Shown: positions 1 to 64,000 of the stretch, one piece after another | Layout of the letters: each line of letters starts with the position of its first letter | Numbering within the stretch: the stretch's first letter is position 1 | NCBI RefSeq assembly: GCF_900108365.1 | Contig: NZ_FNWQ01000001.1 | Coordinates: 496,001-560,000 of the forward strand | Source of the DNA: Chryseobacterium culicis | Lineage (GTDB): Bacteria; Bacteroidota; Bacteroidia; Flavobacteriales; Weeksellaceae | DNA: 64,000 bases | Reading direction: 5' to 3' | Translations under genes and position numbers: made by a program | Notes under the pieces: generated by a model | The model's input: the letters and a program-made list of their open reading frames with translations, nothing else | Told to the model about the DNA's origin: nothing | Database searches by the model: none

Positions 1-812
1 GCCATATAATAATCAATCTTTCCCGTAGAATTCTTTTCGGCAAGCGCTAACAAATCCTGCTCTATGGCGAGGCTGTCTTTGGAATACTTTTCAGCATAAG
101 GATCAAGGTCCGGCTGCAGCATCAGAACGCCTACCTGTCCGATGGGTTTTTCATCAAAATTATTGTATTTGATCACCGAAATAATCATGGGAAGAACAAT
201 TAAAGCCCCAACGATTGCCGAATTTTTAATGAGATCTTTTCTTTTTCGTCCGGCTTCCCACGTTCTTACAGTGTAGAAAATTAAAACATTAATTAAAAGA
301 ATCCAGAAACTCCCTCCGGTTGCCCCCAACGTGTCATACCATTGGATCAGTTTGGGATACTCTGAAAATACATTCCCCAGGTTCAGCCAGGGCCATGTTA
401 ATTCCCATCCTAAATGAAATTTTTCAAAACTCATCCAGATGGCAATCAGAAATCCTAATCCCCAATAGGTTCCCTGTGCATTTTTATACCAGTGATAACA
501 TTGGAAAACCAGAGAATATAGAAAAGAATTGACCAGAACGGGAAATACAACCGCCATCATAGAGTGGCTTCCGTCCGGATTTTTTGAGCCGTACAGCCAT
601 CCTGTAGTGACGATATTCCAGATCACAAAGCATAAGTAGGATAATCCGAAAACGACCCAGCTTTTTCTTTTATACTCTGAAAATTTTGAAACTCCATGTT
701 CCATCATCAGAAGGGGAACAAGGGCGAAAAATATAAAAAACGGTACCCCGTAAGTTGGCCATGAAACCGACAGCAGCATTGCTGAAATAAGGGTAAGTAA
801 AACGTATTTCAT
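1..812 (-). CDS. lnt: Apolipoprotein N-acyltransferase, C-terminus cut by window edge
   Basis: Lnt N-acylates the N-terminal cysteine of lipoproteins in the inner membrane, the last step of lipoprotein maturation. I translated the minus strand from the ATG at 812. The visible 270 residues start MKYVLLTLISAMLLSVSWP and hold about six hydrophobic segments. They include a family-like stretch (ELTWPWLNLGN) and the start of the nitrilase-type catalytic domain (GVLMLQPDLDPYAEKYS). The catalytic Glu-Lys-Cys part lies beyond the edge, so activity cannot be judged. The family is usually about 500-550 residues, so roughly half is seen. The gene converges with nothing visible and is followed upstream by the HxlR gene on the same strand. 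Confidence 0.85.
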   Translation of the reverse strand, partial: MKYVLLTLISAMLLSVSWPTYGVPFFIFFALVPLLMMEHGVSKFSEYKRKSWVVFGLSYLCFVIWNIVTTGWLYGSKNPDGSHSMMAVVFPVLVNSFLYSLVFQCYHWYKNAQGTYWGLGFLIAIWMSFEKFHLGWELTWPWLNLGNVFSEYPKLIQWYDTLGATGGSFWILLINVLIFYTVRTWEAGRKRKDLIKNSAIVGALIVLPMIISVIKYNNFDEKPIGQVGVLMLQPDLDPYAEKYSKDSLAIEQDLLALAEKNSTGKIDYYM

Positions 813-882
813 TGGGATAAGATATAATGCAAAAATAAGACTTGTAAAAAGAAACGCCAAGCCAAAAGAAATTATTAAAAAA

Positions 883-1224
883 TTAATTTTTTAAGGCCAT
901 ATCTTTTATTCCCCAGTCCTGAATTGTCATCAGGATGGGCATAAAGGTTTTTCCGTATTCGGTGAGCTTATATTCTACTCTGGGTGGGATTTCTGCATAA
1001 ATTATCCTTTCGATGATCTGATCCTCTTCCATTTCTCTGAGCTGGTTCACAAGCATTTGCTTACTGATCATAGGAATTGCCTTCTGCAGCATGCTGAAGC
1101 GGTTTACATTCATGCTGATACCATACATGATCACGGTTTTCCATTTGCCTCCTACTTTATTATAAAAATGAGTGACCGGACAGTTATTGGGATTGAAATC
1201 TTTATTTTTTCTTTTGTTTTCCAT
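883..1224 (-). CDS. HxlR-family winged-helix transcriptional regulator
   Basis: A 113-residue protein with the HxlR layout: NCPVTHF (Cys15), then GGKWKTVIMYGI, then the recognition-helix region (MLQKAIPMISKQMLVNQLREMEEDQIIERI) and the wing (PPRVEYKLTEYGK). HxlR proteins bind DNA as dimers, and several sense electrophiles, quinones or oxidants through the N-terminal cysteine. That the single Cys15 does so here is inference. It is divergent from the APCDD1-like gene at 1387. Both promoters share a short intergenic region with an inverted repeat, so it probably controls that gene and itself. Family assignment is firm; the signal is unknown. Confidence 0.9.
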   Translation of the reverse strand: MENKRKNKDFNPNNCPVTHFYNKVGGKWKTVIMYGISMNVNRFSMLQKAIPMISKQMLVNQLREMEEDQIIERIIYAEIPPRVEYKLTEYGKTFMPILMTIQDWGIKDMALKN

Positions 1225-1254
1225 TGGTCTAAAAAATTGTACTATATATAATTA

Positions 1255-1295
1255 TAATGACTAGACTCATTAATATGACAAAGGTAGTAACTTTG
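1255..1295. promoter_or_regulatory. Overlapping divergent promoters and inverted repeat between hxlR-like gene and 1387 gene
   Basis: Two -7 elements lie back to back as a near-palindrome, CAAAGGTAGTAACTTTG (1279-1295). TACCTTTG on the minus strand (1286-1279) reads toward the HxlR gene and TAACTTTG (1288-1295) reads toward the 1387 gene. Immediately left is the inverted repeat TAATGA-N6-TCATTA (1255-1272), a candidate HxlR operator. No good TTG -33 element is seen for the plus-strand promoter; for the minus strand a TTTG lies 24 bp upstream. Confidence 0.55.
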
Positions 1296-1386
1296 CAGGT
1301 ATAAAAATCACAAATAAGGCTTCTGATAATTCAGCCTGAGGGAATTCAATATTTCCTGTATAATTAGGTTCACAATAAAAAACAAT

Positions 1387-1953
1387 ATGATGGAACACGT
1401 AAGAAAAAGTGCATTAGGAAAGTGGGAGAGTATTTCAACAGAAATTCGTCCAAGTACGTTAAAAAATGAAGACGGAAGTCTGAAACCCTTTTATTTAAAA
1501 AGATCATTTGCATTGCTGCCGGAAGATCATTTTGAGCTTGAGATTATTAATTATGCAGATGCTTACGGACAAATTCCTCTGGCTAAACTTACTCTGAAAG
1601 GGCATATAGAATGGAAAGGTGGCCATCCCGTTGCAGAAGGTGCCCAAAAGGTTGATTTTATCGCTGATGAGACTTATGATGTAGCCCCTTTAATTCAAAA
1701 TTTTACAGATGTTTTAAATAATGTGGCCAGGGAGAATTTTGAAACCTGGGAAACCGGGAAATCTCAAAGTATACTGAGAAAAAAATTTCTTCCGTTTGGC
1801 TTGAGTGAAGGACAGGTTTTTAAAGAGTACGATCTGATGTATGTCTTTAATGATATGATGTTCTGGGGTGCAAGAAATATTGACGGCAGAGGTTTTGATA
1901 CAGAAGAAAACCGTCCTGCCAATCTGCAGATTCCAATGAAAAGAAAATATTGA
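1387..1953 (+). CDS. APCDD1-domain-like protein
   Basis: A 188-residue protein without signal peptide or membrane segment. Read against the APCDD1 (APCDDC) domain as I remember it, the order of motifs agrees: GKWESISTEIRP near residue 11, then YLKRSFALLPEDHFE (family: LTRxFxF..NN.W), then a Tyr-Ala-Asp segment and a K/RG strand (LTLKGHIEW), EGAQKVDF (family: GGTEFVF), and a C-terminal half ending in EYDLMYVFNDMMFWGARNIDGRG and NRPANLQIPM (family: EYEIFKM..RYLLFNGQRPSDG...YQMPLV). The animal proteins are secreted Wnt inhibitors with many cysteines; this version has none and looks cytoplasmic. Biochemical role unknown. It is divergent from an HxlR regulator, which suggests induction by a reactive small molecule. 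The domain assignment rests on memory alignment only. Confidence 0.6.
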   Translation: MMEHVRKSALGKWESISTEIRPSTLKNEDGSLKPFYLKRSFALLPEDHFELEIINYADAYGQIPLAKLTLKGHIEWKGGHPVAEGAQKVDFIADETYDVAPLIQNFTDVLNNVARENFETWETGKSQSILRKKFLPFGLSEGQVFKEYDLMYVFNDMMFWGARNIDGRGFDTEENRPANLQIPMKRKY

Positions 1954-2028
1954 TACCGTTTATCATTTGAAAAATCTGTTTTGAAGGATGTTGATTATTT
2001 TTTTTGAAATGAATATCTTAGCGGTACA

Positions 2029-2451
2029 ATGCTGAAAAAAATATATCAACTCCTTATTGTTCCGTATACGCTGTTTCTGCTCTATCTGATGTTTTTAGGG
2101 ATGGGCAGGTTTCAGTATGAAGATAACCTGATAACGGTAGAGCCTATACTTTCTACCATTAAATATATCCAGGGAGTGCGGTATTGGAGAGAAACAGTAA
2201 CTGTTGTTCTCGGCAACATAGTGATGTTTATTCCGTTCGGCTTTCTGGGATGGGTTTTTCCGAAACTTAAAGATTTAAAACCGCTATTCATTCATTTTGT
2301 TGCTGCAATTACCATTGTGGAAGCGCTTCAGTATTTTACAAGACTTGGAATATTTGAGGTAGACGATATCATCCTGAATACTTTCGGAGTGTATCTGGGA
2401 TGGCTGCTCCGCAGATTGATGGAAAAGAAGTTTAGCGATTCAGTTCTTTAG
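2029..2451 (+). CDS. VanZ-like integral membrane protein
   Basis: A 140-residue protein with about four membrane segments and the VanZ-like core: NIVMFIPFGFLGW, then IVEALQYFTRLGIFEVDDIILNTFGVYLGW. VanZ-family proteins are small membrane proteins; the founding member gives low-level teicoplanin resistance, but most chromosomal copies have no known role. The reading frame overlaps the 3' end of the convergent proC gene by 20 bp, so the two genes share their ends without a terminator between them. There are no van genes nearby, so glycopeptide resistance should not be inferred. Confidence 0.85.
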   Translation: MLKKIYQLLIVPYTLFLLYLMFLGMGRFQYEDNLITVEPILSTIKYIQGVRYWRETVTVVLGNIVMFIPFGFLGWVFPKLKDLKPLFIHFVAAITIVEALQYFTRLGIFEVDDIILNTFGVYLGWLLRRLMEKKFSDSVL

Positions 2452-3235
2452 CGCGTTTTTCCGCATTTAAGATTCCCTTTTTCAGAATGTCTTTAAAACT
2501 GTTTTCTTCAAATGTTTTCAAAGCTGCTTCGGTAGTTCCGCCTTTGGATGCAACATCTTTAATCAATTCTTCCAGGTTTTTTTCTGAATTATTGATCAGA
2601 TGATAAGCTCCGAGCATCGTTTGTTTTACAAAAAGCTTGGAAAGATTTTCTTCAATTCCCATCTCAATTCCTGCTTTAATCATTGCATCAATGATGTAAT
2701 AAAAATAGGCAGGACCACTTCCCGAAAGCGCTGTAACCCCGTCTAAAAGATCCTCTTCTTCCAGATAGACTGATCTTCCGGTACTGTTCAGCAATCTTTC
2801 AATATTGATTAGCTGGCTGAAAGAAATTCCGTCTGCAGCAGTATATCCCGTAATTCCCATTCCCAAAAGAGTAGGAGCGTTCGGCATGGCTCTTACAACT
2901 AATGAATGATTCAGTGATTTTTGAATTTTCTCAATATTAATCCCCGCCATGATGGAGAGGATCATCTGGTTTTCTCTTAAAGTAAACTGAATATTTTGGG
3001 CGACCGTATGAAAATCCTGAGGCTTTACGGCAATGATGATCAGATCGGCATCAAGTTCTTTCACTTCTTCAAAGGTAGAAATTTGAGACTTGGGAAATTC
3101 TTCGGCTATTTTGGAGATTTTTTCCTGATTTCTGATGATAAGATGCAGGTGTTCAGCTTTGATTAATTCGTATTTCAAAAAAGATTTTGAGAAAGAAAGC
3201 CCCATATTTCCGGCTCCAAGAATAGCTATTTTCAT
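2432..3235 (-). CDS. proC: Pyrroline-5-carboxylate reductase
   Basis: Catalyses the NAD(P)H-dependent reduction of 1-pyrroline-5-carboxylate to proline, the last step of proline synthesis, in the cytoplasm. The 267 residues match the usual family length. Seen in order: the Rossmann motif AILGAGNMG (residues 3-11), IIAVKPQ, RAMPNAPTLLGMG around residue 115-127, and the signature ALSGSGPAYFYYIIDAM around residue 168-184, followed by the C-terminal helical dimer region ending ATEAAL-type (GGTTEAALKTFE). It is probably a single-gene unit: 123 bp separate it from murB upstream. Confidence 0.95.
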   Translation of the reverse strand: MKIAILGAGNMGLSFSKSFLKYELIKAEHLHLIIRNQEKISKIAEEFPKSQISTFEEVKELDADLIIIAVKPQDFHTVAQNIQFTLRENQMILSIMAGINIEKIQKSLNHSLVVRAMPNAPTLLGMGITGYTAADGISFSQLINIERLLNSTGRSVYLEEEDLLDGVTALSGSGPAYFYYIIDAMIKAGIEMGIEENLSKLFVKQTMLGAYHLINNSEKNLEELIKDVASKGGTTEAALKTFEENSFKDILKKGILNAEKRAKELNR

Positions 3236-3358
3236 CTCGAACTGTAATTTTTAGCTAAAATAATGATTTTCCTGAGACTTAAAAATATTCGACACTTAGA
3301 GATAATCAGAAAATTAAAAAGACTGAATCATATGAATCAGCCTTTGTCTATTTTTATA

Positions 3359-4372
3359 TTAAATAATATTCACTTCCCGTTCAAGTTCTATCCCGAATTT
3401 TTCTTTTACAGAATTAATGATCCCGGTAGAAAAATCGAAAATTTCCTTTCCGGTAGCCTTTCCTGTTGCATTAATGATCACCAGTGACTGTAATGCATGG
3501 GATGCTGCATTTCCAATCTGCTTTCCTTTCCATCCGCATTGCTCAATCAGCCATCCTGCTGGAACTTTTACCATATCTCCGCTGGGATACCCCTGAATAT
3601 TTTCAAATTTTTGTTTCAACACTTCAAACTGCGCGAGAGGGATCGTCGGATTCTTGAAAAAACTTCCCGCATTTCCAATTTCTTTAGGATCCGGCAGTTT
3701 GCTTTGGCGGATATTGATCACCGCTTTGGAAACATCCTGAATCGTTGGGTTTTCGATTCCCAGGTTTTCCAGTTCAGATTTGATTGCTCCGTACTCGGTT
3801 TTGATAACGTGATTCTTTTGGGTAAGTTTAAAAGTAACTTCCAGAATCACATATTTTCCTTTCCCTTCCTGCTTAAAAATAGAATCTCTGTATCCAAATC
3901 TGCATTTTTCCAGATCAAAATCTTCAATTTCAAGGGTTTCCAGATTGAAAACTTTGCAGCTGACAAAAACATCTTTAATTTCTGTTCCGTAAGCCCCGAT
4001 ATTCTGCATAGGAGATGTTCCAACGTTTCCGGGAATTAGCGAAAGGTTTTCCAGTCCGCCGAAATTTTTCCGAAGGCAGTACATTACCAATTCATGCCAG
4101 TTTTCCCCTGCTTTTGCAGTTACCAATACTTCATTTTCATTGATGTACTCTTCAGAAATACCTTTTAAATTCAGTTTGATGGCAATACCGTCAAAATCTT
4201 TGATTAAAAGAATATTGCTTCCTCCTCCTAAAAACAAAAGCTGAAGCGAACTGGTCTTCGAAAAAATGAGCGCCTCTTTTAATTCATCTATAGTATTAAC
4301 TTCTGTAAAGTATCGCGCTTTGGCTTCAACACCAAATGTATTATAAGGTTTTAATGAAAAATTTTCTTGCAT
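3359..4372 (-). CDS. murB: UDP-N-acetylenolpyruvoylglucosamine reductase
   Basis: MurB reduces the enolpyruvyl group made by MurA to form UDP-MurNAc, using FAD and NADPH, in cytoplasmic peptidoglycan precursor synthesis. Length 337 is typical of type I MurB. The FAD-binding motif LGGGSNIL lies near residue 48, PGNVGTSPMQNIGAYG near 118-133, the RFGYRDS tyrosine loop near 160, the catalytic serine in GNAGSFFKNP near 237-246, and a C-terminal glutamate (FGIELER). It starts 3 bp after the end of the lipoprotein gene and is probably cotranscribed with it and the aminotransferase gene. Its partner enzyme MurA is also in the window, at 26186. Confidence 0.95.
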   Translation of the reverse strand: MQENFSLKPYNTFGVEAKARYFTEVNTIDELKEALIFSKTSSLQLLFLGGGSNILLIKDFDGIAIKLNLKGISEEYINENEVLVTAKAGENWHELVMYCLRKNFGGLENLSLIPGNVGTSPMQNIGAYGTEIKDVFVSCKVFNLETLEIEDFDLEKCRFGYRDSIFKQEGKGKYVILEVTFKLTQKNHVIKTEYGAIKSELENLGIENPTIQDVSKAVINIRQSKLPDPKEIGNAGSFFKNPTIPLAQFEVLKQKFENIQGYPSGDMVKVPAGWLIEQCGWKGKQIGNAASHALQSLVIINATGKATGKEIFDFSTGIINSVKEKFGIELEREVNII

Positions 4373-4375
4373 GTT

Positions 4376-4861
4376 TTATTTGTATTCTTTAGGAAGAATT
4401 TTGTCTAGTTGTTCTTTAACTTGCTGGAGCTGCTTGTAATGTAATGTGTCTACAAAAGAATTTACATAGATATGCGACTTTTTGGGAGTCCGGATCTGGA
4501 ATGTTTCATCCATACCATCTACAGATTGCCGGCTGGGAGAGCTTTTGATATGGTCAAGATCTGCAATTTTAACGGATGAGATGAGGCTTTTCCAGGTATC
4601 GGAAGAGAGAGCAGATGCCCATTCTTTATGAGTTTGGTTGGCTGTCATTCCTTTTTCTGCAAAAACCGAATCTTTTGTAGCTTTAATGATTCTGTAGCTG
4701 CCCATTGTTCCGCCAACATCGGATACGCTGATAAAGGTGATTTCATTTGGATTTTTAAAATGGACTGTCGGTTCCGTTTTCTTTGAATCACAGGAAAAAA
4801 ATGCCGACAGCAAAAAGATCGAAAAAAGGTTTTTCAGATATATAATTTTTGTTGTCGGCAT
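4376..4861 (-). CDS. Predicted lipoprotein of unknown function
   Basis: A 161-residue protein I do not recognise. The N-terminus is a hydrophobic segment ending in a lipobox (LSAFFSC, Cys at about residue 24) followed by DSKK, so it should be lipidated and exported. The rest is a small soluble domain with FISVSDVGGTMGSYRIIKA and SRQSVDGMDETFQIRTP, lacking recognisable catalytic motifs. It lies 10 bp after the aminotransferase gene and 3 bp before murB on the same strand, so all three are probably one transcript. The position next to murB does not by itself show a cell-wall role. Confidence 0.7.
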   Translation of the reverse strand: MPTTKIIYLKNLFSIFLLSAFFSCDSKKTEPTVHFKNPNEITFISVSDVGGTMGSYRIIKATKDSVFAEKGMTANQTHKEWASALSSDTWKSLISSVKIADLDHIKSSPSRQSVDGMDETFQIRTPKKSHIYVNSFVDTLHYKQLQQVKEQLDKILPKEYK

Positions 4862-4871
4862 AATATAGTTT

Positions 4872-6077
4872 TTACAGGCTGAATTCTTCTCTGTATTTTT
4901 TTAGAGCTTCCTTAAGGATTTCAGCGCTTCTTTTTAAATCTTCTTCTTTCAGAACATAAGCAATTCTTACCTGTTTTTTACCTAATTCAGGATTGCTGTA
5001 GAATCCGCCAGCCGGAGCTACCATGATGGTTTCATTATTAAGAGAATATTTCTCCAACAGCCATTGTGCGAATTTTTCAGTATCATCTACAGGCAGTTCA
5101 GCTACACAGTAGAATGCACCTCTTGGTTTAGGACAAATAACACCGGGAATAGCATTTAAAAGATCTACCAGTACATTTCTTCTGTGGGTATATTCTTCTC
5201 TTACGGCTCTGATATAAGGGCCGTCATTCTGGTGTGCTGCTGTGGCTGCAATTTGTCCCAAAAGAACCGGGCTTAATCTTGCCTGTGCAAAAAGCATGGC
5301 AGCATTACGTATTTTGTTGGAACGGGTAACCATACATCCAATTCTTACTCCGCACATAGAATAACGCTTGGATTCAGAATCTATGATGATACAGTTTTCT
5401 GCCAGTTCAGGGAAATCAAGCATTGAAATCTGCTGTTTTCCATCATATACATATTCTCTGTATACTTCATCTGAAATGATAACGATGTCATATTTTAAAG
5501 CAATTTCTGCAAGCTTCTGAAGCTCTTCACGGGTATACAGATATCCGGTAGGGTTTCCCGGGTTGCAGATGATGATTGCTCTTGTTTTTTCTGTGATTTT
5601 TTTCTCAAATTCTTCTACAGGAGGCAGTGCAAAACCTGTATCTATGGTAGAAGGTACAGCTACTACATTCACATCAAAAGTGCTGGTGAAACCATTGTAG
5701 TTGGCATAATAGGGCTCAGGAATAATCACTTCATCGCCTTCATCACATAAAGTAGAGATGGCAAAATTAAGGGCTTCAGAACCTCCGTTGGTCACAATGA
5801 AGTTATCAGGAGTAAGATCAGAAAAACCTAAAGAATGATAGTATTCCGTAAGGGCTTTTCTGTATTCTATATTCCCTTCAGAAAGTGCATATTCCAATAC
5901 TTTTAAATCTATATTTTTTAAAGCATTTAAAGCTGTTTCCGGAGTTTCAATATCAGGTTGCCCGATATTAAGATGGTATACTTTTATTCCTTTTTGTTTT
6001 GCTTGTAACGCAAAGGGAACCAGTTTTCTTACCGGCGATGGCGGCATATGCAGCGCTCTGTTTGAAATATTCGGCAT
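4872..6077 (-). CDS. PLP-dependent class I/II aminotransferase (aspartate aminotransferase-like)
   Basis: A 401-residue fold-type I aminotransferase. Seen: SEGNIEYRKAL near residue 64, NGGSEALNFA near 97, the NPGNPTGYLY loop near 171, the YREYVYDG segment near 206, and the PLP lysine motif SESKRYSMCGVRIG near residue 232-245, with the C-terminal VRIAYVLKEEDL arginine that holds the substrate carboxylate. It transfers an amino group between an amino acid and a 2-oxo acid, most likely with glutamate or aspartate as one partner; the exact substrate cannot be read from sequence. It is the first gene of a likely unit with the lipoprotein gene and murB. Confidence 0.88.
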   Translation of the reverse strand: MPNISNRALHMPPSPVRKLVPFALQAKQKGIKVYHLNIGQPDIETPETALNALKNIDLKVLEYALSEGNIEYRKALTEYYHSLGFSDLTPDNFIVTNGGSEALNFAISTLCDEGDEVIIPEPYYANYNGFTSTFDVNVVAVPSTIDTGFALPPVEEFEKKITEKTRAIIICNPGNPTGYLYTREELQKLAEIALKYDIVIISDEVYREYVYDGKQQISMLDFPELAENCIIIDSESKRYSMCGVRIGCMVTRSNKIRNAAMLFAQARLSPVLLGQIAATAAHQNDGPYIRAVREEYTHRRNVLVDLLNAIPGVICPKPRGAFYCVAELPVDDTEKFAQWLLEKYSLNNETIMVAPAGGFYSNPELGKKQVRIAYVLKEEDLKRSAEILKEALKKYREEFSL

Positions 6078-6304
6078 TGTTCAAAAAATTTGTATGACAA
6101 AAATAGGATTTAATTTCTCAATAATAAAATTAAGAATCAATAAGAAATTGGATCAGGATTCTTTAATCTTTTTTTAAGCTTTCATAATTTTCACGGGTTA
6201 TAAATGATAATTTTTGGCTTTGATTAAAATTATATTGCTTTTTATGTAAAAAAAACTTTTTTGTATTGTTATTTTTACTAAATTTCGCCACAAATGTGAT
6301 TAAA

Positions 6305-8773
6305 ATGACAATAAATTTATTTTCTCGAGTGGTGCCTGCCATCGCTCTCTTTTCGGCCGGAATAATGCTGGCTCAAAATTATCAGACTATGCCTGTTTCG
6401 TCAGGTTTTACAGCGGATGTCATTGCCAATGGAATAGGCTCTTCAAACGTTTCAACCAATAATGACGTAGACGGAGTTTCCTACGCGTTTGTAGCTAAAG
6501 ATTTTCAGCTGACCTCTACAAGTGCAGCTATTACGTATGGAATCCCTGTAGATGGAGTCATTAATTCTGTGGTTGCCGGAACACCGGGATTAAGCTATAT
6601 CTTGGGAAATTTAAGTGGAAATAACTCACTAAGGTTAGTCGCTGCAAATGATAGCGGAACACTTACTTTTACGACTCCTAAACCTGCTTTTACCCTGTAT
6701 ATGCTTTCTACGAGCGGTAGTGGTACATCTGTAGTGAATGTAAATGTAAATTTTTCTGATGGCAGCAGTCAGGTCTTTTCCAATATAAGTATTTCTGACT
6801 GGTATGGAGGAGCCAATTTTGCCATACAGGGAATAGGAAGGATTAAAAGAAGTTCAGATGCTCTGGAGTCCAGCAGTTCAGATCCGAGACTTTACCAGAC
6901 TCCATTAGCAATAGATGCCGCAAACCAGGCGAAGCCCATACAGAGTGTAGTAGTAACCAAAGTAAGCGGAGCAGGGTATCCTAATATTTTTGCTTTTTCA
7001 GCAGACGTATACTCAGATTGTGTGCCTCCGGTACTGCAGGCGGTTTCCGGAATAACAGCTAATTCTGCTTTAGTGTCATGGACAGGTAATGCTGCCAGCT
7101 ATGATGTATATCACAGCACTTCAAACACAACACCAGCAAGTTCGGTTACTCCGACTTATCCGGGTGTTACAGGGACAAGTACAACCATAGGAAGTCTTAA
7201 TTCAAATACAACGTATTATTATTGGGTAAGATCCAATTGTAATACAGCGACAGGCCAAAGTGTGTGGTCTTTTGCGGGAACGTTTAAAACAGCTTGTTCC
7301 ACTTTCACTGTTCCGTATACAGAAAATTTTGATACCACAAGTGTTGGTTCCAGTACCAATACCAATGCACCAAGCTGCTGGGCATATCTCGAAAGTACAT
7401 CGTTTGCCGGTTACGGATATGTGGCTGCATCCAATAGTTATTCTGCGCCTAATTCTTATTATCTTAATAATTCTACCGGTACTGCAGGAAGTCAGATGTT
7501 GGTGGCGCCTCCAACGATTAATCTTTCAGACGGAACCAAGCGTGTAAGATTCTATGCAAGAACTGGAACAACAGGGACTACACTCGTCATTGGTACATTG
7601 TCAAATCCTGCGGATCCAGCTTCTTTTACACAACTTGGATCACCTATTAGTTTAACGACTACGCATACACAATATACTGTTAATATTCCTGCAGGTTCCG
7701 ATTTGCAGTTAGCATTTAAACATGGTTTAGGAGGTACCAGCCGTGCTATTTATATTGATAATATTACGGTTCAGAACATTCCTTCCTGCCTTGAGCCGAC
7801 AGCAGTTGCACCGACCAATCTTACCATGAACTCTGCAACACTGGGCTGGACTGCACCTTCTTCGGTTCCGGCTAACGGATATGAAGTATATTACAGCACT
7901 ACGAATACTGCACCTGATGCTTCTACTGTTTTAAATTCTTCAAACTCTGCAACATCTCCATCTCCATCTGCCACTCTGAATTCACTGTCTTCTGATACGA
8001 ATTATTACGCATGGGTAAGATCCGTATGCAGTGCGTCTGATAAGAGTATCTGGAGTGAGATGGCTGCTTTCAGAACAGGGTATTGTCTGCCTTCATCTTC
8101 TAATCAGAATTCATGGCTTTCAGCTTTCAGTTCTACGGGAAGTCTTATAGATATGGCTTATTCGTCAGGGTCCAGTGTGGCAGGCGGTTATCAAAACTTA
8201 ACGGCAACCAATAATAAGATCATAAATGCTCCGGGGGCTACTACTTCCGTATCCTTCACTGCCGGAGGTCCTACATGCGGAATCGGGGTTTGGGTAGACT
8301 GGAACAATAACTTAACATTTGAGGCTTCAGAAAGAATGTTTGTCACTGGCAATTATGTAACAACTACTACGGGATCAATTACCGTACCTGCCGGAACGCC
8401 TCTCGGAACTTATAGAATGAGAGTGGTAACTGATTTTAACAGTACAGGACCTTCCAGTGCCTGTGCCGCTATTACAAGAGGAGAGTTTGTAGACTTTAAT
8501 TTTGAAGTTGCAACTTCTTTATCCACTTCTGAGACAAGCTTGAAGAAAAAAGAAATCAGTGTATATCCTAACCCTTTCAAAGATATTTTACATGTAGCAG
8601 ATATCAGGGATGTGAAATCTGTAACCGTAACGGATGTAGCGGGGAGAATCGTGAAAACGATAGATAATCCTACTGCAGAACTTCAGTTAGGAGAATTGAA
8701 TTCCGGGCTGTACTTGGTGACAATGAACTTTAAAGACGGTTCAAAATCAACGGTAAAAGCCATTAAAAAATAA
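6305..8773 (+). CDS. Type IX-secreted protein with two FN3 domains, an adhesin-like domain, GEVED domain and C-terminal sorting signal
   Basis: I chose the ATG at 6305, not the upstream codon at 6266. It gives a clean signal peptide (MTINLFSRVVPAIALFSAG, then IMLAQ), and a -7-like element TAAATTTC (6279-6286) lies in between. The 822 residues show in order: an N-terminal beta-rich domain; an FN3 domain (TANSALVSWTGNAASYDVY ... TTYYYWVRSNC) near 240-330; a cleaved-adhesin/MAM-like domain near 330-490; a second FN3 domain near 495-590; a GEVED domain (GIGVWVDWNNNLTFE ... GEFVDFNFEV) near 595-735; and a type A type IX sorting domain (ISVYPNPFKDILHV ... SGLYLVTM) near 755-822. It is expected on the cell surface or released. 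It may bind polymers or surfaces; no catalytic motif is seen. Confidence 0.85.
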   Translation: MTINLFSRVVPAIALFSAGIMLAQNYQTMPVSSGFTADVIANGIGSSNVSTNNDVDGVSYAFVAKDFQLTSTSAAITYGIPVDGVINSVVAGTPGLSYILGNLSGNNSLRLVAANDSGTLTFTTPKPAFTLYMLSTSGSGTSVVNVNVNFSDGSSQVFSNISISDWYGGANFAIQGIGRIKRSSDALESSSSDPRLYQTPLAIDAANQAKPIQSVVVTKVSGAGYPNIFAFSADVYSDCVPPVLQAVSGITANSALVSWTGNAASYDVYHSTSNTTPASSVTPTYPGVTGTSTTIGSLNSNTTYYYWVRSNCNTATGQSVWSFAGTFKTACSTFTVPYTENFDTTSVGSSTNTNAPSCWAYLESTSFAGYGYVAASNSYSAPNSYYLNNSTGTAGSQMLVAPPTINLSDGTKRVRFYARTGTTGTTLVIGTLSNPADPASFTQLGSPISLTTTHTQYTVNIPAGSDLQLAFKHGLGGTSRAIYIDNITVQNIPSCLEPTAVAPTNLTMNSATLGWTAPSSVPANGYEVYYSTTNTAPDASTVLNSSNSATSPSPSATLNSLSSDTNYYAWVRSVCSASDKSIWSEMAAFRTGYCLPSSSNQNSWLSAFSSTGSLIDMAYSSGSSVAGGYQNLTATNNKIINAPGATTSVSFTAGGPTCGIGVWVDWNNNLTFEASERMFVTGNYVTTTTGSITVPAGTPLGTYRMRVVTDFNSTGPSSACAAITRGEFVDFNFEVATSLSTSETSLKKKEISVYPNPFKDILHVADIRDVKSVTVTDVAGRIVKTIDNPTAELQLGELNSGLYLVTMNFKDGSKSTVKAIKK

Positions 8774-8799
8774 AATTTTTTGAGTTAATAATTTCTGTA

Positions 8800-8829
8800 G
8801 GCAGCTGCATCCGTGCAGCTGCCTTTTTT
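8800..8829 (+). terminator. Rho-independent terminator of the type IX-secreted protein gene
   Basis: Perfect 10-bp stem GGCAGCTGCA / TGCAGCTGCC with a TCCG loop, followed by six T residues. Confidence 0.9.
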
Positions 8830-8864
8830 ATAATCAAATTAAATAATAACTGGACAAAACATTA

Positions 8865-8897
8865 TTGAAAAATGTTGATGAAATTATTATACATTTG
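8865..8897 (+). promoter_or_regulatory. Promoter of the 8917 gene
   Basis: A perfect -7 element TACATTTG (8890-8897) with TTG 22 bp upstream (8865-8867). Its place inside the longest reading frame (from 8872) argues for the ATG at 8917. Confidence 0.7.
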
Positions 8898-8916
8898 CAG
8901 CGAAAACTATGATACT

Positions 8917-10101
8917 ATGAATAAATTTAAACTACTTTTTATAATACCATTATTTTATTCCGAATTTTCACATGCTCAGAGGATTGACAAAGAAACAATC
9001 AGTTTTCAGCTTTTAAAAGAACCTGTTTTTCCTACGGAACTTTCCAACAGAAACTACACGGTTACGGTAAAATCTCCTTATAATATCACCAGAGATGATG
9101 TAGTGAGATTGTCGAAAGAAGATTATCAGAGAAAAGTTGATAACTATCAGACCAATGTTGAAAATGCGAAATATGAGCATCAGGAAAGATTAAAAGATTA
9201 TGATGCTGAGGTAAAAAAACTTCAGGAAAAATATAAACTGGAATCCGCAGAATACAGCAAATTATCAGCTGTTGAAAAAATTGCGGCAACCAATGGGGCT
9301 CCCACCTTGAGACTCCCTTCAAGACCGATTCTTAACATTCCGCCAACCCCTGTTTACCAGCAGCCCGATTTGAGAGATGCCTTAATTGTAGATAATAAAA
9401 TTCTGGCTTCTCAGATAGATGTAATGGGTTTCTCAAAAGGCGGAAATTATCTTGATATCGTTATTGAAATGGAAAGAACCAACTTTCAGGACAATCAGGG
9501 GAAAACTTTTGCCAATCAGCCAACAAGAATTATAGCAAAGCAGGGAGGAGCTGTAAAACTGGACAAAACCTATTTTTCAGATTTTGCTGAAATAGCAAGT
9601 GTTCCGACCAATGAAATCAATCTGAATGCCCAGGAAAAAAGGTATCTGCAGAGAACGGTAGACCGTACAAGAAACATTATCAACGAAAACTTCGGATATC
9701 AGACCATCAATTCTTCGGTGGCATTGGCAACAGTCAAAAATAAAGGAGAATATGATGACCTGGAAAAAGCGTACATCTATGTTACCACCAATCTGAAAAA
9801 GCTTCAGGCAAAATCGGATAATCCATCGAATAAAGTAGCCATGGAAAATATGCAGAAAGGAATTGATATTTGGAAAAGCGCTTTGACAAAAATAAATTAC
9901 AACGACAAAAAAGCGCTTTACAATCAAAAAATTGGGGAATATATTTATTTTAACCTGATCAGATTGAATATCGCTTTGGGAAATTACCAGGAAGCAGAAA
10001 AATATTTAAACGAATTACAGGAACATCTGGTGGACATCAAACTGTCCTACGATGCTAATCTTGAACTGAAAAGACTGGAAGAAAAAATTTATAATAACTA
10101 A
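8917..10101 (+). CDS. Secreted protein of unknown function with coiled coil and TPR-like C-terminus
   Basis: Start at 8917 gives MNKFKLLFIIPLFYSEFSHAQ, a signal peptide with AQ cleavage typical of this group; a promoter -7 element precedes it. The 394-residue protein is not one I recognise. After a beta-rich stretch (TVTVKSPYNITRDDVVRL) comes a charged coiled coil (about residues 60-95: VENAKYEHQERLKDYDAEV and onward), a proline-rich linker (RLPSRPILNIPPTPVYQQP), a central domain, and a helical C-terminus that looks like tetratricopeptide repeats (FNLIRLNIALGNYQEAEKYL). The next gene starts 10 bp after its stop, so the two probably work together outside the cytoplasm. Confidence 0.7.
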   Translation: MNKFKLLFIIPLFYSEFSHAQRIDKETISFQLLKEPVFPTELSNRNYTVTVKSPYNITRDDVVRLSKEDYQRKVDNYQTNVENAKYEHQERLKDYDAEVKKLQEKYKLESAEYSKLSAVEKIAATNGAPTLRLPSRPILNIPPTPVYQQPDLRDALIVDNKILASQIDVMGFSKGGNYLDIVIEMERTNFQDNQGKTFANQPTRIIAKQGGAVKLDKTYFSDFAEIASVPTNEINLNAQEKRYLQRTVDRTRNIINENFGYQTINSSVALATVKNKGEYDDLEKAYIYVTTNLKKLQAKSDNPSNKVAMENMQKGIDIWKSALTKINYNDKKALYNQKIGEYIYFNLIRLNIALGNYQEAEKYLNELQEHLVDIKLSYDANLELKRLEEKIYNN

Positions 10102-10111
10102 AGAAAACAAT

Positions 10112-11533
10112 ATGATTAAACAGATCATTGCTTCGGCATTCATTACCGCTTCTGTGTACTCTTTTGCACAGACGAAAGTGACTGAAGGAACAAAATTTAC
10201 CGTAGATGCCAATCTTGAAACCGATGATAAACTGGTACTGGCAGATGATTACAATTCTTACATGTTCAGTGCCATCAACATTGACGGGCTGATGAGAAAT
10301 GTTTTCCCTCACAAAAAATTACTGATGAGAAAACTGGATCAGAACGGAAGTCTTGTAGATACTTATGTAAAAGATTATGCCAATAAAACAAACGGCGTAC
10401 TTCATAATTACCTTGGATCCCAGCAGATAGATGATGATAAATTTATCGCGTTTACAGAAGAATATTTCGGAAAGGAAAACAGAAAAGAAGTTTTTCAGCA
10501 TGTTTTCAGCAGAAAAGAGGGAACTTTCACAACAAAAAGCATTGCAAAATACAGTATTGAATCTACCAACAGATCAGGAACAACCTATGTTCTTTTCTCA
10601 GAAAACGGGAAATATGCTGCCATCTTTAATGACAGATTTGCCAATAAAAAAACGGAAAATGTAAATGACGTTCTGGTATTGGATCTGAGAACACTTACTC
10701 CGGTATGGAACAAGGAAATTACATTAAGCAGTGACTATGTTGAAAAGTCTTTAACATTAACGAACTCAGCAAAAATTGTTGTATTACGCAAAGCTGCGGG
10801 CTGGAAAGAATCTTATAAACTGGAGCTTGTTTCCAATACCGAAGATAAAGACCTTCCGTTTGATGATAAATACATTCCTGAAAAATTATATGCGTTCAGT
10901 AAAAATGACAATGATTATCTGGTGACTTTTGGAAGAAAAAATGCTGCCGTTACCATGGGAGCAAGTACTTTCGGGACAGTAATGTACTATGATATGAAAT
11001 CCGGAAAAGCTGTCATCAGCAATACCAATCTGGCGGGAAGCAAAGACATGAATGATGTGAAGGTGATCAAAACCATTGTAAAAGGGGATGAGGTTTTAAT
11101 GGCTGTTCAGCAGGAAACTGTTACCAGACCTATGCCTACAGCAATGAACCGTTTCCCGGATCCTGTTTATTCACTGGATGCAGGAATGCTGATCAAATTC
11201 AGTAAAGAAGGAGAGGTAAAGCAATTTGTGGCTGCCGGAACTTCTACAGGAAAAAGAATTCATCTGGTGGAGGCCGGAGAAAAACTTTATATTTCTGCAT
11301 TCTATCCAAAAGGGGCTTTCGGAAACACAGGATTTTCTATGAAAGTTTTTGATTTTGCCAATCTGAAGCCTCAGGAAGTAAGCCTTGATTACAAAGGAAG
11401 AAATTTCTTTCAAAACTATGGTTTCGCAGACGGAAACATGATTCAGTATGTTCCGAATGTAAACAAAATGATGTTCCTTCAAAAGAGCGCCAAAGATGTT
11501 CAGATGTTCAATGTGTACAATTTTATAAAATAA
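10112..11533 (+). CDS. Secreted protein of unknown function, possibly beta-propeller-like
   Basis: A 473-residue protein that starts with a signal peptide (MIKQIIASAFITASVYSFAQ). No family is recognised. The body has repeated beta-strand segments with a pattern such as LVLADDYNSYMF, NGKYAAIFNDR, DVLVLDLRT and VTFGRKNAAVT, which would fit a propeller-like fold, but I see no diagnostic repeat. It has a short spacing (10 bp) to the upstream secreted protein gene and no obvious promoter of its own. The 3' end is followed by only 24 bp before the DUF1801 gene, which may be read from the same transcript. Confidence 0.65.
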   Translation: MIKQIIASAFITASVYSFAQTKVTEGTKFTVDANLETDDKLVLADDYNSYMFSAINIDGLMRNVFPHKKLLMRKLDQNGSLVDTYVKDYANKTNGVLHNYLGSQQIDDDKFIAFTEEYFGKENRKEVFQHVFSRKEGTFTTKSIAKYSIESTNRSGTTYVLFSENGKYAAIFNDRFANKKTENVNDVLVLDLRTLTPVWNKEITLSSDYVEKSLTLTNSAKIVVLRKAAGWKESYKLELVSNTEDKDLPFDDKYIPEKLYAFSKNDNDYLVTFGRKNAAVTMGASTFGTVMYYDMKSGKAVISNTNLAGSKDMNDVKVIKTIVKGDEVLMAVQQETVTRPMPTAMNRFPDPVYSLDAGMLIKFSKEGEVKQFVAAGTSTGKRIHLVEAGEKLYISAFYPKGAFGNTGFSMKVFDFANLKPQEVSLDYKGRNFFQNYGFADGNMIQYVPNVNKMMFLQKSAKDVQMFNVYNFIK

Positions 11534-11557
11534 TCGTATTTTAGAAAAAAATACCAT

Positions 11558-12013
11558 ATGCAGATTCAGTCAGTTTCCATAGAAGATTATATTTCAAAGA
11601 TTCCTGAAGAAAGACAGGAAGCTTTCAAAAAACTTTACGATACGGTGAATGATAACCTTCCAAAAGGTTTTGAAGAAGCAACCAATTACGGGATGATAGG
11701 CTGGGTGGTTCCTTTGGAAACCTATCCTGCCGGATATCACTGTGCACCCGGAACACCGCTTCCATTCATTAATGTGGCTTCTCAGAAGAATTTTATAGCA
11801 TTATATCATATGGGACTGTATTCTACCCCGGAACTTCTCGACTGGTTTGTTGCAGAATATCCTAAGCATTCCAAAAAGAAACTGGATATGGGTAAATCCT
11901 GTGTCCGGTTCAAAAAAGTAGAAGATATTCCTTTTGACCTGATCGCTGAACTGAGTACAAAAATGACTGCAGATGATTGGATCAAAATTTATGAATCACA
12001 GTATAAGAGATAA
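11558..12013 (+). CDS. DUF1801 domain protein (YdhG-like)
   Basis: A 151-residue cytoplasmic protein of the DUF1801 family. Visible family features are YISKIPEERQEAFKKLYDTV at the N-terminus, EEATNYGMIGWVVP, FINVASQKNFIALYHMGLY and the C-terminal MGKSCVRFKKVEDIPFDLI. The fold is known from structures but the function is not; some members are linked to iron-frataxin-like folds or surface-attached growth, which does not define this one. It follows the unknown secreted pair by 24 bp and ends at a strong terminator. Confidence 0.88.
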   Translation: MQIQSVSIEDYISKIPEERQEAFKKLYDTVNDNLPKGFEEATNYGMIGWVVPLETYPAGYHCAPGTPLPFINVASQKNFIALYHMGLYSTPELLDWFVAEYPKHSKKKLDMGKSCVRFKKVEDIPFDLIAELSTKMTADDWIKIYESQYKR

Positions 12014-12049
12014 AAAAGCTCCGAAATCTATCTGATTTCGGAGTTTTTT
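12012..12049 (+). terminator. Rho-independent terminator after DUF1801 gene
   Basis: Ten-bp stem CTCCGAAATC / GATTTCGGAG with a 5-nt loop, flanked by A and T runs, so it could work in both directions. The 200 bp from here to 12251 hold no gene that I can support. Confidence 0.9.
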
Positions 12050-12250
12050 ATGCTGGAGGATCGAGGCGGGAAGTCATATTTGTGTTTTTAGAATCAATAA
12101 TAATAAAACCGTAAGTTGGAAATAATACTTGCTTTTAAACCACCGGTTGTCATCCATGATGAAAATTCCAGGTGGTAATAAGTTCATTACATGACGTGTA
12201 TTTATTCATCGGCTTCCATAGATCTCCATTTCTCAGCCTCCATCATCCGG

Positions 12251-13516
12251 CTAAAAATGAATATCCCAGATTCCTGCTTTACGCTCAAGTTCTATTAAGG
12301 CCGCCGCATTATCTGCCAGCGCCTGATAATACTCTTTTCGAATGTTGTTATAAGTTCTCTGGGCATTCAAAACCTCAAGGATAGAGCTTTCCCCTCTTTT
12401 GTAGCTGTATATGATCCCTTCCAGAATGGTTTGTGCTTCTGAAAGCATTCCGTTATGGAATTGTCTGAGCTGTTTCTGCGTTGCGGTATATTGTTGGTAA
12501 GCCTGCATTACCTCTGCTCTTATAACCTGTTCGATCTGCTTATATTCCACCTCTGCTTGTGAATGGGCCATTTCTGCAATTTTCAATCCAGCGTTTCTTC
12601 GGTTGGAAAATTTCAGAGGAATACTGATCCCCATTTTTACTGCATTTACGGTAGGAGAAGGAGCAATTTCGTTGGTAGCTTCGGTATGACGTTCAGCTCC
12701 GGCGCTGATGCCTAGATCAATGACTCTATTAGCTTTTTCAAGATTAATCTGGCTTTTGGCAACCTCTGTATTCTGTCTGGCGGCCAATAAATCTGCTCTC
12801 TCATTCAACGCCTGAAGAATCAGGTCATCCCTATTGAAATCCCTGTTGAAGGCATTAAAGTCTCCGGCAACGTCTCTGTCTGTCATGCTGCTGTCTCCGA
12901 GAAAAACTGATAAACTGGTGAGAGCCTGCTGTTCAGCGCTTTCTGCCTGATATACTTCATTAAGTAGAGAAGCAGCTTCCAGCTTACTCTGCTTCGAAGC
13001 AACAGAAGAAATAGTTCCTAAGCGGTAACGGAGACTGTCGGATTTTGCCAGCTGCTGCATACTGTTATACGAATTCTGCTGTACCTCGAGCAATGCTTTG
13101 GATTTTAAAGCCTCAATATATCCTAAACTGGCATCTGCACGAAGATTTCTGAAAAAATCCTGCAGCTGTATTTTGCTCAGCTCAGATTGGTTTCTGGCCA
13201 GATTAACCCTCGCTTTTCTCTTGCCGCCAAGTTCCAGTGTCCATCCCACCGAAGCACCATAAACATACCCCATATTCTGATGTACCCCATTATTTGTAGT
13301 TTCCATTTCCATTTGAGGATCAGGGAACATATTAGCCGTCTGGATCGCCGCTTCAGCCATACTTACATTGTATTTTTGAGATGCATATCCTAAATTTTTA
13401 TTTCCGACAAGGTTCAGGTATTCTTCAAATGGTAAAAGCTCTTTTTCCTGTGCCTTCATTTCTGTAATGCTGAATAATATTACAGATAATATGATAATAT
13501 GAACTTTAGTTTTCAT
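12251..13516 (-). CDS. TolC-family outer-membrane efflux protein of a heavy-metal RND pump
   Basis: A 421-residue OEP-family protein with a signal peptide (MKTKVHIIILSVILFSITEMKAQ). Two helical repeats are visible; the typical ends ANMFPDPQMEMETTNN and AVKMGISIPLKFSNRRNAGLKIAEM mark the strand regions, and long helices rich in Ala, Gln and Leu form the periplasmic tunnel. It is the outer-membrane channel of the tripartite pump encoded by the two genes upstream on this strand. Its start overlaps the end of the czcA-like gene by 11 bp, so the two are translated together. This CzcC/CusC-like role is inferred from context plus family. Confidence 0.9.
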   Translation of the reverse strand: MKTKVHIIILSVILFSITEMKAQEKELLPFEEYLNLVGNKNLGYASQKYNVSMAEAAIQTANMFPDPQMEMETTNNGVHQNMGYVYGASVGWTLELGGKRKARVNLARNQSELSKIQLQDFFRNLRADASLGYIEALKSKALLEVQQNSYNSMQQLAKSDSLRYRLGTISSVASKQSKLEAASLLNEVYQAESAEQQALTSLSVFLGDSSMTDRDVAGDFNAFNRDFNRDDLILQALNERADLLAARQNTEVAKSQINLEKANRVIDLGISAGAERHTEATNEIAPSPTVNAVKMGISIPLKFSNRRNAGLKIAEMAHSQAEVEYKQIEQVIRAEVMQAYQQYTATQKQLRQFHNGMLSEAQTILEGIIYSYKRGESSILEVLNAQRTYNNIRKEYYQALADNAAALIELERKAGIWDIHF

Positions 13517-16500
13517 CTGATTTCAAATTTTGTTTTTCACTTCGGCGTTCAGCCATACAATAAATAGCCGGAAGGACGAATAGGGTTAAAATAGTAGAGA
13601 ACATGAGTCCGTAAACAATGACGGTTGCCAGCGGGCGCTGCACATCAGAACCAATTCCTGTAGCTAAGGATGCCGGGAATAATCCGATTACGGCAACCGT
13701 TGCAGTCATCAGTACAGGTCTGAAACGGTCTTTTGCCCCTTTGATGGCTGCCTGTTTCAGCTCATACCCTTTTTTACGAAGATCATTGATGTGCGAAATC
13801 ATAATGACCCCGTTCTGGATGGCAACTCCGAATAATGCGATAAATCCTACTGCTGAAGAAACATTCAGAGACATACCCCGGATATTGAGTGCCAGCATTC
13901 CGCCAAATAAAGCCAGTGGAACAATAGACATCAGAACCAAAGCCTGCCTGAAATCTCCAAATGCACCATACAATAAGAGAAACATAATGGCTAATGCCAG
14001 CGGAACAATAAATGCCAGTCTGGAGTAGGCTCTGTTTTGATTTTCAAACTGTCCGCCCCACTTGATCTGGTATTTTTCGTGATCGTACTTAATGTCTTTT
14101 TCAATTTTATCCTGGGCATTTTTCAGGAAAGAAGAAAGATCGGTTCCTCTAAGATTCAGCTTTACGGTAAGATGACGTTTGTTCATTTCCCGGGTAATCG
14201 TGCTTTCTCCGGTACTCAGTTTCACTTCTGCTACCTGTGACAATGGGATTTTTGCTCCTGAAGCAGAGGTCAGCATCAGGTTTCCGATTTTGTCTGGAGT
14301 GTCGCGGCTGTCTTCCGTATAACGGCATGAAATGTCGTACACTTTATTGCCGATAAAGATTTGAGAGATGGCTTTTCCTCCTAATGCCACTTCAATAAGA
14401 TCGGCCACGTCAGCTACATTTAATCCATATTGGGCAATTTTATCTCTGTTGGCAATAATCTGCAGCTGGGGCAATGGCGGTTCCTGATCAATGGCAAGAT
14501 CTGCCGAGCCCGGAATTTTATTTAAAGTTGACAATACATTTTCAGCAATTCTTCTGGTTTCTTTAAAATCTTCTCCATACACCTTTACCACCAGTTCACT
14601 GTGGGCTCCTGAGATTTTATCCATCACTCCGTCAATCATAGGCTGAGAAAACCCTACAGTGAATCCCGGCATGTTTTTATAATCTGCTGCCAGTTCTTTA
14701 ATGAGGTCTGCTTTTGTTTTTCCTGCCGGCCACTCGCTGTAAGGTTTTATTCCGACAGAAACTTCAAAGTGGGAAGCTGTCCAGGGATCAGTACCATCGT
14801 CATTACGTCCTGCCTGTATCATCATATAAGTAATTTCGGGGTGTTTTAAGGTACGGGCACGCAGGGTATCGCTCATTTCTTTTGACTTGGCTAAGGAAAT
14901 TCCGGGTGGAAGCTGTACCTGAAGCCAGATAGAACCTTCATCCAGTTCAGGAAGGAAATCTTTTCCCACATGATAGGAGAGAATTCCGGCAGATACCAGA
15001 ACAATCATAATAGGAATAATTACTCTTTTGGGAGTCTGCATTATTTTTTCAATACTTTTTCCGTAGGCTGTGCTTAGTTTTTCAAGCCATTTATTATGAT
15101 AAATCTTTTGTGGTTTTCTATAGATTACATAAGCCAATCCCGGGATCAGAAGCAATGCTACAGCAAGAGCTCCCAACAGAGCATATCCTACAGTAAAAGC
15201 CATTGGGGTAAATAATTTTTTTTCTACTCTTTCAAAAGCGAACAGAGGTAGATAGGCGGTAATGATAATGATTGTAGAAAAGAAAATGGGTTTGGCCACT
15301 TCAATTACTCTTTGGGTAACTGTTTTTTCTCCCAGTGTTTCTTCAGCATTTTCTTCTCTTTTCTTCAGAATGGTTTCCAGCATGACGATGGCTCCGTCTA
15401 CAATGATTCCAAAATCAATAGCTCCTAAGGAAAGAAGATTAGCCGGAATGTTGGTAAAATGCATTAATATAAAAGCAAATAGCAAAGAAAGCGGAATGGT
15501 AATAGCGACCAGTAATGCGCCCCGCCAGCTTCCAAGAAATACAATCAGCACAATAATAACCAAAACAATTCCTTCGGTAAGAGTATGAGACACTGTGGTA
15601 AGGGTTGTTTTGACAAGATCCGTTCGGTCCAGAAAAGGATGAATCTTTACTCCTGGAGGAAGTGTTTCGTTATTCAGTTCTTCAATAGCTTCATGTACTC
15701 CTTCCAATACTTGTGATGGGTTCTGCCCTCTGAGTAAAAGCACGATTCCTTCTACACTTTCAGAATAATTGCGTTTTCTGTCGGTATAACCAAGAATTCC
15801 TTTTCTTTCCAGGTTTCCATACTTTAAGGTTCCTACATCATTGAGGAAAACAGGAACGCCATTTTGGGTTTTGACTACAATTTTTCCAAGATCATTCAAA
15901 TCTTTTACCAGACCAATTCCACGAATTACATAGGCAAGATTTCCGCGGGGCAGCATACTTCCTCCGGCGCTCACATTGTTTTTGGCAATCGTTTCAGTAA
16001 CTTCAGAAAGTGACAGTCCGTGTTGCTCGAGTTTATGCGGATCCAGCTCGATCTGAAACTGGGTGGTAATTCCTCCGAAATTGGTGACATCAGCAATTCC
16101 CGAGACTTGTTTGATACGAGGGATGATCACAAATTTCTGTAAATCTGTAAGCTCCCGGAGACTGTGGCTGTTACTTTCAATGATATAACGGTATACTTCG
16201 CCGATAGGAGAGGTAAGGGGATCCAATCCCGGTTGTGCCCCATAAGGAAGCTCCACGTCCGTAAGTCTTTCCTGAATACGCTGGCGTGCCCAGTAATCAT
16301 CTGTACCATCATCAAAAACCATAGTGATAATGGAAAGTCCGAAGGTACTTTTGCTTCGCATCACATGCATTCCCGGAAGCCCGTTGAGTGATCTTTCCAG
16401 AGGAATGGTAATCTGTTGTTCTACTTCTTCAGCGGCCAGCCCGGGAACCTGTGTTACCACCTGTGAGGTTACATCGGCAATATCGGGATAGGCTTCTATA

Positions 16501-16601
16501 GATAATCTTGTCCAGGAATAATACCCGAAAAACCCTAGTAAAAGGAAGAGCGCAAGCATAAGCCATCTCTTTTGTATCGAGAGTGTTAGTAATTTCTTCA
16601 T
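13506..16601 (-). CDS. CusA/CzcA-family heavy-metal efflux RND transporter
   Basis: A 1031-residue inner-membrane proton antiporter, full length for the HME-RND family. Seen: N-terminal TM1 followed by SIEAYPDIADVTSQVVTQVPG, the porter-domain signature ITIPLERSLNGLPGMHVMRS, GAIDFGIIVDGAIVMLE in TM4 near residue 395-411 (the proton-relay acidic residues of the family), and the C-terminal repeat VGFIALFGVAIQNGVIMISHI near 925-945. Together with the adaptor (16617) and the channel (12251) it exports divalent or monovalent metal ions across both membranes. Which metal (Co/Zn/Cd or Cu/Ag) cannot be decided here; the CzcA-type DFG in TM4 fits divalent ions better. Confidence 0.93.
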   Translation of the reverse strand: MKKLLTLSIQKRWLMLALFLLLGFFGYYSWTRLSIEAYPDIADVTSQVVTQVPGLAAEEVEQQITIPLERSLNGLPGMHVMRSKSTFGLSIITMVFDDGTDDYWARQRIQERLTDVELPYGAQPGLDPLTSPIGEVYRYIIESNSHSLRELTDLQKFVIIPRIKQVSGIADVTNFGGITTQFQIELDPHKLEQHGLSLSEVTETIAKNNVSAGGSMLPRGNLAYVIRGIGLVKDLNDLGKIVVKTQNGVPVFLNDVGTLKYGNLERKGILGYTDRKRNYSESVEGIVLLLRGQNPSQVLEGVHEAIEELNNETLPPGVKIHPFLDRTDLVKTTLTTVSHTLTEGIVLVIIVLIVFLGSWRGALLVAITIPLSLLFAFILMHFTNIPANLLSLGAIDFGIIVDGAIVMLETILKKREENAEETLGEKTVTQRVIEVAKPIFFSTIIIITAYLPLFAFERVEKKLFTPMAFTVGYALLGALAVALLLIPGLAYVIYRKPQKIYHNKWLEKLSTAYGKSIEKIMQTPKRVIIPIMIVLVSAGILSYHVGKDFLPELDEGSIWLQVQLPPGISLAKSKEMSDTLRARTLKHPEITYMMIQAGRNDDGTDPWTASHFEVSVGIKPYSEWPAGKTKADLIKELAADYKNMPGFTVGFSQPMIDGVMDKISGAHSELVVKVYGEDFKETRRIAENVLSTLNKIPGSADLAIDQEPPLPQLQIIANRDKIAQYGLNVADVADLIEVALGGKAISQIFIGNKVYDISCRYTEDSRDTPDKIGNLMLTSASGAKIPLSQVAEVKLSTGESTITREMNKRHLTVKLNLRGTDLSSFLKNAQDKIEKDIKYDHEKYQIKWGGQFENQNRAYSRLAFIVPLALAIMFLLLYGAFGDFRQALVLMSIVPLALFGGMLALNIRGMSLNVSSAVGFIALFGVAIQNGVIMISHINDLRKKGYELKQAAIKGAKDRFRPVLMTATVAVIGLFPASLATGIGSDVQRPLATVIVYGLMFSTILTLFVLPAIYCMAERRSEKQNLKSDEN

Positions 16602-16616
16602 AGTTTTTCATTTACA

Positions 16617-17720
16617 TTATTTTGCATCCAGCATATAAATTCCACCTTCGGTCATAATGATTTCTCCGGGTTTTAATCCTGAGATAATCCTTACGGTTTT
16701 CTGATCAGTTTCTCCAGTTGTCACAGAACGTTTTGCGTATTGATTCTTACCGGTTTTTACCCAGACATATTGAAAATTATCCTGCTGCATCAAAGCGGTT
16801 ACGGGGATCATAACAGTTTTTTCCGGAGTTGTTGAAAAGCTGACGGTAGCATACATGCCCGGCTTTAGTTTTCTGTCCGGATTATCGCATTCAATAAGTA
16901 CCTTTATACTTCGGGTATCTTCGTCTACAATTTCATTAATATGATATACCTTTCCGGTAATATCTCTATCCGGATAGGCACTTACCTTGACCGAAACCCG
17001 GTCTCCTTTATTGACAAAACGAATGTCTTTTTCTTTCACATCCCCTGAAATCCAGACTTTTGATAATTCTGCGATGATCATTACCGGATCTGCATCTCCT
17101 TTCAGATATTGGCCGTTGACAATTTTGTTGGAAATAATTTCTCCGTTAATGGGTGCTCTTACCACAAGAGGACTTCCTATACCTCCGCCTTTGCTGTTAT
17201 AGACCTTCAAGGCAGAAGAAGCATTGGAGAGCGATGTTTTTTTATTTTTAAAATCGGTTTCTGCCTCGTCCAGCTCTTTCTGGATACCCACTCCATGTTT
17301 TACAAGATCCTGCTGGCGTCTGTAATTTTTTTCTGCAAGCTGTACATCATTTAAAGCATCCGTATAGTCTTTCTGAACCGAAAAATAATCTGAAGAAAGG
17401 ATTTCAAAAAGAGGATTTCCAGCGGAAACTTTTTGCCCGAGCTGAATAAATGACCCTGTAATTCTTCCCGAAAACGGACTGGCTATTTCTGCATAGTGAT
17501 TGGGAATGGCCTGAATTGTTCCTGCTGAAATTACCCCATCGCTGTGTTCCTGTTCGGTAACGGCCTGTGTTTTAATTTTTTTGAATACAGGATTGTTTTC
17601 CGGAACAGTCACCTGATCGTTTTTTATACGGAGATCCTGATCCTGCGGAATTTCACTTTTAGGATTTTTACAAGCGGTAACAAATGTTAAAAGTACTATT
17701 GCTAAGACTGTTTTTCTCAT
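16617..17720 (-). CDS. Efflux RND transporter periplasmic adaptor subunit (CzcB-like)
   Basis: A 367-residue membrane-fusion protein with a lipoprotein-type N-terminus (IVLLTFVTACKNPKSE, Cys at about 17). The lipoyl/barrel-sandwich halves are visible as ASPFSGRITGSFIQLGQKVSAGNPLFEI and VVRAPINGEIISNKIVNGQYLKG, separated by an alpha hairpin of about 70 residues, then the beta-barrel (VWISGDVKEKDIRFVNKGDRV) and the membrane-proximal domain (VTTGETDQKTVRIISGLKPGE). It bridges the RND pump and the TolC-like channel in the periplasm. It is 15 bp before the czcA-like gene and 53 bp after mgtA on the same strand; no good -7 element lies in that 53-bp gap. Confidence 0.92.
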   Translation of the reverse strand: MRKTVLAIVLLTFVTACKNPKSEIPQDQDLRIKNDQVTVPENNPVFKKIKTQAVTEQEHSDGVISAGTIQAIPNHYAEIASPFSGRITGSFIQLGQKVSAGNPLFEILSSDYFSVQKDYTDALNDVQLAEKNYRRQQDLVKHGVGIQKELDEAETDFKNKKTSLSNASSALKVYNSKGGGIGSPLVVRAPINGEIISNKIVNGQYLKGDADPVMIIAELSKVWISGDVKEKDIRFVNKGDRVSVKVSAYPDRDITGKVYHINEIVDEDTRSIKVLIECDNPDRKLKPGMYATVSFSTTPEKTVMIPVTALMQQDNFQYVWVKTGKNQYAKRSVTTGETDQKTVRIISGLKPGEIIMTEGGIYMLDAK

Positions 17721-17773
17721 ATAAGTTATTTATAACCATTATTTTATATTTAAGGATTTGCAGCTTTCTTAGA

Positions 17774-20446
17774 CTAAAGCCACTGTCCGAATTTTCTGAT
17801 AAACCATTGTTTAACGAGCTGTGTTACCATACAATAACCTGTAAGAATTGCTGCTAAATAGGGGAAGTAGCTCAGTGGTAAAGGCTGCATTTTAAGATAT
17901 ACGGCCATTGGAGTGAAAGGAATGAGAATTCCGATCAGCATGATTAAACTTGTTAACGCTACTACCGGCGTGGCGGCCCAGCTTTGGATGAATGGAATTT
18001 TTTTGGTTCTGATAATATGAACAATCAGAGTCTGGGACAATAAACCTTCCACAAACCAGCCTGTCTGAAACAAATTTTGTTGTTCCGGTGTATTGGCTTT
18101 GAAAATAAAAAACATTACCACAAACGTTACGTAATCAAAAATGGAACTTAGCGGTCCTATATACAGCATAAATTTTTTGATGCTTCCGGCTTCCCATTTT
18201 TTAGGGGTTTCCAGAAAGTCTTTATCCATGGTATCCCAGGGAATGGATGACTGAGAAACATCATAGAGTAAATTCTGGGTCAGAATCTGTAACGGAAGCA
18301 TAGGCAGAAACGGAAGCAGCGCACTGGCCCCAATCATACTGAACATATTTCCGAAATTGCTGCTCGCGGCCATTTTGATATACTTGACGATGTTCCCGAA
18401 GGTTCTTCTTCCATAGATGACGCCGCTTCGAAGGACCATCAGATCTTTTTCCAGCAGGATGATATCCGCACTTTCCTTAGCGATGTCAGCTCCGGTATCA
18501 ACAGAAATTCCTACATCTGCTTCTTTAATAGCTGCTGCATCATTGATTCCGTCCCCCATAAAACCAACGGTATGGCCTTTAGCCCGTAATATTTTTACAA
18601 TGCGCTGTTTCTGCAGCGGGCTTACCTTGGCAAAAACAGAATAATGATCCATATCTTTACAAAGCTCCTCGTCACTCATTTTCTCCAGTTCCTCACCCAG
18701 CATAATAGAATTGATAGGGATTCCAACATCATGACCTATTTTTTTAGCAACAATATCATTGTCTCCGGTTACTACTTTTACCTCTATACCCAGTTTGTGC
18801 AATGCTTTGATGCTCGGTTCTGCAGAAGGTTTTGCCGGATCGAGAAATCCCATAAATCCTGTGAGGATAAGATTCTTTTCATCGGCTACAGAATAATTTA
18901 ATGGATGATCACCCTCAAATTCTCTTATGGCAATCAGTAATACACGTTGACCGTCGGCATTCAGTTTTTCAGACATTCTGATAATCTGCTGCTTCATAAG
19001 ATGATCTAACGGAACGATATTGTCATTTTCTATGTGCAGGCTGTGATCTTCTCCCGGATCCAGAGCATATTGACATAACGGAAGCATTTCTTCTACAGCT
19101 CCTTTGCATATCATCAGATGTTTTCCCTGGGAAGTATTCAGAATGACAGACATTCTTCTCCTTTCAAAATCAAAAGGAATTTCATCTACCTTTTGGTAAA
19201 GTTCATCAGCTTTCATGAGATTGTGAACTTCAGCATGATCCAGAACGGCCTGATCCAAAAGATTTTTGAGGCCTGTCTGATGAAAACTGTTGAGGTAACC
19301 CCATTTCAACACCTCATCATCTTCAATACCGCGAACGTTGAGGTGAGTTTCCAGTACGATTTTGTCCAGGGTAAGAGTTCCGGTTTTATCAGTACATAGA
19401 ATATCCATGGCACCAATATTCTGAATAGCATTCAGTCTTTTAACAATGACTTTCTTTTTGCTCATATTTACTGCTCCTTTGGCGAGATTTGCAGTAACAA
19501 TCATCGGAAGCATTTCAGGAGTTAATCCTACCGCAACAGCAATGGCAAATAATAAGGCCTGCATCCAGTCTCCTTTTACCAATCCGTTGATCAGGAAAAT
19601 GACGGGTGTCATGATCAGCATAAATCTGATCAGCAGATAACTCACTTTATTGACTCCGATATCAAAGGCAGTTTCGGGTCTTTTAGAAACCAGACTTCTG
19701 CTGATGCTTCCGAAATAGGTGAAAATACCGGTATTGGCCACCACAACAGTTGCTGAACCGCTTACCACATTGGTCCCCATAAAACAGATATTCTGCAGGC
19801 TTAAGGGATTGAGCTCTTTGGCCTCTTTGATAGGAAGTGCACTTTTCTCCACTGGAAGAGCTTCCCCTGTCAGGATAGATTCGCTGATGAAAAGATCTTT
19901 GCTCTTAAGAATTCTGCAGTCGGCCGGAACCATATCACCCGCAGACAGAATAATAATATCCCCGGGAACAATTTCAGTTATTTCTATTTCTTTGCTTTCA
20001 TTAAATTTTCTTTTGGTGAGACAGCTTGTCCTTACCATCTTCTTTAATGTTTCTGCGGCTTTATTGCTTCTGAATTCCTGAAAAAACCTCAACACTGTAC
20101 TGAATAGCAGCATAAACGAAATTATAACAGTGGTACTGAAATCTTTCTCTCCGTCAGGAACAAGAATTGCGTCTATAAACAATGAAATGACAGCAATACA
20201 GGCCAGGATATAATTAAACGGATTAAAAAAAGAATGGGCAAACTGTTTCAGCCATGAAGGAGCCTTTTGGGCAGCAATTTCGTTTTTACCATAAATTTTC
20301 AGACGGTCTTTTACCGTGTTTTCGCTGAGACCTTCTTCTGAGGTTTCCAGCAGGGCATAAATCATTTTTTCATTCCCAGCTGCAGCTTCTTTCAACTTTA
20401 CAAGAGCTGCAGAATTAAGATTTTTGTTGGAAGATTTTTTTAACAT
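17774..20446 (-). CDS. mgtA: Magnesium-translocating P-type ATPase
   Basis: An 890-residue P3B-type ATPase that imports Mg2+ with ATP hydrolysis at the inner membrane. Seen: cation ATPase N-terminal domain (GLSENTVKDRLKIYGKNEI), the actuator loop (ILTGEALPVEK), the TM4 motif AVGLTPEMLPMIV that is typical of MgtA, the phosphorylation site CTDKTGTLTLDK near residue 350, the hinge FMGDGINDAAAIKEADVGISVD, and the C-terminal membrane helices with NLLYDVSQSSIPWD, another MgtA hallmark. It starts 24 bp after the end of the MgtC-like gene, so the pair forms an operon. Confidence 0.95.
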   Translation of the reverse strand: MLKKSSNKNLNSAALVKLKEAAAGNEKMIYALLETSEEGLSENTVKDRLKIYGKNEIAAQKAPSWLKQFAHSFFNPFNYILACIAVISLFIDAILVPDGEKDFSTTVIISFMLLFSTVLRFFQEFRSNKAAETLKKMVRTSCLTKRKFNESKEIEITEIVPGDIIILSAGDMVPADCRILKSKDLFISESILTGEALPVEKSALPIKEAKELNPLSLQNICFMGTNVVSGSATVVVANTGIFTYFGSISRSLVSKRPETAFDIGVNKVSYLLIRFMLIMTPVIFLINGLVKGDWMQALLFAIAVAVGLTPEMLPMIVTANLAKGAVNMSKKKVIVKRLNAIQNIGAMDILCTDKTGTLTLDKIVLETHLNVRGIEDDEVLKWGYLNSFHQTGLKNLLDQAVLDHAEVHNLMKADELYQKVDEIPFDFERRRMSVILNTSQGKHLMICKGAVEEMLPLCQYALDPGEDHSLHIENDNIVPLDHLMKQQIIRMSEKLNADGQRVLLIAIREFEGDHPLNYSVADEKNLILTGFMGFLDPAKPSAEPSIKALHKLGIEVKVVTGDNDIVAKKIGHDVGIPINSIMLGEELEKMSDEELCKDMDHYSVFAKVSPLQKQRIVKILRAKGHTVGFMGDGINDAAAIKEADVGISVDTGADIAKESADIILLEKDLMVLRSGVIYGRRTFGNIVKYIKMAASSNFGNMFSMIGASALLPFLPMLPLQILTQNLLYDVSQSSIPWDTMDKDFLETPKKWEAGSIKKFMLYIGPLSSIFDYVTFVVMFFIFKANTPEQQNLFQTGWFVEGLLSQTLIVHIIRTKKIPFIQSWAATPVVALTSLIMLIGILIPFTPMAVYLKMQPLPLSYFPYLAAILTGYCMVTQLVKQWFIRKFGQWL

Positions 20447-20470
20447 TGCTTCGATGGTTGTTTTTACATG

Positions 20471-21169
20471 TTACAAATCGTTTTCGGTACCTATTATTTC
20501 CCAGCTTACTTTGATGACTTTATCTTCAATGGTGAGTCTGCTGGCTGTTTTTTCCATGAAACTGTCCTGTGGAGTAGAAGCATGAACTTCTGCTGTAATG
20601 ATGGCATTTTCCGGCAGGCCATTATCATCGCTGGTAAGGGATTTCAGCAGTACTTTATCATTTCCGCTCAGCGATTGCATGAGTTGTACGCGGACATGAT
20701 TTTCCACTTCACTTTTGCACTTGATGCTGAGAAGATATTCGGTATAATGGTTTCTATGATTGATACTATTGCCCAGTTTTACCCCTAAAGGACGAAGGAT
20801 AATATGAGTAAGAATGATAAATCCGCTGGTAATAGCCGCCTCAAAGGGGAATCCCATGGCACTTAGGGATCCTACGGATGCCGAGCACCAAATGGTAGCA
20901 GCTGTATTGAGTCCTCTCACGGTGAGGCCGTCTTTCATAATAACACCTCCACCCAAAAAGCCAATACCGCTTACAATATAAGAGGCAATTCTGCCAGTTG
21001 CATCACCTCCAATTCTGATAGAAAGAAGAACAAATGCAGCAGAGCCAAGACATACAAGGGTATTGGTGCGGAGACCTGCGCTTTTCTGACGCCACTGTCT
21101 TTCGAAACCAATACTTGCGCCCAAGGCAAACGCGGTAAGGAGACGAAGGGTAAATTCGAATGTATTCAT
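20471..21169 (-). CDS. mgtC: MgtC/SapB-family membrane protein
   Basis: A 232-residue protein with the MgtC N-terminal membrane domain: LLTAFALGASIGFERQWRQKSAGLRTNTLVCLGSAAF, then RIASYIVSGIGFLGGGVIMKDGLTVRGLNTAATIWCSASVG, then a C-terminal ACT-like cytoplasmic domain. MgtC proteins modulate Mg2+ stress, F1Fo ATPase activity and survival in host cells in Salmonella and Mycobacterium; in free-living bacteria they are mostly tied to low Mg2+. Here it leads an operon with mgtA and perhaps the metal-efflux genes further on. Four tandem 11-bp repeats lie upstream of its promoter. Confidence 0.9.
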   Translation of the reverse strand: MNTFEFTLRLLTAFALGASIGFERQWRQKSAGLRTNTLVCLGSAAFVLLSIRIGGDATGRIASYIVSGIGFLGGGVIMKDGLTVRGLNTAATIWCSASVGSLSAMGFPFEAAITSGFIILTHIILRPLGVKLGNSINHRNHYTEYLLSIKCKSEVENHVRVQLMQSLSGNDKVLLKSLTSDDNGLPENAIITAEVHASTPQDSFMEKTASRLTIEDKVIKVSWEIIGTENDL

Positions 21170-21287
21170 AACTTTTCCTGTTTTTATAAAGCTTCTCAGC
21201 TGTACGGGAAAAGTGAGTACAACTAAAGCTTTTAAGATTGATAATTACTGTAAGGATCTGGGTCCATATGCTTTATTTTTTACAGTG

Positions 21288-21295
21288 CAAAAGTA
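21288..21295 (-). promoter_or_regulatory. -7 promoter element for the mgtC-mgtA run
   Basis: The minus strand reads TACTTTTG here, a full match to TAnnTTTG, giving an untranslated leader of about 110 nt before the ATG at 21169. No good TTG element is seen about 19 bp upstream, which fits an activated promoter. Confidence 0.6.
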
Positions 21296-21318
21296 TGCAG
21301 GACTATTTTTTTTCACAG

Positions 21319-21359
21319 TTAGAAAAGCTTTAGAATACCATTAGAATAGTATTAGAGAA
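21319..21359. repeat. Four tandem copies of TTAGA-type octamer with exact 11-bp period (candidate response-regulator site)
   Basis: Copies start at 21319 (TTAGAAAA), 21330 (TTAGAATA), 21341 (TTAGAATA) and 21352 (TTAGAGAA). A poor fifth copy, TTGGATAA, starts at 21363. The spacing is one helical turn and the block sits about 24-70 bp upstream of the mgtC -7 element. This is how OmpR/PhoB-type response regulators bind. The OmpR-type regulator at 23856 is a candidate, by proximity only. Confidence 0.7.
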
Positions 21360-21532
21360 AATTTGGATAAAAAATTTATATTCAATCTGTACCCGTTTTG
21401 AAAGATAAAATTTCAATACATTTGGCACGGATAATTTTTATATAATAAATCTCAGGATTTGTCATATGAAGTAAGAACCTGTTTAATCCCGGGAATTTCC
21501 TTCCAGAATATTTTGAACGCTATATTTTAACA

Positions 21533-22384
21533 ATGAAAAAATCAAACTTAGCTATACCGGCTACGCTTCTGGCGATCATCTGTGTACAGGGTGGAGCTTC
21601 CATAGCCAAGCAGCTGTTTCCTGCTATTGGAGCTATTGGTACAGTCACTTTGAGAATTGTACTTTCTGCTGTTTTGCTTACTTTGATTAACCGGCCAAAA
21701 TTTTTACGGTTTAACCGCCAAAAATGGAAGTACTGTGCGGTCTATGGAATAGGATTGGCTGCAATGAATCTTATTTTTTACATGGCGATTCAAAGAATTC
21801 CACTGGGGCTGGCCGTTACTGTGGAATTTGCAGGACCGTTATTCCTTGCTCTGGCTTTGTCCCGTAAACTGTTGGATGTTGTATGGGCATTACTGGCCTG
21901 TGTAGGAATTCTCCTGATAGTTCCGTGGCAGAATGATCACGTTGATTTGTTAGGTCTTGGACTCGCCTTTCTGGCAGGGATATTCTGGGCAGTTTATATC
22001 ATAATGGGCGGCAAGGTTTCTAAAATTACGGAGGGGAAAGATGCGGTTACCACCGGGATGATTTTTGCCAGCCTGGTGATTATTCCATTCACAATATGGG
22101 ATGGTGCTGTTTTCAATCTTACTCCTGCAATTTTTGTGAAGGGGCTTGGGGTTGCCATTCTTTCCAGCGCTTTACCTTTTTCTTTGGAAATGATGGCTTT
22201 GAAAAGACTTCCGGCAAAAACCTTCAGTATTCTGATGAGTCTGGAGCCTGCATTTGCAGCGCTTTCGGGATTGATCTTTCTTTCCGAAAAGCTATCTTTT
22301 TTACAGTGGATTTCTATTGCCTGTGTGATTACAGCGAGTATAGGAACAACCGTTTTCAATAAGAAATCTCTTTCTCAGGAGTGA
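21533..22384 (+). CDS. EamA-family exporter, RhtA-like (threonine/homoserine type)
   Basis: A 283-residue inner-membrane protein with ten predicted hydrophobic segments in two EamA halves. The sequence has RhtA-like wording: QGGASIAKQLFPAIGAIGTVTLRI near residue 20-43, NLIFYMAIQRIPLGLAVTVEFAGPL near 79-103, and a second half with LSSALPFSLEMMALKRLPAKTFSILMSLEPAFAAL. RhtA exports threonine and homoserine in E. coli; the substrate here is an inference. It lies between the mgtC operon and the two-component genes, with no sign of cotranscription with either. Confidence 0.85.
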   Translation: MKKSNLAIPATLLAIICVQGGASIAKQLFPAIGAIGTVTLRIVLSAVLLTLINRPKFLRFNRQKWKYCAVYGIGLAAMNLIFYMAIQRIPLGLAVTVEFAGPLFLALALSRKLLDVVWALLACVGILLIVPWQNDHVDLLGLGLAFLAGIFWAVYIIMGGKVSKITEGKDAVTTGMIFASLVIIPFTIWDGAVFNLTPAIFVKGLGVAILSSALPFSLEMMALKRLPAKTFSILMSLEPAFAALSGLIFLSEKLSFLQWISIACVITASIGTTVFNKKSLSQE

Positions 22385-22465
22385 TGAGATGATGTGAGCT
22401 TTTAACACATTAAGCTTAATAAGGATCTAGAGGTAACTTAAGAATCCGATAAATCTCATGAAACT

Positions 22466-23827
22466 CTAACTGATCATAAACTCAACTGTAAATGCAGTCC
22501 TGTTATGTTCTGATACGACATTGATACCTGCATGGTGGAGGTGAATAATTTTTTCGGTAAGAAACAGTCCTATTCCATGTCCTTTCTCATTCCTGGATGT
22601 TTCACTTCTGTAAAAAGGTTCGAAAATATGCTGTAAATCTTCTTTTTCAATGGTACTTCCGGTATTCATGAAACTGATTTTAAGAAGGTTCGAATTGGCT
22701 TTTACATCAATCAGGCAGGTATGTTCCGGTGAATATTTACACGCATTGTCAATAAGATTGTTAAAAGCAACCTGAAGTAGATATTCATTTCCCTGAATGA
22801 TAAGCTGATGTTCTTCTACTGAGTCATTAATATTTAAAGACACTTTATAGCCTTCATTTTCCTTTGTGATTTTAGTATAAGATTCCAGCAGAATTTCATC
22901 AAGACGAATCTCAGAAAAACTGATCTCATTAGGGTCGTAGCTCGCTTTGGCAAGATCCATTAAGCTGTTGGAAAGGGTAACCATTTTCCGGGCATCTTCC
23001 AGTGCGTACCGAACGGTCTCCTGGTATTCTTCTTTGGTTTTTTCTTTTTCCGAAGCCAGCTCCAGCTCAGCGATAATGGCCGCTAAAGGTGTCCTTAGTT
23101 CGTGCGAAATATTGGAGACAAAATGTTTTTGCGAATCAAAAGAATTTTCCAGCCGCTCCAGCATTCCGTTGAAATTTCGGGCCAGTTCATTAAGCTCATC
23201 TTTTTGCTTCGTTGTCTTCAGGCGCAATTGTAATTTTCCTGCTGTGATTTTTTTAATCTGATCAACCATTTCACTAAGAGGGCTCAATGCTTTTTTAGAG
23301 AGAAATATTCCGGCCAGATAAATTAAAATCAGAATAATGAAGAATGAAACAATACTGATGGTAAGAAGATGGGTAAGGTAATCATATCCATACTGATCAT
23401 AGGCAGCGGCAGTTACTGCGTACATTTTCCCCTCGTAATGATACACCATCCCGATCACCTGCAAATCATTTAAAAAGAAATCAATTTTCTTTCTTTCAAA
23501 TATCTCAGCAAGCATTTGCGGAGTTTCCTTTACGTAATCTACTTTGGCATCATCGTGATAAATCAGTTGTTTATTGCTGTCATAAATCGCAACCTGAACT
23601 TCATTTAAAGTTCGGGTATTGTTTTTATAAAGCTTATGCATTTCCTGTTCAGGAAGTGAGCTGCGAAAGTATAAATCTGCTTTGGCAATTGCTTCGTTCT
23701 GAAGTTCGCTGTAAAAAGACTGTACTCTAGCTTCCCTGGACGAATAATAGATCGAAACGCTGTAAATGCCTAGTAACATTGCGGTAATTAGGGTAAAAAG
23801 CAGCGTAAGTCGGGTTCTTATTTTCAT
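22466..23827 (-). CDS. Sensor histidine kinase with HAMP domain
   Basis: A 453-residue membrane kinase. TM1 is at about residues 8-28 and an extracytoplasmic sensor of about 120 residues follows. TM2 is near 150-172, then come HAMP (LSPLSEMVDQIKKITAGKLQLRL), HisKA with FVSNISHELRTPLAAIIAE (phosphorylated His near 242), the N box NNLIDNACKYSP near 355, and the G2 box GHGIGLFLTEKIIHLH near 418. The layout resembles CusS-type heavy-metal or envelope sensors. It pairs with the response regulator gene 28 bp upstream on the same strand. Given the Mg2+ and heavy-metal transport genes nearby, a divalent cation signal is plausible but unproven. Confidence 0.92.
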   Translation of the reverse strand: MKIRTRLTLLFTLITAMLLGIYSVSIYYSSREARVQSFYSELQNEAIAKADLYFRSSLPEQEMHKLYKNNTRTLNEVQVAIYDSNKQLIYHDDAKVDYVKETPQMLAEIFERKKIDFFLNDLQVIGMVYHYEGKMYAVTAAAYDQYGYDYLTHLLTISIVSFFIILILIYLAGIFLSKKALSPLSEMVDQIKKITAGKLQLRLKTTKQKDELNELARNFNGMLERLENSFDSQKHFVSNISHELRTPLAAIIAELELASEKEKTKEEYQETVRYALEDARKMVTLSNSLMDLAKASYDPNEISFSEIRLDEILLESYTKITKENEGYKVSLNINDSVEEHQLIIQGNEYLLQVAFNNLIDNACKYSPEHTCLIDVKANSNLLKISFMNTGSTIEKEDLQHIFEPFYRSETSRNEKGHGIGLFLTEKIIHLHHAGINVVSEHNRTAFTVEFMIS

Positions 23828-23855
23828 CCGGGTATTTTTGAGTTCTTCGTAATGA

Positions 23856-24560
23856 TTACTGTATAATGCCTGATTCGTAGTCTTTTTTCAGGATGAATCC
23901 CATACCGGCTTTTGTGTGAATCAGTTTGGTATCAAAATCTTTATCAATTTTCTTTCGGAGATAATTGATATAGACATCAATAAAGTTGGTTCCGGTGTCA
24001 AAGTGTGTTTCCCATACTTTTTCTGCAATTTCACTTCTGGAAAGTACTCTTTCGGAATTTTCCAGCATGAATTTTAAGAGGTTGAATTCCTTCGGAGTAA
24101 GTTTTATGGGAGTAAGGTCACGGCTCACGGTTTTCTGTTCCAGATTCATTTCAATGCCTTCGTATTTAAGAACAAAAACTTTCTGGTGCAGCTGTTGGGA
24201 AAAGCGTTTCATAAGAACCTTGACCCTTGCTACCAGCTCCCGCATTTCAAAGGGTTTGGTAAGATAATCATCGGCTCCCGCATCAAAACCTTCCAGTTTA
24301 TCATCAGTGGTTCCCAATGCAGTAAGCATGATAACCGGGAGATTGGGTTTTAATGATTTAATTTCATTACAGAATTCAAGGCCGTCTTTTTTGGGTAAAA
24401 TAATATCGGTCACCACAAGATCAAACGGGTTGCGCAGAGCCAGTTTCAAACCTGTGATTCCGTCATAGGCCACGGTTACCTCAAATTCAGCTTCCTGAAA
24501 CCCCTTTGCAATCAATTTTGAAAGCCTGTCGTCGTCTTCAACTAATAAAATATGTGGCAT
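23856..24560 (-). CDS. OmpR/PhoB-family response regulator
   Basis: A 234-residue two-domain regulator. The receiver domain has the acidic pair EDD at 8-10, the phosphoacceptor Asp52 in VVTDIILPKKDG, LTALG near 86 and the lysine in YLTKPFE near 102. The C-terminal winged helix has LTPKEFNLLKFMLENSERVLSRSEI and VDVYINYLRKKIDKDF with the GMGFILKKD wing. It is the first gene of the two-component operon with the histidine kinase. The DNA sites of this family are usually direct repeats one helical turn apart, as found upstream of mgtC. Confidence 0.95.
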   Translation of the reverse strand: MPHILLVEDDDRLSKLIAKGFQEAEFEVTVAYDGITGLKLALRNPFDLVVTDIILPKKDGLEFCNEIKSLKPNLPVIMLTALGTTDDKLEGFDAGADDYLTKPFEMRELVARVKVLMKRFSQQLHQKVFVLKYEGIEMNLEQKTVSRDLTPIKLTPKEFNLLKFMLENSERVLSRSEIAEKVWETHFDTGTNFIDVYINYLRKKIDKDFDTKLIHTKAGMGFILKKDYESGIIQ

Positions 24561-24611
24561 AAGAATGTTGGAAATGTTTGGTTTGATGTGAAGAATAGAT
24601 CAATAATCCCA

Positions 24612-24642
24612 CAAATGTAATGATTTCTATTTTGTAATTTTG
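24612..24642. promoter_or_regulatory. Divergent -7 elements between response regulator and YiiX-like gene
   Basis: Minus strand TACATTTG (24619-24612) reads toward the response regulator; plus strand TAATTTTG (24635-24642) reads toward the 24662 gene. Both match TAnnTTTG. No clear -33 element is seen for either. Confidence 0.6.
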
Positions 24643-24661
24643 GCACTGAAAATAGAATAGG

Positions 24662-25336
24662 ATGTCCGAATGTAAAATATTTTTTAGCAGAAGAATCAAA
24701 GAAATTATTGTGGTAGGCATTTTGTCCACATTAATCATTTTATTGGTTCAGTGTAACCGTGCTGTCTCAGGTAATGTACAGCTTAAAAACGGAGATCTCC
24801 TTTTTGTTACCGCAAAAGAATCCGGACTTTCCGGAGCCATCAACAATGTAACTCAAAAACAAAAAGCAGCATCATTTGATCACATCGGAATTCTTGAAAA
24901 AGAAGGTAACCGGATGTTTGTGCTGCATGCTGCACCTAAGGGCGGTTCCCAGAGACAGAATTTGAATGATTTTGTAAAAGATCAAAAGAAAGAAGGGCAG
25001 GAGGTAATTGTTTACCGTTTAAAGCCGGAATATCAGAAAGCGATTCCCGGAGCAGTCCGAAAGGCAAACTCTATGCTCGGTCAGCCTTACAATTTCAATT
25101 ATATTCTGGATGAGCATTCTTATTATTGTTCAGATTTTGTAGAAAGGGCTTTTCGGGCAGAAAATATTTTTAAACTGGAACCAATGACATTTATTGATCC
25201 GAAAACAGGAAAGCCGAATGTATTCTGGGAAGAATTTTACAGGAAGAAAAATCTTAAGATCCCTGAAGGAGAGCTGGGTTGTAACCCTAATGGACTGGCC
25301 GGCTCTGACAAACTGGAAAGAGTAGGGAATTTTTAA
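24662..25336 (+). CDS. YiiX/YebB-like NlpC/P60-superfamily cysteine hydrolase
   Basis: A 224-residue protein with an N-terminal export or membrane segment (IIVVGILSTLIILLVQC; Cys31 may be a lipidation site, though Gln at -1 is unusual). The domain is the permuted papain-like type: KNGDLLFVTAKESG, then catalytic His in SFDHIGIL (His74), and the catalytic Cys in YYCSDFVERAF (Cys156). Such enzymes cut amide or ester bonds, in some cases of peptidoglycan or lipids; the substrate of this one is unknown. It is divergent from the two-component system and ends at its own terminator. Confidence 0.85.
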   Translation: MSECKIFFSRRIKEIIVVGILSTLIILLVQCNRAVSGNVQLKNGDLLFVTAKESGLSGAINNVTQKQKAASFDHIGILEKEGNRMFVLHAAPKGGSQRQNLNDFVKDQKKEGQEVIVYRLKPEYQKAIPGAVRKANSMLGQPYNFNYILDEHSYYCSDFVERAFRAENIFKLEPMTFIDPKTGKPNVFWEEFYRKKNLKIPEGELGCNPNGLAGSDKLERVGNF

Positions 25337-25345
25337 AAATGAGAG

Positions 25346-25370
25346 AGAAGCTGAACAGGCTTCTTTTTTT
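25346..25370 (+). terminator. Rho-independent terminator of the YiiX-like gene
   Basis: Stem AGAAGC / GCTTCT with a 7-nt loop, followed by a run of T. Confidence 0.8.
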
Positions 25371-25387
25371 TATGTTAAATTTTTAAA

Positions 25388-25434
25388 AATATTAGTCTAC
25401 TAATTTGGTGGACTAATATTTTTTTATATTTTTG
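25388..25434 (+). promoter_or_regulatory. Strong promoter with a palindromic operator centred on its -33 element
   Basis: TTTG (25404-25407), exactly 19 bp, then TATTTTTG (25427-25434) is the best match to the Bacteroidota promoter in the window. The -33 TTTG lies in the centre of an inverted repeat with 13-bp arms, AATATTAGTCTAC (25388-25400) and GTGGACTAATATT (25408-25420), one mismatch. A repressor bound there would block RNA polymerase. Confidence 0.75.
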
Positions 25435-25470
25435 TCACAGATTTACATGCAGAGTGCAATATAATCTACC

Positions 25471-25806
25471 ATGTTTAACCAAAAATGTTTAGCAATGATT
25501 ACACCTAATCCCGGCCTGCAGGTTGTGCAAAATAAAATAAGCCTGCCTAAAAAAGAGTTGTTACTGGAAATAGAGTTGAATGGCAAAATGAAATTTGAAC
25601 ATTTAATGAATACCATCTATAACCAACTAGGTATCTGTCATAGAGTGTTATCTGCTAATGTAGAGTATGTGAACGGATACAGTTTTGGTTCAGTACAGTT
25701 ATATATTAATGTCAGTTCAGAAGATTTCCACCAGCTTGAAATCTATCTGAATAAAAATAAACTTATCAATACAACGGTAGAATATACCTGCAGAACATAT
25801 TTTTAA
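25471..25806 (+). CDS. Stand-alone NIL-domain protein
   Basis: A 111-residue protein. Residues about 28-105 read as an NIL domain, the ferredoxin-like regulatory domain found at the C-terminus of the methionine ABC transporter ATPase MetN: LLLEIELNGKMKFEHLMNTI, then GICHRVLSANVEYVNGYSFGSVQLYINV, then a last helix and strand (YLNKNKLINTTVEY). In MetN this domain binds methionine and inhibits transport. Here it is encoded alone, with no ATPase or permease next to it. It could be a small methionine or sulfur-amino-acid sensor, but that is inference. Its promoter carries a large palindrome, so expression is probably tightly controlled. Terminators lie on both sides, making it a single-gene unit. 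Confidence 0.7.
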   Translation: MFNQKCLAMITPNPGLQVVQNKISLPKKELLLEIELNGKMKFEHLMNTIYNQLGICHRVLSANVEYVNGYSFGSVQLYINVSSEDFHQLEIYLNKNKLINTTVEYTCRTYF

Positions 25807-25833
25807 GTGAGATTCATATAGTTTTAATTACTC

Positions 25834-25865
25834 AAAGTGTCCGGTCCTTGTGCCGGGCACTTTTT
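25834..25865 (+). terminator. Rho-independent terminator of the NIL-domain gene
   Basis: Stem AAGTGTCCGG / CCGGGCACTT (one wobble pair) with an 8-nt loop, followed by T residues. Confidence 0.85.
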
Positions 25866-25917
25866 ATTTTTGTACTACAACAGATTATAAACAAATTAAA
25901 AATACCAATCATTAACC

Positions 25918-26170
25918 GGGACAAAATTCCCCTCCTCTGAAAGGGTGGCAAAAAATCAAAGAATTTTTGAAGGGGTGGTTAAAAGAAATGGGTAAACAAA
26001 AAAGCGTTCAGATTATTCTGAACGCTTTTTAATAAAATTACTGACTTATTCCTTTTATTAATCCTAAGAATCATTAATAAAGGTTTTCTTATTGGTAACA
26101 GCTCGAATGCCAACTGAAATTTTCAGGTGTTGTCAGGCTGAGCCTGTCGAAGCCATTACTAAGAGAATAA
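25918..26170. repeat. Gene-free stretch with motifs resembling dispersed intergenic repeats
   Basis: No gene is supported between the NIL-domain gene and murA. The stretch holds a CCCCTCCTCTGAAAGGGTGG segment (from 25930), an AT-rich tail with the half-repeat AATCAAAGAATTTTTGAA, and TGTCAGGCTGAGCCTGTCG (near 26134), the kind of short GC-richer sequence often dispersed between genes in this group. Only one copy of each is in the window. Confidence 0.35.
25998..26030. terminator. Bidirectional terminator downstream of murA
   Basis: Perfect stem AAAAAGCGTTCAG / CTGAACGCTTTTT with a 6-nt loop. A and T runs on both sides let it act for minus-strand murA and for plus-strand readthrough. Confidence 0.85.
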
Positions 26171-26185
26171 GGTCAATAAGCAATT

Positions 26186-27493
26186 TTAAATTCTTTCAAT
26201 GTCAGCACCAATTGCTCTTAGCCTTCCATCAATATTTTCATATCCTCTGTCGATCTGTTCAATGTTGTGGATAATAGATTTTCCTTCAGCAGAAAGTGCT
26301 GCAATAAGAAGTGCATTTCCGGCTCTGATATCCGGAGAAACCATGGTTGTTCCTCGTAACGGCGCTTCCTGGTTCAAACCGATTACCGTAGCTCTGTGTG
26401 GATCGCACAAAATGATCTGAGCACCCATGTCAATTAATTTATCCACAAAGAATAATCTGGATTCAAACATTTTCTGATGAACCAGAATACTTCCTTTTGC
26501 CTGAGTAGCCACTACTAAAATGATAGACAATAAATCCGGCGTAAATCCTGGCCATGGCGCATCCGAAATCGTAAGGATAGAACCGTCAATAAATTTCTGA
26601 ATTTTATAATGTTCCTGAGCAGGAATATAGATATCATCACCGCTTTGCTCAAGCTGAATTCCTAATTTTCTGAATGTATTCGGGATTACGCCAAGCTGAT
26701 TCCAGTTTACATTTTTGATGGTAATTTCGGATTTTGTCATGGCTGCAAGACCAATCCATGATCCGATTTCTACCATATCCGGCAGCATGGTGTGCTCCGT
26801 TCCTCTAAGGTAATCAACTCCTTCAATCGTAAGAAGGTTAGATCCGATACCTGAAATGTTTGCTCCCATTCTGTTCAGCATTTTACATAATTGCTGAAGA
26901 TATGGCTCGCAGGCGGCATTGTAAATTCTTGTTTTTCCTTTTGCTAAAGCTGCAGCCATTACAATATTGGCCGTTCCTGTTACAGAAGCTTCTTCCAGTA
27001 AAATGAATTTTCCTCTTAATTCTTTAGCTTTTAAAGAATAGAAATATTCTTCTTCATCATAATTGAATTCTGCGCCTAATTCAACAAGTCCCTGAAAGTG
27101 GGTGTCTAATCTTCTTCTTCCGATTTTGTCACCTCCCGGAGTTGGCATGTAAGCCTCACCGTAACGGGCAAGCATTGGCCCCATCAGCATAATGGATCCG
27201 CGTAATTTAGCACCGTCTTTTTTGAACTCGCTAGATTTTATATAATCAAAATTAACCTGATCTGCCTTGAAGGTATAATCTCCCTGTCCGTTTTTAGTAA
27301 TTTTTACCCCAAAATCTCCCAGAATTTCTATCAGTCTGTTCACATCATGGATATCCGGAATATTTTTGATTCTTACTTCTTCATCTGTAAGGAGAACTGC
27401 ACATAAAATTTGCAGAGCCTCATTTTTGGCTCCCTGTGGAGTAATTTCACCCTGCAGTCTTTTTCCTCCTCTTATTTGAAATGTTCCACTCAT
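26186..27493 (-). CDS. murA: UDP-N-acetylglucosamine 1-carboxyvinyltransferase, Asp variant
   Basis: MurA joins phosphoenolpyruvate to UDP-GlcNAc, the first committed step of peptidoglycan synthesis. The 435 residues have the family EPSP-synthase-like double fold: GGKRLQGEITPQGAKNEAL at 9-27, KLRGSIMLMGPMLARYG at 96-112, and the C-terminal DIRAGNALLIAALSAEG. In the active-site loop the family motif GGCxIGxRP is GGDKIGRRR, so the usual cysteine (Cys115 in E. coli) is Asp122. Asp variants are known in Mycobacterium and Chlamydia; they are active and not alkylated by fosfomycin. The ATG overlaps the stop of the DUF4290 gene (TAATG), so the two are translationally coupled. Confidence 0.95.
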   Translation of the reverse strand: MSGTFQIRGGKRLQGEITPQGAKNEALQILCAVLLTDEEVRIKNIPDIHDVNRLIEILGDFGVKITKNGQGDYTFKADQVNFDYIKSSEFKKDGAKLRGSIMLMGPMLARYGEAYMPTPGGDKIGRRRLDTHFQGLVELGAEFNYDEEEYFYSLKAKELRGKFILLEEASVTGTANIVMAAALAKGKTRIYNAACEPYLQQLCKMLNRMGANISGIGSNLLTIEGVDYLRGTEHTMLPDMVEIGSWIGLAAMTKSEITIKNVNWNQLGVIPNTFRKLGIQLEQSGDDIYIPAQEHYKIQKFIDGSILTISDAPWPGFTPDLLSIILVVATQAKGSILVHQKMFESRLFFVDKLIDMGAQIILCDPHRATVIGLNQEAPLRGTTMVSPDIRAGNALLIAALSAEGKSIIHNIEQIDRGYENIDGRLRAIGADIERI

Positions 27494-28161
27494 TATTTTC
27501 TGTTTTTATGATTGTTATTATGCCTTCTCTTATTGGGCTGGTTATTATTTTTATTATTATTGTTGTTCCTGTTGTTGTTATTGTTGTTGTTTCGGTTGTT
27601 GTTATTGCTGGTATAATAGATTTTACTTTTCTCAAGAGAATCTATTCCGGTAAGGTCCAACCTGTTTTCAGACAACTCTTTCAGGTGGCGGAAAATTACA
27701 TCATCCGTCACATGTTCTTTATTATAGACATTATAAGATTTCTTCATATTGTTGGCAATCACTTCTATAAGGGCTTCTTTTTCGTCGCCCATATCCAGTT
27801 CTATTGCTTTTTCTATCAATTGAAGAATGCTTTTTCCGTAAAACTTAAAGTCACCCTGAAGTTTTGGATATTCCATTCTTTTTGGTTTTTCGGCTAACTC
27901 CTCCATGGTTGGAAAAGGATAAGGAGAATCTACATCCAGATCATGATTAGCAAGAATAAAAAGATGGTCCCAAAGTTTATGTTTATAATTTTCTTCGTCG
28001 CGGAGTTGTGGGTTTCTCTGACCCATAAAATCGATGATTGCCATAGCCATTTCGTTCCTTTCCTCTTTGGTAGGAAGTTCTTTGCAGCGCTCAACCAACT
28101 GTTGTATAATTCTGCCGTATTCCGGCATATGAAGCTGAGTTTTTTGGGTATTGTATTCCAT
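27493..28161 (-). CDS. DUF4290 protein with asparagine-rich tail
   Basis: I chose the ATG at 28161 (MEYNTQKTQLHMPEYGR). The longer frame starts at a TTG that is itself part of a -7 element. The 222 residues have the DUF4290 helical domain (residues about 1-170: NMKKSYNVYNKEHVTDDVIFRHL), found across Bacteroidota upstream of murA, with no known function. The last 35-40 residues are almost only Asn with a few Arg/Lys and end HNNNHKNRK, a low-complexity basic tail that could bind RNA or nucleic acid (inference). The stop codon overlaps the murA start, so it may affect murA expression or have a cell-wall-related role. Confidence 0.85.
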   Translation of the reverse strand: MEYNTQKTQLHMPEYGRIIQQLVERCKELPTKEERNEMAMAIIDFMGQRNPQLRDEENYKHKLWDHLFILANHDLDVDSPYPFPTMEELAEKPKRMEYPKLQGDFKFYGKSILQLIEKAIELDMGDEKEALIEVIANNMKKSYNVYNKEHVTDDVIFRHLKELSENRLDLTGIDSLEKSKIYYTSNNNNRNNNNNNNRNNNNNKNNNQPNKRRHNNNHKNRK

Positions 28162-28167
28162 AGTATG

Positions 28168-28175
28168 CAAATATA
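28168..28175 (-). promoter_or_regulatory. -7 promoter element of DUF4290-murA operon
   Basis: Minus strand TATATTTG ends 6 nt before the ATG at 28161, so the transcript would be leaderless or nearly so. Confidence 0.65.
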
Positions 28176-28348
28176 TGCATTAAAAGAAAAATGAATTCGA
28201 GAAACTTTAAAATTTATGATTTTTTAATGAAAAATCTAAATGCCTTTCTTTTGTATTTGTTAGGAAAAATGAAAATATTTCCCTTTCATTTGAATTTGTT
28301 TTTAATAAAATTGTATATTGTTTAATAGAATGATAATTAATTATAACG

Positions 28349-29788
28349 ATGAAAAAAACAAACTTTTTCCTTTCACTGCTGGCTTTAGCATTAGTAAGCT
28401 CCTGCCGTACAAGTGATGAATTGATGACAGAACCTTCCAAACAGGAAGAGGTTCATAACAAAACAGTACATGTGACCCAGCATGACGGGCGGCCTTTCAG
28501 TACAGGAAATGAATCCGGGTCACTGCAGGGTAAATTTATTGCAGGCCCGGGTGGCGGAGTTCTCATGCAGGGCTTCTACTGGGATGTTCCTGACGGCGGC
28601 AACTGGTGGAATACAGTGAAAGATAAACTGACAGCATGGTCTGATGCGGGAATCGGTGCGGTATGGTTGCCACCGGCGTCAAAAGCACAGAACGGAGCCT
28701 ATTCCATGGGCTATGATCCTACAGATTATTATGATTTCGGGAATTTTAACCAGAATGGAAGTGTAGAAACCCGTTTTGGATCCAGAACTGAACTGGAAGC
28801 ATTGATTACCAAAGCACATGCTGAAAATATGCAGGTATATGCAGATATTGTAATTAACCATAACAGTGGAGGACAGTCTGAAGCGAATCCTTTTACAGGA
28901 ACCAATACATGGACTAACTTTTCGGGAGTGGCATCAGGGAAGTTTCCGAGAAGTTATAATGATTTTTATAAAAATTCTTACGGAAACAATGATGAAGGAG
29001 CCTTTGGTGGCTTTCCAGATTTGTGCCACGCCAATCCTTATGTGCAGGACTGGCTTTGGGGCAGAGATGATTCTGTGGCAAAATATTATAAAAACGTTAT
29101 GAAGTTTGACGGCTGGAGATTTGATTACGTGAAAGGTTTTGGTCCCTGGGTGGTCAATACCTGGAATTCTAAAGTAGGAGGGTTTTCTGTGGGGGAATTA
29201 TGGGATTCCAATGTCAATACGCTGGAGTGGTGGGCCAATAATGCCAACAGCTCAGTATTTGATTTCGCCGCTTATTACAAAATGGACGAAGCTTTTGATA
29301 ACGGAAACTTAAACGTGCTGAATGATGATATGATGTGGAAAAGAAATCCCTACAAAGCAGTAACTTTTGTAGCCAATCATGATACAGACATTATTTATAA
29401 TAAAATGCCGGCATATGCCTATATTTTAACCCATGAGGGGTATCCAACGATCTTTTACAGAGACTATGAAGAATGGTTAAATAAGGAACGGCTGAATAAT
29501 CTGATCTGGATTCATAATAATAAAGCTACCGGAACCACTTCCATCCTGTATACCGACAATGATGAATATATTGCAAGACGTAACGGATATAATGGCAATC
29601 CCGGACTTGTTGTCTACATCAATACCTCCTCAAGCTGGCAGGAAAGATGGATAGAAACAAACTGGAGCAGCCAGCAGATCAAAGATTTCACAGGAAATTC
29701 AAACTGGTATCCTACCACTCAGGGAGATAAATGGGTGAAAATTCAATGTCCCCCAAATTCTTATTCTGTATGGTCGCTTAATTTATAA
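28349..29788 (+). CDS. GH13 alpha-amylase lipoprotein of the archaeal (GH13_7) type
   Basis: A 479-residue extracytoplasmic alpha-1,4-glucan hydrolase. It has a lipobox (LALVSSC, Cys19), a short linker, then a complete GH13 domain and C-terminal beta domain. Catalytic residues are present: nucleophile Asp259 (GWRFDYVKG), acid/base Glu283 (VGELWDSN) and Asp345 (FVANHDTD), plus the region I motif YADIVINH. The text is strikingly close to Pyrococcus/Thermococcus alpha-amylases as I remember them: LMQGFYWDVPDGGNWW, AVWLPPASK, TIFYRDYEEWLNKERL and NLIWIH. The two zinc-binding histidines of the Pyrococcus enzyme (His147, His152) align to Tyr207 and Gly212 here, while the cysteine ligand is kept (Cys226). 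No sus-type starch genes are adjacent. Confidence 0.9.
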   Translation: MKKTNFFLSLLALALVSSCRTSDELMTEPSKQEEVHNKTVHVTQHDGRPFSTGNESGSLQGKFIAGPGGGVLMQGFYWDVPDGGNWWNTVKDKLTAWSDAGIGAVWLPPASKAQNGAYSMGYDPTDYYDFGNFNQNGSVETRFGSRTELEALITKAHAENMQVYADIVINHNSGGQSEANPFTGTNTWTNFSGVASGKFPRSYNDFYKNSYGNNDEGAFGGFPDLCHANPYVQDWLWGRDDSVAKYYKNVMKFDGWRFDYVKGFGPWVVNTWNSKVGGFSVGELWDSNVNTLEWWANNANSSVFDFAAYYKMDEAFDNGNLNVLNDDMMWKRNPYKAVTFVANHDTDIIYNKMPAYAYILTHEGYPTIFYRDYEEWLNKERLNNLIWIHNNKATGTTSILYTDNDEYIARRNGYNGNPGLVVYINTSSSWQERWIETNWSSQQIKDFTGNSNWYPTTQGDKWVKIQCPPNSYSVWSLNL

Positions 29789-29891
29789 GTGATGAGCAAT
29801 GGGGTATAAATAAGAATTGATTGAGCCGATAAGGAACTGTTAATCAATTTAATTTTAAACATTAAACAAAAACAACCCTACATCTTATTGG

Positions 29892-29957
29892 TCATTCCGT
29901 AGGAATCTGTGCAAACTTCATTTTTAATGCTGATGGTCAGAAACTCTTACGGAATGA
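29892..29957. repeat. Inverted repeat between amylase and DCC genes
   Basis: Ten-bp arms TCATTCCGTA (29892-29901) and TACGGAATGA (29948-29957) with 46 bp between. It lacks a T run of typical terminator type but may fold as the shared 3' end of the two converging genes. Confidence 0.4.
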
Positions 29958-29998
29958 TATTTTATTATACATGAAGAGAAATTTTCTGCAAGATCAAA

Positions 29999-30409
29999 TT
30001 ACACCTGAATAAACTTTTTCTTTTGATGCTGATCCGGTAGAAAACATTTCTGATTAGCCAGTTTCATCCTGTTTCTGGAAATAATGTCATACACCTTGTC
30101 ACTTAAAGAGGCAGGCAGAATTTTCCCAATAAAAGAAAGCTTATATATTCCTCCCAGTAAATTGGCAATTTCCAGTACAGCCCTGGATTTAATCAGGTAA
30201 TATCGCCCCGGTCTCCACAGGTACATCGTATTGAAGACATTTTTTTCTAAGCCTCTGTCAGATAAAAACTGCTGCCCGAAATCAGATTGAAGAGAAGCAA
30301 ACATAAATCGGTCTTTTTTATCTCTTTCCAAAATCCACTGCACCCAGAAATTACAGACTCCGCAATCCCCGTCAAAAAAAACAATATGTTTATCTTCCCA
30401 ATTTTCCAT
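29999..30409 (-). CDS. Thiol-disulfide oxidoreductase DCC-family protein (DUF393)
   Basis: A 136-residue protein with the DCC signature at the start: VFFDGDCGVCNFWVQWIL, with Cys16 and Cys19 as a thioredoxin-like CxxC pair. The rest follows the family: FMFASLQSDFGQQFL, the TMYLW strand, SRAVLEIANLLGG and a C-terminal IISRNRMKLANQKC. Members are assumed to be thiol-disulfide oxidoreductases; few are tested. It starts 4 bp after the stop of the haem-binding protein gene upstream and is very likely cotranscribed with it. Confidence 0.9.
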   Translation of the reverse strand: MENWEDKHIVFFDGDCGVCNFWVQWILERDKKDRFMFASLQSDFGQQFLSDRGLEKNVFNTMYLWRPGRYYLIKSRAVLEIANLLGGIYKLSFIGKILPASLSDKVYDIISRNRMKLANQKCFLPDQHQKKKFIQV

Positions 30410-30413
30410 CCCT

Positions 30414-30881
30414 TTATTTACTAAACATGATTTTTCTTTCTGTATCCTCTTTTATCTTTTTGAAATAGAGTACAAGATCTGCACGCTGTTCATCAGACAA
30501 TTTGGCGTCCTGATGTCCTATATAATAAGACTCGAGAGGCATTTCTTTTTTCTCAACCATTTCTATACATTCTTCCAGTTTATGAAGCTGTCTTTTAGGC
30601 TCATATACTGCAAAAGTAGAAAAATTAAGATGTTTTCTGCCTTCGTCAATATGATTTTTTACCCACCATGAAGTTGGAGCAATACTGCTGTACCACGGAT
30701 ATTTTGTTTCATTGGAATGACAGTCATAGCATGACGTTCTGAGGGTATGGGCAATATTCTCCGGAGTATTTTTAATCTTCAGAAAATCCATGCCGGGCGT
30801 TGGTGCCGGATTCGTTTTATCGATCGGGAAAAACTGAATGATGATAAACGCAACAAGAATGATAACAATTATTTTTTTCAT
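30414..30881 (-). CDS. Haem-binding domain protein (periplasmic, CxxCH)
   Basis: I chose the internal ATG at 30881, because only this start puts a signal/anchor segment at the N-terminus (MKKIIVIILVAFIIIQFFPI). The longer frame to 31025 adds 48 residues with no family look. The 155-residue product has one c-type haem motif CYDCH (Cys51, Cys54, His55) followed by SNETKYPWYSSIAPTSWWVKNHI, the pattern of the Haem_bd family found in Bacteroidota. It should be exported, receive covalent haem, and act in electron transfer or haem handling. It forms a unit with the DCC oxidoreductase. Confidence 0.88.
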   Translation of the reverse strand: MKKIIVIILVAFIIIQFFPIDKTNPAPTPGMDFLKIKNTPENIAHTLRTSCYDCHSNETKYPWYSSIAPTSWWVKNHIDEGRKHLNFSTFAVYEPKRQLHKLEECIEMVEKKEMPLESYYIGHQDAKLSDEQRADLVLYFKKIKEDTERKIMFSK

Positions 30882-31195
30882 AGAGGGTGTTTCGTATTTG
30901 CTGAATATAAAGGTAGTTAATTTATTTTTAGTATCAAGCAGGATGGTGAAAGAGGGAGCAGGAAGTGCTTCGGGAATTTTTTGAAATAATGTTTTTCCGG
31001 AATTAATCAAATTGTCTTTCATCAAGCTGTTAAACTTTCTTCATTCATGTTCTTTTCACGTTTCTCTTAAAATTCTTACGTTGAGTAATTCTAAATTGGA
31101 CCTTATAGTGCTGTTTTTATTCAGGTTAATTTGAAAAATTGCTAACTTAATACCACAATTATTTCTTAGCTCTATGATGTTGAAAATGTTATTTT

Positions 31196-31210
31196 ATAGT
31201 TTTTAACTAT
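31196..31210. promoter_or_regulatory. OxyR-like half-operator upstream of katG
   Basis: ATAGTTTTTAACTAT is a perfect inverted repeat and fits the OxyR half-site ATAGntnnnanCTAT at every fixed position. A weaker second half-site starts 7 bp on (31218, ATAAAAATTAATAGA). Together they end next to the katG -33 region, as expected for an activator. The rest of 30882-31195 shows nothing else that I can support. Confidence 0.6.
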
Positions 31211-31232
31211 CGTTGAAATAAAAATTAATAGA

Positions 31233-31263
31233 TTGTATTTATCAAACAAACGTTGTAGGTTTG
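31233..31263 (+). promoter_or_regulatory. katG promoter
   Basis: TTG (31233-31235), 20 bp, then a perfect -7 element TAGGTTTG (31256-31263), leaving a leader of about 55 nt to the ATG at 31326. Confidence 0.7.
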
Positions 31264-31319
31264 TCCTGTTCTTACAACAGAGAATTTAAACTGTATTAAT
31301 CAATATAAAAATAAAATAA

Positions 31320-33605
<2,286 letters not shown>

Positions 33606-33625
33606 TAAATAAAATGAAAATGAAT

Positions 33626-33654
33626 AAAGACAGCGTTTATGGCTGTCTTTTTTT
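33626..33654 (+). terminator. Rho-independent terminator of katG
   Basis: Stem AAGACAGC / GCTGTCTT with a 7-nt loop and a T run. Confidence 0.88.
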
Positions 33655-33701
33655 GTTTATATAAGATAATATAGTTAAAAAATCATTTAAAGTATATAAA
33701 A

Positions 33702-33729
33702 CAAAAACCATCCTAAAAAAGGATGGTTT
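33702..33729 (-). terminator. Terminator of the tRNA-Gln gene
   Basis: On the minus strand, stem AAACCATCC / GGATGGTTT with a 7-nt loop of mostly T, followed by T-rich sequence, directly after the tRNA 3' end. Confidence 0.75.
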
Positions 33730-33730
33730 G

Positions 33731-33801
33731 TAGACCCACAGGGATTCGAACCCCAGATGACTGAACCAAAATCAGTAGTGTTACCGCTACACCATGGGTC
33801 T
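33731..33801 (-). tRNA. tRNA-Gln (anticodon UUG)
   Basis: The minus strand folds as a standard 71-nt cloverleaf. The acceptor stem is AGACCCA / TGGGTCT with discriminator A. The D arm is GTGTAGCGGTAACAC, the anticodon stem ACTGA / TCAGT closes the loop TTTTGGT (anticodon TTG), and the T arm is CTGGGGTTCGAATCCCTG-like. CCA is not encoded. It is followed by its own terminator. Confidence 0.95.
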
Positions 33802-34176
33802 GTTTCTCTGTCGCGAAATTATAGAATTTATTTTAAATATGAAAATCTAAATTAAAGATTAATTAACATAATAGAAGCGCAGGCAGCATTACTTATTGAT
33901 ATCCAAATAATTATTTTTCAATAAAATTTTTCAGGAAATTCTCCTTTTGCTCAGAAATAAGAGCATTTTAGATGAGAGTCGGTGTGTTCCGGCAAATATA
34001 ATTACTATGGATTCACCACCCTCAGAGGTTTCCAGGCTTTATCCTGCAGCTTGATTGCGTAAGGGGGCATTTAAATAATAAACCTTATCTTTGCAAAAAA
34101 ATTGGGCTCCAAAAGTTGGAGTAACCCATTAATAACATATCCTTGGGCAAAGCAAGAGGATTATTAAACATTTTTT
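33802..34176. other. Intergenic region before der, with der promoter and leader hairpins
   Basis: No normal-size gene is seen. A perfect -7 element TATCTTTG (34086-34093) should start the der transcript. The leader can form CTCCAA-AAG-TTGGAG (near 34109-34123) and a second hairpin around ATCCTTG/CAAGAGGAT. A 21-codon frame on the minus strand (34070-34005) is noted under findings. Near the tRNA, the minus strand reads TAATTTCG, a weak -7 element. Confidence 0.5.
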
Positions 34177-35487
34177 ATGTCAAATATTGTCGCAATCGTG
34201 GGGCGTCCCAACGTAGGGAAATCCACGCTTTTTAATCGTTTATTAGAAAGAAGAGAAGCTATTGTAGATTCAACAGCCGGTGTTACCAGAGACCGTCATT
34301 ACGGAAAGTCAGACTGGAATGGAGTAGACTTTACAGTAATTGATACAGGAGGTTATGATGTAGGTACGGATGATATCTTTGAAGAGGAAATCCGTAAGCA
34401 GGTACAATTAGCGGTGGATGAGGCAACTTCCATTATCTTTATGATGAATGTGGAAGAAGGCCTTACCGATACAGATTACGAAATTTACAGACTTCTTAGA
34501 AGATCCAACAAACCAATTTATATCGTTATAAATAAAGTAGATTCTGCAAAGGAAGAACTTCCGGCAACAGAATTTTACCAGCTGGGAATAGATAAATATT
34601 ACACACTTTCTTCAGCAACAGGTTCCGGAACAGGAGACCTATTGGATGATATCGTTAAAGATTTTCCTACTACAGAATATAAGGATCCTTTCGAAGGGCT
34701 TCCTAAAATCACGATCGCGGGGCGTCCAAATGTTGGAAAATCTACAATGACCAATGCTTTGTTGGATGTGGAACGAAATATTGTAACAGATATTGCAGGA
34801 ACTACAAGAGACAGTATCCAGACCTTATATAACAAATTCGGACACGAGTTTGTATTGGTGGATACAGCCGGGATGAGAAGAAAATCTAAGGTTAATGAAG
34901 ATCTTGAATTCTATTCCGTAATGAGATCTATCCGTTCTATTGAATATTCTGATGTGGTTATCATTATGGTGGATGCTACCCAGGGATGGGAGTCTCAGGA
35001 TATGAACATCTTCGGTTTGGCTCAGAAAAACAGAAAAGGAATTGTAATTCTCGTGAATAAATGGGATTTGATTGAAGACAAGCAGACCAACACAATGCGT
35101 GATTTTGAAAAATCAATTAAAGATAAAATCGGTCAGTTCCAGGATATTCCAATCCTGTTCGTTTCGGCTTTAACAAAACAGAGAATTCTAAAAGCGGTAG
35201 AGGTAGCTATGGAGGTTTATGAAGACCGTAAGAAGAAAATCAAAACTTCAAAACTGAATGAAGTGATGCTTCCGATCTTCGAAAATACGCCACCACCGGC
35301 ATTGAAAGGAAAATATATTAAAATCAAATACTGTGTTCAGCTTCCTACGCCATCACCACAGTTTGTATTTTTCTGTAACCTTCCGCAATATGTGAAAGAA
35401 CCTTATAAAAGATTTACTGAAAATCAGTTGAGAAAACAATTCGGGTTTACCGGAGTTCCGATTGAGGTTTATTTCAGACAAAAATAA
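34177..35487 (+). CDS. der: Ribosome biogenesis GTPase Der (EngA)
   Basis: Der is an essential GTPase for 50S ribosome assembly. The 436 residues show the diagnostic double G domain. The first has GRPNVGKSTLFNRLL near 8-22, DTAGV-type switch segments (DTGGYDVG) and NKVD. The second has GRPNVGKSTMTNALL near 183-197, DTAGMRRKSKV and NKWDLIE. A C-terminal KH-like domain ends in FCNLPQYVKEPYKRFTENQLRKQFGFTGVPIEVYFRQK, as in the family. It appears to be a single-gene unit with promoter TATCTTTG upstream and a strong terminator downstream. Confidence 0.97.
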   Translation: MSNIVAIVGRPNVGKSTLFNRLLERREAIVDSTAGVTRDRHYGKSDWNGVDFTVIDTGGYDVGTDDIFEEEIRKQVQLAVDEATSIIFMMNVEEGLTDTDYEIYRLLRRSNKPIYIVINKVDSAKEELPATEFYQLGIDKYYTLSSATGSGTGDLLDDIVKDFPTTEYKDPFEGLPKITIAGRPNVGKSTMTNALLDVERNIVTDIAGTTRDSIQTLYNKFGHEFVLVDTAGMRRKSKVNEDLEFYSVMRSIRSIEYSDVVIIMVDATQGWESQDMNIFGLAQKNRKGIVILVNKWDLIEDKQTNTMRDFEKSIKDKIGQFQDIPILFVSALTKQRILKAVEVAMEVYEDRKKKIKTSKLNEVMLPIFENTPPPALKGKYIKIKYCVQLPTPSPQFVFFCNLPQYVKEPYKRFTENQLRKQFGFTGVPIEVYFRQK

Positions 35488-35506
35488 TAAGAACAAATGT
35501 TCACGG

Positions 35507-35541
35507 AAAACTCCGGCAAGCAAAGCTTGCCGGAGTTTTTT
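35507..35541 (+). terminator. Rho-independent terminator of der
   Basis: Perfect 15-bp stem AAAACTCCGGCAAGC / GCTTGCCGGAGTTTT with a 3-nt loop and T run. Confidence 0.92.
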
Positions 35542-35598
35542 ATTCAATTAAAGCCGATTTTCACGGTAAGCCTCATATTTCAATTCGTTTTTTAGTTG

Positions 35599-35606
35599 TA
35601 ATTTTG
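35599..35606 (+). promoter_or_regulatory. -7 promoter element of upp
   Basis: TAATTTTG matches TAnnTTTG; ATG follows at 35649. No clear -33 element is seen. Confidence 0.55.
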
Positions 35607-35648
35607 CAGGAATTACTATCAATTAACTGAAATAAAAATACAATTTTC

Positions 35649-36299
35649 ATGCTTACTATTTTATCGCAAAACTTTTCTCTTGTTAATGAATGGATCAACG
35701 AACTCAGAAACGTTGACATTCAGCACGACCGAATGAGATTCAGAAGAAATATGGAAAGAATCGGAGAGATTGCCGCTTTTGAAATAAGTAAAGGGCTGGA
35801 GTATAGAGAAGTTGAAATCCAAACTCCCTTAGATACGATAAAAAGCAGAGAAATTGCTGTACAGCCCGTTATTACAACTATTTTAAGAGCGGGTGTTCCC
35901 TTGTTTGAAGGAATTCTGAATTACCTTGACAGAGCAGACTGTGGTTTTGTAGCAGCTTACAGAAAGCATGACGCCAATGATTATTTCTCAATCAAGCAGG
36001 ATTATCTGACTTGTCCGAGCATCGAAGGCAGACCTCTTATCGTTGCAGATCCTATGCTGGCAACCGGAGCTTCTCTTATTGAAGCAATCAAAGACTTACT
36101 GACGAACGGAAATCCAACCCAGCTTCATATTGTGGCAGCTATTGCATCCAAACAAGGCGTGGAAACGATTCAAAATGCTTATCCTGAAGCTCACATCTGG
36201 GTAGGAGCTATGGACGAGCATCTGACCTCAAAAGGCTATATCACACCGGGGCTTGGAGACGCCGGAGACCTTAGCTATGGAGAAAAACTTCAAAGATAA
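35649..36299 (+). CDS. upp: Uracil phosphoribosyltransferase
   Basis: Converts uracil and PRPP to UMP in pyrimidine salvage. The 216 residues carry the type I PRTase fold with TTILRAGVPLFEGIL near residue 77-91, the PRPP loop VADPMLATGASLIEAI near 132-147, and the uracil-binding C-terminus GYITPGLGDAGDLSYG near 196-211. The length is normal. Its stop lies 1 bp from the stop of the convergent hydrolase gene, so the two share their 3' ends and no terminator is visible between them. Confidence 0.95.
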   Translation: MLTILSQNFSLVNEWINELRNVDIQHDRMRFRRNMERIGEIAAFEISKGLEYREVEIQTPLDTIKSREIAVQPVITTILRAGVPLFEGILNYLDRADCGFVAAYRKHDANDYFSIKQDYLTCPSIEGRPLIVADPMLATGASLIEAIKDLLTNGNPTQLHIVAAIASKQGVETIQNAYPEAHIWVGAMDEHLTSKGYITPGLGDAGDLSYGEKLQR

Positions 36300-36300
36300 A

Positions 36301-36987
36301 TTAGGAAAGATTCCAGAAATCTTTTATCAAGCGTAATAATAAATCAGGCTGTACTTTATCCATAGGATGCTTTGTATCCGGAAGTACGGCCAATTTTGCA
36401 TTAGGAAGACTTCTGTAAACTCTTATACTTTCTTCCAGAGTTACCATATGATCTTTATCTCCCACCATAATTTGAGTTGGAATATTGATAGTGGCCAAAT
36501 TATTTTCGAGAGGAGGATTTTTGCCTAAGTCAATCATTAAATCAGCAATTGCAGGAAGAAGCTGTTTCCATTTTGCTCCATGCTGTGATTCCAGCAGCTG
36601 GGCATACACCGAAATTTTCTCTATAATCACATCTGGATTAAGCATTTTACTTTCTTTCAAAGCCTGCTCCTCAGTCCAGTCGAACTTTGTTCCCAAGGTC
36701 ATCACAGAATTCACGTTTTCAGGATTTTCCATGGCATAACAAAGTGCAGCATAACCTCCCATGCTATGCCCGAAGATCGAAACATCGGTTAAATTATTCA
36801 CTTTACAATATTCAGATAATTCTTTCGTGTACTTTTTGATATTGATGCCTTCTGCCGGAAGTTCCCGGTCTCCGTGTCCTGAAAATAAAGGAGTATGAAC
36901 TGTAAAATACGGAGATAGTGCAGTAAGATAAGGATTGAAAATATCGCTGTGGCCTAAAGCTCCATGCAGTAAAAGCAGATTGGGCAT
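36301..36987 (-). CDS. Alpha/beta-fold hydrolase
   Basis: A 228-residue serine hydrolase of the alpha/beta fold. It opens with LLLHGALGHSDIFNPYL (oxyanion region HGALG), carries the nucleophile elbow IFGHSMGGYAALCYA (Ser near residue 73), an acidic residue in IMVGDKDHMVTLEE near 195, and the catalytic His in PDTKHPMD near 211. The cap is short and helical. Substrate unknown; the size and motifs fit small-molecule esterases or MenH/BioH-like enzymes, but nothing in the neighbourhood supports either. It is convergent with upp. Confidence 0.88.
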   Translation of the reverse strand: MPNLLLLHGALGHSDIFNPYLTALSPYFTVHTPLFSGHGDRELPAEGINIKKYTKELSEYCKVNNLTDVSIFGHSMGGYAALCYAMENPENVNSVMTLGTKFDWTEEQALKESKMLNPDVIIEKISVYAQLLESQHGAKWKQLLPAIADLMIDLGKNPPLENNLATINIPTQIMVGDKDHMVTLEESIRVYRSLPNAKLAVLPDTKHPMDKVQPDLLLRLIKDFWNLS

Positions 36988-37137
36988 AATTATTTAGTTT
37001 CCTGAAAATTAGCAAAAAGAAATGGATATCGAAAATAAAATGGATAAATGAGCGCGGTTTGATAATTTTATGGCCGATAGCACTTTACAATATAATTCCG
37101 AACCCAAAACCCAGAAGGCTGCCCCTCGTATCTCGTC

Positions 37138-37791
37138 TCAAACATCCACAGCCATTACCAAAACACTCACTTTATTATTCCCGGAATTTAAAAGCTCCCA
37201 TGCAACTGATGAGACAGTATTTCCTGTCGTAAAAACATCATCAATCAGAAGAATATGTTTATCCGTAATGGATTGAGTGGCAGAAAATACATTGCCGGAT
37301 TCCAATCTGTGCTTTTTATCCTTTAAAGCCTGTGCTTTTGAATAATGATTTCTTTTGATTAATTCATGATCAAAAGGAATACCGTAAAATGATGATAAAG
37401 TTTCTGTAAATAAATGCAGCTGATTATATCCACGCTCTTTCAGCTTTTTCGGGTGAAGAGGAACGCTTGCCAATAAATCCGGTTTTTCATTTCCGAAATC
37501 CAGTCGTTCTGTGGTCCAGTCTGCGAGAGTTTTTCCCGCTTTCTCTCGGCTTCTGTATTTCAGCTCGTGAATGATTTTCCGGCTCAAACCTTCTTCTTCA
37601 AACTGCAGTAAAGAAAATGCATTCTCAATTGGAAAGAAAAGGCCGCATTTTTCCTTAATCGGATTATTTTCAAAATAATTATAGTGGGTAAAACGAATTT
37701 GGCTAAAACAGAGATCACAAACTAATAATGCGGGATCAATGATTCTGTTGCAATGGATGCAGCGATTCGGAAATAATAAATCTAATATCAT
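37138..37791 (-). CDS. ComF-family phosphoribosyltransferase-like protein
   Basis: A 217-residue protein with the ComF layout: an N-terminal double zinc-ribbon (LFPNRCIHCNRIIDPALLVCDLCFSQI; Cys pairs near 11/14 and 30/33), an intermediate helical part with LKYRSREKAGKTLADW, and a PRTase domain with SVPLHPKKLKERGYNQLHLF and the PRPP-type loop HILLIDDVFTTGNTVSS. In naturally competent bacteria ComF helps single-stranded DNA uptake and interacts with DprA and PriA; in other species the gene is widespread and its role less clear. No other competence genes are in the window. About 120 bp without a supported gene separate it from the hydrolase gene. Confidence 0.9.
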   Translation of the reverse strand: MILDLLFPNRCIHCNRIIDPALLVCDLCFSQIRFTHYNYFENNPIKEKCGLFFPIENAFSLLQFEEEGLSRKIIHELKYRSREKAGKTLADWTTERLDFGNEKPDLLASVPLHPKKLKERGYNQLHLFTETLSSFYGIPFDHELIKRNHYSKAQALKDKKHRLESGNVFSATQSITDKHILLIDDVFTTGNTVSSVAWELLNSGNNKVSVLVMAVDV

Positions 37792-37962
37792 GAGTGTGTT
37801 TTTACTAAGATATAAAAATAATCATCAATTTTTGCTGGGCAACTGAATAGTCTATTGAGTGAAGGTTCTCGTAACAAACCTAAAAAAGACTCAGAGATCT
37901 CGAATTCCACACCTGAATCCTGCAGTTAAAATTCACAAGCAAAGCGCATTAGCAATTCACCT

Positions 37963-39444
37963 TTAAATATCTTCGAAACTCTTCCTGATCTTCTCCACAG
38001 CATTCTTCATGCTCAGATTAAAATGTTCTTTCTCCAGCCTTACCGGCGGAGCCTGTCTCACTTCGCAATCAGCAATGCTGCAGGATTCACAGGTAACACC
38101 TACATTGATGGTTTTTAACGAAGAAGACTTTATAAAACTTATTTTTTTGATGGTTTGTGAGTTCAGTAAGATACCAAGACAGTAGCTTCTGTTGCTTCCG
38201 TCCGAAAAAGGATTCTTTTGTGATGTTGAGATCACCAGATAGCTTATTCCCTGATCTTTATAATGAGAAATTTGCGCATCTGTCAGCGTTTCATTTTCCT
38301 TTAAATGATCAAGGTTTTTCACAGCAATCCATCTTCTGCAGTAGTGTTCGTTGGTTGCGTTGGCATGAGGAGCCTGCTGATGGTTCAGATGAAGCTCTTT
38401 TAAGATCTGGATTTTGTCCGAATTTTTCTTTTTTACCAGACATAAATAAAACAGATCTTTGATTCCCATTTCAGCTGACAGAATATTGGTAAGACGGTAA
38501 TAAAAAGTTTCCGGCGAATGGGTGAAACTGTTGATAAGGCCCTCGAAACTTTGAGGTTCCCATGTATTTTGCTGAAAGAATTCCGATGCTTTTTCAATAA
38601 GAGGTTCCTTCGAAATTAAAAGGGCTCCTGCAAAATAAGAGGCATAAAAGTTATTCAGAATTTCCTCAAAGCTTCCGAAGTCAAGCCACGAATAAGTATT
38701 GGGGCGATTTTTTAATTCCAGAACATTGAATCCGATTTCCTTCGCAAGAATAAAAGTCTTCTGATCCTTTTCCAGCTTTTGGTTCAGCAGTACTAATTTT
38801 TTCTCAGAAATAAAAAGAGACCGGAGGTTATCCAGTGTTCCGAATTTTTCAAAATCTTCAGACTGAATGGTGTAGCTGAACTTTTCTGTCAGAATGTTTT
38901 CCAGAATATCAGATTTTAAATTTTTCCCGGTCGGTAACTTATTTTCCCGGGTAAACTGGCTTACTTTTTCCTCAATCTCCGGAAAATAATTATCATACAA
39001 TTCCTGAAATGACCGTAAGACAGCAAAGTAAAATCTTTCTTTTCCAAGATTATAATTCTGAGAAATTTCAATCAGTGCATTGATAAAGGCAGTTACCTTT
39101 TTCGGGGCATCACTTATGATGCTGATGAGGTTGTTTTTATTAATTCCGAACAATTCCAGCGGAACTTCTTTAAAGAAATCAGAATGAAGAATTTCATTGA
39201 AAGGAGCGAGACTCTTATCCAGTTTAGTAGAAACCAGATCATCAAAAGTGCAGTTCAGGGCTTCAGAAAGCTGAATGATTTTATCATGTTTGGGATATTT
39301 TTTTCCATTCTCAATTTCGTTGAGGTAAGATTTTGATAATCCTGTCTTTACAGCAAGATCCTGCAGAGACCAGCTTTTCTTTTGTCTCTGCTGCTTCAGT
39401 TTCAGCCCGAAAACTGTTTTGATATAGTCGCTTTCTGAATTCAT
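37963..39444 (-). CDS. RamB/ScfR-like XRE-family regulator of the glyoxylate shunt
   Basis: A 493-residue cytoplasmic regulator. Residues about 10-67 are an XRE helix-turn-helix (LKQQRQKKSWSLQDLAVKTGLSKSYLNEIENGKKYP). The long middle part (ILAKEIGFNVLELKNRP, ASYFAGALLISKE) resembles the IrrE-like region of short-chain fatty acyl regulators such as RamB and PrpR, and the C-terminus has the ScfR-type YCRRWIAV and a cysteine cluster GVTCESCSIADCEVRQAPP. RamB and PrpR control aceA/aceB and propionate genes in actinobacteria. Here the gene is divergent from aceB and aceA, so the same job is likely. The clustered cysteines could bind a metal or Fe-S cluster (inference). Its own promoter is nearly leaderless. 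Confidence 0.85.
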   Translation of the reverse strand: MNSESDYIKTVFGLKLKQQRQKKSWSLQDLAVKTGLSKSYLNEIENGKKYPKHDKIIQLSEALNCTFDDLVSTKLDKSLAPFNEILHSDFFKEVPLELFGINKNNLISIISDAPKKVTAFINALIEISQNYNLGKERFYFAVLRSFQELYDNYFPEIEEKVSQFTRENKLPTGKNLKSDILENILTEKFSYTIQSEDFEKFGTLDNLRSLFISEKKLVLLNQKLEKDQKTFILAKEIGFNVLELKNRPNTYSWLDFGSFEEILNNFYASYFAGALLISKEPLIEKASEFFQQNTWEPQSFEGLINSFTHSPETFYYRLTNILSAEMGIKDLFYLCLVKKKNSDKIQILKELHLNHQQAPHANATNEHYCRRWIAVKNLDHLKENETLTDAQISHYKDQGISYLVISTSQKNPFSDGSNRSYCLGILLNSQTIKKISFIKSSSLKTINVGVTCESCSIADCEVRQAPPVRLEKEHFNLSMKNAVEKIRKSFEDI

Positions 39445-39448
39445 TACC

Positions 39449-39456
39449 CAAATATA
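39449..39456 (-). promoter_or_regulatory. -7 promoter element of the RamB-like gene
   Basis: Minus strand TATATTTG ends 4 nt before the ATG at 39444, so the mRNA is probably leaderless. Confidence 0.65.
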
Positions 39457-39465
39457 AATAATAAG

Positions 39466-39481
39466 ATGCGATTATTCGCAT
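39466..39481. promoter_or_regulatory. Palindromic operator 1 (ATGCGA-N4-TCGCAT)
   Basis: Perfect inverted repeat placed over the expected -33 zone of the RamB-like gene's own promoter, hence a candidate autoregulatory site. It shares the GCGA/TCGC core with operator 2, whose centre is 35 bp away. Confidence 0.65.
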
Positions 39482-39500
39482 AATGATTTTTAAAATATTT

Positions 39501-39516
39501 TAGCGAACGTTCGCTA
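39501..39516. promoter_or_regulatory. Palindromic operator 2 (TAGCGAACGTTCGCTA)
   Basis: Perfect 16-bp palindrome ending 18 bp before the aceB -7 element, over its expected -33 zone. Candidate control site for aceB-aceA. Confidence 0.7.
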
Positions 39517-39534
39517 TTTGTGAATATTTTTATT

Positions 39535-39542
39535 TATGTTTG
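39535..39542 (+). promoter_or_regulatory. -7 promoter element of aceB
   Basis: TATGTTTG matches TAnnTTTG. It lies inside the longest reading frame (GTG at 39520), so the ATG at 39571 is the better start. Confidence 0.65.
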
Positions 39543-39570
39543 TACTATCAAATCACAAAATCAACAGGTT

Positions 39571-41148
39571 ATGGAAACAAGGACACAATTAGAAATAAAG
39601 TCACAGAAGCAGTTTGAGGAAGTATTTACTCCGGATTTGGTGGATTTTCTCATTGCTCTTCATCAGAACTTCAATCCTGCAAGAATTGAACTTTTAGAGG
39701 AAAGAAAAAAAATACAGCATAGTTTTGATCATGGAAATCTTCCTGAGTTTCTAATGGAAACAGAAAACATCCGAAACGGAAATTGGGTATGTTCTCCGCT
39801 TCCTGAAGATTTGCAGGACAGAAGAGTAGAAATCACAGGACCTGTTGATCGTAAAATGATCATCAATGCTTTAAACTCTGGAGCCTCTGCTTTTATGGCT
39901 GATTTTGAGGACAGCAGCTCGCCGGTATGGGAAAACTGTATTCAGGGACAGATTCATCTTACGAATGCTGTTAACGGGACTATTGATTTTATTAACGAAA
40001 AAGGAAAAGCCTATACCCTTAATGAAAAAACAGCTGTTTTGCAGGTCCGGCCGCGTGGTCTTCATCTTCCGGAAAAGCATATTGAAATCAATGGAGAGAA
40101 AGCTTCCGGTTCACTGACTGATTTTGGAATATATTTTTTCAGAAATGCCAAACAGCTTCTTGAAAAAGGCAGTGGACCCTATTTTTATCTTCCCAAACTG
40201 GAACATTTTAAAGAAGCCCGCTGGTGGAACGAGGTTTTTGTTTTTTCCCAAAACTATCTGGGAATTCCGGAGGGAACCATTAAAGCGACTGTTCTGATAG
40301 AAACCATTACCGCTTCATTTCAGATTGATGAAATTTTATTTGAGTTAAAAGAACACAGTGCAGGACTGAATTGCGGAAGATGGGATTATATTTTCTCGTA
40401 CATTAAAAAACTCAGAAATTTACCTGAATTTATTGTTCCGGACAGAGATCAGGTGACCATGACTTCCCCTTTTATGAGCGCTTATTCGAAACGAGTAATA
40501 GAAATATGCCATAAAAGAAATGTACACGCAATTGGTGGAATGGCAGCGCAGATTCCGGTAAAAGATGATGATAAAGCTAATAATGCTGCTTTTGAAAAAG
40601 TAAGAAATGATAAAGAGCGGGAGGTGAAAAATGGTCATGACGGAACGTGGGTAGCCCATCCGGCATTGGTAGCGGTAGCAAAAGAAATTTTTGACCAGTA
40701 TATGCCTTCCCAAAATCAGATTGATAAAAAATTTGAATACCATATTACAGAAAATCAGCTGCTGGAAATCCCGAAAGGAGAGATTACCGAAAAAGGAGTC
40801 CGGAAAAATATCAACGTAGGAATTCTTTACCTTGAAAGCTGGCTGATGGGAACAGGTGCTGCTGCCATCTATCATCTTATGGAAGATGCTGCTACAGCAG
40901 AAATTTCAAGAACCCAGATCTGGCAGTGGCTGAAAAATGAAGCCGTACTCAGCGATGACAGAACTTTAACCCGCAGTATGGTACTGCAGTGGGAAAAAGA
41001 AGAAATGGATAATATTGAAAAGTATGTAGGTGAAACCCGTTTCAAGAATGGAAAATTCAATCTTGCCAAAGAACTTTTCAATGAGCTTATTTTCTGTGAA
41101 AAATTTGAGGAATTTCTGACCCTTAAAGCATATCCTTTTATTGAGTGA
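39571..41148 (+). CDS. aceB: Malate synthase A
   Basis: Condenses glyoxylate with acetyl-CoA to malate, the second glyoxylate-shunt enzyme. The start METRTQLEIKS gives 525 residues, normal for the A isoform; the upstream GTG is excluded by the promoter. Seen: NALNSGASAFMADFEDSSSPVWENCIQGQ near 92-120, LQVRPRGLHLPEKHI near 157-171, the signature ELKEHSAGLNCGRWDYIFSYIKK near 257-279 and KNGHDGTWVAHPALV near 352-366, and the active-site aspartate region further on (LMEDAATAEISRTQIWQWL). It is followed 123 bp later by aceA on the same strand and controlled from the shared divergent region with the RamB-like gene. Confidence 0.96.
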   Translation: METRTQLEIKSQKQFEEVFTPDLVDFLIALHQNFNPARIELLEERKKIQHSFDHGNLPEFLMETENIRNGNWVCSPLPEDLQDRRVEITGPVDRKMIINALNSGASAFMADFEDSSSPVWENCIQGQIHLTNAVNGTIDFINEKGKAYTLNEKTAVLQVRPRGLHLPEKHIEINGEKASGSLTDFGIYFFRNAKQLLEKGSGPYFYLPKLEHFKEARWWNEVFVFSQNYLGIPEGTIKATVLIETITASFQIDEILFELKEHSAGLNCGRWDYIFSYIKKLRNLPEFIVPDRDQVTMTSPFMSAYSKRVIEICHKRNVHAIGGMAAQIPVKDDDKANNAAFEKVRNDKEREVKNGHDGTWVAHPALVAVAKEIFDQYMPSQNQIDKKFEYHITENQLLEIPKGEITEKGVRKNINVGILYLESWLMGTGAAAIYHLMEDAATAEISRTQIWQWLKNEAVLSDDRTLTRSMVLQWEKEEMDNIEKYVGETRFKNGKFNLAKELFNELIFCEKFEEFLTLKAYPFIE

Positions 41149-41271
41149 AAATGTTGGTTGCTGGTTTTATAGTTGCTGGTTGAGAATCCAATTATCAATT
41201 AACACTAATAATATAACCAGCATCTGGCAACAAAATTACTTTCAAACCTAATCAAACAAAATCCAAATATT

Positions 41272-42552
41272 ATGAAAACAAGACAAGAACAAATCCAGGA
41301 CCTGGAGCAGGACTGGCTGACAAATCCACGCTGGAGCGGTGTAAAAAGACCATACACAGCAGAAGAAGTTTTAAAACTCCGCGGATCTTATACCATAGAA
41401 TATACCATTGCTACAGAGATGGCTAAAAAATTCTGGGATAAGCTGAATACTCAGGATTATGTGGCAGGGCTTGGCGCACTGACCGGTAATCAGGCTGTGC
41501 AGGAAGTAGACGCCGGACTTGAAGCTATTTACCTTTCCGGCTGGCAGGTAGCTGCTGATGCCAATTTATCAGGGGAAATGTATCCGGACCAGTCATTATA
41601 CCCTGCCAATTCAGTGCCTTCTGTAGTAAAAAAAATAAATAATGCACTGTTAAGAGCAGATCAGGTACAGTCTGTGAGCGGAACAGGAAATAAAGAATAT
41701 CTGGTACCGATCATTGCAGATGCGGAAGCTGGTTTCGGAGGTAATCTGAATGCTTTTGAACTGATGAAACAGATGATAGAAGCGGGAGCAGCCGCCGTAC
41801 ATTTTGAAGATCAGCTTTCATCAGCCAAAAAATGCGGACACTTAGGAGGGAAAGTATTAGTACCCACTCAGGAAGCCGTGAATAAACTCATTGCTGCCCG
41901 TCTGGCTGCTGATGTATTGGGCGTTCCAAGTCTTATTATTGCAAGAACAGATGCGGATGCGGCAGATCTGCTGACCTCCGATATTGATGACAGGGATAAA
42001 AAATTTGTAACGGGAGAAAGAACTTCCGAAGGATTTTATGTAGTGAAAAACGGAGTAGAGCAGGGCATCGACAGAGGTTTGTCTTATGCACCCTACGCAG
42101 ATCTGATCTGGATGGAAACCTCAAATCCTGATCTCGGGCAGGCCAGAAGTTTTGCAGAAGGAATTCATGCCCAATTCCCGGGTAAAATGCTGGCTTATAA
42201 CTGTTCTCCATCATTTAACTGGGCGGCAAGGCTGAGCGTAGAGGAAATGTCTACGTTCAGAGAAGAGCTGGCTAAAATGGGCTATAAGTTCCAGTTTATT
42301 ACCCTTGCGGGATTCCATGCTTTGAATACAGCAATGTTTGAATTGGCTTTAGCGTATAAAGAAAGAGGAATGGCCGGATATTCCGAACTGCAGGAACGCG
42401 AATTTGCATTGCAGCAGAAAGGATTCAGAGCGGTGAAGCATCAGTCTTTTGTAGGAACAGGATATTTTGATGAAGTACAGAATATTGTTACCAATGGTTC
42501 CTCAGCTACTGTAGCAATGAAGGATTCTACAGAAACAGCACAATTTCATTAG
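41272..42552 (+). CDS. aceA: Isocitrate lyase
   Basis: Splits isocitrate into glyoxylate and succinate, the entry to the glyoxylate shunt, allowing growth on acetate, fatty acids and compounds that yield only acetyl-CoA. The 426 residues match bacterial ICL1 length. The active-site motif KKCGHLGG (Cys near residue 189) is intact, as are [10 protein letters not shown] near 145, [26 protein letters not shown] near 224, and [11 protein letters not shown] near 306. The region between aceB and aceA holds short AT-rich stretches with TGGTTGCTGGTT-type repeats but no terminator, so cotranscription is likely. Confidence 0.97.
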
Positions 42553-42578
42553 TCATTTTTTCCATATTTTTTGATGTT

Positions 42579-42608
42579 AAACCTTCTCAACTGGTGGGAA
42601 GGTTTTTC
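42579..42608 (+). terminator. Rho-independent terminator of aceA
   Basis: Stem AAACCTTC / GAAGGTTT, extended by weaker pairs, then T residues. Confidence 0.8.
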
Positions 42609-42700
42609 TTTGTTTAATATCTTTTAGACCTATTTTTTACTTTACATAAGCTCAAAATAATAAAGGAAAAATATCAGATCGTAAGTATTGAAATTTGAAT

Positions 42701-42708
42701 TATATTTG
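42701..42708 (+). promoter_or_regulatory. -7 promoter element of the OmpH-like gene
   Basis: TATATTTG, 23 nt before the ATG at 42732. Confidence 0.6.
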
Positions 42709-42731
42709 GGGACGAAAAAATAGTATTAAAC

Positions 42732-43304
42732 ATGAATTTAATTAAAGTAATTTTTATTACATTAGGATTAACACTTACTGCTAATATCGCAAAGGCTCAA
42801 CAGAAGATTGGAAGTGTAAACACAGAGGACATCTTTGCAAGTTTATCAGAAGTAAAAACTATAGGAACGACCATTGATAATCTGACTAAAAGCAAGCAGA
42901 CAGAAATTGAAAAGCTGATCAACGATTATCAGACTAAGCTGAAAGCAGCTCAGGATAAAGAAAAGACTTTAAGTGAAGCCAATAAAGAAGCAGTCACTAA
43001 AGAATTAATTGCAGCACAAACAGAATTACAGACTTTAGGGAAGAAGATAGAAGAAACCAGAGCACAGGCTGCTAAAGATATCTCGGCTAAACAAAATGAA
43101 CTGCTTAGCCCGCTTCAGAAAAAAGTAAGAGACGCTATTTACGCTGTAGCGAAAGAGAGAAGTCTAAACTATGTATTTGATACAGCAGCACAGGAATCTA
43201 ATAACCTTCTGTATACAGACGGAAGTGAAGATATCACTAATATGGTAAAAAGCAAGTTAGGTGGTACGGCAGCTCCTGCTAAAGCAGCTGGAAAATCTAA
43301 ATAA
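42732..43304 (+). CDS. OmpH/Skp-family periplasmic chaperone
   Basis: A 190-residue exported protein. The signal peptide is MNLIKVIFITLGLTLTANIA followed by KAQ; the mature start QKIGSVNTEDIFASLSEV is typical of OmpH-like proteins. Then a long charged coiled coil (about residues 50-125: KQTEIEKLINDYQTKLKAA ... KEKTLSEANKEAV) and the C-terminal AVAKERSLNYVFDTAAQESNNLLYTDGSEDITNMV. Skp is a trimeric holdase that carries outer-membrane proteins through the periplasm. The Ala/Lys-rich tail (GGTAAPAKAAGKSK) is not conserved. Unlike many genomes, no bamA gene is adjacent. Confidence 0.9.
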   Translation: MNLIKVIFITLGLTLTANIAKAQQKIGSVNTEDIFASLSEVKTIGTTIDNLTKSKQTEIEKLINDYQTKLKAAQDKEKTLSEANKEAVTKELIAAQTELQTLGKKIEETRAQAAKDISAKQNELLSPLQKKVRDAIYAVAKERSLNYVFDTAAQESNNLLYTDGSEDITNMVKSKLGGTAAPAKAAGKSK

Positions 43305-43320
43305 GAATTTCAATACACAA

Positions 43321-43359
43321 AAAAAAACGGAATCATAGAGTATCTGATTCCGTTTTTTT
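43321..43359 (+). terminator. Rho-independent terminator of the OmpH-like gene
   Basis: Stem CGGAATCA / TGATTCCG, extended by A/T pairs, with T run. Confidence 0.9.
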
Positions 43360-43414
43360 GTATCTGAATGCTTGAATTGTTTCTGAGAGAGTAAGAAAGT
43401 TCTGTTTAAAATGA

Positions 43415-43422
43415 TAAATTTG
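43415..43422 (+). promoter_or_regulatory. -7 promoter element of the thioesterase gene
   Basis: TAAATTTG matches TAnnTTTG. An AGGAG (43434-43438) lies 10 nt before the ATG at 43449 but only 1 nt before the ATG at 43440, favouring 43449. Confidence 0.55.
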
Positions 43423-43448
43423 AGTAAACTTTCAGGAGAATGAATTTA

Positions 43449-43829
43449 ATGTACGAAAAACAGATCCAGGTAACGGAAGAACATATTGATCAGAATAACC
43501 ACGTGAATAATGTACAATATGTTCACTGGGTGGAAGAAGTAGCCGCGGAACACTGGGATCTTTTAAAACAGAAAACAGAATATGTAAATGATGCCTGGAT
43601 GCTTCTTGATCATCATATCCGATACAAAAAGCAAGTCTATCTGAACGACATCATCACGGTTAGAACCTATCCAATAGCTCCGGAAGGAGCCAAACAGCCA
43701 AGAAAAGTAGAATTTTATTGCAAAGATGAGCTTGTGGTAGATTCAAGCACACTTTGGATTCTCTTCGATACGGAAACCAAAAAGATTAAGCGCCTGGAAG
43801 CTGATTGGCTGGAGAAGTTTTCTGAATAA
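43449..43829 (+). CDS. Acyl-CoA thioesterase of the 4HBT hot-dog family
   Basis: A 126-residue hot-dog-fold protein. The 4HBT signature is at the start: VTEEHIDQNNHVNNVQYVHWVEEVA, with the catalytic aspartate in HID and the HVNN motif. It continues with HHIRYKKQVYLNDIITVRTY and SSTLWILFDTETKKIKRL. Such enzymes hydrolyse acyl-CoA or acyl-ACP thioesters; substrate length is not readable. I chose the second of two possible ATG codons because an AGGAG lies at a proper distance before it. It is an independent unit with promoter and terminator. Confidence 0.88.
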   Translation: MYEKQIQVTEEHIDQNNHVNNVQYVHWVEEVAAEHWDLLKQKTEYVNDAWMLLDHHIRYKKQVYLNDIITVRTYPIAPEGAKQPRKVEFYCKDELVVDSSTLWILFDTETKKIKRLEADWLEKFSE

Positions 43830-43835
43830 TAAAAG

Positions 43836-43872
43836 AAAAAATCAAAGTAGGAGTAATACTTTGATTTTTTTA
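43836..43872 (+). terminator. Rho-independent terminator of the thioesterase gene
   Basis: Stem AAAAAATCAAAGTA / TACTTTGATTTTTT with 7-nt loop. Confidence 0.85.
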
Positions 43873-44345
43873 TTTTTGATCAGGAACACTTAACAAAAAA
43901 CTAAATAACATGAAAACTCTTGTATACAGTGGCTTTACTATTGTGGCTTCATTTTTTTAGATTGCATTCATGAAAATAACCGTTTACAGTTTTTAGCTTA
44001 ACGAGTAAGGATGTAAGAAATATATAATATAAATATAATCATAAGGCTATGGAAATGCTTTATACTCAGCATTCTGTTTTCGCTGAAGATCAGATTTATA
44101 GGGTATGGCCCTGTCACCCCTGAAACAGAAAAATTTACATTACATAACCTATAAAGCTCAATGAATGTTTCGATGGAATGATTTTTATAAAAAATAGCAA
44201 TGCCGCAGAGCATCTCTCAGCCGGGTAAACAGTAACGGAATGGCTGTTTATTTTATTGGAAATCAGTATAGAAAGGATTATCAGAATAAAAAAACAGACT
44301 CCGGAATGCATCTGTTTCCGTTTTTATCTCAGAATTAGATGTTAT
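43873..44345 (+). pseudogene. Gene-free region with possible decayed secreted-protein gene
   Basis: A -7 element TATTTTTG (43871-43878) precedes an ATG at 43910 that opens MKTLVYSGFTIVASFF, like a signal peptide, but a stop follows at once in a T7 run (43951-43957). Further on, two short frames each read like protein but are broken (44048-44133 and an offset frame near 44103-44150), as if one coding sequence had been shifted. A GAATAAAAAAACAGA...TCTGTTTCCGTTTTT hairpin near 44285-44325 may be the old terminator. The parent family is not recognised; decay is inference. Confidence 0.3.
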
Positions 44346-44395
44346 AATTGAGCTTCGATAGCTGTCTTAATAAGAAACCATCAACCCATTGGAAA

Positions 44396-45838
44396 ATGAA
44401 AAAAACAGTTTCAGCTATTTTATTTTTAAGCTTATCGTTTCCGGGCTGCGGCCAGACGTTAGAACAGGCGAAGGATATTGATAACTATATTAAAAAAGTG
44501 ATCAGGATAAACGAAATACCCGGCATGGCCGTAGGAATCGTGACCAACAATAAAGTGACTTTCCAGAAATATTATGGAAAAGCAACTTTGGAAAGTGACA
44601 AAAAAGTAGATTCCAACTCCATGTTCAGAGTATATTCTACTACAAAACTGATGTCCAATGTCGGGCTCTTTCAGCTTATTGAGCAGGAAAAAATTTCTCT
44701 GGACGATAAAATTTCAAAATATATAGACAATCTACCGGCAGAATGGCAGAATGTAAAGGTGAAAAACCTTTTATCACACTCTTCTGGGCTTCCGGACTGG
44801 ATTAACTTCAGCGATATTGCGACAGATGCTGCAAATGACGAGGTGATTAACCGCCTGTCAAAAGAAAAAATGGAATTTGAAACAGGAAGTGATTATAGAT
44901 ACAACCAGACAAACTACATGCTGATTGCAATGATCATTGAAAAAATAACCGGAGAAAAATTCGAAGATTATATTCTGAATAATCAGTTTTCAGATTCCAG
45001 AAACAAGGTAATATTTTCATCCAACTCAATTGAAAAAATCCCTGACAGGATTGTAAAGTACATCTATAATAAAGAAAAACACCAATACGAAAAATCTACA
45101 TTTGTAGAGGGAAGAAGAGCACACTCTGCTAATGGTTTGGCCATCACATTACCCGCTTTTCTGCAGTGGAGTATTCATCTTAGTAATCATGATTTCCTGA
45201 AACCCACCACTCAGCAGTTGATGTGGAAACCTTTTGAATACAAAAATAAGGAGATTACCTTCACCCACGGTTGGGATATGGATACCTTTAATAATGTCAA
45301 ATCCTATAACTTTTCCGGTGGAAATGTAAGTGCTTACAGAATTTTTCCGGATCAGAATATGGCTATTGTGGTGATGTACAGCGGATATAAAGAATTTCCT
45401 GTTTTTTACCCCATGATCAATCAGATAGCGGGTATCATGGATCAGAAGCTGCTGAATCCATATATGGTGGCAGAAGAATATACAAAATCAGAACCTTTCG
45501 TTTATCCCAGCCTTAAAAAAGAAATTTATGGCTACCGCATTGAAAAGGATAATATAATTTTTTCATACCAGTTTCCAGCAAATAAAAGCACAGCATATAT
45601 AAGAAATATTTCAGTTGCAGGCTCATTTAATAACTGGAATCCCAATGACAAGGCCTATGATATGACCCTGAAAAAGGACAATACTTTTGAGTTAATACTG
45701 CCAAAATCTCACTTCGAAAAAGGAAAAAATTATCAGTTTAAATTTGTCATGAACAAAAAAGACTGGCTTTCTGTACCTTACAATACCATCAATGTGGATG
45801 GATCCGGAGATCATAATGTAACGTTTAAAATTGATTAA
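44396..45838 (+). CDS. Serine hydrolase (beta-lactamase/PBP-like) lipoprotein fused to a CBM48-like domain
   Basis: The ATG at 44396 gives a lipobox (LSFPGC, Cys18); the longer frame adds 16 residues without meaning. The 480-residue product has a class C beta-lactamase/esterase-like domain (about 25-340) with the SxxK motif STTK (Ser81, Lys84), the tyrosine region YRYNQTNYMLIAMI, and a THGWD motif as KTG counterpart. The last 95 residues (about 385-480) form an E-set domain of AMPK-beta/CBM48 type: IRNISVAGSFNNWNP, then DNTFELILP, YQFKFVMNKKDWL and DGSGDHNVTFKID. CBM48 domains bind glycogen-like glucans in other proteins. Here it could be a substrate- or surface-binding part of an extracytoplasmic peptidase or esterase; the true substrate is unknown. 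Confidence 0.85.
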   Translation: MKKTVSAILFLSLSFPGCGQTLEQAKDIDNYIKKVIRINEIPGMAVGIVTNNKVTFQKYYGKATLESDKKVDSNSMFRVYSTTKLMSNVGLFQLIEQEKISLDDKISKYIDNLPAEWQNVKVKNLLSHSSGLPDWINFSDIATDAANDEVINRLSKEKMEFETGSDYRYNQTNYMLIAMIIEKITGEKFEDYILNNQFSDSRNKVIFSSNSIEKIPDRIVKYIYNKEKHQYEKSTFVEGRRAHSANGLAITLPAFLQWSIHLSNHDFLKPTTQQLMWKPFEYKNKEITFTHGWDMDTFNNVKSYNFSGGNVSAYRIFPDQNMAIVVMYSGYKEFPVFYPMINQIAGIMDQKLLNPYMVAEEYTKSEPFVYPSLKKEIYGYRIEKDNIIFSYQFPANKSTAYIRNISVAGSFNNWNPNDKAYDMTLKKDNTFELILPKSHFEKGKNYQFKFVMNKKDWLSVPYNTINVDGSGDHNVTFKID

Positions 45839-45898
45839 ATACCGTATTTAAAATCACCCTAATAGAAACAGTCTTTTCGCTATTAAGCGGTTTTGTCA

Positions 45899-45906
45899 TA
45901 TCTTTG
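45899..45906 (+). promoter_or_regulatory. -7 promoter element of queD
   Basis: TATCTTTG ends 4 nt before the ATG at 45911, implying a leaderless or almost leaderless mRNA. It also rules out the start at 45893. Confidence 0.65.
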
Positions 45907-45910
45907 TACT

Positions 45911-46354
45911 ATGATACGTATTACAAAAATTTTTACATTCGAAACCGCTCACGTGCTTTACAACTACGATGGGAAGTGTAAAAATATGCATGGGCATTCC
46001 TATAAACTGTTCGTGACAGTGAAAGGAAAACCGATCAATGATATTGAAAATCCTAAAAATGGAATGGTGGTAGATTTCGGAGATATTAAAAGTATCGTAA
46101 AATCTGAAATCGTAGATGTGTGGGACCATGCGGTTCTGGTAAATGCATTGTCTCCACACAAAGAATTGGGAGATGATCTTGAGCAGAAAGGACATAAAGT
46201 AATCTATTGCAGCTTCCAGCCAACCTGTGAAAACATGTTGTATGCCATTGCGGCTAAAATCAAATCAAGACTACCTGAAGGAATTTCTTTGGCATATCTT
46301 AAACTTCATGAGACGGAAAACTCTTACGGAGAATGGTTTGCAGAAGATAATTAA
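45911..46354 (+). CDS. queD: 6-carboxytetrahydropterin synthase (QueD-like)
   Basis: A 147-residue zinc enzyme of the PTPS/QueD family. It converts dihydroneopterin triphosphate to 6-carboxytetrahydropterin in queuosine/7-deazaguanine synthesis. Seen: FTFETAHVLYNYDGKCKNMHGHSYKLFVTV, with the zinc histidines (HV and MHGHSY) and catalytic Cys in GKCKNMHGH; MVVDFGDIKSIV; WDHAVLVN; and the final LKLHETENSYGEW glutamate. The start at 45911 follows the promoter. lpxH follows 26 bp later and is probably cotranscribed. Other queuosine genes are not in the window, so the pathway role rests on the family. Confidence 0.92.
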   Translation: MIRITKIFTFETAHVLYNYDGKCKNMHGHSYKLFVTVKGKPINDIENPKNGMVVDFGDIKSIVKSEIVDVWDHAVLVNALSPHKELGDDLEQKGHKVIYCSFQPTCENMLYAIAAKIKSRLPEGISLAYLKLHETENSYGEWFAEDN

Positions 46355-46380
46355 TAATTTTACCCCACAAAACTCAGACG

Positions 46381-47151
46381 GTGTTAAAAACAACAATTAA
46401 TTTAGAACCTGGAAAAAAAGTATATTTCGCTTCAGATCAGCATTTTGGTGCGCCTACACCTGGTGAAAGCAAATTGCGTGAGGAGAAATTTATACGCTGG
46501 ATGAACGAGATTAAAGAAGATGCCCAGGTTTTGTTTTTAATGGGTGATCTTTTTGACTTCTGGCATGAATGGAAGCATGTGGTTCCTAAAGGTTACGTTC
46601 GGGTACTGGGAAAGATCGCAGAGCTTAAAGACAGGGGAATTCACATCTATTTCTTTGTCGGGAATCATGATCTTTGGATGAAAGATTATTTGGAAGAAGA
46701 GATCGGGTGTACTGTTTTCTATCAGAAACAATATTTCGAAATGGGAGGAAAACAGTTCTTACTGGCGCATGGAGACGGTCTTGGCCCTGGCGACAAAGGA
46801 TATAAAAGAATGAAAAAATTATTCACCAATCCTGTTGCTCAATGGTTTTTCAAATGGCTTCATCCGGACCTGGCAATGAAAGTGGCATTATACCTTTCCC
46901 AAAAAAATAAAATGATTTCCGGGGAAGAAGACAAAGCATTTCTGGGAGAAGATAAAGAGTTCCTGATCATTTATTCCAAAGAAAAGCTGAAGACCCAGAA
47001 GATTGATTATTTTATTTATGGCCACAGGCATCTTCCAATGGTGCTGGATCTGGAGCAGAACGCAAAATACATTAACCTTGGAGACTGGATTTCCTATTTT
47101 ACCTACGGAGTTTTTGAAAAGGATTTTGAGCTGAAGACTTTCGAAAAATAA
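46381..47151 (+). CDS. lpxH: UDP-2,3-diacylglucosamine diphosphatase (LpxH-like metallophosphoesterase)
   Basis: Cleaves UDP-2,3-diacylglucosamine to lipid X and UMP in lipid A synthesis, at the inner-membrane surface. The 256 residues start at GTG; no ATG fits. Metal-binding motifs of the calcineurin-like fold appear in order: FASDQHFG near 16-23, MGDLFDFWHEW near 55-65, VGNHDLWM near 92-99, LLAHGDGLGPGD near 127-138, and YGHRHLPM near 219-226. The size and DQHFG wording agree with Bacteroidota LpxH, which serves in place of LpxI. It is probably expressed with queD. Confidence 0.9.
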   Translation: MLKTTINLEPGKKVYFASDQHFGAPTPGESKLREEKFIRWMNEIKEDAQVLFLMGDLFDFWHEWKHVVPKGYVRVLGKIAELKDRGIHIYFFVGNHDLWMKDYLEEEIGCTVFYQKQYFEMGGKQFLLAHGDGLGPGDKGYKRMKKLFTNPVAQWFFKWLHPDLAMKVALYLSQKNKMISGEEDKAFLGEDKEFLIIYSKEKLKTQKIDYFIYGHRHLPMVLDLEQNAKYINLGDWISYFTYGVFEKDFELKTFEK

Positions 47152-47346
47152 AGCAAAAAAAATTACCCCTAAAAAGAGGTAACCTTCGAACAGGCCGAAA
47201 CCCATTCTTGTTTTTAATCCATATTCCGTTTTAGTAATTGCAAGAAGCCTACCAAAATAGAATTTACGGATTAAAAAAATATTAAATAATACTATATTAT
47301 GTATATAATCATCTTATAATGAGATGATTGCTAGCTTAAAAAAGTT

Positions 47347-48339
47347 ATGGAATTAAAAAATATATTCAACATAAAGACAGAACAGGATTTCCTGAACGCA
47401 TCATTGAAAACATTTCGTTATCAATATGAAAATGTTGAAATATACCGGAAATTCGTTGATTTTCTGAAGGTGAATCCTGATGAGGTAGATGGTTTGGCGA
47501 AAATTCCGTTTCTTCCTATTGAGATGTTTAAAAATCATCAGATTCTGGATAAAAATGCTTCCGCAGACCTGTTTTTTCAAAGCTCAGGAACCACTCAGAT
47601 GAATCTTTCCAGGCATTTCATTGCAGATCCAAAGCAGTATGAAGAAAGTATTTATAGAAGTTTTGAACAGTTTATCGGAAAGCCGGAAGATTTTATTTTC
47701 CTGGGATTACTTCCAAGCTATCTTGAAAAGCAGAATTCATCATTGATCTACATGGTAGATTATCTCATGAAAAAATCCGCAAAGCCGGAAAACGGATATT
47801 TTCTTTACAATCATTCCGAGCTTTTTGAATTACTGAACAAACTGCATGATAAAAAAGTAATTCTTTTTGGAGTTTCTTTTGCATTATTGGATTTTCTGGA
47901 TTACTGCCATTCCGGGCAAAGCGGGGAGACCATCAATTTTCCCGAAAATTTAATAGTTATTGAGACCGGAGGAATGAAGGGCAGAAAAGAAGAAATGACT
48001 AAAGATGAACTCCTGAAAATATTACAGACGGGTCTTAAAACACATAAAATCTATTCAGAATATTCCATGACAGAACTGCTCTCACAGGCTTATTCACTTG
48101 GAAACAACGAATATGAATGCCCTAACTGGATGAAAATCTTGGTGCGGAATGCTGAGGATCCTTTAGCGTATGAAAAAGAAGGAAGAACAGGAGCCATCAA
48201 TATCATTGATCTTGCCAATACCCATTCCTGCTCATTTATTGCTACCCAGGATTTAGGAAAGATTGTCGGAGAAAAATTTCAGGTATTGGGAAGAATAGAC
48301 CATTCTGATATCAGAGGCTGCAGCCTTTTGGTAAGTTAG
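47347..48339 (+). CDS. LuxE/PaaK-family acyl-protein synthetase-like protein
   Basis: A 330-residue member of the ANL-related LuxE family: NVEIYRKFVDFLKVNPDEVDGLAKIPFLPIEMFKNHQI at the N-terminus, the Ser/Thr-rich P-loop FFQSSGTTQMNLSRH near 77-91, then FLGLLPSYLEKQNSSLIYMVDYLM, IETGGMKGRKEEM near 204-216 and KIYSEYSMTELLSQAYS near 236-252, with a C-terminal FQVLGRIDHSDIRGCS. LuxE activates fatty acids as acyl-AMP for luciferase aldehyde supply, but there are no lux genes here. In Bacteroidota such genes occur singly and probably activate an acyl or aryl acid for an unknown acceptor. Confidence 0.85.
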   Translation: MELKNIFNIKTEQDFLNASLKTFRYQYENVEIYRKFVDFLKVNPDEVDGLAKIPFLPIEMFKNHQILDKNASADLFFQSSGTTQMNLSRHFIADPKQYEESIYRSFEQFIGKPEDFIFLGLLPSYLEKQNSSLIYMVDYLMKKSAKPENGYFLYNHSELFELLNKLHDKKVILFGVSFALLDFLDYCHSGQSGETINFPENLIVIETGGMKGRKEEMTKDELLKILQTGLKTHKIYSEYSMTELLSQAYSLGNNEYECPNWMKILVRNAEDPLAYEKEGRTGAINIIDLANTHSCSFIATQDLGKIVGEKFQVLGRIDHSDIRGCSLLVS

Positions 48340-48571
48340 AAAGCGTAAGGTCAAAGAGGAATTGTGAATAGTCAATTCGCTTTAATTGTCAATTTTTTCA
48401 TCATCGGAATCAAAAAAAAAACAGATTATTATTTTTGCTGAGGGAAACGTATTTGCGAACGTTATAAGGAGCTAGTAAAAAACTTTGCGGATATTGCGTT
48501 TATAATATTGACTATTAGAAGAGCGCACCATCATTAATACTTTTTACATTGTACATTTTACAATTATATCA

Positions 48572-49117
48572 ATGATCAAAATAGAAGAACTTATACATGC
48601 TTACATCCATTCCCACTGCGATTTTGAAAAAGAAATCGTACTGACGAATTATTTTCAGGCAGATTGGGAAGCAGATATTCTGGTCATTAATTCTGAAGGC
48701 GAAAGCCACGAAATAGAGATCAAGTTTTCAAAAAGTGATTTTAAAAATGATTTCAAAAAATCTTACCTTAATAAAGATACAGGAGAGAAATTTCTGAAAC
48801 ACGATAAAATTTCCTGCGGAGATTATATCTGCAATTCTTTCAGCTTCTTGCTGCCTATGGGAATGATAGATGCAGCAGCTATTCCTGAACATTGCGGAAT
48901 TATTGAGTTTTATCATAACGTTGATACATGGGAAACAGAATTTTATGTAATACGTCCACCCAAAAAGCTGCATGAAGACTCTTACTGGAACCTGAATGAT
49001 AAAGATCTTTTTATCAGAAAAATGGCACTGAATCTGCTCCAACGCAAAATGGAAATTAAAGGAAAGCACGAAGAACTGATTTTCAAGAATCCTTTTGACA
49101 TCAAAAAAATAAAGTAA
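48572..49117 (+). CDS. MmcB-like PD-(D/E)XK nuclease-fold protein
   Basis: A 181-residue cytoplasmic protein. The core EADILVINSEGESHEIEIKFSKSDFKND (about residues 32-59) has the spacing of a PD-(D/E)XK site: Asp34, then Glu-x-Lys (EIK at 48-50). The following SDFKNDFKK...KHDKI resembles MmcB, a caulobacterial mutagenesis-linked DNA repair protein (VEIKSSxADFRxDxKWxxY). Beyond that the protein has a longer insertion (NKDTGEKFLKHDKISCGDYICNSFSFLLP) and a C-terminal helical end. A DNA-cleaving or DNA-repair role is inference; no mutasome genes (imuA, imuB, dnaE2) are next to it. Confidence 0.7.
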   Translation: MIKIEELIHAYIHSHCDFEKEIVLTNYFQADWEADILVINSEGESHEIEIKFSKSDFKNDFKKSYLNKDTGEKFLKHDKISCGDYICNSFSFLLPMGMIDAAAIPEHCGIIEFYHNVDTWETEFYVIRPPKKLHEDSYWNLNDKDLFIRKMALNLLQRKMEIKGKHEELIFKNPFDIKKIK

Positions 49118-49133
49118 ACAGATTTCTTTTTTC

Positions 49134-49294
49134 AACGCAAAGTTTAATTTCTTATCGATAAGCTTTAAGGATGCAAAGCTGGAATCAATGAAATTGATTT
49201 TGACTAAGCTGACATATCACTAACTTCATCCACGAAGTAGTCGCAATTACTTAGTACCCTTCAATAAAAATTCATCTTTATAAAAACTTTGCGT
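49134..49294. repeat. MITE-like segment with 11-bp terminal inverted repeats
   Basis: AACGCAAAGTTT (49134-49145) and AAACTTTGCGT (49284-49294) are reverse complements over 11 bases and enclose about 140 bp without a gene. A related motif AACTTTGCGGATATTGCGTT lies at 48481-48500. No target duplication could be identified. Confidence 0.4.
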
Positions 49295-49333
49295 CTACAA
49301 CGAATTTCAAACAATTTACCCAGCATAGAAAAT

Positions 49334-49361
49334 AAAAAATCCTGCCGCCTGACAGGATTTT
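49334..49361 (-). terminator. Terminator of aqpZ
   Basis: Stem AAAATCCTG / CAGGATTTT with an 8-nt loop; on the minus strand it is followed by a T run. Confidence 0.85.
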
Positions 49362-49384
49362 ATAATTGATTATTATTTTAAAAA

Positions 49385-50104
49385 TTAATCTGCTATTTCT
49401 GCAGTATCTCTCTGAAGTAGGAACTTATAGATCAGTCCTCCTACAACTCCTCCTAAAATTGGAGCTACCCAGAACAGCCAAAGCTGAGACATTGCAGTTC
49501 CTCCCACGAATACCGCCTGAGAAAGTGATCTCGCAGGGTTTACGGAAGTGTTGGTGATGGGAATAGAGATCAGATGGATCAAGGTAAGAGCAAGTCCAAT
49601 CGCAAGACCGGCAAATTTACCGTTTGCCCATTTATCCGTAGCACCCATAATTACGATAAGGAAGAAAGCGGTTAACAGGAACTCTGCAAGGAATGCAGCT
49701 CCCATACTGAATGCTTTTCCGTTATATACGGCTTCTCCGTAGAAGTTGGTGGCAAAATCTCCGGGTTTTGAGAATTCTACCGCTCCCGCTCCGTTAAGGA
49801 TAGTGTACAGACATCCTGCTGCCACAATGGCTCCCAGACACTGAGCTACAATGTAAGGGATAAGATCTTTTGCAGGAAATCTTCCTCCAGCCAAAAGACC
49901 GAAAGAAACCGCCGGGTTAAAGTGCCCTCCTGAAATGTGTCCTACAGCATATGCCATAGTAAGAACAGTAAGACCGAAGGCTAAGGCAACGCCTAAAAGT
50001 CCGATGCCTATGTCTGGAACACCAGCTGCAAAAACAGCGCTTCCACACCCTCCGAAAACAAGCCAAAATGTGCCGAAAAATTCAGCGAAAAGTTTTTTTA
50101 TCAT
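49385..50104 (-). CDS. aqpZ: Aquaporin Z-type water channel
   Basis: A 239-residue MIP-family channel with six membrane segments. The N-terminus [21 protein letters not shown] is typical of AqpZ, and both half-helix NPA motifs are intact: [13 protein letters not shown] near 58-70 and [15 protein letters not shown] near 185-199. The aromatic/arginine filter residues after the second motif (NPARS) and the narrow His region ([14 protein letters not shown]) fit a water rather than glycerol channel. It allows rapid osmotic water flux across the inner membrane. Monocistronic: own -7 element and terminator. Confidence 0.94.
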
Positions 50105-50128
50105 GTTGTTTATTATTTAAATGCATCT

Positions 50129-50136
50129 CAAATGTA
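50129..50136 (-). promoter_or_regulatory. -7 promoter element of aqpZ
   Basis: Minus strand TACATTTG, 24 nt before the ATG at 50104. Confidence 0.6.
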
Positions 50137-50321
50137 AAATTTAAATCTTAAAGTAAAAAGTAAAAACTTAAAAAATATTTCGAAAAAGAATGAACAATAA
50201 TTGCAAAATCGGTAATTTGGTGTAAAGTTTGTTTGGGATTTATTTATAGAGCATTATGGTCGGCTTTGAAAGATATAACATAAATGTTTTATCTTTCATT
50301 TGTAATTTAAAAGGATGGTGA

Positions 50322-50942
50322 ATGAGAACGTTTTTTTGTGTGGTCTTTGTACCTTTTATTTATAGTTTACATTATTCGCAGGCAGCAAAAAAAGCTTTTC
50401 CCTGTTATGATCTTTCTACTGTACTGAAGGTTGAGCCAACAGCGCTTTACAAACCTCACCTTGATGCTTCCAGAAGTTTTGGGATTCAGCTCCTGAAGGA
50501 TTCCAAAACAGTGCAGAAATACATCAGCAACGGAAAATTTCATAAAATAAAAAAGTCAGGAAAAGGATATAAGGTTCAGAGGCTGGATTACAGCAGGGCT
50601 TACATGGTATCCAAAGCAAAAACTACCCTGGAGAAAATAGCCTCCAAATTCAGTAAAGACACGAAAGGAGGTACATTCACTGTTTCTTCTATTACCCGTA
50701 CCCTTGAAGACCAGTGCAGGCTGAGGAGGGTCAATTCAAATGCATCACTAGGGATTAGTTCTCACAATTACGGAAACTCTTTTGATATTTCCTACATAAG
50801 ATTTAATGATGTTTTGAAATACAATCCGAAGATGGAAATGGCTTTGGAGAAAGTTTTAAAGCATTATCAGGATGCTGGTAGAATATATTACATTAAAGAG
50901 AGGCAACAGAGCTGTTATCATATTACAGTGAAAAATTATTAA
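50322..50942 (+). CDS. DUF5715-family exported protein, peptidase M15-like
   Basis: A 206-residue protein with a signal peptide (MRTFFCVVFVPFIYSLHYSQ then AA). The C-terminal half carries the pattern of M15/VanY-type zinc DD-carboxypeptidases: TVSSITRTLEDQCRLRRVN (the family SxTRT...Q), then ISSHNYGNSFDISYIRF near 155-171 with His and Asp as zinc ligands, and the last ligand in QSCYHITVKNY at the end. It should act on peptidoglycan peptides in the periplasm; an actual activity is not proven for the family. It is a single gene; the next gene starts 58 bp on after a -7-like element. Confidence 0.8.
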   Translation: MRTFFCVVFVPFIYSLHYSQAAKKAFPCYDLSTVLKVEPTALYKPHLDASRSFGIQLLKDSKTVQKYISNGKFHKIKKSGKGYKVQRLDYSRAYMVSKAKTTLEKIASKFSKDTKGGTFTVSSITRTLEDQCRLRRVNSNASLGISSHNYGNSFDISYIRFNDVLKYNPKMEMALEKVLKHYQDAGRIYYIKERQQSCYHITVKNY

Positions 50943-51000
50943 TTAAAAATCTTTCTTGCATAGCATGTTTAGTTTCTATATTTTTATACAACTAAAAACT

Positions 51001-51786
51001 ATGCTTATGTCAACATTAAACATTGTAGATTATATGCTGCCTGTAGAAGAATGCAGGGCGGCATCCAATGAATGGAAATCTTACTGTTCCGACTTTTCAA
51101 AACTACAAAAGCTGATCCCCACCAATTATGTTTTTAACATTTCCGGCGAACACCTTGAATGGATGAGAGGTTTCAGTGAGTATAAAGACTTTTGTTCAGC
51201 AATAGGCGTTTACAAAGAAAGACTGGTCCTTATCCTTTATCCTATGAATAATGAGGGTGTAAAAATAGATGTCAAAGAATATCCATACACTTTCCTTACC
51301 GAACTTGACAGAGATCTGAAACTTCAGGAAATTCAGGAATATACGGTGGTAAAAAACGCTGTTCTTTCCAAAGATTTAGAGAGTGCCAAGAAAGATTCCA
51401 ACATGGCTTTACCGGTTTCCAACACGCCAATTCTTGAGCAGGATGTAGCTGTAACAGCTATTGAACGCTGGAGAAATGAAGGAATGGACTGGTTCTACAA
51501 AGAATGTGGAGAAAATGAAGGAATTGGAATTTTCAGGAAATTCTACGTTCCTACAGCCGATCTTTGCCTTAACGATGCGGGATTAACGGGTATCACCTGT
51601 TCCTTTGGACTTCGATACAATGATATTTATGGGAAAATGCTTGTAACCCTTATCTTCATCTCTTTCCGTGCCAATGCTAAGAATGAAGAATTGGGAGCAG
51701 AGACTATTTCAAATACATACGACTGGGCAAAACCTTGTCCTCCTATCTGCCGTATTCCGGATGTAGATGTAGGATGTGAATTTTAA
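51001..51786 (+). CDS. Protein of unknown function upstream of a 7TM/two-component set
   Basis: A protein of about 261 residues that I do not recognise. I dropped the first 15 codons of the longest frame because a -7-like TATATTTT (50978-50985) lies among them. The codon at 51007 (MSTLNIVDYMLPVEECRAA) is equally possible. There is no signal peptide or membrane segment. It is rich in aromatic residues (NEWKSYC, LEWMRGF, ERWRNEGMDWFYKECG) and has several cysteines with a C-terminal CPPICRIPDVDVGCEF. It lies 17 bp before the 7TM gene on the same strand, so it is likely cotranscribed with the sensor genes and might be their regulated product or a modulator. No function is claimed. Confidence 0.6.
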   Translation: MLMSTLNIVDYMLPVEECRAASNEWKSYCSDFSKLQKLIPTNYVFNISGEHLEWMRGFSEYKDFCSAIGVYKERLVLILYPMNNEGVKIDVKEYPYTFLTELDRDLKLQEIQEYTVVKNAVLSKDLESAKKDSNMALPVSNTPILEQDVAVTAIERWRNEGMDWFYKECGENEGIGIFRKFYVPTADLCLNDAGLTGITCSFGLRYNDIYGKMLVTLIFISFRANAKNEELGAETISNTYDWAKPCPPICRIPDVDVGCEF

Positions 51787-51803
51787 AAAAGATAAACTGA
51801 GGA

Positions 51804-52427
51804 ATGGCTGGACTTTATAAGGCAATTTTGTTCCTGAATTATGCACTGCTTCTCTCTGTTATACTGCTGGGAGCAGCGAAGTACCGCATATTAAACCCAA
51901 AAGAAAAGCAATATTTTCATTGTATTGCTTTTCTTTTTTTTATCGAACTGCTGAATCTGGCCCTGCCGTACATCTTCAGACTAAATGACACTTCTTTTCT
52001 TTATCCCCTGTATATCGCAGGAGAGTTTTTTCTGCTCACCGGTTTATTCATCAGAAAGCTGGACTGGCCAAAATCTGCCCTCTGGACTGTAGGTGTATTG
52101 GCAGCAGGTTTTATGATCTCGAAATACGGATTGGATTATCCTGCCAATGCAGATATTGCGAAAGTGGTTTCCAATATCATCATTATATGCCTTTCCGGGT
52201 TTATCCTGATCCGTGAGATTAAAAATACCACTGCGCAAAACCGTTTTCTTCTGGTGGATGCCAGTATTTTTTTCTACTATTCTGTTTCGGTATTTATATT
52301 TATTATTCAGCACCAGATTGCAGAGCTGTCGGAAAACGATTATTATACTATTCTCAGTGCCAATAATATACTTTCAAGTATTTTGTACTGTTCATTTTTA
52401 TACACTTTTGCGAGATTAAAGAAGTAA
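51804..52427 (+). CDS. Seven-helix membrane protein, possible sensor subunit
   Basis: A 207-residue integral membrane protein with about seven hydrophobic segments: AILFLNYALLLSVILLGAA, YFHCIAFLFFIELLNLALPY, FLYPLYIAGEFFLLTGLF, SALWTVGVLAAGFMI, VVSNIIIICLSGFILI, ASIFFYYSVSVFIFII and ILYCSFLYTFARL. No extracytoplasmic domain or enzyme motif is seen. Its last codons overlap the likely start of the histidine kinase gene, which itself has only one membrane segment and no sensor domain. The two could form a split receptor, with the 7TM protein as the input part. That is inference from gene order and size. Confidence 0.75.
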   Translation: MAGLYKAILFLNYALLLSVILLGAAKYRILNPKEKQYFHCIAFLFFIELLNLALPYIFRLNDTSFLYPLYIAGEFFLLTGLFIRKLDWPKSALWTVGVLAAGFMISKYGLDYPANADIAKVVSNIIIICLSGFILIREIKNTTAQNRFLLVDASIFFYYSVSVFIFIIQHQIAELSENDYYTILSANNILSSILYCSFLYTFARLKK

Positions 52428-53209
52428 CTTTAAATATCAATCTGCTGATCCTTATAATTGTTACCATAGCAATTATAGTATCCTTTATTCTGTTGGCTTA
52501 CAGAGCATTTATCACCAGAATTATAAAGGAAAAAAATGTACAGCACGAAGCTGAAGTGCTTCATCAGAAAAAGTTAGTGCTGGAAAACATCCGGGCACAG
52601 GAAGAAGAGAGAAAAAGAATTGCGGTAATGATTCATGATGACATCGGAAACCGTCTCAATATCCTTTCCTTATGGCTGAATAACCTGGATACCCAGGGTG
52701 ATGATCTGATCAGAAAAAATATCTACGGACAGATGTCTTCCCTGATAGATGCTGCCAGAAGTATTTCTCATTCATTATATCCGGTAAATCTGGAATCGGT
52801 GGGGCTGGTTTTATATGTTGAAGAATTAATCGCCAATCTTTCCCACAAAATTAATATATCCCTGCAGGTAATGCCGGGCTATGAAAAAAAAGATCTTTTT
52901 GTAGAAGTGCAGCTGTACAGAATTATTCAGGAGTTTACTACCAATGTAATTAAGCATTCTGATGCTACGGATCTTTGGATTTATATTAAAGATTATCGTG
53001 AAAATATGGCAGTGGTGATTTCAGATAACGGACAGGGCTTTGAGTATGAAGAAGTGAAAAAAGGAATGGGAATCAAAAATATAGAATCCCGTATCAAATC
53101 TATGAACGCAATACACAAATGGAAAAAAACTTTTTCGAATAAAGGAAGTCGTTTAATTATAAAAATTCCAAAACATCATGAGTTCCCAAATCAAACTTGC
53201 ACTGATTGA
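52415..53209 (+). CDS. NarX/LiaS-type histidine kinase (HisKA_3), start codon uncertain
   Basis: From the TTG at 52493 the product is 238 residues, but in frame upstream the sequence encodes a membrane helix (LNINLLILIIVTIAIIVSF) that belongs to such kinases. No ATG, GTG or TTG exists in front of that helix; ATT at 52415 (overlapping the 7TM gene end by 13 bp) or CTG at 52442 could serve. The kinase core is clear: coiled coil, HisKA_3 with RKRIAVMIHDDIGNRLNIL (phospho-His in IHDD), N box IIQEFTTNVIKHSDA, G1 ISDNGQGF and G2 MGIKNIESRIKSM. There is no sensor domain. The response regulator overlaps its 3' end by 32 bp. Confidence 0.85.
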   Translation: MKEVTLNINLLILIIVTIAIIVSFILLAYRAFITRIIKEKNVQHEAEVLHQKKLVLENIRAQEEERKRIAVMIHDDIGNRLNILSLWLNNLDTQGDDLIRKNIYGQMSSLIDAARSISHSLYPVNLESVGLVLYVEELIANLSHKINISLQVMPGYEKKDLFVEVQLYRIIQEFTTNVIKHSDATDLWIYIKDYRENMAVVISDNGQGFEYEEVKKGMGIKNIESRIKSMNAIHKWKKTFSNKGSRLIIKIPKHHEFPNQTCTD

Positions 53210-53855
53210 TGATGAACAGCTGATCCTCGAAGGGGTAAAAATGTTGCTGTCCAATGAAAAAAATATATCGGTAAGCCTTACCGCAGATAATGGCCCCGAT
53301 TTTATCGAAGCCCTCGGAAAACTTTCAAAAGATGAATTTCCTGATATAGCTCTTGTAGATGTTCAGATGAAACCCATGAATGGCTTTGAACTGGTAGAAA
53401 TCCTGAAGGAAAAATATCCCGATCTTAAAATCATTATCCTTTCTTCCCATTATAAAACCTCTATTTTGGGTTATATGGTTAAGCTCGGTGTCTCAGCATT
53501 TCTTCCCAAAAATTCAAACAGGAAAATATTCATTGATGCCATTACGATGGTGGATAAAAATGGTGTTTTCTTCACCGCTGAAGATCATCAGATGCTTTTT
53601 ACGTACATGAACAGTTCTGCCAAGAAAAATTCACTTTTTGAAACAGAAGATGAGCTTTCCGAAAGAGAAAAAGATGTTGTAAAACTGATCTGTCAGGAAT
53701 TTACGAACAACGAAATAGGTGAAAAGCTTTTCATCAGCCCCAGAACGGTAGAAAGCCACAGGCAGCGTATTCTGGAAAAGATTGGTGCCAAAAATACGGT
53801 GGGAATAGTCATTTATGCCATTGTCAACAATATTTACACCCTTGAAAAAATATAA
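53178..53855 (+). CDS. NarL/LuxR-family response regulator
   Basis: A 225-residue two-domain regulator: receiver with DDEQ at 11-14, phosphoacceptor Asp61 (IALVDVQMKPMNG), ILSSHYK near 96 and the lysine in FLPKNSNRK near 114; then a LuxR-type helix-turn-helix at about 160-225 (LSEREKDVVKLICQEFTNNEIGEKLFISPRTVESHRQRI). It overlaps the kinase gene by 32 bp and is its cognate partner. The usual targets of such systems in Bacteroidota are unknown; nearby candidates are the 51001 gene and the DUF2235 gene. A terminator follows directly. Confidence 0.94.
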   Translation: MSSQIKLALIDDEQLILEGVKMLLSNEKNISVSLTADNGPDFIEALGKLSKDEFPDIALVDVQMKPMNGFELVEILKEKYPDLKIIILSSHYKTSILGYMVKLGVSAFLPKNSNRKIFIDAITMVDKNGVFFTAEDHQMLFTYMNSSAKKNSLFETEDELSEREKDVVKLICQEFTNNEIGEKLFISPRTVESHRQRILEKIGAKNTVGIVIYAIVNNIYTLEKI

Positions 53856-53857
53856 TC

Positions 53858-53884
53858 TGATTCCGTAGAAATACGGAATTTTTT
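53858..53884 (+). terminator. Terminator of the NarL-type two-component operon
   Basis: Stem ATTCCGTA / TACGGAAT with GAAA loop and T run. Confidence 0.85.
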
Positions 53885-53935
53885 ATTTAGTCATTTTCAC
53901 TCTAGCTAACCTTATTTTTCTTCTGTTATTTTGGA

Positions 53936-55348
53936 ATGTCTCTTTTAGGGATTTTTAGTTTTAAAAAAACACAAAAAGGATCTGTAATAAAAAAATTAAG
54001 CAAAAACATGAATGGCAGCAGAGTGATTTCCGTCGGGATTTTCTTTGACGGTACAGGAAATAATGGCGCAAATATTCTTTCACCGGATAAACCGCTGAAC
54101 AATAATGAAAGCTATTATGGCACCTTCAGCAATATCTATAAATTATACAGTTTATTTGTTGGTGATGAAAAAATATATATCGAAGGAATAGGAACCGTAA
54201 CAGGGAGCGAAGACAGTAATTTTGCAATGGCAACATGCGCAAACCCTCCCTATGGGAATGGGTATTCTTCCGATGATAAACTTCAGAAAGTCAGAGATTT
54301 TGTGCAGGATATTATTCATGAAGAAACCCAGGAGTATCATTTTTATATCTATGGATTCGGAAGAGGAGGAATGCTGGCAAGAACTTTCTGTAATCATCTT
54401 GTAACCTATTACGCTCCCGAAAAGTGTAAAATCAAATTTTTAGGAGCTTTCGATACTGTAGAGTCGAAGCCATTTAATACCTATAATTTGAGCATTCCTG
54501 TTCAGGTGGAAAATGCTTTACATATCTGTGCAGTGAATGAGAGCCGTTTTTTTTTCCCGCTTACCGGTTTTTTTCAAAATTCAAAAACAATGCAGGATCA
54601 GAAAATGGAAAATCAGTCGTCCGTTTGGAAAGAAATATTTGTGCCGGGAGATCACGCAGACGTGGGAGGAGGATATCTGGAGGGTCCGCAGTCTGTTTAT
54701 ATTTCTACAGATTGTATGAATGCAGATGATATACACAGCTACATATCCGATATCAGAAATACGGAAATCAATCCCGATGGAAATAAAATATGGGATGCGC
54801 TGCTTTCAGAGTACAAAATAGAAACCGCCAATGGCCTTTCACAGGCATATGTGTGCAGAGATAGAGTTTATAATGATCTTTCTAAAGTGTATGGCAAACT
54901 AATGATAGAAGAAACCAACGCAGTACAACCTGTTTTCAGTACAGAGATCTATCCTTATTTGGGAACAGATTACAATAAACATCCTTTTCTCAACCGCTTT
55001 CACCTCAAAATGAAGGAATATATAAAAGATCTTTCTGCCAATAAAAAGCCTATTTATGATTTTGCCAGATTTGCAGATTATACCCATATCTCAGCAAACT
55101 TCGGATTATACAGTCCCGGTTTCCTGAACAGGTCTCAGCACGAAATCAATATTGAAATGATCAACAACGGACTTAATGTTTCCAGCAGTACCTCTGTAGA
55201 CCCAAACAGCCAGAAAAGGCTTTCTGTGGAGCTTCATTTGCCGGAAGACAGCTTTGTTGCAGATTTTCTTTACGGTACCAATGTTCCCAATAATGACATC
55301 TGGGTACGATCTGTTCTAAAAACACCGGCAGTTATTATCTCACATTAA
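53936..55348 (+). CDS. DUF2235/Tle1-like phospholipase-fold protein lacking the nucleophilic serine
   Basis: A 470-residue protein of the DUF2235 alpha/beta-hydrolase family, which includes the type VI secretion phospholipase Tle1. Family landmarks are present: GIFFDGTGNN near 34-43, the nucleophile elbow region FYIYGFGRGGMLARTF near 136-151, FLGAFDTVESK near 168-178, and FVPGDHADVGGGYLEG near 235-250. In active members the elbow reads GxSRG; here it is GFGRG, so the serine is Gly142 (codon GGA at 54359-54361). His240 and Asp173 are kept. It has no signal peptide, as expected for a secreted effector or a cytoplasmic protein. The C-terminal 200 residues are not recognised. Hydrolase activity is therefore doubtful. 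Confidence 0.75.
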   Translation: MSLLGIFSFKKTQKGSVIKKLSKNMNGSRVISVGIFFDGTGNNGANILSPDKPLNNNESYYGTFSNIYKLYSLFVGDEKIYIEGIGTVTGSEDSNFAMATCANPPYGNGYSSDDKLQKVRDFVQDIIHEETQEYHFYIYGFGRGGMLARTFCNHLVTYYAPEKCKIKFLGAFDTVESKPFNTYNLSIPVQVENALHICAVNESRFFFPLTGFFQNSKTMQDQKMENQSSVWKEIFVPGDHADVGGGYLEGPQSVYISTDCMNADDIHSYISDIRNTEINPDGNKIWDALLSEYKIETANGLSQAYVCRDRVYNDLSKVYGKLMIEETNAVQPVFSTEIYPYLGTDYNKHPFLNRFHLKMKEYIKDLSANKKPIYDFARFADYTHISANFGLYSPGFLNRSQHEINIEMINNGLNVSSSTSVDPNSQKRLSVELHLPEDSFVADFLYGTNVPNNDIWVRSVLKTPAVIISH

Positions 55349-55390
55349 ATAAAAATCAGTGCCAACGCTTCTCAGTTTTAAATTTAGGTT

Positions 55391-55417
55391 AGGAGACATC
55401 TTGCGGTGTCTCCTTTT
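55391..55417 (+). terminator. Terminator of the DUF2235 gene
   Basis: Stem AGGAGACA / TGTCTCCT with an 8-nt loop, followed by TTTTC. The remaining bases up to 55634 show nothing that I can support. Confidence 0.75.
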
Positions 55418-55634
55418 CGTTGTAATGTATTTAAAATCAATTGGGTATAATTACTGAATGCTGAATTTGGTATATTCTACTGTAGTTTTGGGTTTTTAAT
55501 TCTCGTTACTTTGAGTTGTTCATTGAGCGAAGCTTCAGGCAGATATTGAACAGGGGAAATACTGAAGAGCTCCTTTCGCTTATCAGTATTTCCGGGAGTT
55601 ATTATAGATAAAATCACCAAAAACAAAAATAATT

Positions 55635-55883
55635 ATGACAGTTTCAGCATGGCTTAAAAAAGCAAATAAACTTTTAGATACTTGTGAGAACGAGATCAGT
55701 ATCAAAAATGGCAGTAAAAAAATAACAATGGCTCAGGCTACCACTTTAAACGAGCTGCAGCATGAGATAGGATCACATCATGGGATCAGACAGGTAACCT
55801 ACAAGGAAGCTGCGCAAAGTCTTAAAGAAATGATCGCCATGGTAGAAGCCGGGCAGAAAACCCCTCCGCTTACACCGGGATAA
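55635..55883 (+). CDS. Small protein of unknown function
   Basis: An 82-residue acidic/helical protein. It starts MTVSAWLKKANKLLDTCENE, carries a middle MAQATTLNELQHEIGSHHGIRQVTYKEAAQSLKEM and a proline-rich end TPPLTPG. Composition and codon use look like those of its neighbours, and a terminator follows 26 bp on, so I regard it as a real gene. It has no signal peptide or membrane segment. It lies downstream of the serine-less DUF2235 gene but behind that gene's terminator, so a functional link is not shown. No family is recognised. Confidence 0.6.
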   Translation: MTVSAWLKKANKLLDTCENEISIKNGSKKITMAQATTLNELQHEIGSHHGIRQVTYKEAAQSLKEMIAMVEAGQKTPPLTPG

Positions 55884-55907
55884 ATAACAGGCCAGTATAT
55901 TACATTT

Positions 55908-55936
55908 GAAAGCCGTCCGTTTGGGCGGCTTTTTTT
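55908..55936 (+). terminator. Terminator of the 55635 gene
   Basis: Stem AAAGCCGTCC / GGGCGGCTTT with GTTT loop and T run. Confidence 0.88.
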
Positions 55937-56012
55937 ATTTCTGGGCTATTCATTTCTTTTTCCGTATTTTTGCACCCGAAAATTCATTATTCATTACTAA
56001 TTATTAATTAAG

Positions 56013-57938
56013 ATGCTTTCGGTTCAAAGTTTAGGATTACATCATTCAGGAAATTATTTATTTCAAAATGTCAATTTTACCATCAAAAAAGATGATAAAG
56101 TTGGCCTCGTAGGAAAAAATGGAGCGGGTAAATCCACTTTATTGAAAATGCTGTCCGGAGAAATTAATTTCTACGAAGGAGAAGTTGTGACTGAAGGTAG
56201 TGTTACCATTGGCTTCCTGAAGCAGGATCTTGACTTTGTAAAAGGAAGAACCGTTTGGGCTGAAACCATGCAGGCTTTTGAGCAGATCAACGCATGGAAG
56301 GACGAGCTGGAAGAAGTGAATCACCAGATGACAGTGAGAACAGATTACGAAAGTGACTCCTATACCGATCTGATTAATAAAATGACCGAACTGAATGACC
56401 TTCTAATGAACCATGATGCCTACAATCTTGAAGGCGATATGGAAAAAGTGTTATTCGGTCTGGGATTCAAAGCAGATGATTTCCAAAAAATCACCGATGA
56501 ATTTTCCGGAGGATGGAGAATGAGAATCGAACTGGCAAAATTACTTCTTCAGAAGAATGATATTATGCTTCTCGATGAGCCTACCAACCACCTGGATATG
56601 GAATCCATCATCTGGCTGGAGAACTTCCTGAAAGATTATCCCGGAGCGATTGTACTGGTAAGTCACGATAAGCAGTTTATGACAGCCGTGTGTAACCGTA
56701 CTTTCGATATCAACAATAAAAAAGTTGACGACTATAAAGCCAACTATTCGAAATATCTGATCATGAGAGAAGATCGCCGTGAAAAGCTGATTCAGGCTAA
56801 AAAGAACCAGGACGCGGAGATCAAACAGATGGAAGACAATATTAATAAGTTCCGTGCAAGTGCTACCAAAGCCTCTTTCGCACAGTCGCTTATTAAAAAA
56901 TTAGATAAAATAGAACGTATTGAGGTGGATAATGAAGACGTTTCCAAATTCAATATCCGTTTTGTACAGTCTATGGTTCCGGGGAAAGTGATCTTCGAAG
57001 CCATCAACCTTGGAAAATCCTACGGGCAGAAGCAGATTTTTGATAATGTGGATTTTATCGTTCAGAGAGGAGACAGAATTGCCCTTTTAGGACAGAACGG
57101 ACAGGGAAAAACAACGTTGGCTAAAATTTTAGCTGGCGATATTAAAGATTATTCAGGAACATGGAATCTGGGTCATAATGTAAACATCGGATACTTTGCT
57201 CAGAATCAGGAAGAAGTTTTAACTCCTAATAAAACGGTTTTAGAAGAAGCAGAAGATGCCGCAACAGAAGAAACAAGACCAAGAGTAAGAGACCTTTTAG
57301 GATCTTTTCTTTTCCAGGGAGATGCCGTTACAAAAAAAACGAAGGTGCTTTCCGGAGGAGAAAGAAACCGTCTGGCACTTTGTAAACTGCTGCTTCGTCC
57401 TTTCAATACACTGATCATGGACGAACCTACCAATCACCTCGATATCCAGTCTAAGGAAATTATCAAGCTGGCGCTGCAGAATTTTGAAGGAACTTTAATT
57501 GTGATCTCGCACGACAGGGAATTCCTTCAGGGACTTTGTGATAAGATCTATGAATTCCGTGACGGGAAAATGAAAGAATTCCTTGGAGATATCAATGAGT
57601 ATCTTGAATACAGACAGAAGGAAACCATCAGAGAGATTTCTGCAGAAAAGGCGAAACTTCACAGCGAAGTAAAGGTAGAACCTAAAAAAGTAGAAGAAAA
57701 ACCTATGGCTACTAATCAATCTTCAACAATTGTAAGTAAAGAGCAGAAAAATATTCAGAATAAAATCAAGAAAGTAGAAGAAAAAATTTCCGAACTTGAA
57801 ATAAAAATTGAGGAAATGGAATCTTCTTTTGCCAAAGAAAACCCTTCGGATGAAACCCTGGAAAAATACAATAAAGCTAAGGAAGAGCTGGATACAGCGC
57901 TGCAGGAGTGGGAATATCTTGGAACACAGCTGGATTAA
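56013..57938 (+). CDS. ABC-F family ATPase (ribosome-associated type)
   Basis: A 641-residue protein with two ABC ATPase domains and no membrane segments, as in ABC-F proteins that act on the ribosome. Domain 1 has Walker A GKNGAGKST near 35, signature FSGGWRMRIELAKLLL near 167 and Walker B IMLLDEPTNHLD near 187. The linker of about 80 residues (VDDYKANYSKYLIMRED ... KSASFAQ-type) fits the P-site tRNA interaction motif. Domain 2 has GQNGQGKTT, LSGGERNRLALCKLLL and LIMDEPTNHLD. The C-terminal 100 residues are a Lys/Glu-rich coiled coil. It is close to Uup/EttA-like members; whether it confers antibiotic protection is not known. Confidence 0.94.
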   Translation: MLSVQSLGLHHSGNYLFQNVNFTIKKDDKVGLVGKNGAGKSTLLKMLSGEINFYEGEVVTEGSVTIGFLKQDLDFVKGRTVWAETMQAFEQINAWKDELEEVNHQMTVRTDYESDSYTDLINKMTELNDLLMNHDAYNLEGDMEKVLFGLGFKADDFQKITDEFSGGWRMRIELAKLLLQKNDIMLLDEPTNHLDMESIIWLENFLKDYPGAIVLVSHDKQFMTAVCNRTFDINNKKVDDYKANYSKYLIMREDRREKLIQAKKNQDAEIKQMEDNINKFRASATKASFAQSLIKKLDKIERIEVDNEDVSKFNIRFVQSMVPGKVIFEAINLGKSYGQKQIFDNVDFIVQRGDRIALLGQNGQGKTTLAKILAGDIKDYSGTWNLGHNVNIGYFAQNQEEVLTPNKTVLEEAEDAATEETRPRVRDLLGSFLFQGDAVTKKTKVLSGGERNRLALCKLLLRPFNTLIMDEPTNHLDIQSKEIIKLALQNFEGTLIVISHDREFLQGLCDKIYEFRDGKMKEFLGDINEYLEYRQKETIREISAEKAKLHSEVKVEPKKVEEKPMATNQSSTIVSKEQKNIQNKIKKVEEKISELEIKIEEMESSFAKENPSDETLEKYNKAKEELDTALQEWEYLGTQLD

Positions 57939-57948
57939 ACGAAAATGT

Positions 57949-57986
57949 AAATGCTTCATAAACCAAAAATTATGAAGCATTTTTTT
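57949..57986 (+). terminator. Terminator of the ABC-F gene
   Basis: Stem AAATGCTTCATAA / TTATGAAGCATTT with loop and T run. Confidence 0.9.
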
Positions 57987-58086
57987 GGTAACGAAATCAA
58001 ATTCAATTCTACATATTATCAATAGTCGTTAAGTAATTTAATGAAAGTTTAAGGAAACAATTAAATTATTTTCCTAATTTTGAACC

Positions 58087-58443
58087 ATGATTATGAAAGA
58101 AAGCAGAAACCTAAAGCGTTTTATCTCCAAGCTATTGTTTGGAGTGTATTTTCTCGCGCTGCTTTCTCAAAGCTTTCACCACCATGATTCTGTAGATTAT
58201 TTTAAGGCATTTCATCTTAAAAAAACCGACAATACGGTGACGAAAGCAGTTACTAAAGAGAAAGCTGGCGACTGTCTGGCCTGCCACTTTTTGGTTACCG
58301 GACATACTTTGGCTCCTGAAGAAATCAGTTTTACCTTTGAGCATTACAGCCACCAGGTAAAACAAATCATCGCCATTCAGGAGAAAATCTGGTCACAGAC
58401 CAAATTCACTTTTCAGCTCCGGGGACCGCCCGCACTTGCATAA
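58087..58443 (+). CDS. Small His/Cys-containing membrane or exported protein, DUF2946-like
   Basis: A 118-residue protein with an N-terminal hydrophobic segment (LLFGVYFLALLSQSF) followed at once by HHHDSVDYFKAFH, then a CLACHFLVTGH motif near 88-98 and the C-terminal LRGPPALA. Small proteins with such metal-ligand-rich parts and an RGPPA-type tail are often found near TonB receptors for metals in Bacteroidota and Proteobacteria. It lies 258 bp upstream of the ZnuD-like receptor on the same strand. A role in zinc or copper handling is plausible but inferred. The first ATG (58087) and the third codon ATG (58093) are both possible. Confidence 0.65.
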   Translation: MIMKESRNLKRFISKLLFGVYFLALLSQSFHHHDSVDYFKAFHLKKTDNTVTKAVTKEKAGDCLACHFLVTGHTLAPEEISFTFEHYSHQVKQIIAIQEKIWSQTKFTFQLRGPPALA

Positions 58444-58701
58444 TTCACAGATTCTACAGGGTTTAAAGTTTTATACTTTAAGTTCAATGTTTACTACGTA
58501 AAGATTTAGGTTGAATGTTGTTGAAAAACAACGGATAGCGTGTAGTTGATTTTTCATTACCGGCTTATCATTTCTGACCCTAACTTCTTATTAGACATTC
58601 TGCTTTTTACATTGTACAAGTTACAGTCAACATAACCCTACCCACAAATTTTAACGAAAAATGTACCTTATTGAAAAAGGTGCTCAATCAATCTATTTAC
58701 A

Positions 58702-61095
58702 ATGAAATTGATATATTGCCTGCTGCTGATCTTTTGCGGATCAGTATTTACAAGTGCACAAAAAACGTATGCTGTAGAGGGAACCGTTCAGGATTTTCAT
58801 GATAAAACACTGCTGGAAAACGCAGTGATTAAAATCGGGAACTTTACAGCCAAAACCAATAACAAAGGTTACTTTGCCTTTGACAAAATCCCTGCAGGAA
58901 AGTATACCCTCATTGCACAGCACCCTGATTGTGATGATTATACTGAAAATATAGGAGTTAATCAGGATGTTCATTTGGTTATTACACTGGAACACCATGT
59001 CAGAGACATCGAAACAGTAACGGTTCACGGAAGCCATAAGAACAATGGAAGCATGGTGGTGAAAACCCTTGACAAGGCTATGCTTTCAAGAAATGTTACC
59101 GAAAACTTAGGAAATTTATTAACCAACATTTCCGGTGTCAATGTTCTTAAAACGGGGAATAATATCGCTAAACCTATTATTCACGGGCTTTATGGAAGCA
59201 GAGTTTCCATCCTTAATGACGGGGTAAAGCTCGCGGAACAGGAATGGGGAGTAGAGCATGCACCCAATGTGGATGTTAATAATTTTGAACATATTGATGT
59301 CATCAAAGGAGCCTCTGCTTTGAAATATGGAGCCGGAGCAGTAGGAGGGGTGGTTGTTCTGCAGCCTCAGGTTTTGCCTAAGAAAGATACCATCATGGGA
59401 AATGTATCCCTTTCCGGAATTTCAAACGGAAGAGGAGCAGATCTTAATGTGAAGCTGGCAAAAACATGGGAAAATGGCTGGGCCATAAAAACCAACGGAA
59501 GCTATAAAAAACTGGGAGATCTTGAAGCTCCGGATTATGGCCTGATGAATACCGGGCTTGAAAGTTCAGGATTTAATTTCGGGGTACAGAAAATGACATT
59601 TGAAAAAGGTTTTTCCTTTGATTATTATCTGACGAAAAGCACCGTCGGGATCCTGAGAAGTTCTCACGTTGGGAACTCTGAAGACCTGCGTACCGCTCTT
59701 ACCTCTCCGCAGCCCATCTATCAGAGGGATTTTAGCTATGATATTGATAACCCAAAACAGGAAATTGAGCATCATATCGCTAAAGTGTCTGCTTATAAAA
59801 GGTTTGAAAATTTCGGAAAAATAACGGCTACGTACAGCTTTCAGTACAATCATAGAAAAGAATATGATATAAGACGTACTGAAGCCTTAAGCAAAAAGCC
59901 GGCACTGGATCTGGAACTGATCACCAATGACCTGAATGTGAACCACCTGATAGAAAGAGGGAACTGGAATCTTGAAACAGGGATTAATGCAGGATATCAG
60001 AACAACTATTCCAATACGCAGACCGAAGCAAGACGTCTCGTCCCGAACTATGACAGATATTATGCAGGAATTTATTCCGTATTAAAATACAAAATTGCGC
60101 CTGAACTCGATCTTGAGCTGGGAGGCAGATACGATTACGATCATTATGATGTAACAAAATGGTATGACCTGAGTGACTGGAACAAGACTTATGCTGCAGA
60201 TTATTCTGATTTCGTAGTAAGAATTAACCAGAACAGGATTCTTACCAGACCCTCTTTAACGTATAATAATATTTCCGTAAACGGAGGAGTTGTCTATCAC
60301 CCTTCTGAATATTTTAATCTGAAATTTAACTACGCCAGAGTTTCGAGATCTCCAAATATTGCAGAACTTTTTGCTGATGGTCTTCACCATTCCGCAGCCA
60401 TTATTGAAAGAGGAGATATGAGAATGAAAAGTGAAACAGGTAACCAGTTCAACCTGGTGGCAGATGTTAAGGCAAATGTTTTAAAAGGACTGAATATCTC
60501 AGTAAACCCGTACTTCTTTTACACTCAGAATTTTATCAATCAGATTCCTACAGGATACCAGAATACCCAGTGGGGCGGGGCTTTTGTAGTATACAGCTAT
60601 CAGCAGATCAATGCAAAAATGTATGGATTGGACGTTGATGCCCAGCTGAAGATCACGGATCATCTGACCTATAAAGGAAGCGGATCTTATGTGTACGGGC
60701 AGGATACCACGCATGATGTGCCGCTTATTCTGATGATGCCTCCGAATTTTAATAATTCATTGGAATTCAACAAGAAAGAATGGAAAAACTTCTATTTTAC
60801 GGTAAGTAATAATACTTATCTTAAGCAGACAAGATTTCCCATTTACAACGTTCCGATCAGATTGTTTGATTCAGACGGAAATGCTTACAATGAAGACGTA
60901 GATATTTCTACACCGCCAAGCGGATACTCGCTTTGGAACCTTCAGACAGGGGTGAATCTGTCTAAAAATTTCGCAGTTGATTTTTCAGTTCGAAATGTAT
61001 TCAACAAGTCGTACAGAGATTATCTGAACAGACTTCGCTTCTTTTCCAACGAAATGGGAAGAAACTTTATTTTAACTCTTAAATACCAATTTTAA
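58702..61095 (+). CDS. TonB-dependent receptor, ZnuD-like
   Basis: A 797-residue outer-membrane receptor. After a signal peptide (MKLIYCLLLIFCGSVFTSAQ) comes a carboxypeptidase-regulatory-like domain (residues about 23-98), then the plug (NLGNLLTNISGVNVLKTGNN ... GLYGSRVSILNDGVKL ... VDVNNFEHIDVIKGASALKYGAGAVGGVVVL) and a 22-strand barrel ending LRFFSNEMGRNFILTLKYQF. The barrel contains NIAELFADGLHHSAAIIERGD, the part that reads FADGPHxATxxFERG in ZnuD, the zinc receptor. So zinc is the best guess for the substrate; haem or copper is not excluded. The lipoprotein gene follows 18 bp later. Confidence 0.9.
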   Translation: MKLIYCLLLIFCGSVFTSAQKTYAVEGTVQDFHDKTLLENAVIKIGNFTAKTNNKGYFAFDKIPAGKYTLIAQHPDCDDYTENIGVNQDVHLVITLEHHVRDIETVTVHGSHKNNGSMVVKTLDKAMLSRNVTENLGNLLTNISGVNVLKTGNNIAKPIIHGLYGSRVSILNDGVKLAEQEWGVEHAPNVDVNNFEHIDVIKGASALKYGAGAVGGVVVLQPQVLPKKDTIMGNVSLSGISNGRGADLNVKLAKTWENGWAIKTNGSYKKLGDLEAPDYGLMNTGLESSGFNFGVQKMTFEKGFSFDYYLTKSTVGILRSSHVGNSEDLRTALTSPQPIYQRDFSYDIDNPKQEIEHHIAKVSAYKRFENFGKITATYSFQYNHRKEYDIRRTEALSKKPALDLELITNDLNVNHLIERGNWNLETGINAGYQNNYSNTQTEARRLVPNYDRYYAGIYSVLKYKIAPELDLELGGRYDYDHYDVTKWYDLSDWNKTYAADYSDFVVRINQNRILTRPSLTYNNISVNGGVVYHPSEYFNLKFNYARVSRSPNIAELFADGLHHSAAIIERGDMRMKSETGNQFNLVADVKANVLKGLNISVNPYFFYTQNFINQIPTGYQNTQWGGAFVVYSYQQINAKMYGLDVDAQLKITDHLTYKGSGSYVYGQDTTHDVPLILMMPPNFNNSLEFNKKEWKNFYFTVSNNTYLKQTRFPIYNVPIRLFDSDGNAYNEDVDISTPPSGYSLWNLQTGVNLSKNFAVDFSVRNVFNKSYRDYLNRLRFFSNEMGRNFILTLKYQF

Positions 61096-61113
61096 TTACT
61101 TAAAATCAAAAAC

Positions 61114-61698
61114 ATGAAAAATATTTTTAAAAATACCACTCTTATCTTAGGACTTTTCTTCGCAGTTTCTTTAAGCCTAACGTCTTGTAACAGAAGCGAT
61201 GATGAAGCAGACGATCTTCCTCAGGAAGAACTTTCAGATGTTCTCTTAAGAGTAACAGATGTGGCTACTGGAACTCCTGTGGTTTATGATTATCAGGTGA
61301 ACAGCACTACCAATCCTAATGTTAAGCTGATTAATGGCCATACCTATAATGTAGAAGTTATTTTCAAAAATGGTAATGAAGACGCTACTCAGGAAATTAA
61401 AGATGCAAAGGACGAGCACTTCTTAGTGTACAACTTCCCTAATTCTGATATTACGCTTACCCGTACCGATGATGCAAGCTCTACAAGGGGAGACGGAAAC
61501 CGTGTGGGTCTGAAAACAAAATGGGTAGTCAATACCGCTGTAAAAAATGCTTCTGCACCTAGCCAGCTGGTTCTTACATTGTTCCATGAGCCGGTAACGG
61601 TTTCTGAAACTTCTGCTGCAAGTGGAAACGGAGTCATCTACGGAACACATACAGGTGGTGAAACAGATGCACAGGCTAACTATAATATTAGTAATTAA
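61114..61698 (+). CDS. Lipoprotein encoded with the ZnuD-like receptor
   Basis: A 194-residue protein with lipobox LSLTSC (Cys25) and an acidic start NRSDDEADDLPQEE. The rest is one beta-rich domain: VLLRVTDVATGTPVVYDYQV, GHTYNVEVIFKNGNEDATQEI, HFLVYNFPNSDITLTRTDDA and LKTKWVVN. Lipoproteins of this kind are common next to TonB receptors of the ZnuD/haem type in Bacteroidota and may help capture the ligand at the cell surface. It is 18 bp after the receptor gene and before a strong terminator, so the two form one transcript. Confidence 0.75.
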   Translation: MKNIFKNTTLILGLFFAVSLSLTSCNRSDDEADDLPQEELSDVLLRVTDVATGTPVVYDYQVNSTTNPNVKLINGHTYNVEVIFKNGNEDATQEIKDAKDEHFLVYNFPNSDITLTRTDDASSTRGDGNRVGLKTKWVVNTAVKNASAPSQLVLTLFHEPVTVSETSAASGNGVIYGTHTGGETDAQANYNISN

Positions 61699-61719
61699 TA
61701 TACTCTTTAATCTTGTTTG

Positions 61720-61747
61720 AACCACCGGAATTTTCCGGTGGTTTTTT
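61720..61747 (+). terminator. Terminator of the receptor-lipoprotein operon
   Basis: Stem ACCACCGGA / TCCGGTGGT with a 4-nt loop and T run. Confidence 0.9.
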
Positions 61748-61807
61748 ATTTAACAATATTTGGCGTTATAAGTTGATTTTAAATGGGTGATTTTCATAAA
61801 AAATTCA

Positions 61808-61815
61808 TATTTTTG
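61808..61815 (+). promoter_or_regulatory. -7 promoter element of tig
   Basis: TATTTTTG matches TAnnTTTG, 22 nt before the ATG at 61838. Confidence 0.6.
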
Positions 61816-61837
61816 CAACCTAAAATTTTAATCAATA

Positions 61838-63172
61838 ATGAAGGTTACCGCACAAAACCATGATGACGTAAGTGCATTGCTTACAGTAACATTGGAAAAA
61901 TCTGACTACAAAGAAAAAGTAGAGAAGCAGTTGATTAATTATGCTAAAAATGCGCAAGTTCCTGGATTCAGAAAAGGGAAAGTGCCTTTGAGTATGGTTA
62001 AAAAACAATATGAAGCAGGTATTGCATTCGAAGAAATCAACAGACAAGTTTCTGATGCTTTAAACAACTATGTTAATGAAAACAAATTAAGATTAGTTGG
62101 TCAGCCTGTTCCTCAGCCAGTAAACGAATTAAATTACAACGCTGATCAAATAGAAGTTGCTTTCGAAGTAGGATATGAGCCTGAATTCACTATAGATTTA
62201 GCTAAATATGAAGCTCCTCACTACAAAGTGGAAGCTTCTGAAAAAGAAATCAGCAAGAGTATTGAAAACATGCAGAAGCGTTTCGCGGAGCAGGTTCCTC
62301 AAGATAAAATCACTAAAGATTCTTACATTGCTTTAGAAGTTTCTCAGGTTGTGGAAGAAGATGCTGAAGGAGAGCACCACCACCACCCAAAAAACCTTAC
62401 GATTACTGCTGAAAACAAAGAAGCTTTCAAATTGGTAAAAGGTTTGAAAATGGAAGGGTCTGTAAAAGTAACGAAAGAAACTCTTGCAGGAGATGAAGAA
62501 TTAGCTAAAGAGTTAGGATTCAGCAAGGAAGAAGTTGAGCACCTGCACCACAATGAAGTAGAAGTAAAAGTAAAAGATTTCTATACATTAAACTTGGCAG
62601 AACTTAACCAGGATCTATTCGATAAAGTATACGGAGAAGGAAACATCAAGTCTGAAGAAGAGCTTAAAGAGAAAGTAAAAACTGAATTAGACGAGTACTT
62701 CCAGCAAAATGCTGATGTTCACTTTGTGAATAAAGTATTAGAGCAGGTAACTGAGAAAGAAGAAGTAAAACTTCCTGAAACATTCCTTGTGAAGTGGTTA
62801 TTATTCTCTAACCAGAATATCCAGTCTGAAGCACAGGCTCAGGAAATTCTTGAAGCTGAGAAAAATCAGTTGAGATACCAGATCATCGAAGGTAAATTGA
62901 TGACTGATAACGAAATCAACCTGGATTATGCTGACGTATTGGCACAGGCTGAGCAGTTGGTGAAAAACCAATTGGCGATCTACGGAATCCACCATTTAGG
63001 GGATGAGGAAATCCAGAAATATGCTGTTGAAATGTTGAAAGACCAGGAGCAGGTAAGACAGATCTCTTCTGAAGTAGCAATGGCTAAACTGAAAGATGTA
63101 ATTCTTGAAAAAGCCAGCAAAAAAGAAACTAAAATTTCTCACGACGAATTTTTAGAAGAACTTAAGAAATAA
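61838..63172 (+). CDS. tig: Trigger factor
   Basis: A ribosome-bound chaperone with peptidyl-prolyl isomerase fold. The 444 residues include the ribosome-docking signature VPGFRKGKVPLSMVKKQY near 46-63, a reduced FKBP-like middle domain (DKITKDSYIALEVSQVVEEDAEG near 150-172), and a long helical C-terminal substrate cradle. A His cluster (EGEHHHHPKN near 172-181) and a second HLHHNEVEV near 234 are odd for the family but in frame and common to Bacteroidota copies, whose PPIase site is divergent. It has its own promoter and terminator. Unlike many genomes, clpP and clpX do not follow directly. Confidence 0.93.
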   Translation: MKVTAQNHDDVSALLTVTLEKSDYKEKVEKQLINYAKNAQVPGFRKGKVPLSMVKKQYEAGIAFEEINRQVSDALNNYVNENKLRLVGQPVPQPVNELNYNADQIEVAFEVGYEPEFTIDLAKYEAPHYKVEASEKEISKSIENMQKRFAEQVPQDKITKDSYIALEVSQVVEEDAEGEHHHHPKNLTITAENKEAFKLVKGLKMEGSVKVTKETLAGDEELAKELGFSKEEVEHLHHNEVEVKVKDFYTLNLAELNQDLFDKVYGEGNIKSEEELKEKVKTELDEYFQQNADVHFVNKVLEQVTEKEEVKLPETFLVKWLLFSNQNIQSEAQAQEILEAEKNQLRYQIIEGKLMTDNEINLDYADVLAQAEQLVKNQLAIYGIHHLGDEEIQKYAVEMLKDQEQVRQISSEVAMAKLKDVILEKASKKETKISHDEFLEELKK

Positions 63173-63194
63173 TTATAGTCAGATATAAATATTC

Positions 63195-63223
63195 AAAAAC
63201 CGCCATTTTTTGGCGGTTTTTTT
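63195..63223 (+). terminator. Terminator of tig
   Basis: Stem AAAACCGCCA / TGGCGGTTTT with T loop and T run. Confidence 0.9.
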
Positions 63224-63350
63224 ATTATAGATCCATCCTGCAGCATAATCAGTCTGCGCAGTTCATGCACCAATCATCAGTCATTACTCATTATTTAATT
63301 TGTATGTCCGTCAATATTCCTATATTTACCCAATAAACTTTATTATAAAT

Positions 63351-64000
63351 ATGAAAAAGATCATCATTCCGTTTTTCTGTGCTGTGCTGTTTTCAGTGCC
63401 GGCAGCGGCTCAGAAAAAAGGAGCTGCTTCTCCTAAAACAGAAGCTGTACAATCAAAACTGACTCCTAAGGAAGTTATTGATAATTATTTCAAAGCTCTG
63501 GGAGGAAAAGATAAATTAGACGCCGTAAAATCTACCATTACTGATAATACAGTTGCTGTTCAGGGAATGGAAATCCAAATGACAACTAAAAAGTTAGGAA
63601 ATAAGTTCAAATCTGTACAGTCTTTCATGGGCAAAGAAATGGTTCAGTTTTTTGATGGCGAGAAAGGTTATTTTGATCAGATGGGGACTAAAACAGATAT
63701 TCCTGCTGACAAGATTGCTGAATTGAAAAAAGGAAAGCCGATTGATGCTTTAGCTTTTGATGCTTCTAATTTCCAGACGGTATCTACAGAAAAACTGGAT
63801 GGAAAAGATTACAACGTATTGTCTTCAGACAAAGGAAAGTTTTATTTCGATGCCGGAACCGGTCTTTTGTATAAAACCAATGCCGGAGAGGGAAATGCAA
63901 CCATTAAAAGTTATATGACTGTAGACGGATTACAGTTTCCTGCGGAAGTAGATGCCGAAGGAGGAGGCCAGAAAATGACCATCAAAACTACCAAAGTGGT
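63351..64000 (+). CDS. Exported protein, LolA/outer-membrane-lipoprotein-sorting-like, 3' end cut
   Basis: Reading from the ATG at 63351 gives a signal peptide (MKKIIIPFFCAVLFSVPAAA then Q), an Ala/Lys linker, and LTPKEVIDNYFKALGGKDKLDAVKST. That opening is seen in Bacteroidota proteins of the LolA/LolB-like fold and at the end of some M16 peptidases. Then come beta strands such as IQMTTKKLGNKFKS, FDGEKGYFDQMG, VLSSDKGKFYFDAGTGLLYKT and IKSYMTVDGLQFPAEVDAEGGG. About 216 codons are in the window and no stop is reached. It may bind lipids or lipoproteins in the periplasm; this is inference. TATATTTA (63321-63328) is a weak -7 element upstream. Confidence 0.7.
   Translation, partial: MKKIIIPFFCAVLFSVPAAAQKKGAASPKTEAVQSKLTPKEVIDNYFKALGGKDKLDAVKSTITDNTVAVQGMEIQMTTKKLGNKFKSVQSFMGKEMVQFFDGEKGYFDQMGTKTDIPADKIAELKKGKPIDALAFDASNFQTVSTEKLDGKDYNVLSSDKGKFYFDAGTGLLYKTNAGEGNATIKSYMTVDGLQFPAEVDAEGGGQKMTIKTTKV

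Follow-up and report, generated by a model that had tools for sequence, protein, structure and literature searches.

The window, a 64,000-nucleotide stretch of the Chryseobacterium culicis genome, carries a ScfR-type regulator gene that is divergent from aceBA, and two palindromes lie in the shared intergenic region (Table 1). An earlier note had described such a pair with GCGA/TCGC cores and centers 35 bp apart, and direct reading of the sequence bears this out; the cores are GCGATTATTCGC (39468-39479) and GCGAACGTTCGC (39503-39514), separated by 23 bp. Even with up to three mismatches allowed, the full box 1 word, TAGCGAACGTTCGCTA, matches a single place in the 4.9-Mb genome, so the genome-wide motif search that the note had proposed found it nearly unique. 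The looser pattern GCGA-N4-TCGC has five sites (box 1, box 2, and three within open reading frames [ORFs]), compared with 18 occurrences of the reversed control pattern in the same genome.

TABLE 1 Features of the regulator-aceBA region, with positions in the window
Feature	Position	Strand	Remarks
ScfR-type regulator	37963..39444	(-)	493 aa; gene call and domain profile searches
Predicted -7 element, regulator promoter, TATATTTG	39449..39456	(-)	4 nt before regulator ATG
Box 2, ATGCGA-TTAT-TCGCAT	39466..39481	no strand	Over -33 zone, regulator promoter
Box 1, TAGCGAACGTTCGCTA, putative main operator	39501..39516	no strand	Over -33 zone, aceB promoter
GTGAA word, possible degenerate half-site inside aceB promoter spacer	39520..39524	(+)	17 bp from box 1 GCGAA
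Predicted -7 element, aceB promoter, TATGTTTG	39535..39542	(+)	Matches Bacteroidota consensus
aceB, malate synthase A	39571..41148	(+)	TIGR01344, 784 bits; cutoff, 594.5
aceA, isocitrate lyase	41272..42552	(+)	NF011645, 743 bits; cutoff, 562

The regulator has an XRE helix-turn-helix (HTH) domain at residues 16 to 70 (PF01381, 52.5 bits; cutoff, 23), an M78/IrrE-like domain at residues 199 to 318 (PF06114, 27.6 bits; cutoff, 22) that structurally matches PprI/IrrE (Z, 12.6 to 13.8), and a borderline ScfR C-terminal domain at residues 364 to 470 (PF09856, 23.8 bits, or 26.5 in the genome scan; cutoff, 24). A structure model based on 25 aligned sequences (pLDDT, 76, versus 38 for a single-sequence prediction) had as its top structural match the [4Fe-4S]/CoA regulator PrpR of Mycobacterium tuberculosis (MtPrpR; Foldseek E value, 2.4e-11), with Z of 22.9, rmsd of 4.2, and 279 aligned positions, and a profile match to MtPrpR gave an E value of about 5e-5. 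A PDB search with the single regulator sequence recovered HTH domains only and did not find PrpR. Beyond the fold, the two proteins share four cysteines, Cys369 and C452-X2-C455-X4-C460, which correspond to the Cys and C-X2-C-X4-C that serve as cluster ligands in MtPrpR (6CYJ, 6CYY, 6CZ6, and 6D2S) (PMC6765138). C369 is present in 26 of 26 regulators and C452-X2-C455-X4-C460 is nearly invariant (at least 90%), with one regulator (L164) lacking the C-X2-C-X4-C motif. The score against the RamB equivalog NF038139 is 36.3 bits, far below the cutoff of 700; the regulator is ScfR-like, yet outside the RamB equivalog.

Conservation of the putative operator word and its gene partners

After L001, L084 to L087, L141, and same-genome duplicate loci were dropped, 151 regulators remained; G568, a partial match, was left out of the phylum sample, and 93 Bacteroidota representatives sharing <90% identity with each other were taken as nonredundant. 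Of these representatives, 80/93 have GCGAA-N2-TTCGC in the 350 nt preceding the regulator gene (shuffled mean, 0.1); like all such conservation counts, this number is inflated by kinship even at <90% identity. With GCGTA also allowed, the word was found in 84/93 representatives, or 85 if the upstream range was widened to 700 nt. Conservation reached regulator homologues of 32% identity; the word was present in 24/30 loci of the most distant set, and the operator was found in 78 of 80 named loci. Nine of the 93 representatives had no core within 350 nt upstream. The core is displaced by an inserted gene in L033, carries one mismatch in L083, and lies 508 nt away in L169, and in L114 the word remains at aceB on another contig; the other five, L142, L159, L165, L170, and L171, simply lack it.

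The word is single copy in both the family and order samples. Among the 148 family-sample genomes, 82 have the regulator and 76 the exact 12-mer, with one copy per genome and 72 of the 76 copies in the regulator locus. Four family-sample genomes with no regulator (G130, G095, G132, and G045) have the 12-mer, always inside ORFs, and the order sample added two copies away from the regulator, one inside an ORF (G160) and one upstream of aceB (G221). Comparison of relatives, as the earlier note had suggested, showed box 1 to be kept across the phylum sample and the whole palindrome of box 2 to be confined mainly to one clade. The outcome that the note had named as a refutation, with neither palindrome conserved in relatives, therefore did not occur.

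The gene for malate synthase was found in 79/148 family-sample genomes, all among the 82 with the regulator (aceB without regulator, 0/79). Where aceB has been lost (L064, L076, and L078), the regulator and operator are kept, and in distant families (L148, L152 to L155, and L158) an acyl-CoA-ligase-like gene lies opposite the operator in the place of aceB. Because the same word stands beside the regulator in most relatives, even where the neighboring gene has changed, the palindromes are very probably the regulator's sites. The operator stays at aceB in two loci where the genes have parted: in G221, the regulator and aceBA are on different contigs (L279 and L114), and in Cloacibacterium rupense (L199), a gene lies between them. 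In L114 and L199, a whole palindrome is missing from the side of the regulator, so autoregulation would not be universal.

A half-site upstream of an MmcB-like gene, to which the note had also drawn attention, fared less well. GCGAACGTT is present at 48455 and also at 19331, and the MmcB-like gene occurs in 25/25 genus genomes. We compared 160 nt upstream of this gene at 20 loci, of which 17 were readable, our own genome included; the exact word at 48455 was found in our own genome only and in 0/16 readable relatives (19 tried). The closest relative, L260, has GCGAACATT, with one mismatch, in a similar place, and the upstream stretch of the MmcB-like gene is rich in TTGCGAA/TTTGCGG words. Given this absence from relatives, the half-site was rejected as a second target of the regulator.

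Predicted promoters and the spacing of the second box

Bacteroidota promoters have the consensus -33 TTTG / -7 TAnnTTTG. The positions of the predicted -7 elements, TATATTTG and TATGTTTG, imply that the -33 zone is covered by box 2 in the regulator promoter and by box 1 in the aceB promoter, in agreement with the placement in the earlier note. Read by eye, the window's -33 hexamer seems poor. With its -7 element so close to the ATG, the regulator mRNA is predicted to be leaderless. TAnnTTTG was found within 12 nt of the regulator ATG in 32/93 representatives (shuffled mean, 1.2), 29 of them with a gap of 4 or 5 nt. On the other side, a TAnnTTTG-like element lies 20 or 21 nt past the box 1 core in 23/28 clade representatives (shuffled mean, 0.58). 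The distance from box 1 to the -7 element is constant in 3 of 5 groups; it was not found to be so in the distant family clade (0/12) and was weakly so in the deepest set (6/25; shuffled mean, 1.0, and maximum, 4).

The second box is clade specific, as a whole palindrome 35 bp off here and as half-sites 17 to 18 bp off elsewhere. Exact GCGA-N4-TCGC occupies the box 2 place in 14/15 genus loci, and the TCGC half is in place in 16/28 clade representatives and missing in 12/28. GTGAA at +16 to +18 occurs in 25/28 clade representatives (shuffled mean, 0.18) and in 0/57 core-bearing representatives outside the clade, and L096 has four direct GCGAA words in 17-bp steps. On a quick tree of the 93 Bacteroidota regulators, in which 23/90 inner branches are open, both spacing labels cluster (box35, 11 changes versus 21.4 shuffled; half17, 12 versus 26.2; 0/500 shuffles as low in either case). 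Since 28 rows are labeled core only, the regulator tree does not order the spacing changes.

Proposed assignment of the operator and direction of control

We put at about 0.85 the probability that the divergent ScfR-type regulator has its operator in box 1 and box 2 and controls aceBA and its own gene from there. The earlier note had proposed a RamB-like, autoregulated circuit over aceBA with an operator of its own. Conservation, co-occurrence, and regulator anatomy strongly support an ScfR-type circuit of this kind, and the RamB label in the equivalog sense fell away (36 bits versus 700). The region is best read as an acyl-CoA switch of the ScfR type that regulates its own gene and has a local operator, and we infer DNA binding, a ligand, a tetramer, and autoregulation for the regulator. 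Each palindrome would consist of two half-sites (GCGAA / TTCGC) and the pair of four, which would suit a tetramer like MtPrpR; tetramer and CoA have been demonstrated for MtPrpR (PMC6765138). Homology leads us to expect a [4Fe-4S] cluster in the regulator and, as its ligand, acetyl-CoA or a related acyl-CoA ester, which would report acetate or fatty acid supply. Box 1 keeps a constant distance from the -7 element of aceB, and box 2 overlies the promoter of the regulator gene, so that a single complex would control the two promoters together.

We lean slightly toward relief of repression by acyl-CoA, since the -33 zones are covered by conserved sites, as is the promoter spacer in several clades. 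The same regulator and operator might instead activate aceBA, with box 1 placing the regulator beside the polymerase and box 2 mediating autorepression, an alternative that we consider plausible at clearly less than even odds. In Paracoccus, RamB is an activator of the divergent ms-icl operon and depends on both boxes (PMC10370305), and the constant distance from box 1 to the -7 element in 3 of 5 groups and the poor -33 hexamer also fit activation; against it, RamB of Corynebacterium glutamicum is a repressor of aceA and aceB with negative autoregulation (PMC4448153), and the secondary half-sites conserved within the promoter spacer in several clades suit repression.

A palindrome does not by itself identify the protein that binds it, and a different transcription factor, such as a global regulator or SOS repressor, might own these; the G221 word at aceB, away from the regulator, would fit such ownership. 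GAAC/GTTC words also resemble some LexA sites. This is nevertheless improbable, as the word tracks the regulator gene across the phylum sample, is single copy in the family and order samples, and stays with the regulator after aceB loss or replacement. The published Bacteroidetes SOS sites (CTAA-N5-TTAG, GGA-N5-TCC, and TTAC-N5-GTAA) differ (PMC8565304), and LexA-like ownership was set aside. A role as RNA hairpins, whether terminators or leaders, is more improbable still: both palindromes are picked up in a terminator scan (3 hits, with 0.8 expected), but they lie upstream of both predicted transcript starts, their stems have 6 pairs, and the pair of bases at the center changes in ways that do not preserve the palindrome (GCGAAACTTCGC and GCGAAAGTTCGC). 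Chance, given that AT-rich intergenic DNA commonly has short inverted repeats, is negligible in view of the conservation and near uniqueness of the word.

Relation to known systems and significance

Class 2 RamB of Paracoccus denitrificans, in the ScfR family, is likewise divergent from malate synthase and isocitrate lyase genes, and a pair of boxes lies in the intergenic DNA there too (PMC10370305). Those boxes, which we read as 14-bp words starting TGACAA from the given lengths and oligonucleotide 46, are near identical with an 18-bp spacer (PMC10370305), whereas here we found palindromes of another sequence, with GCGAA-N2-TTCGC-type cores 23 bp apart. C. glutamicum RamB is of the same domain family, and its site, AA/GAACTTTGCAAA, occurs upstream of many genes (PMC4448153); that motif was absent, by eye, from the regulator-aceB intergenic sequence, and our word, in contrast, is found in this intergenic region only, besides chance ORF copies. 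MtPrpR resembles our case in its very few operator copies per genome and, in part, its half-site, GC(A/G)AA; its 17-bp operator, TTTGCAAA-N1-TTTGCgAA, lies upstream of prpD and icl1 (PMC6765138). The MtPrpR structures were made without the DNA-binding domain (PMC6765138), which leaves open how such a regulator reads DNA. Among the literature matches listed, which do not extend to the motif tables of reference 36 in PMC10370305, where the classes of ScfR were defined, there was no Bacteroidota RamB/ScfR operator. The literal 12-mers occur in 13 papers, of which the 10 listed deal, judging by title, mostly with immunostimulatory or osteogenic oligonucleotides and in no case with such an operator.

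For a central carbon switch, the boxes supply a proposed operator that is exact and can be tested; none was found for the phylum among the matches listed, and the 12-bp word would allow glyoxylate shunt control to be predicted from the sequence by itself. The existence of two spacing grammars amounts to a natural experiment on DNA reading by a tetrameric Fe-S/acyl-CoA regulator. More tentatively, and at slightly under even odds, we propose a Bacteroidota-wide local acyl-CoA/Fe-S switch in which a tetramer reads a fixed GCGAA word and the spacing of the second half-site pair has been rewired between clades; the operator would follow the regulator where an acyl-CoA ligase gene replaces aceBA as the divergent target, and would follow aceB where the genes part. 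If so, a single operator in each genome would serve to switch on the glyoxylate shunt in the phylum, and the regulator of this phylum-wide switch would often be made from a leaderless mRNA.

Two palindromes at the regulator/aceB locus

The gene for a 493-aa ScfR-type regulator and the divergent aceB are separated by an intergenic stretch with two palindromes, box 2 on the regulator side and box 1, the proposed main operator, on the aceB side, whose centers lie 35 bp apart. In a genome-wide motif search allowing up to three mismatches, TAGCGAACGTTCGCTA occurred at a single place in the 4.9-Mb genome. The looser pattern GCGA-N4-TCGC has five genomic sites, namely both boxes and three sites within ORFs; the reversed pattern, used as a control, occurs 18 times. 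A chance origin of the two palindromes is excluded, and they are a real, deeply conserved regulatory element. We infer, with a probability of roughly 85%, that the divergent regulator uses both boxes as its operator.

Coordinates of features at the locus (window positions)
Feature	Position	Strand	Remark
Regulator	37963-39444	-	
Predicted regulator -7 element region	39444-39456		
Regulator/aceB intergenic stretch	39445-39570		
Palindrome ATGCGATTATTCGCAT	39466-39481		box 2
Palindrome TAGCGAACGTTCGCTA	39501-39516		box 1
aceB	39571-41148	+	
aceA	41272-42552	+	after aceB

The earlier note had also pointed out a half-site at 48455, which we rejected as a target after comparison with the upstream regions of relatives. 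The AT-rich intergenic stretch at 48420-48520, like four related loci (L260 to L263), contains repeated TTGCGAA/TTTGCGG words, upstream of an MmcB-like gene in some relatives, and looks like a dispersed repeat rather than an operator.

Conservation of the proposed operator word and the regulator

Among 148 family genomes (thresholds of E 1e-20 for the regulator and 1e-40 for aceB), 82 encode the regulator and 79 aceB, all 79 within the 82. The exact 12-mer GCGAACGTTCGC, of the form GCGAA-N2-TTCGC (the core), occurs as a single copy in 76/148, 72 times in the regulator locus and four times inside ORFs of genomes without the regulator. Ten family regulators without the exact word carry GCGAAAATTCGC, GCGAACATTCGC, GCGAACTTTCGC, GCGTACGTTCGC or, in one locus (L083), GCGAACGTTCAC. 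An order sample of 246 genomes, overlapping the family sample, yielded the regulator in 54 and the 12-mer in 46, one copy each. By coordinates, 42 of the 46 copies lie beside the regulator, three fall within ORFs of regulator-less genomes (G130, G095, and G160), and one (G221) lies directly upstream of aceB on a contig other than the regulator's.

Beyond the family, duplicate removal left 151 regulators, represented by 93 with <90% identity. The core lies within 350 nt upstream of the regulator in 80/93 (0.1 in 20 rounds of shuffling), rising to 84/93 if GCGTA is allowed and 85/93 within 700 nt, and is present in 24/30 of the most distant set. We also examined the best 80 of 481 relatives placed on named contigs, a set that is not independent because it shares members with the other genomes; it includes Chryseobacterium, Epilithonimonas, Kaistella, Cloacibacterium, Elizabethkingia, Flavobacterium, Polaribacter, Winogradskyella, and others. 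The word lies within 600 nt of the regulator in 78 of these best 80, and aceB is divergent from the regulator in 79. Two loci are exceptions. The Flavobacterium gillisiae locus (L251) yielded no aceB, and its word differs by one mismatch. The Cloacibacterium rupense locus (L199) has a gene for a 206-aa beta/gamma-crystallin-domain protein (PF00030, 38.3 bits; cut-off, 25) between the regulator and the operator, so that the palindrome, still next to aceB, is 940 nt away from the regulator. L033 likewise has an inserted gene between the regulator and aceB.

Pfam detected HTH_3 (52.5 bits), Peptidase_M78/IrrE-like (27.6 bits; cut-off, 22), and ScfRs (23.8 bits; cut-off, 24) domains in the regulator, the last scoring 26.5 in a genome scan in which this protein was the sole ScfR match at E up to 10. 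It falls outside the RamB equivalog (36 bits versus a cut-off of 700). A single-sequence PDB search returned HTH domains only; an alignment profile matched PrpR structures (E ~5e-5). The predicted model (pLDDT 76, pTM 0.70) had Mycobacterium tuberculosis PrpR (MtPrpR) as its top structural match (Foldseek E 2.4e-11; Z 22.9 and rmsd 4.2 over 279 residues aligned within 137-467), with PprI/IrrE second among full-domain matches. Across 26 aligned homologues (identity down to 32%), the HTH stretch S37-K55 is strongly conserved, C369 is kept in 26/26, and C452, C455, and C460 are kept in at least 90%, L164 being without them. These cysteines are counterparts of the ligands reported for MtPrpR, Cys363 and 447-C-X2-C-X4-C-455 (PMC6765138). 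One Chryseobacterium-like regulator, 84% identical to the window's, comes from a record named Sphingobacterium chungjuense (L196), reflecting either transfer or a misnamed genome.

Half-site arrangement and promoter position

Box 2 appears as GCGA-N4-TCGC in 14/15 genus loci. Of the 28 representatives of the wider clade, 16 have TCGC at -27/-28 (shuffled mean, 1.3) and 25 have GTGAA between +16 and +18 (0.18), an offset at which GTGAA occurs in 0/57 other representatives with a core. The window's GTGAA (39520-39524) lies 17 bp from the box-1 GCGAA, inside the aceB promoter spacer. In the other family clade, 11/12 have CGAA at -16/-17 (shuffled, 0.4) and 5/12 have TTCG between +24 and +26 (0.15); the corresponding counts are 4/9 (0.17) and 3/9 (0.07) in family groups f7/f15 and 8/25 (0.43) and 10/25 (0.26) in the distant set. 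Both arrangements are weak in f3/f2/f4, with TCGC in 3/11 (shuffled maximum, 3), GCGA at -34 to -36 in 3/11 (maximum, 2), CGAA in 2/11 (maximum, 2), and TTCG in 0. These clade-wise counts indicate that half-sites recur at 17-18 or 35 bp. One locus (L096) has four GCGAA words in 17-bp steps, and arrangement labels cluster on a quick tree of the 93 regulators. By analogy with MtPrpR, four half-sites would suit a tetrameric regulator.

The half-site GC(A/G)AA may be one shared with actinobacterial sites, including the Corynebacterium glutamicum RamB site AA/GAACTTTGCAAA (PMC4448153) and the MtPrpR operator TTTGCAAA-N1-TTTGCgAA (PMC6765138), but the half-sites are arranged differently here. Paracoccus shares the gene order, with ramB divergent from ms-icl, whereas its operator differs in word and spacing, with two boxes, an 18-bp spacer, and TGACAA-type words (by our reading of oligo 46) in place of GCGAA-N2-TTCGC (PMC10370305). 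Among the literature matches listed, drawn from a collection with few subscription papers, none describes GCGAA-N2-TTCGC as an operator.

At core-to-element offsets picked after an earlier scan, an element resembling the -7 consensus TAnnTTTG follows the box-1 core by 20 or 21 nt in 23/28 clade representatives (shuffled mean, 0.58), by 22 or 23 nt in 10/11 of f3/f2/f4 (0.39), and by 20-23 nt in 7/9 of f7/f15 (0.31). It occurs at such a distance in 0/12 of the other family clade and in just 6/25 of the distant set (shuffled, 1.0; maximum, 4). The constant distance in the first three groups thus fixes box 1 over the -33 zone there. This position fits a repressor and may also suit an activator contacting polymerase. 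Known relatives act both ways: C. glutamicum RamB represses aceA and aceB and is negatively autoregulated (PMC4448153), and Paracoccus RamB activates ms-icl via two boxes (PMC10370305). On the regulator side, 29/93 representatives have TAnnTTTG 4 or 5 nt ahead of the ATG and 32/93 have it within 12 nt (shuffled mean, 1.2), a conserved arrangement in which the regulator mRNA is probably leaderless.

Loss, split, and replacement of aceBA

Three loci of the family sample (L064, L076, and L078) keep the regulator and palindrome with aceB reduced to relics, detectable in L064 only at a looser E of 1e-3. The relics are the same internal aceB segment, upstream of the regulator, which contains the inverted repeat AGGCTCAC...GTGAGCCT. 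In the distant families f30/f48, the divergent gene is AMP-binding acyl-CoA-ligase-like in place of aceB (L152 and L158 by Pfam; L148, L153, L154, and L155 by sequence likeness). In distant Bacteroidota (L157, L160, and L164), the regulator and operator face an adenylate-kinase-like gene, called by family search for L160 and L164. The operator word is present in all nine replaced loci (six ligase-like and three adenylate-kinase-like). That the operator stays with the regulator where aceB is lost or replaced supports autoregulation. This may be lost in L114 (the G221 regulator) and L199, since neither has a whole palindrome on the regulator side. G221 carries its regulator, with no core within 350 nt, on one contig and aceBA (L279) on another, where the exact palindrome lies ∼55 nt from the aceB start. 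The operator therefore also stays with aceB, supporting control of aceBA, in trans where the genes are apart.
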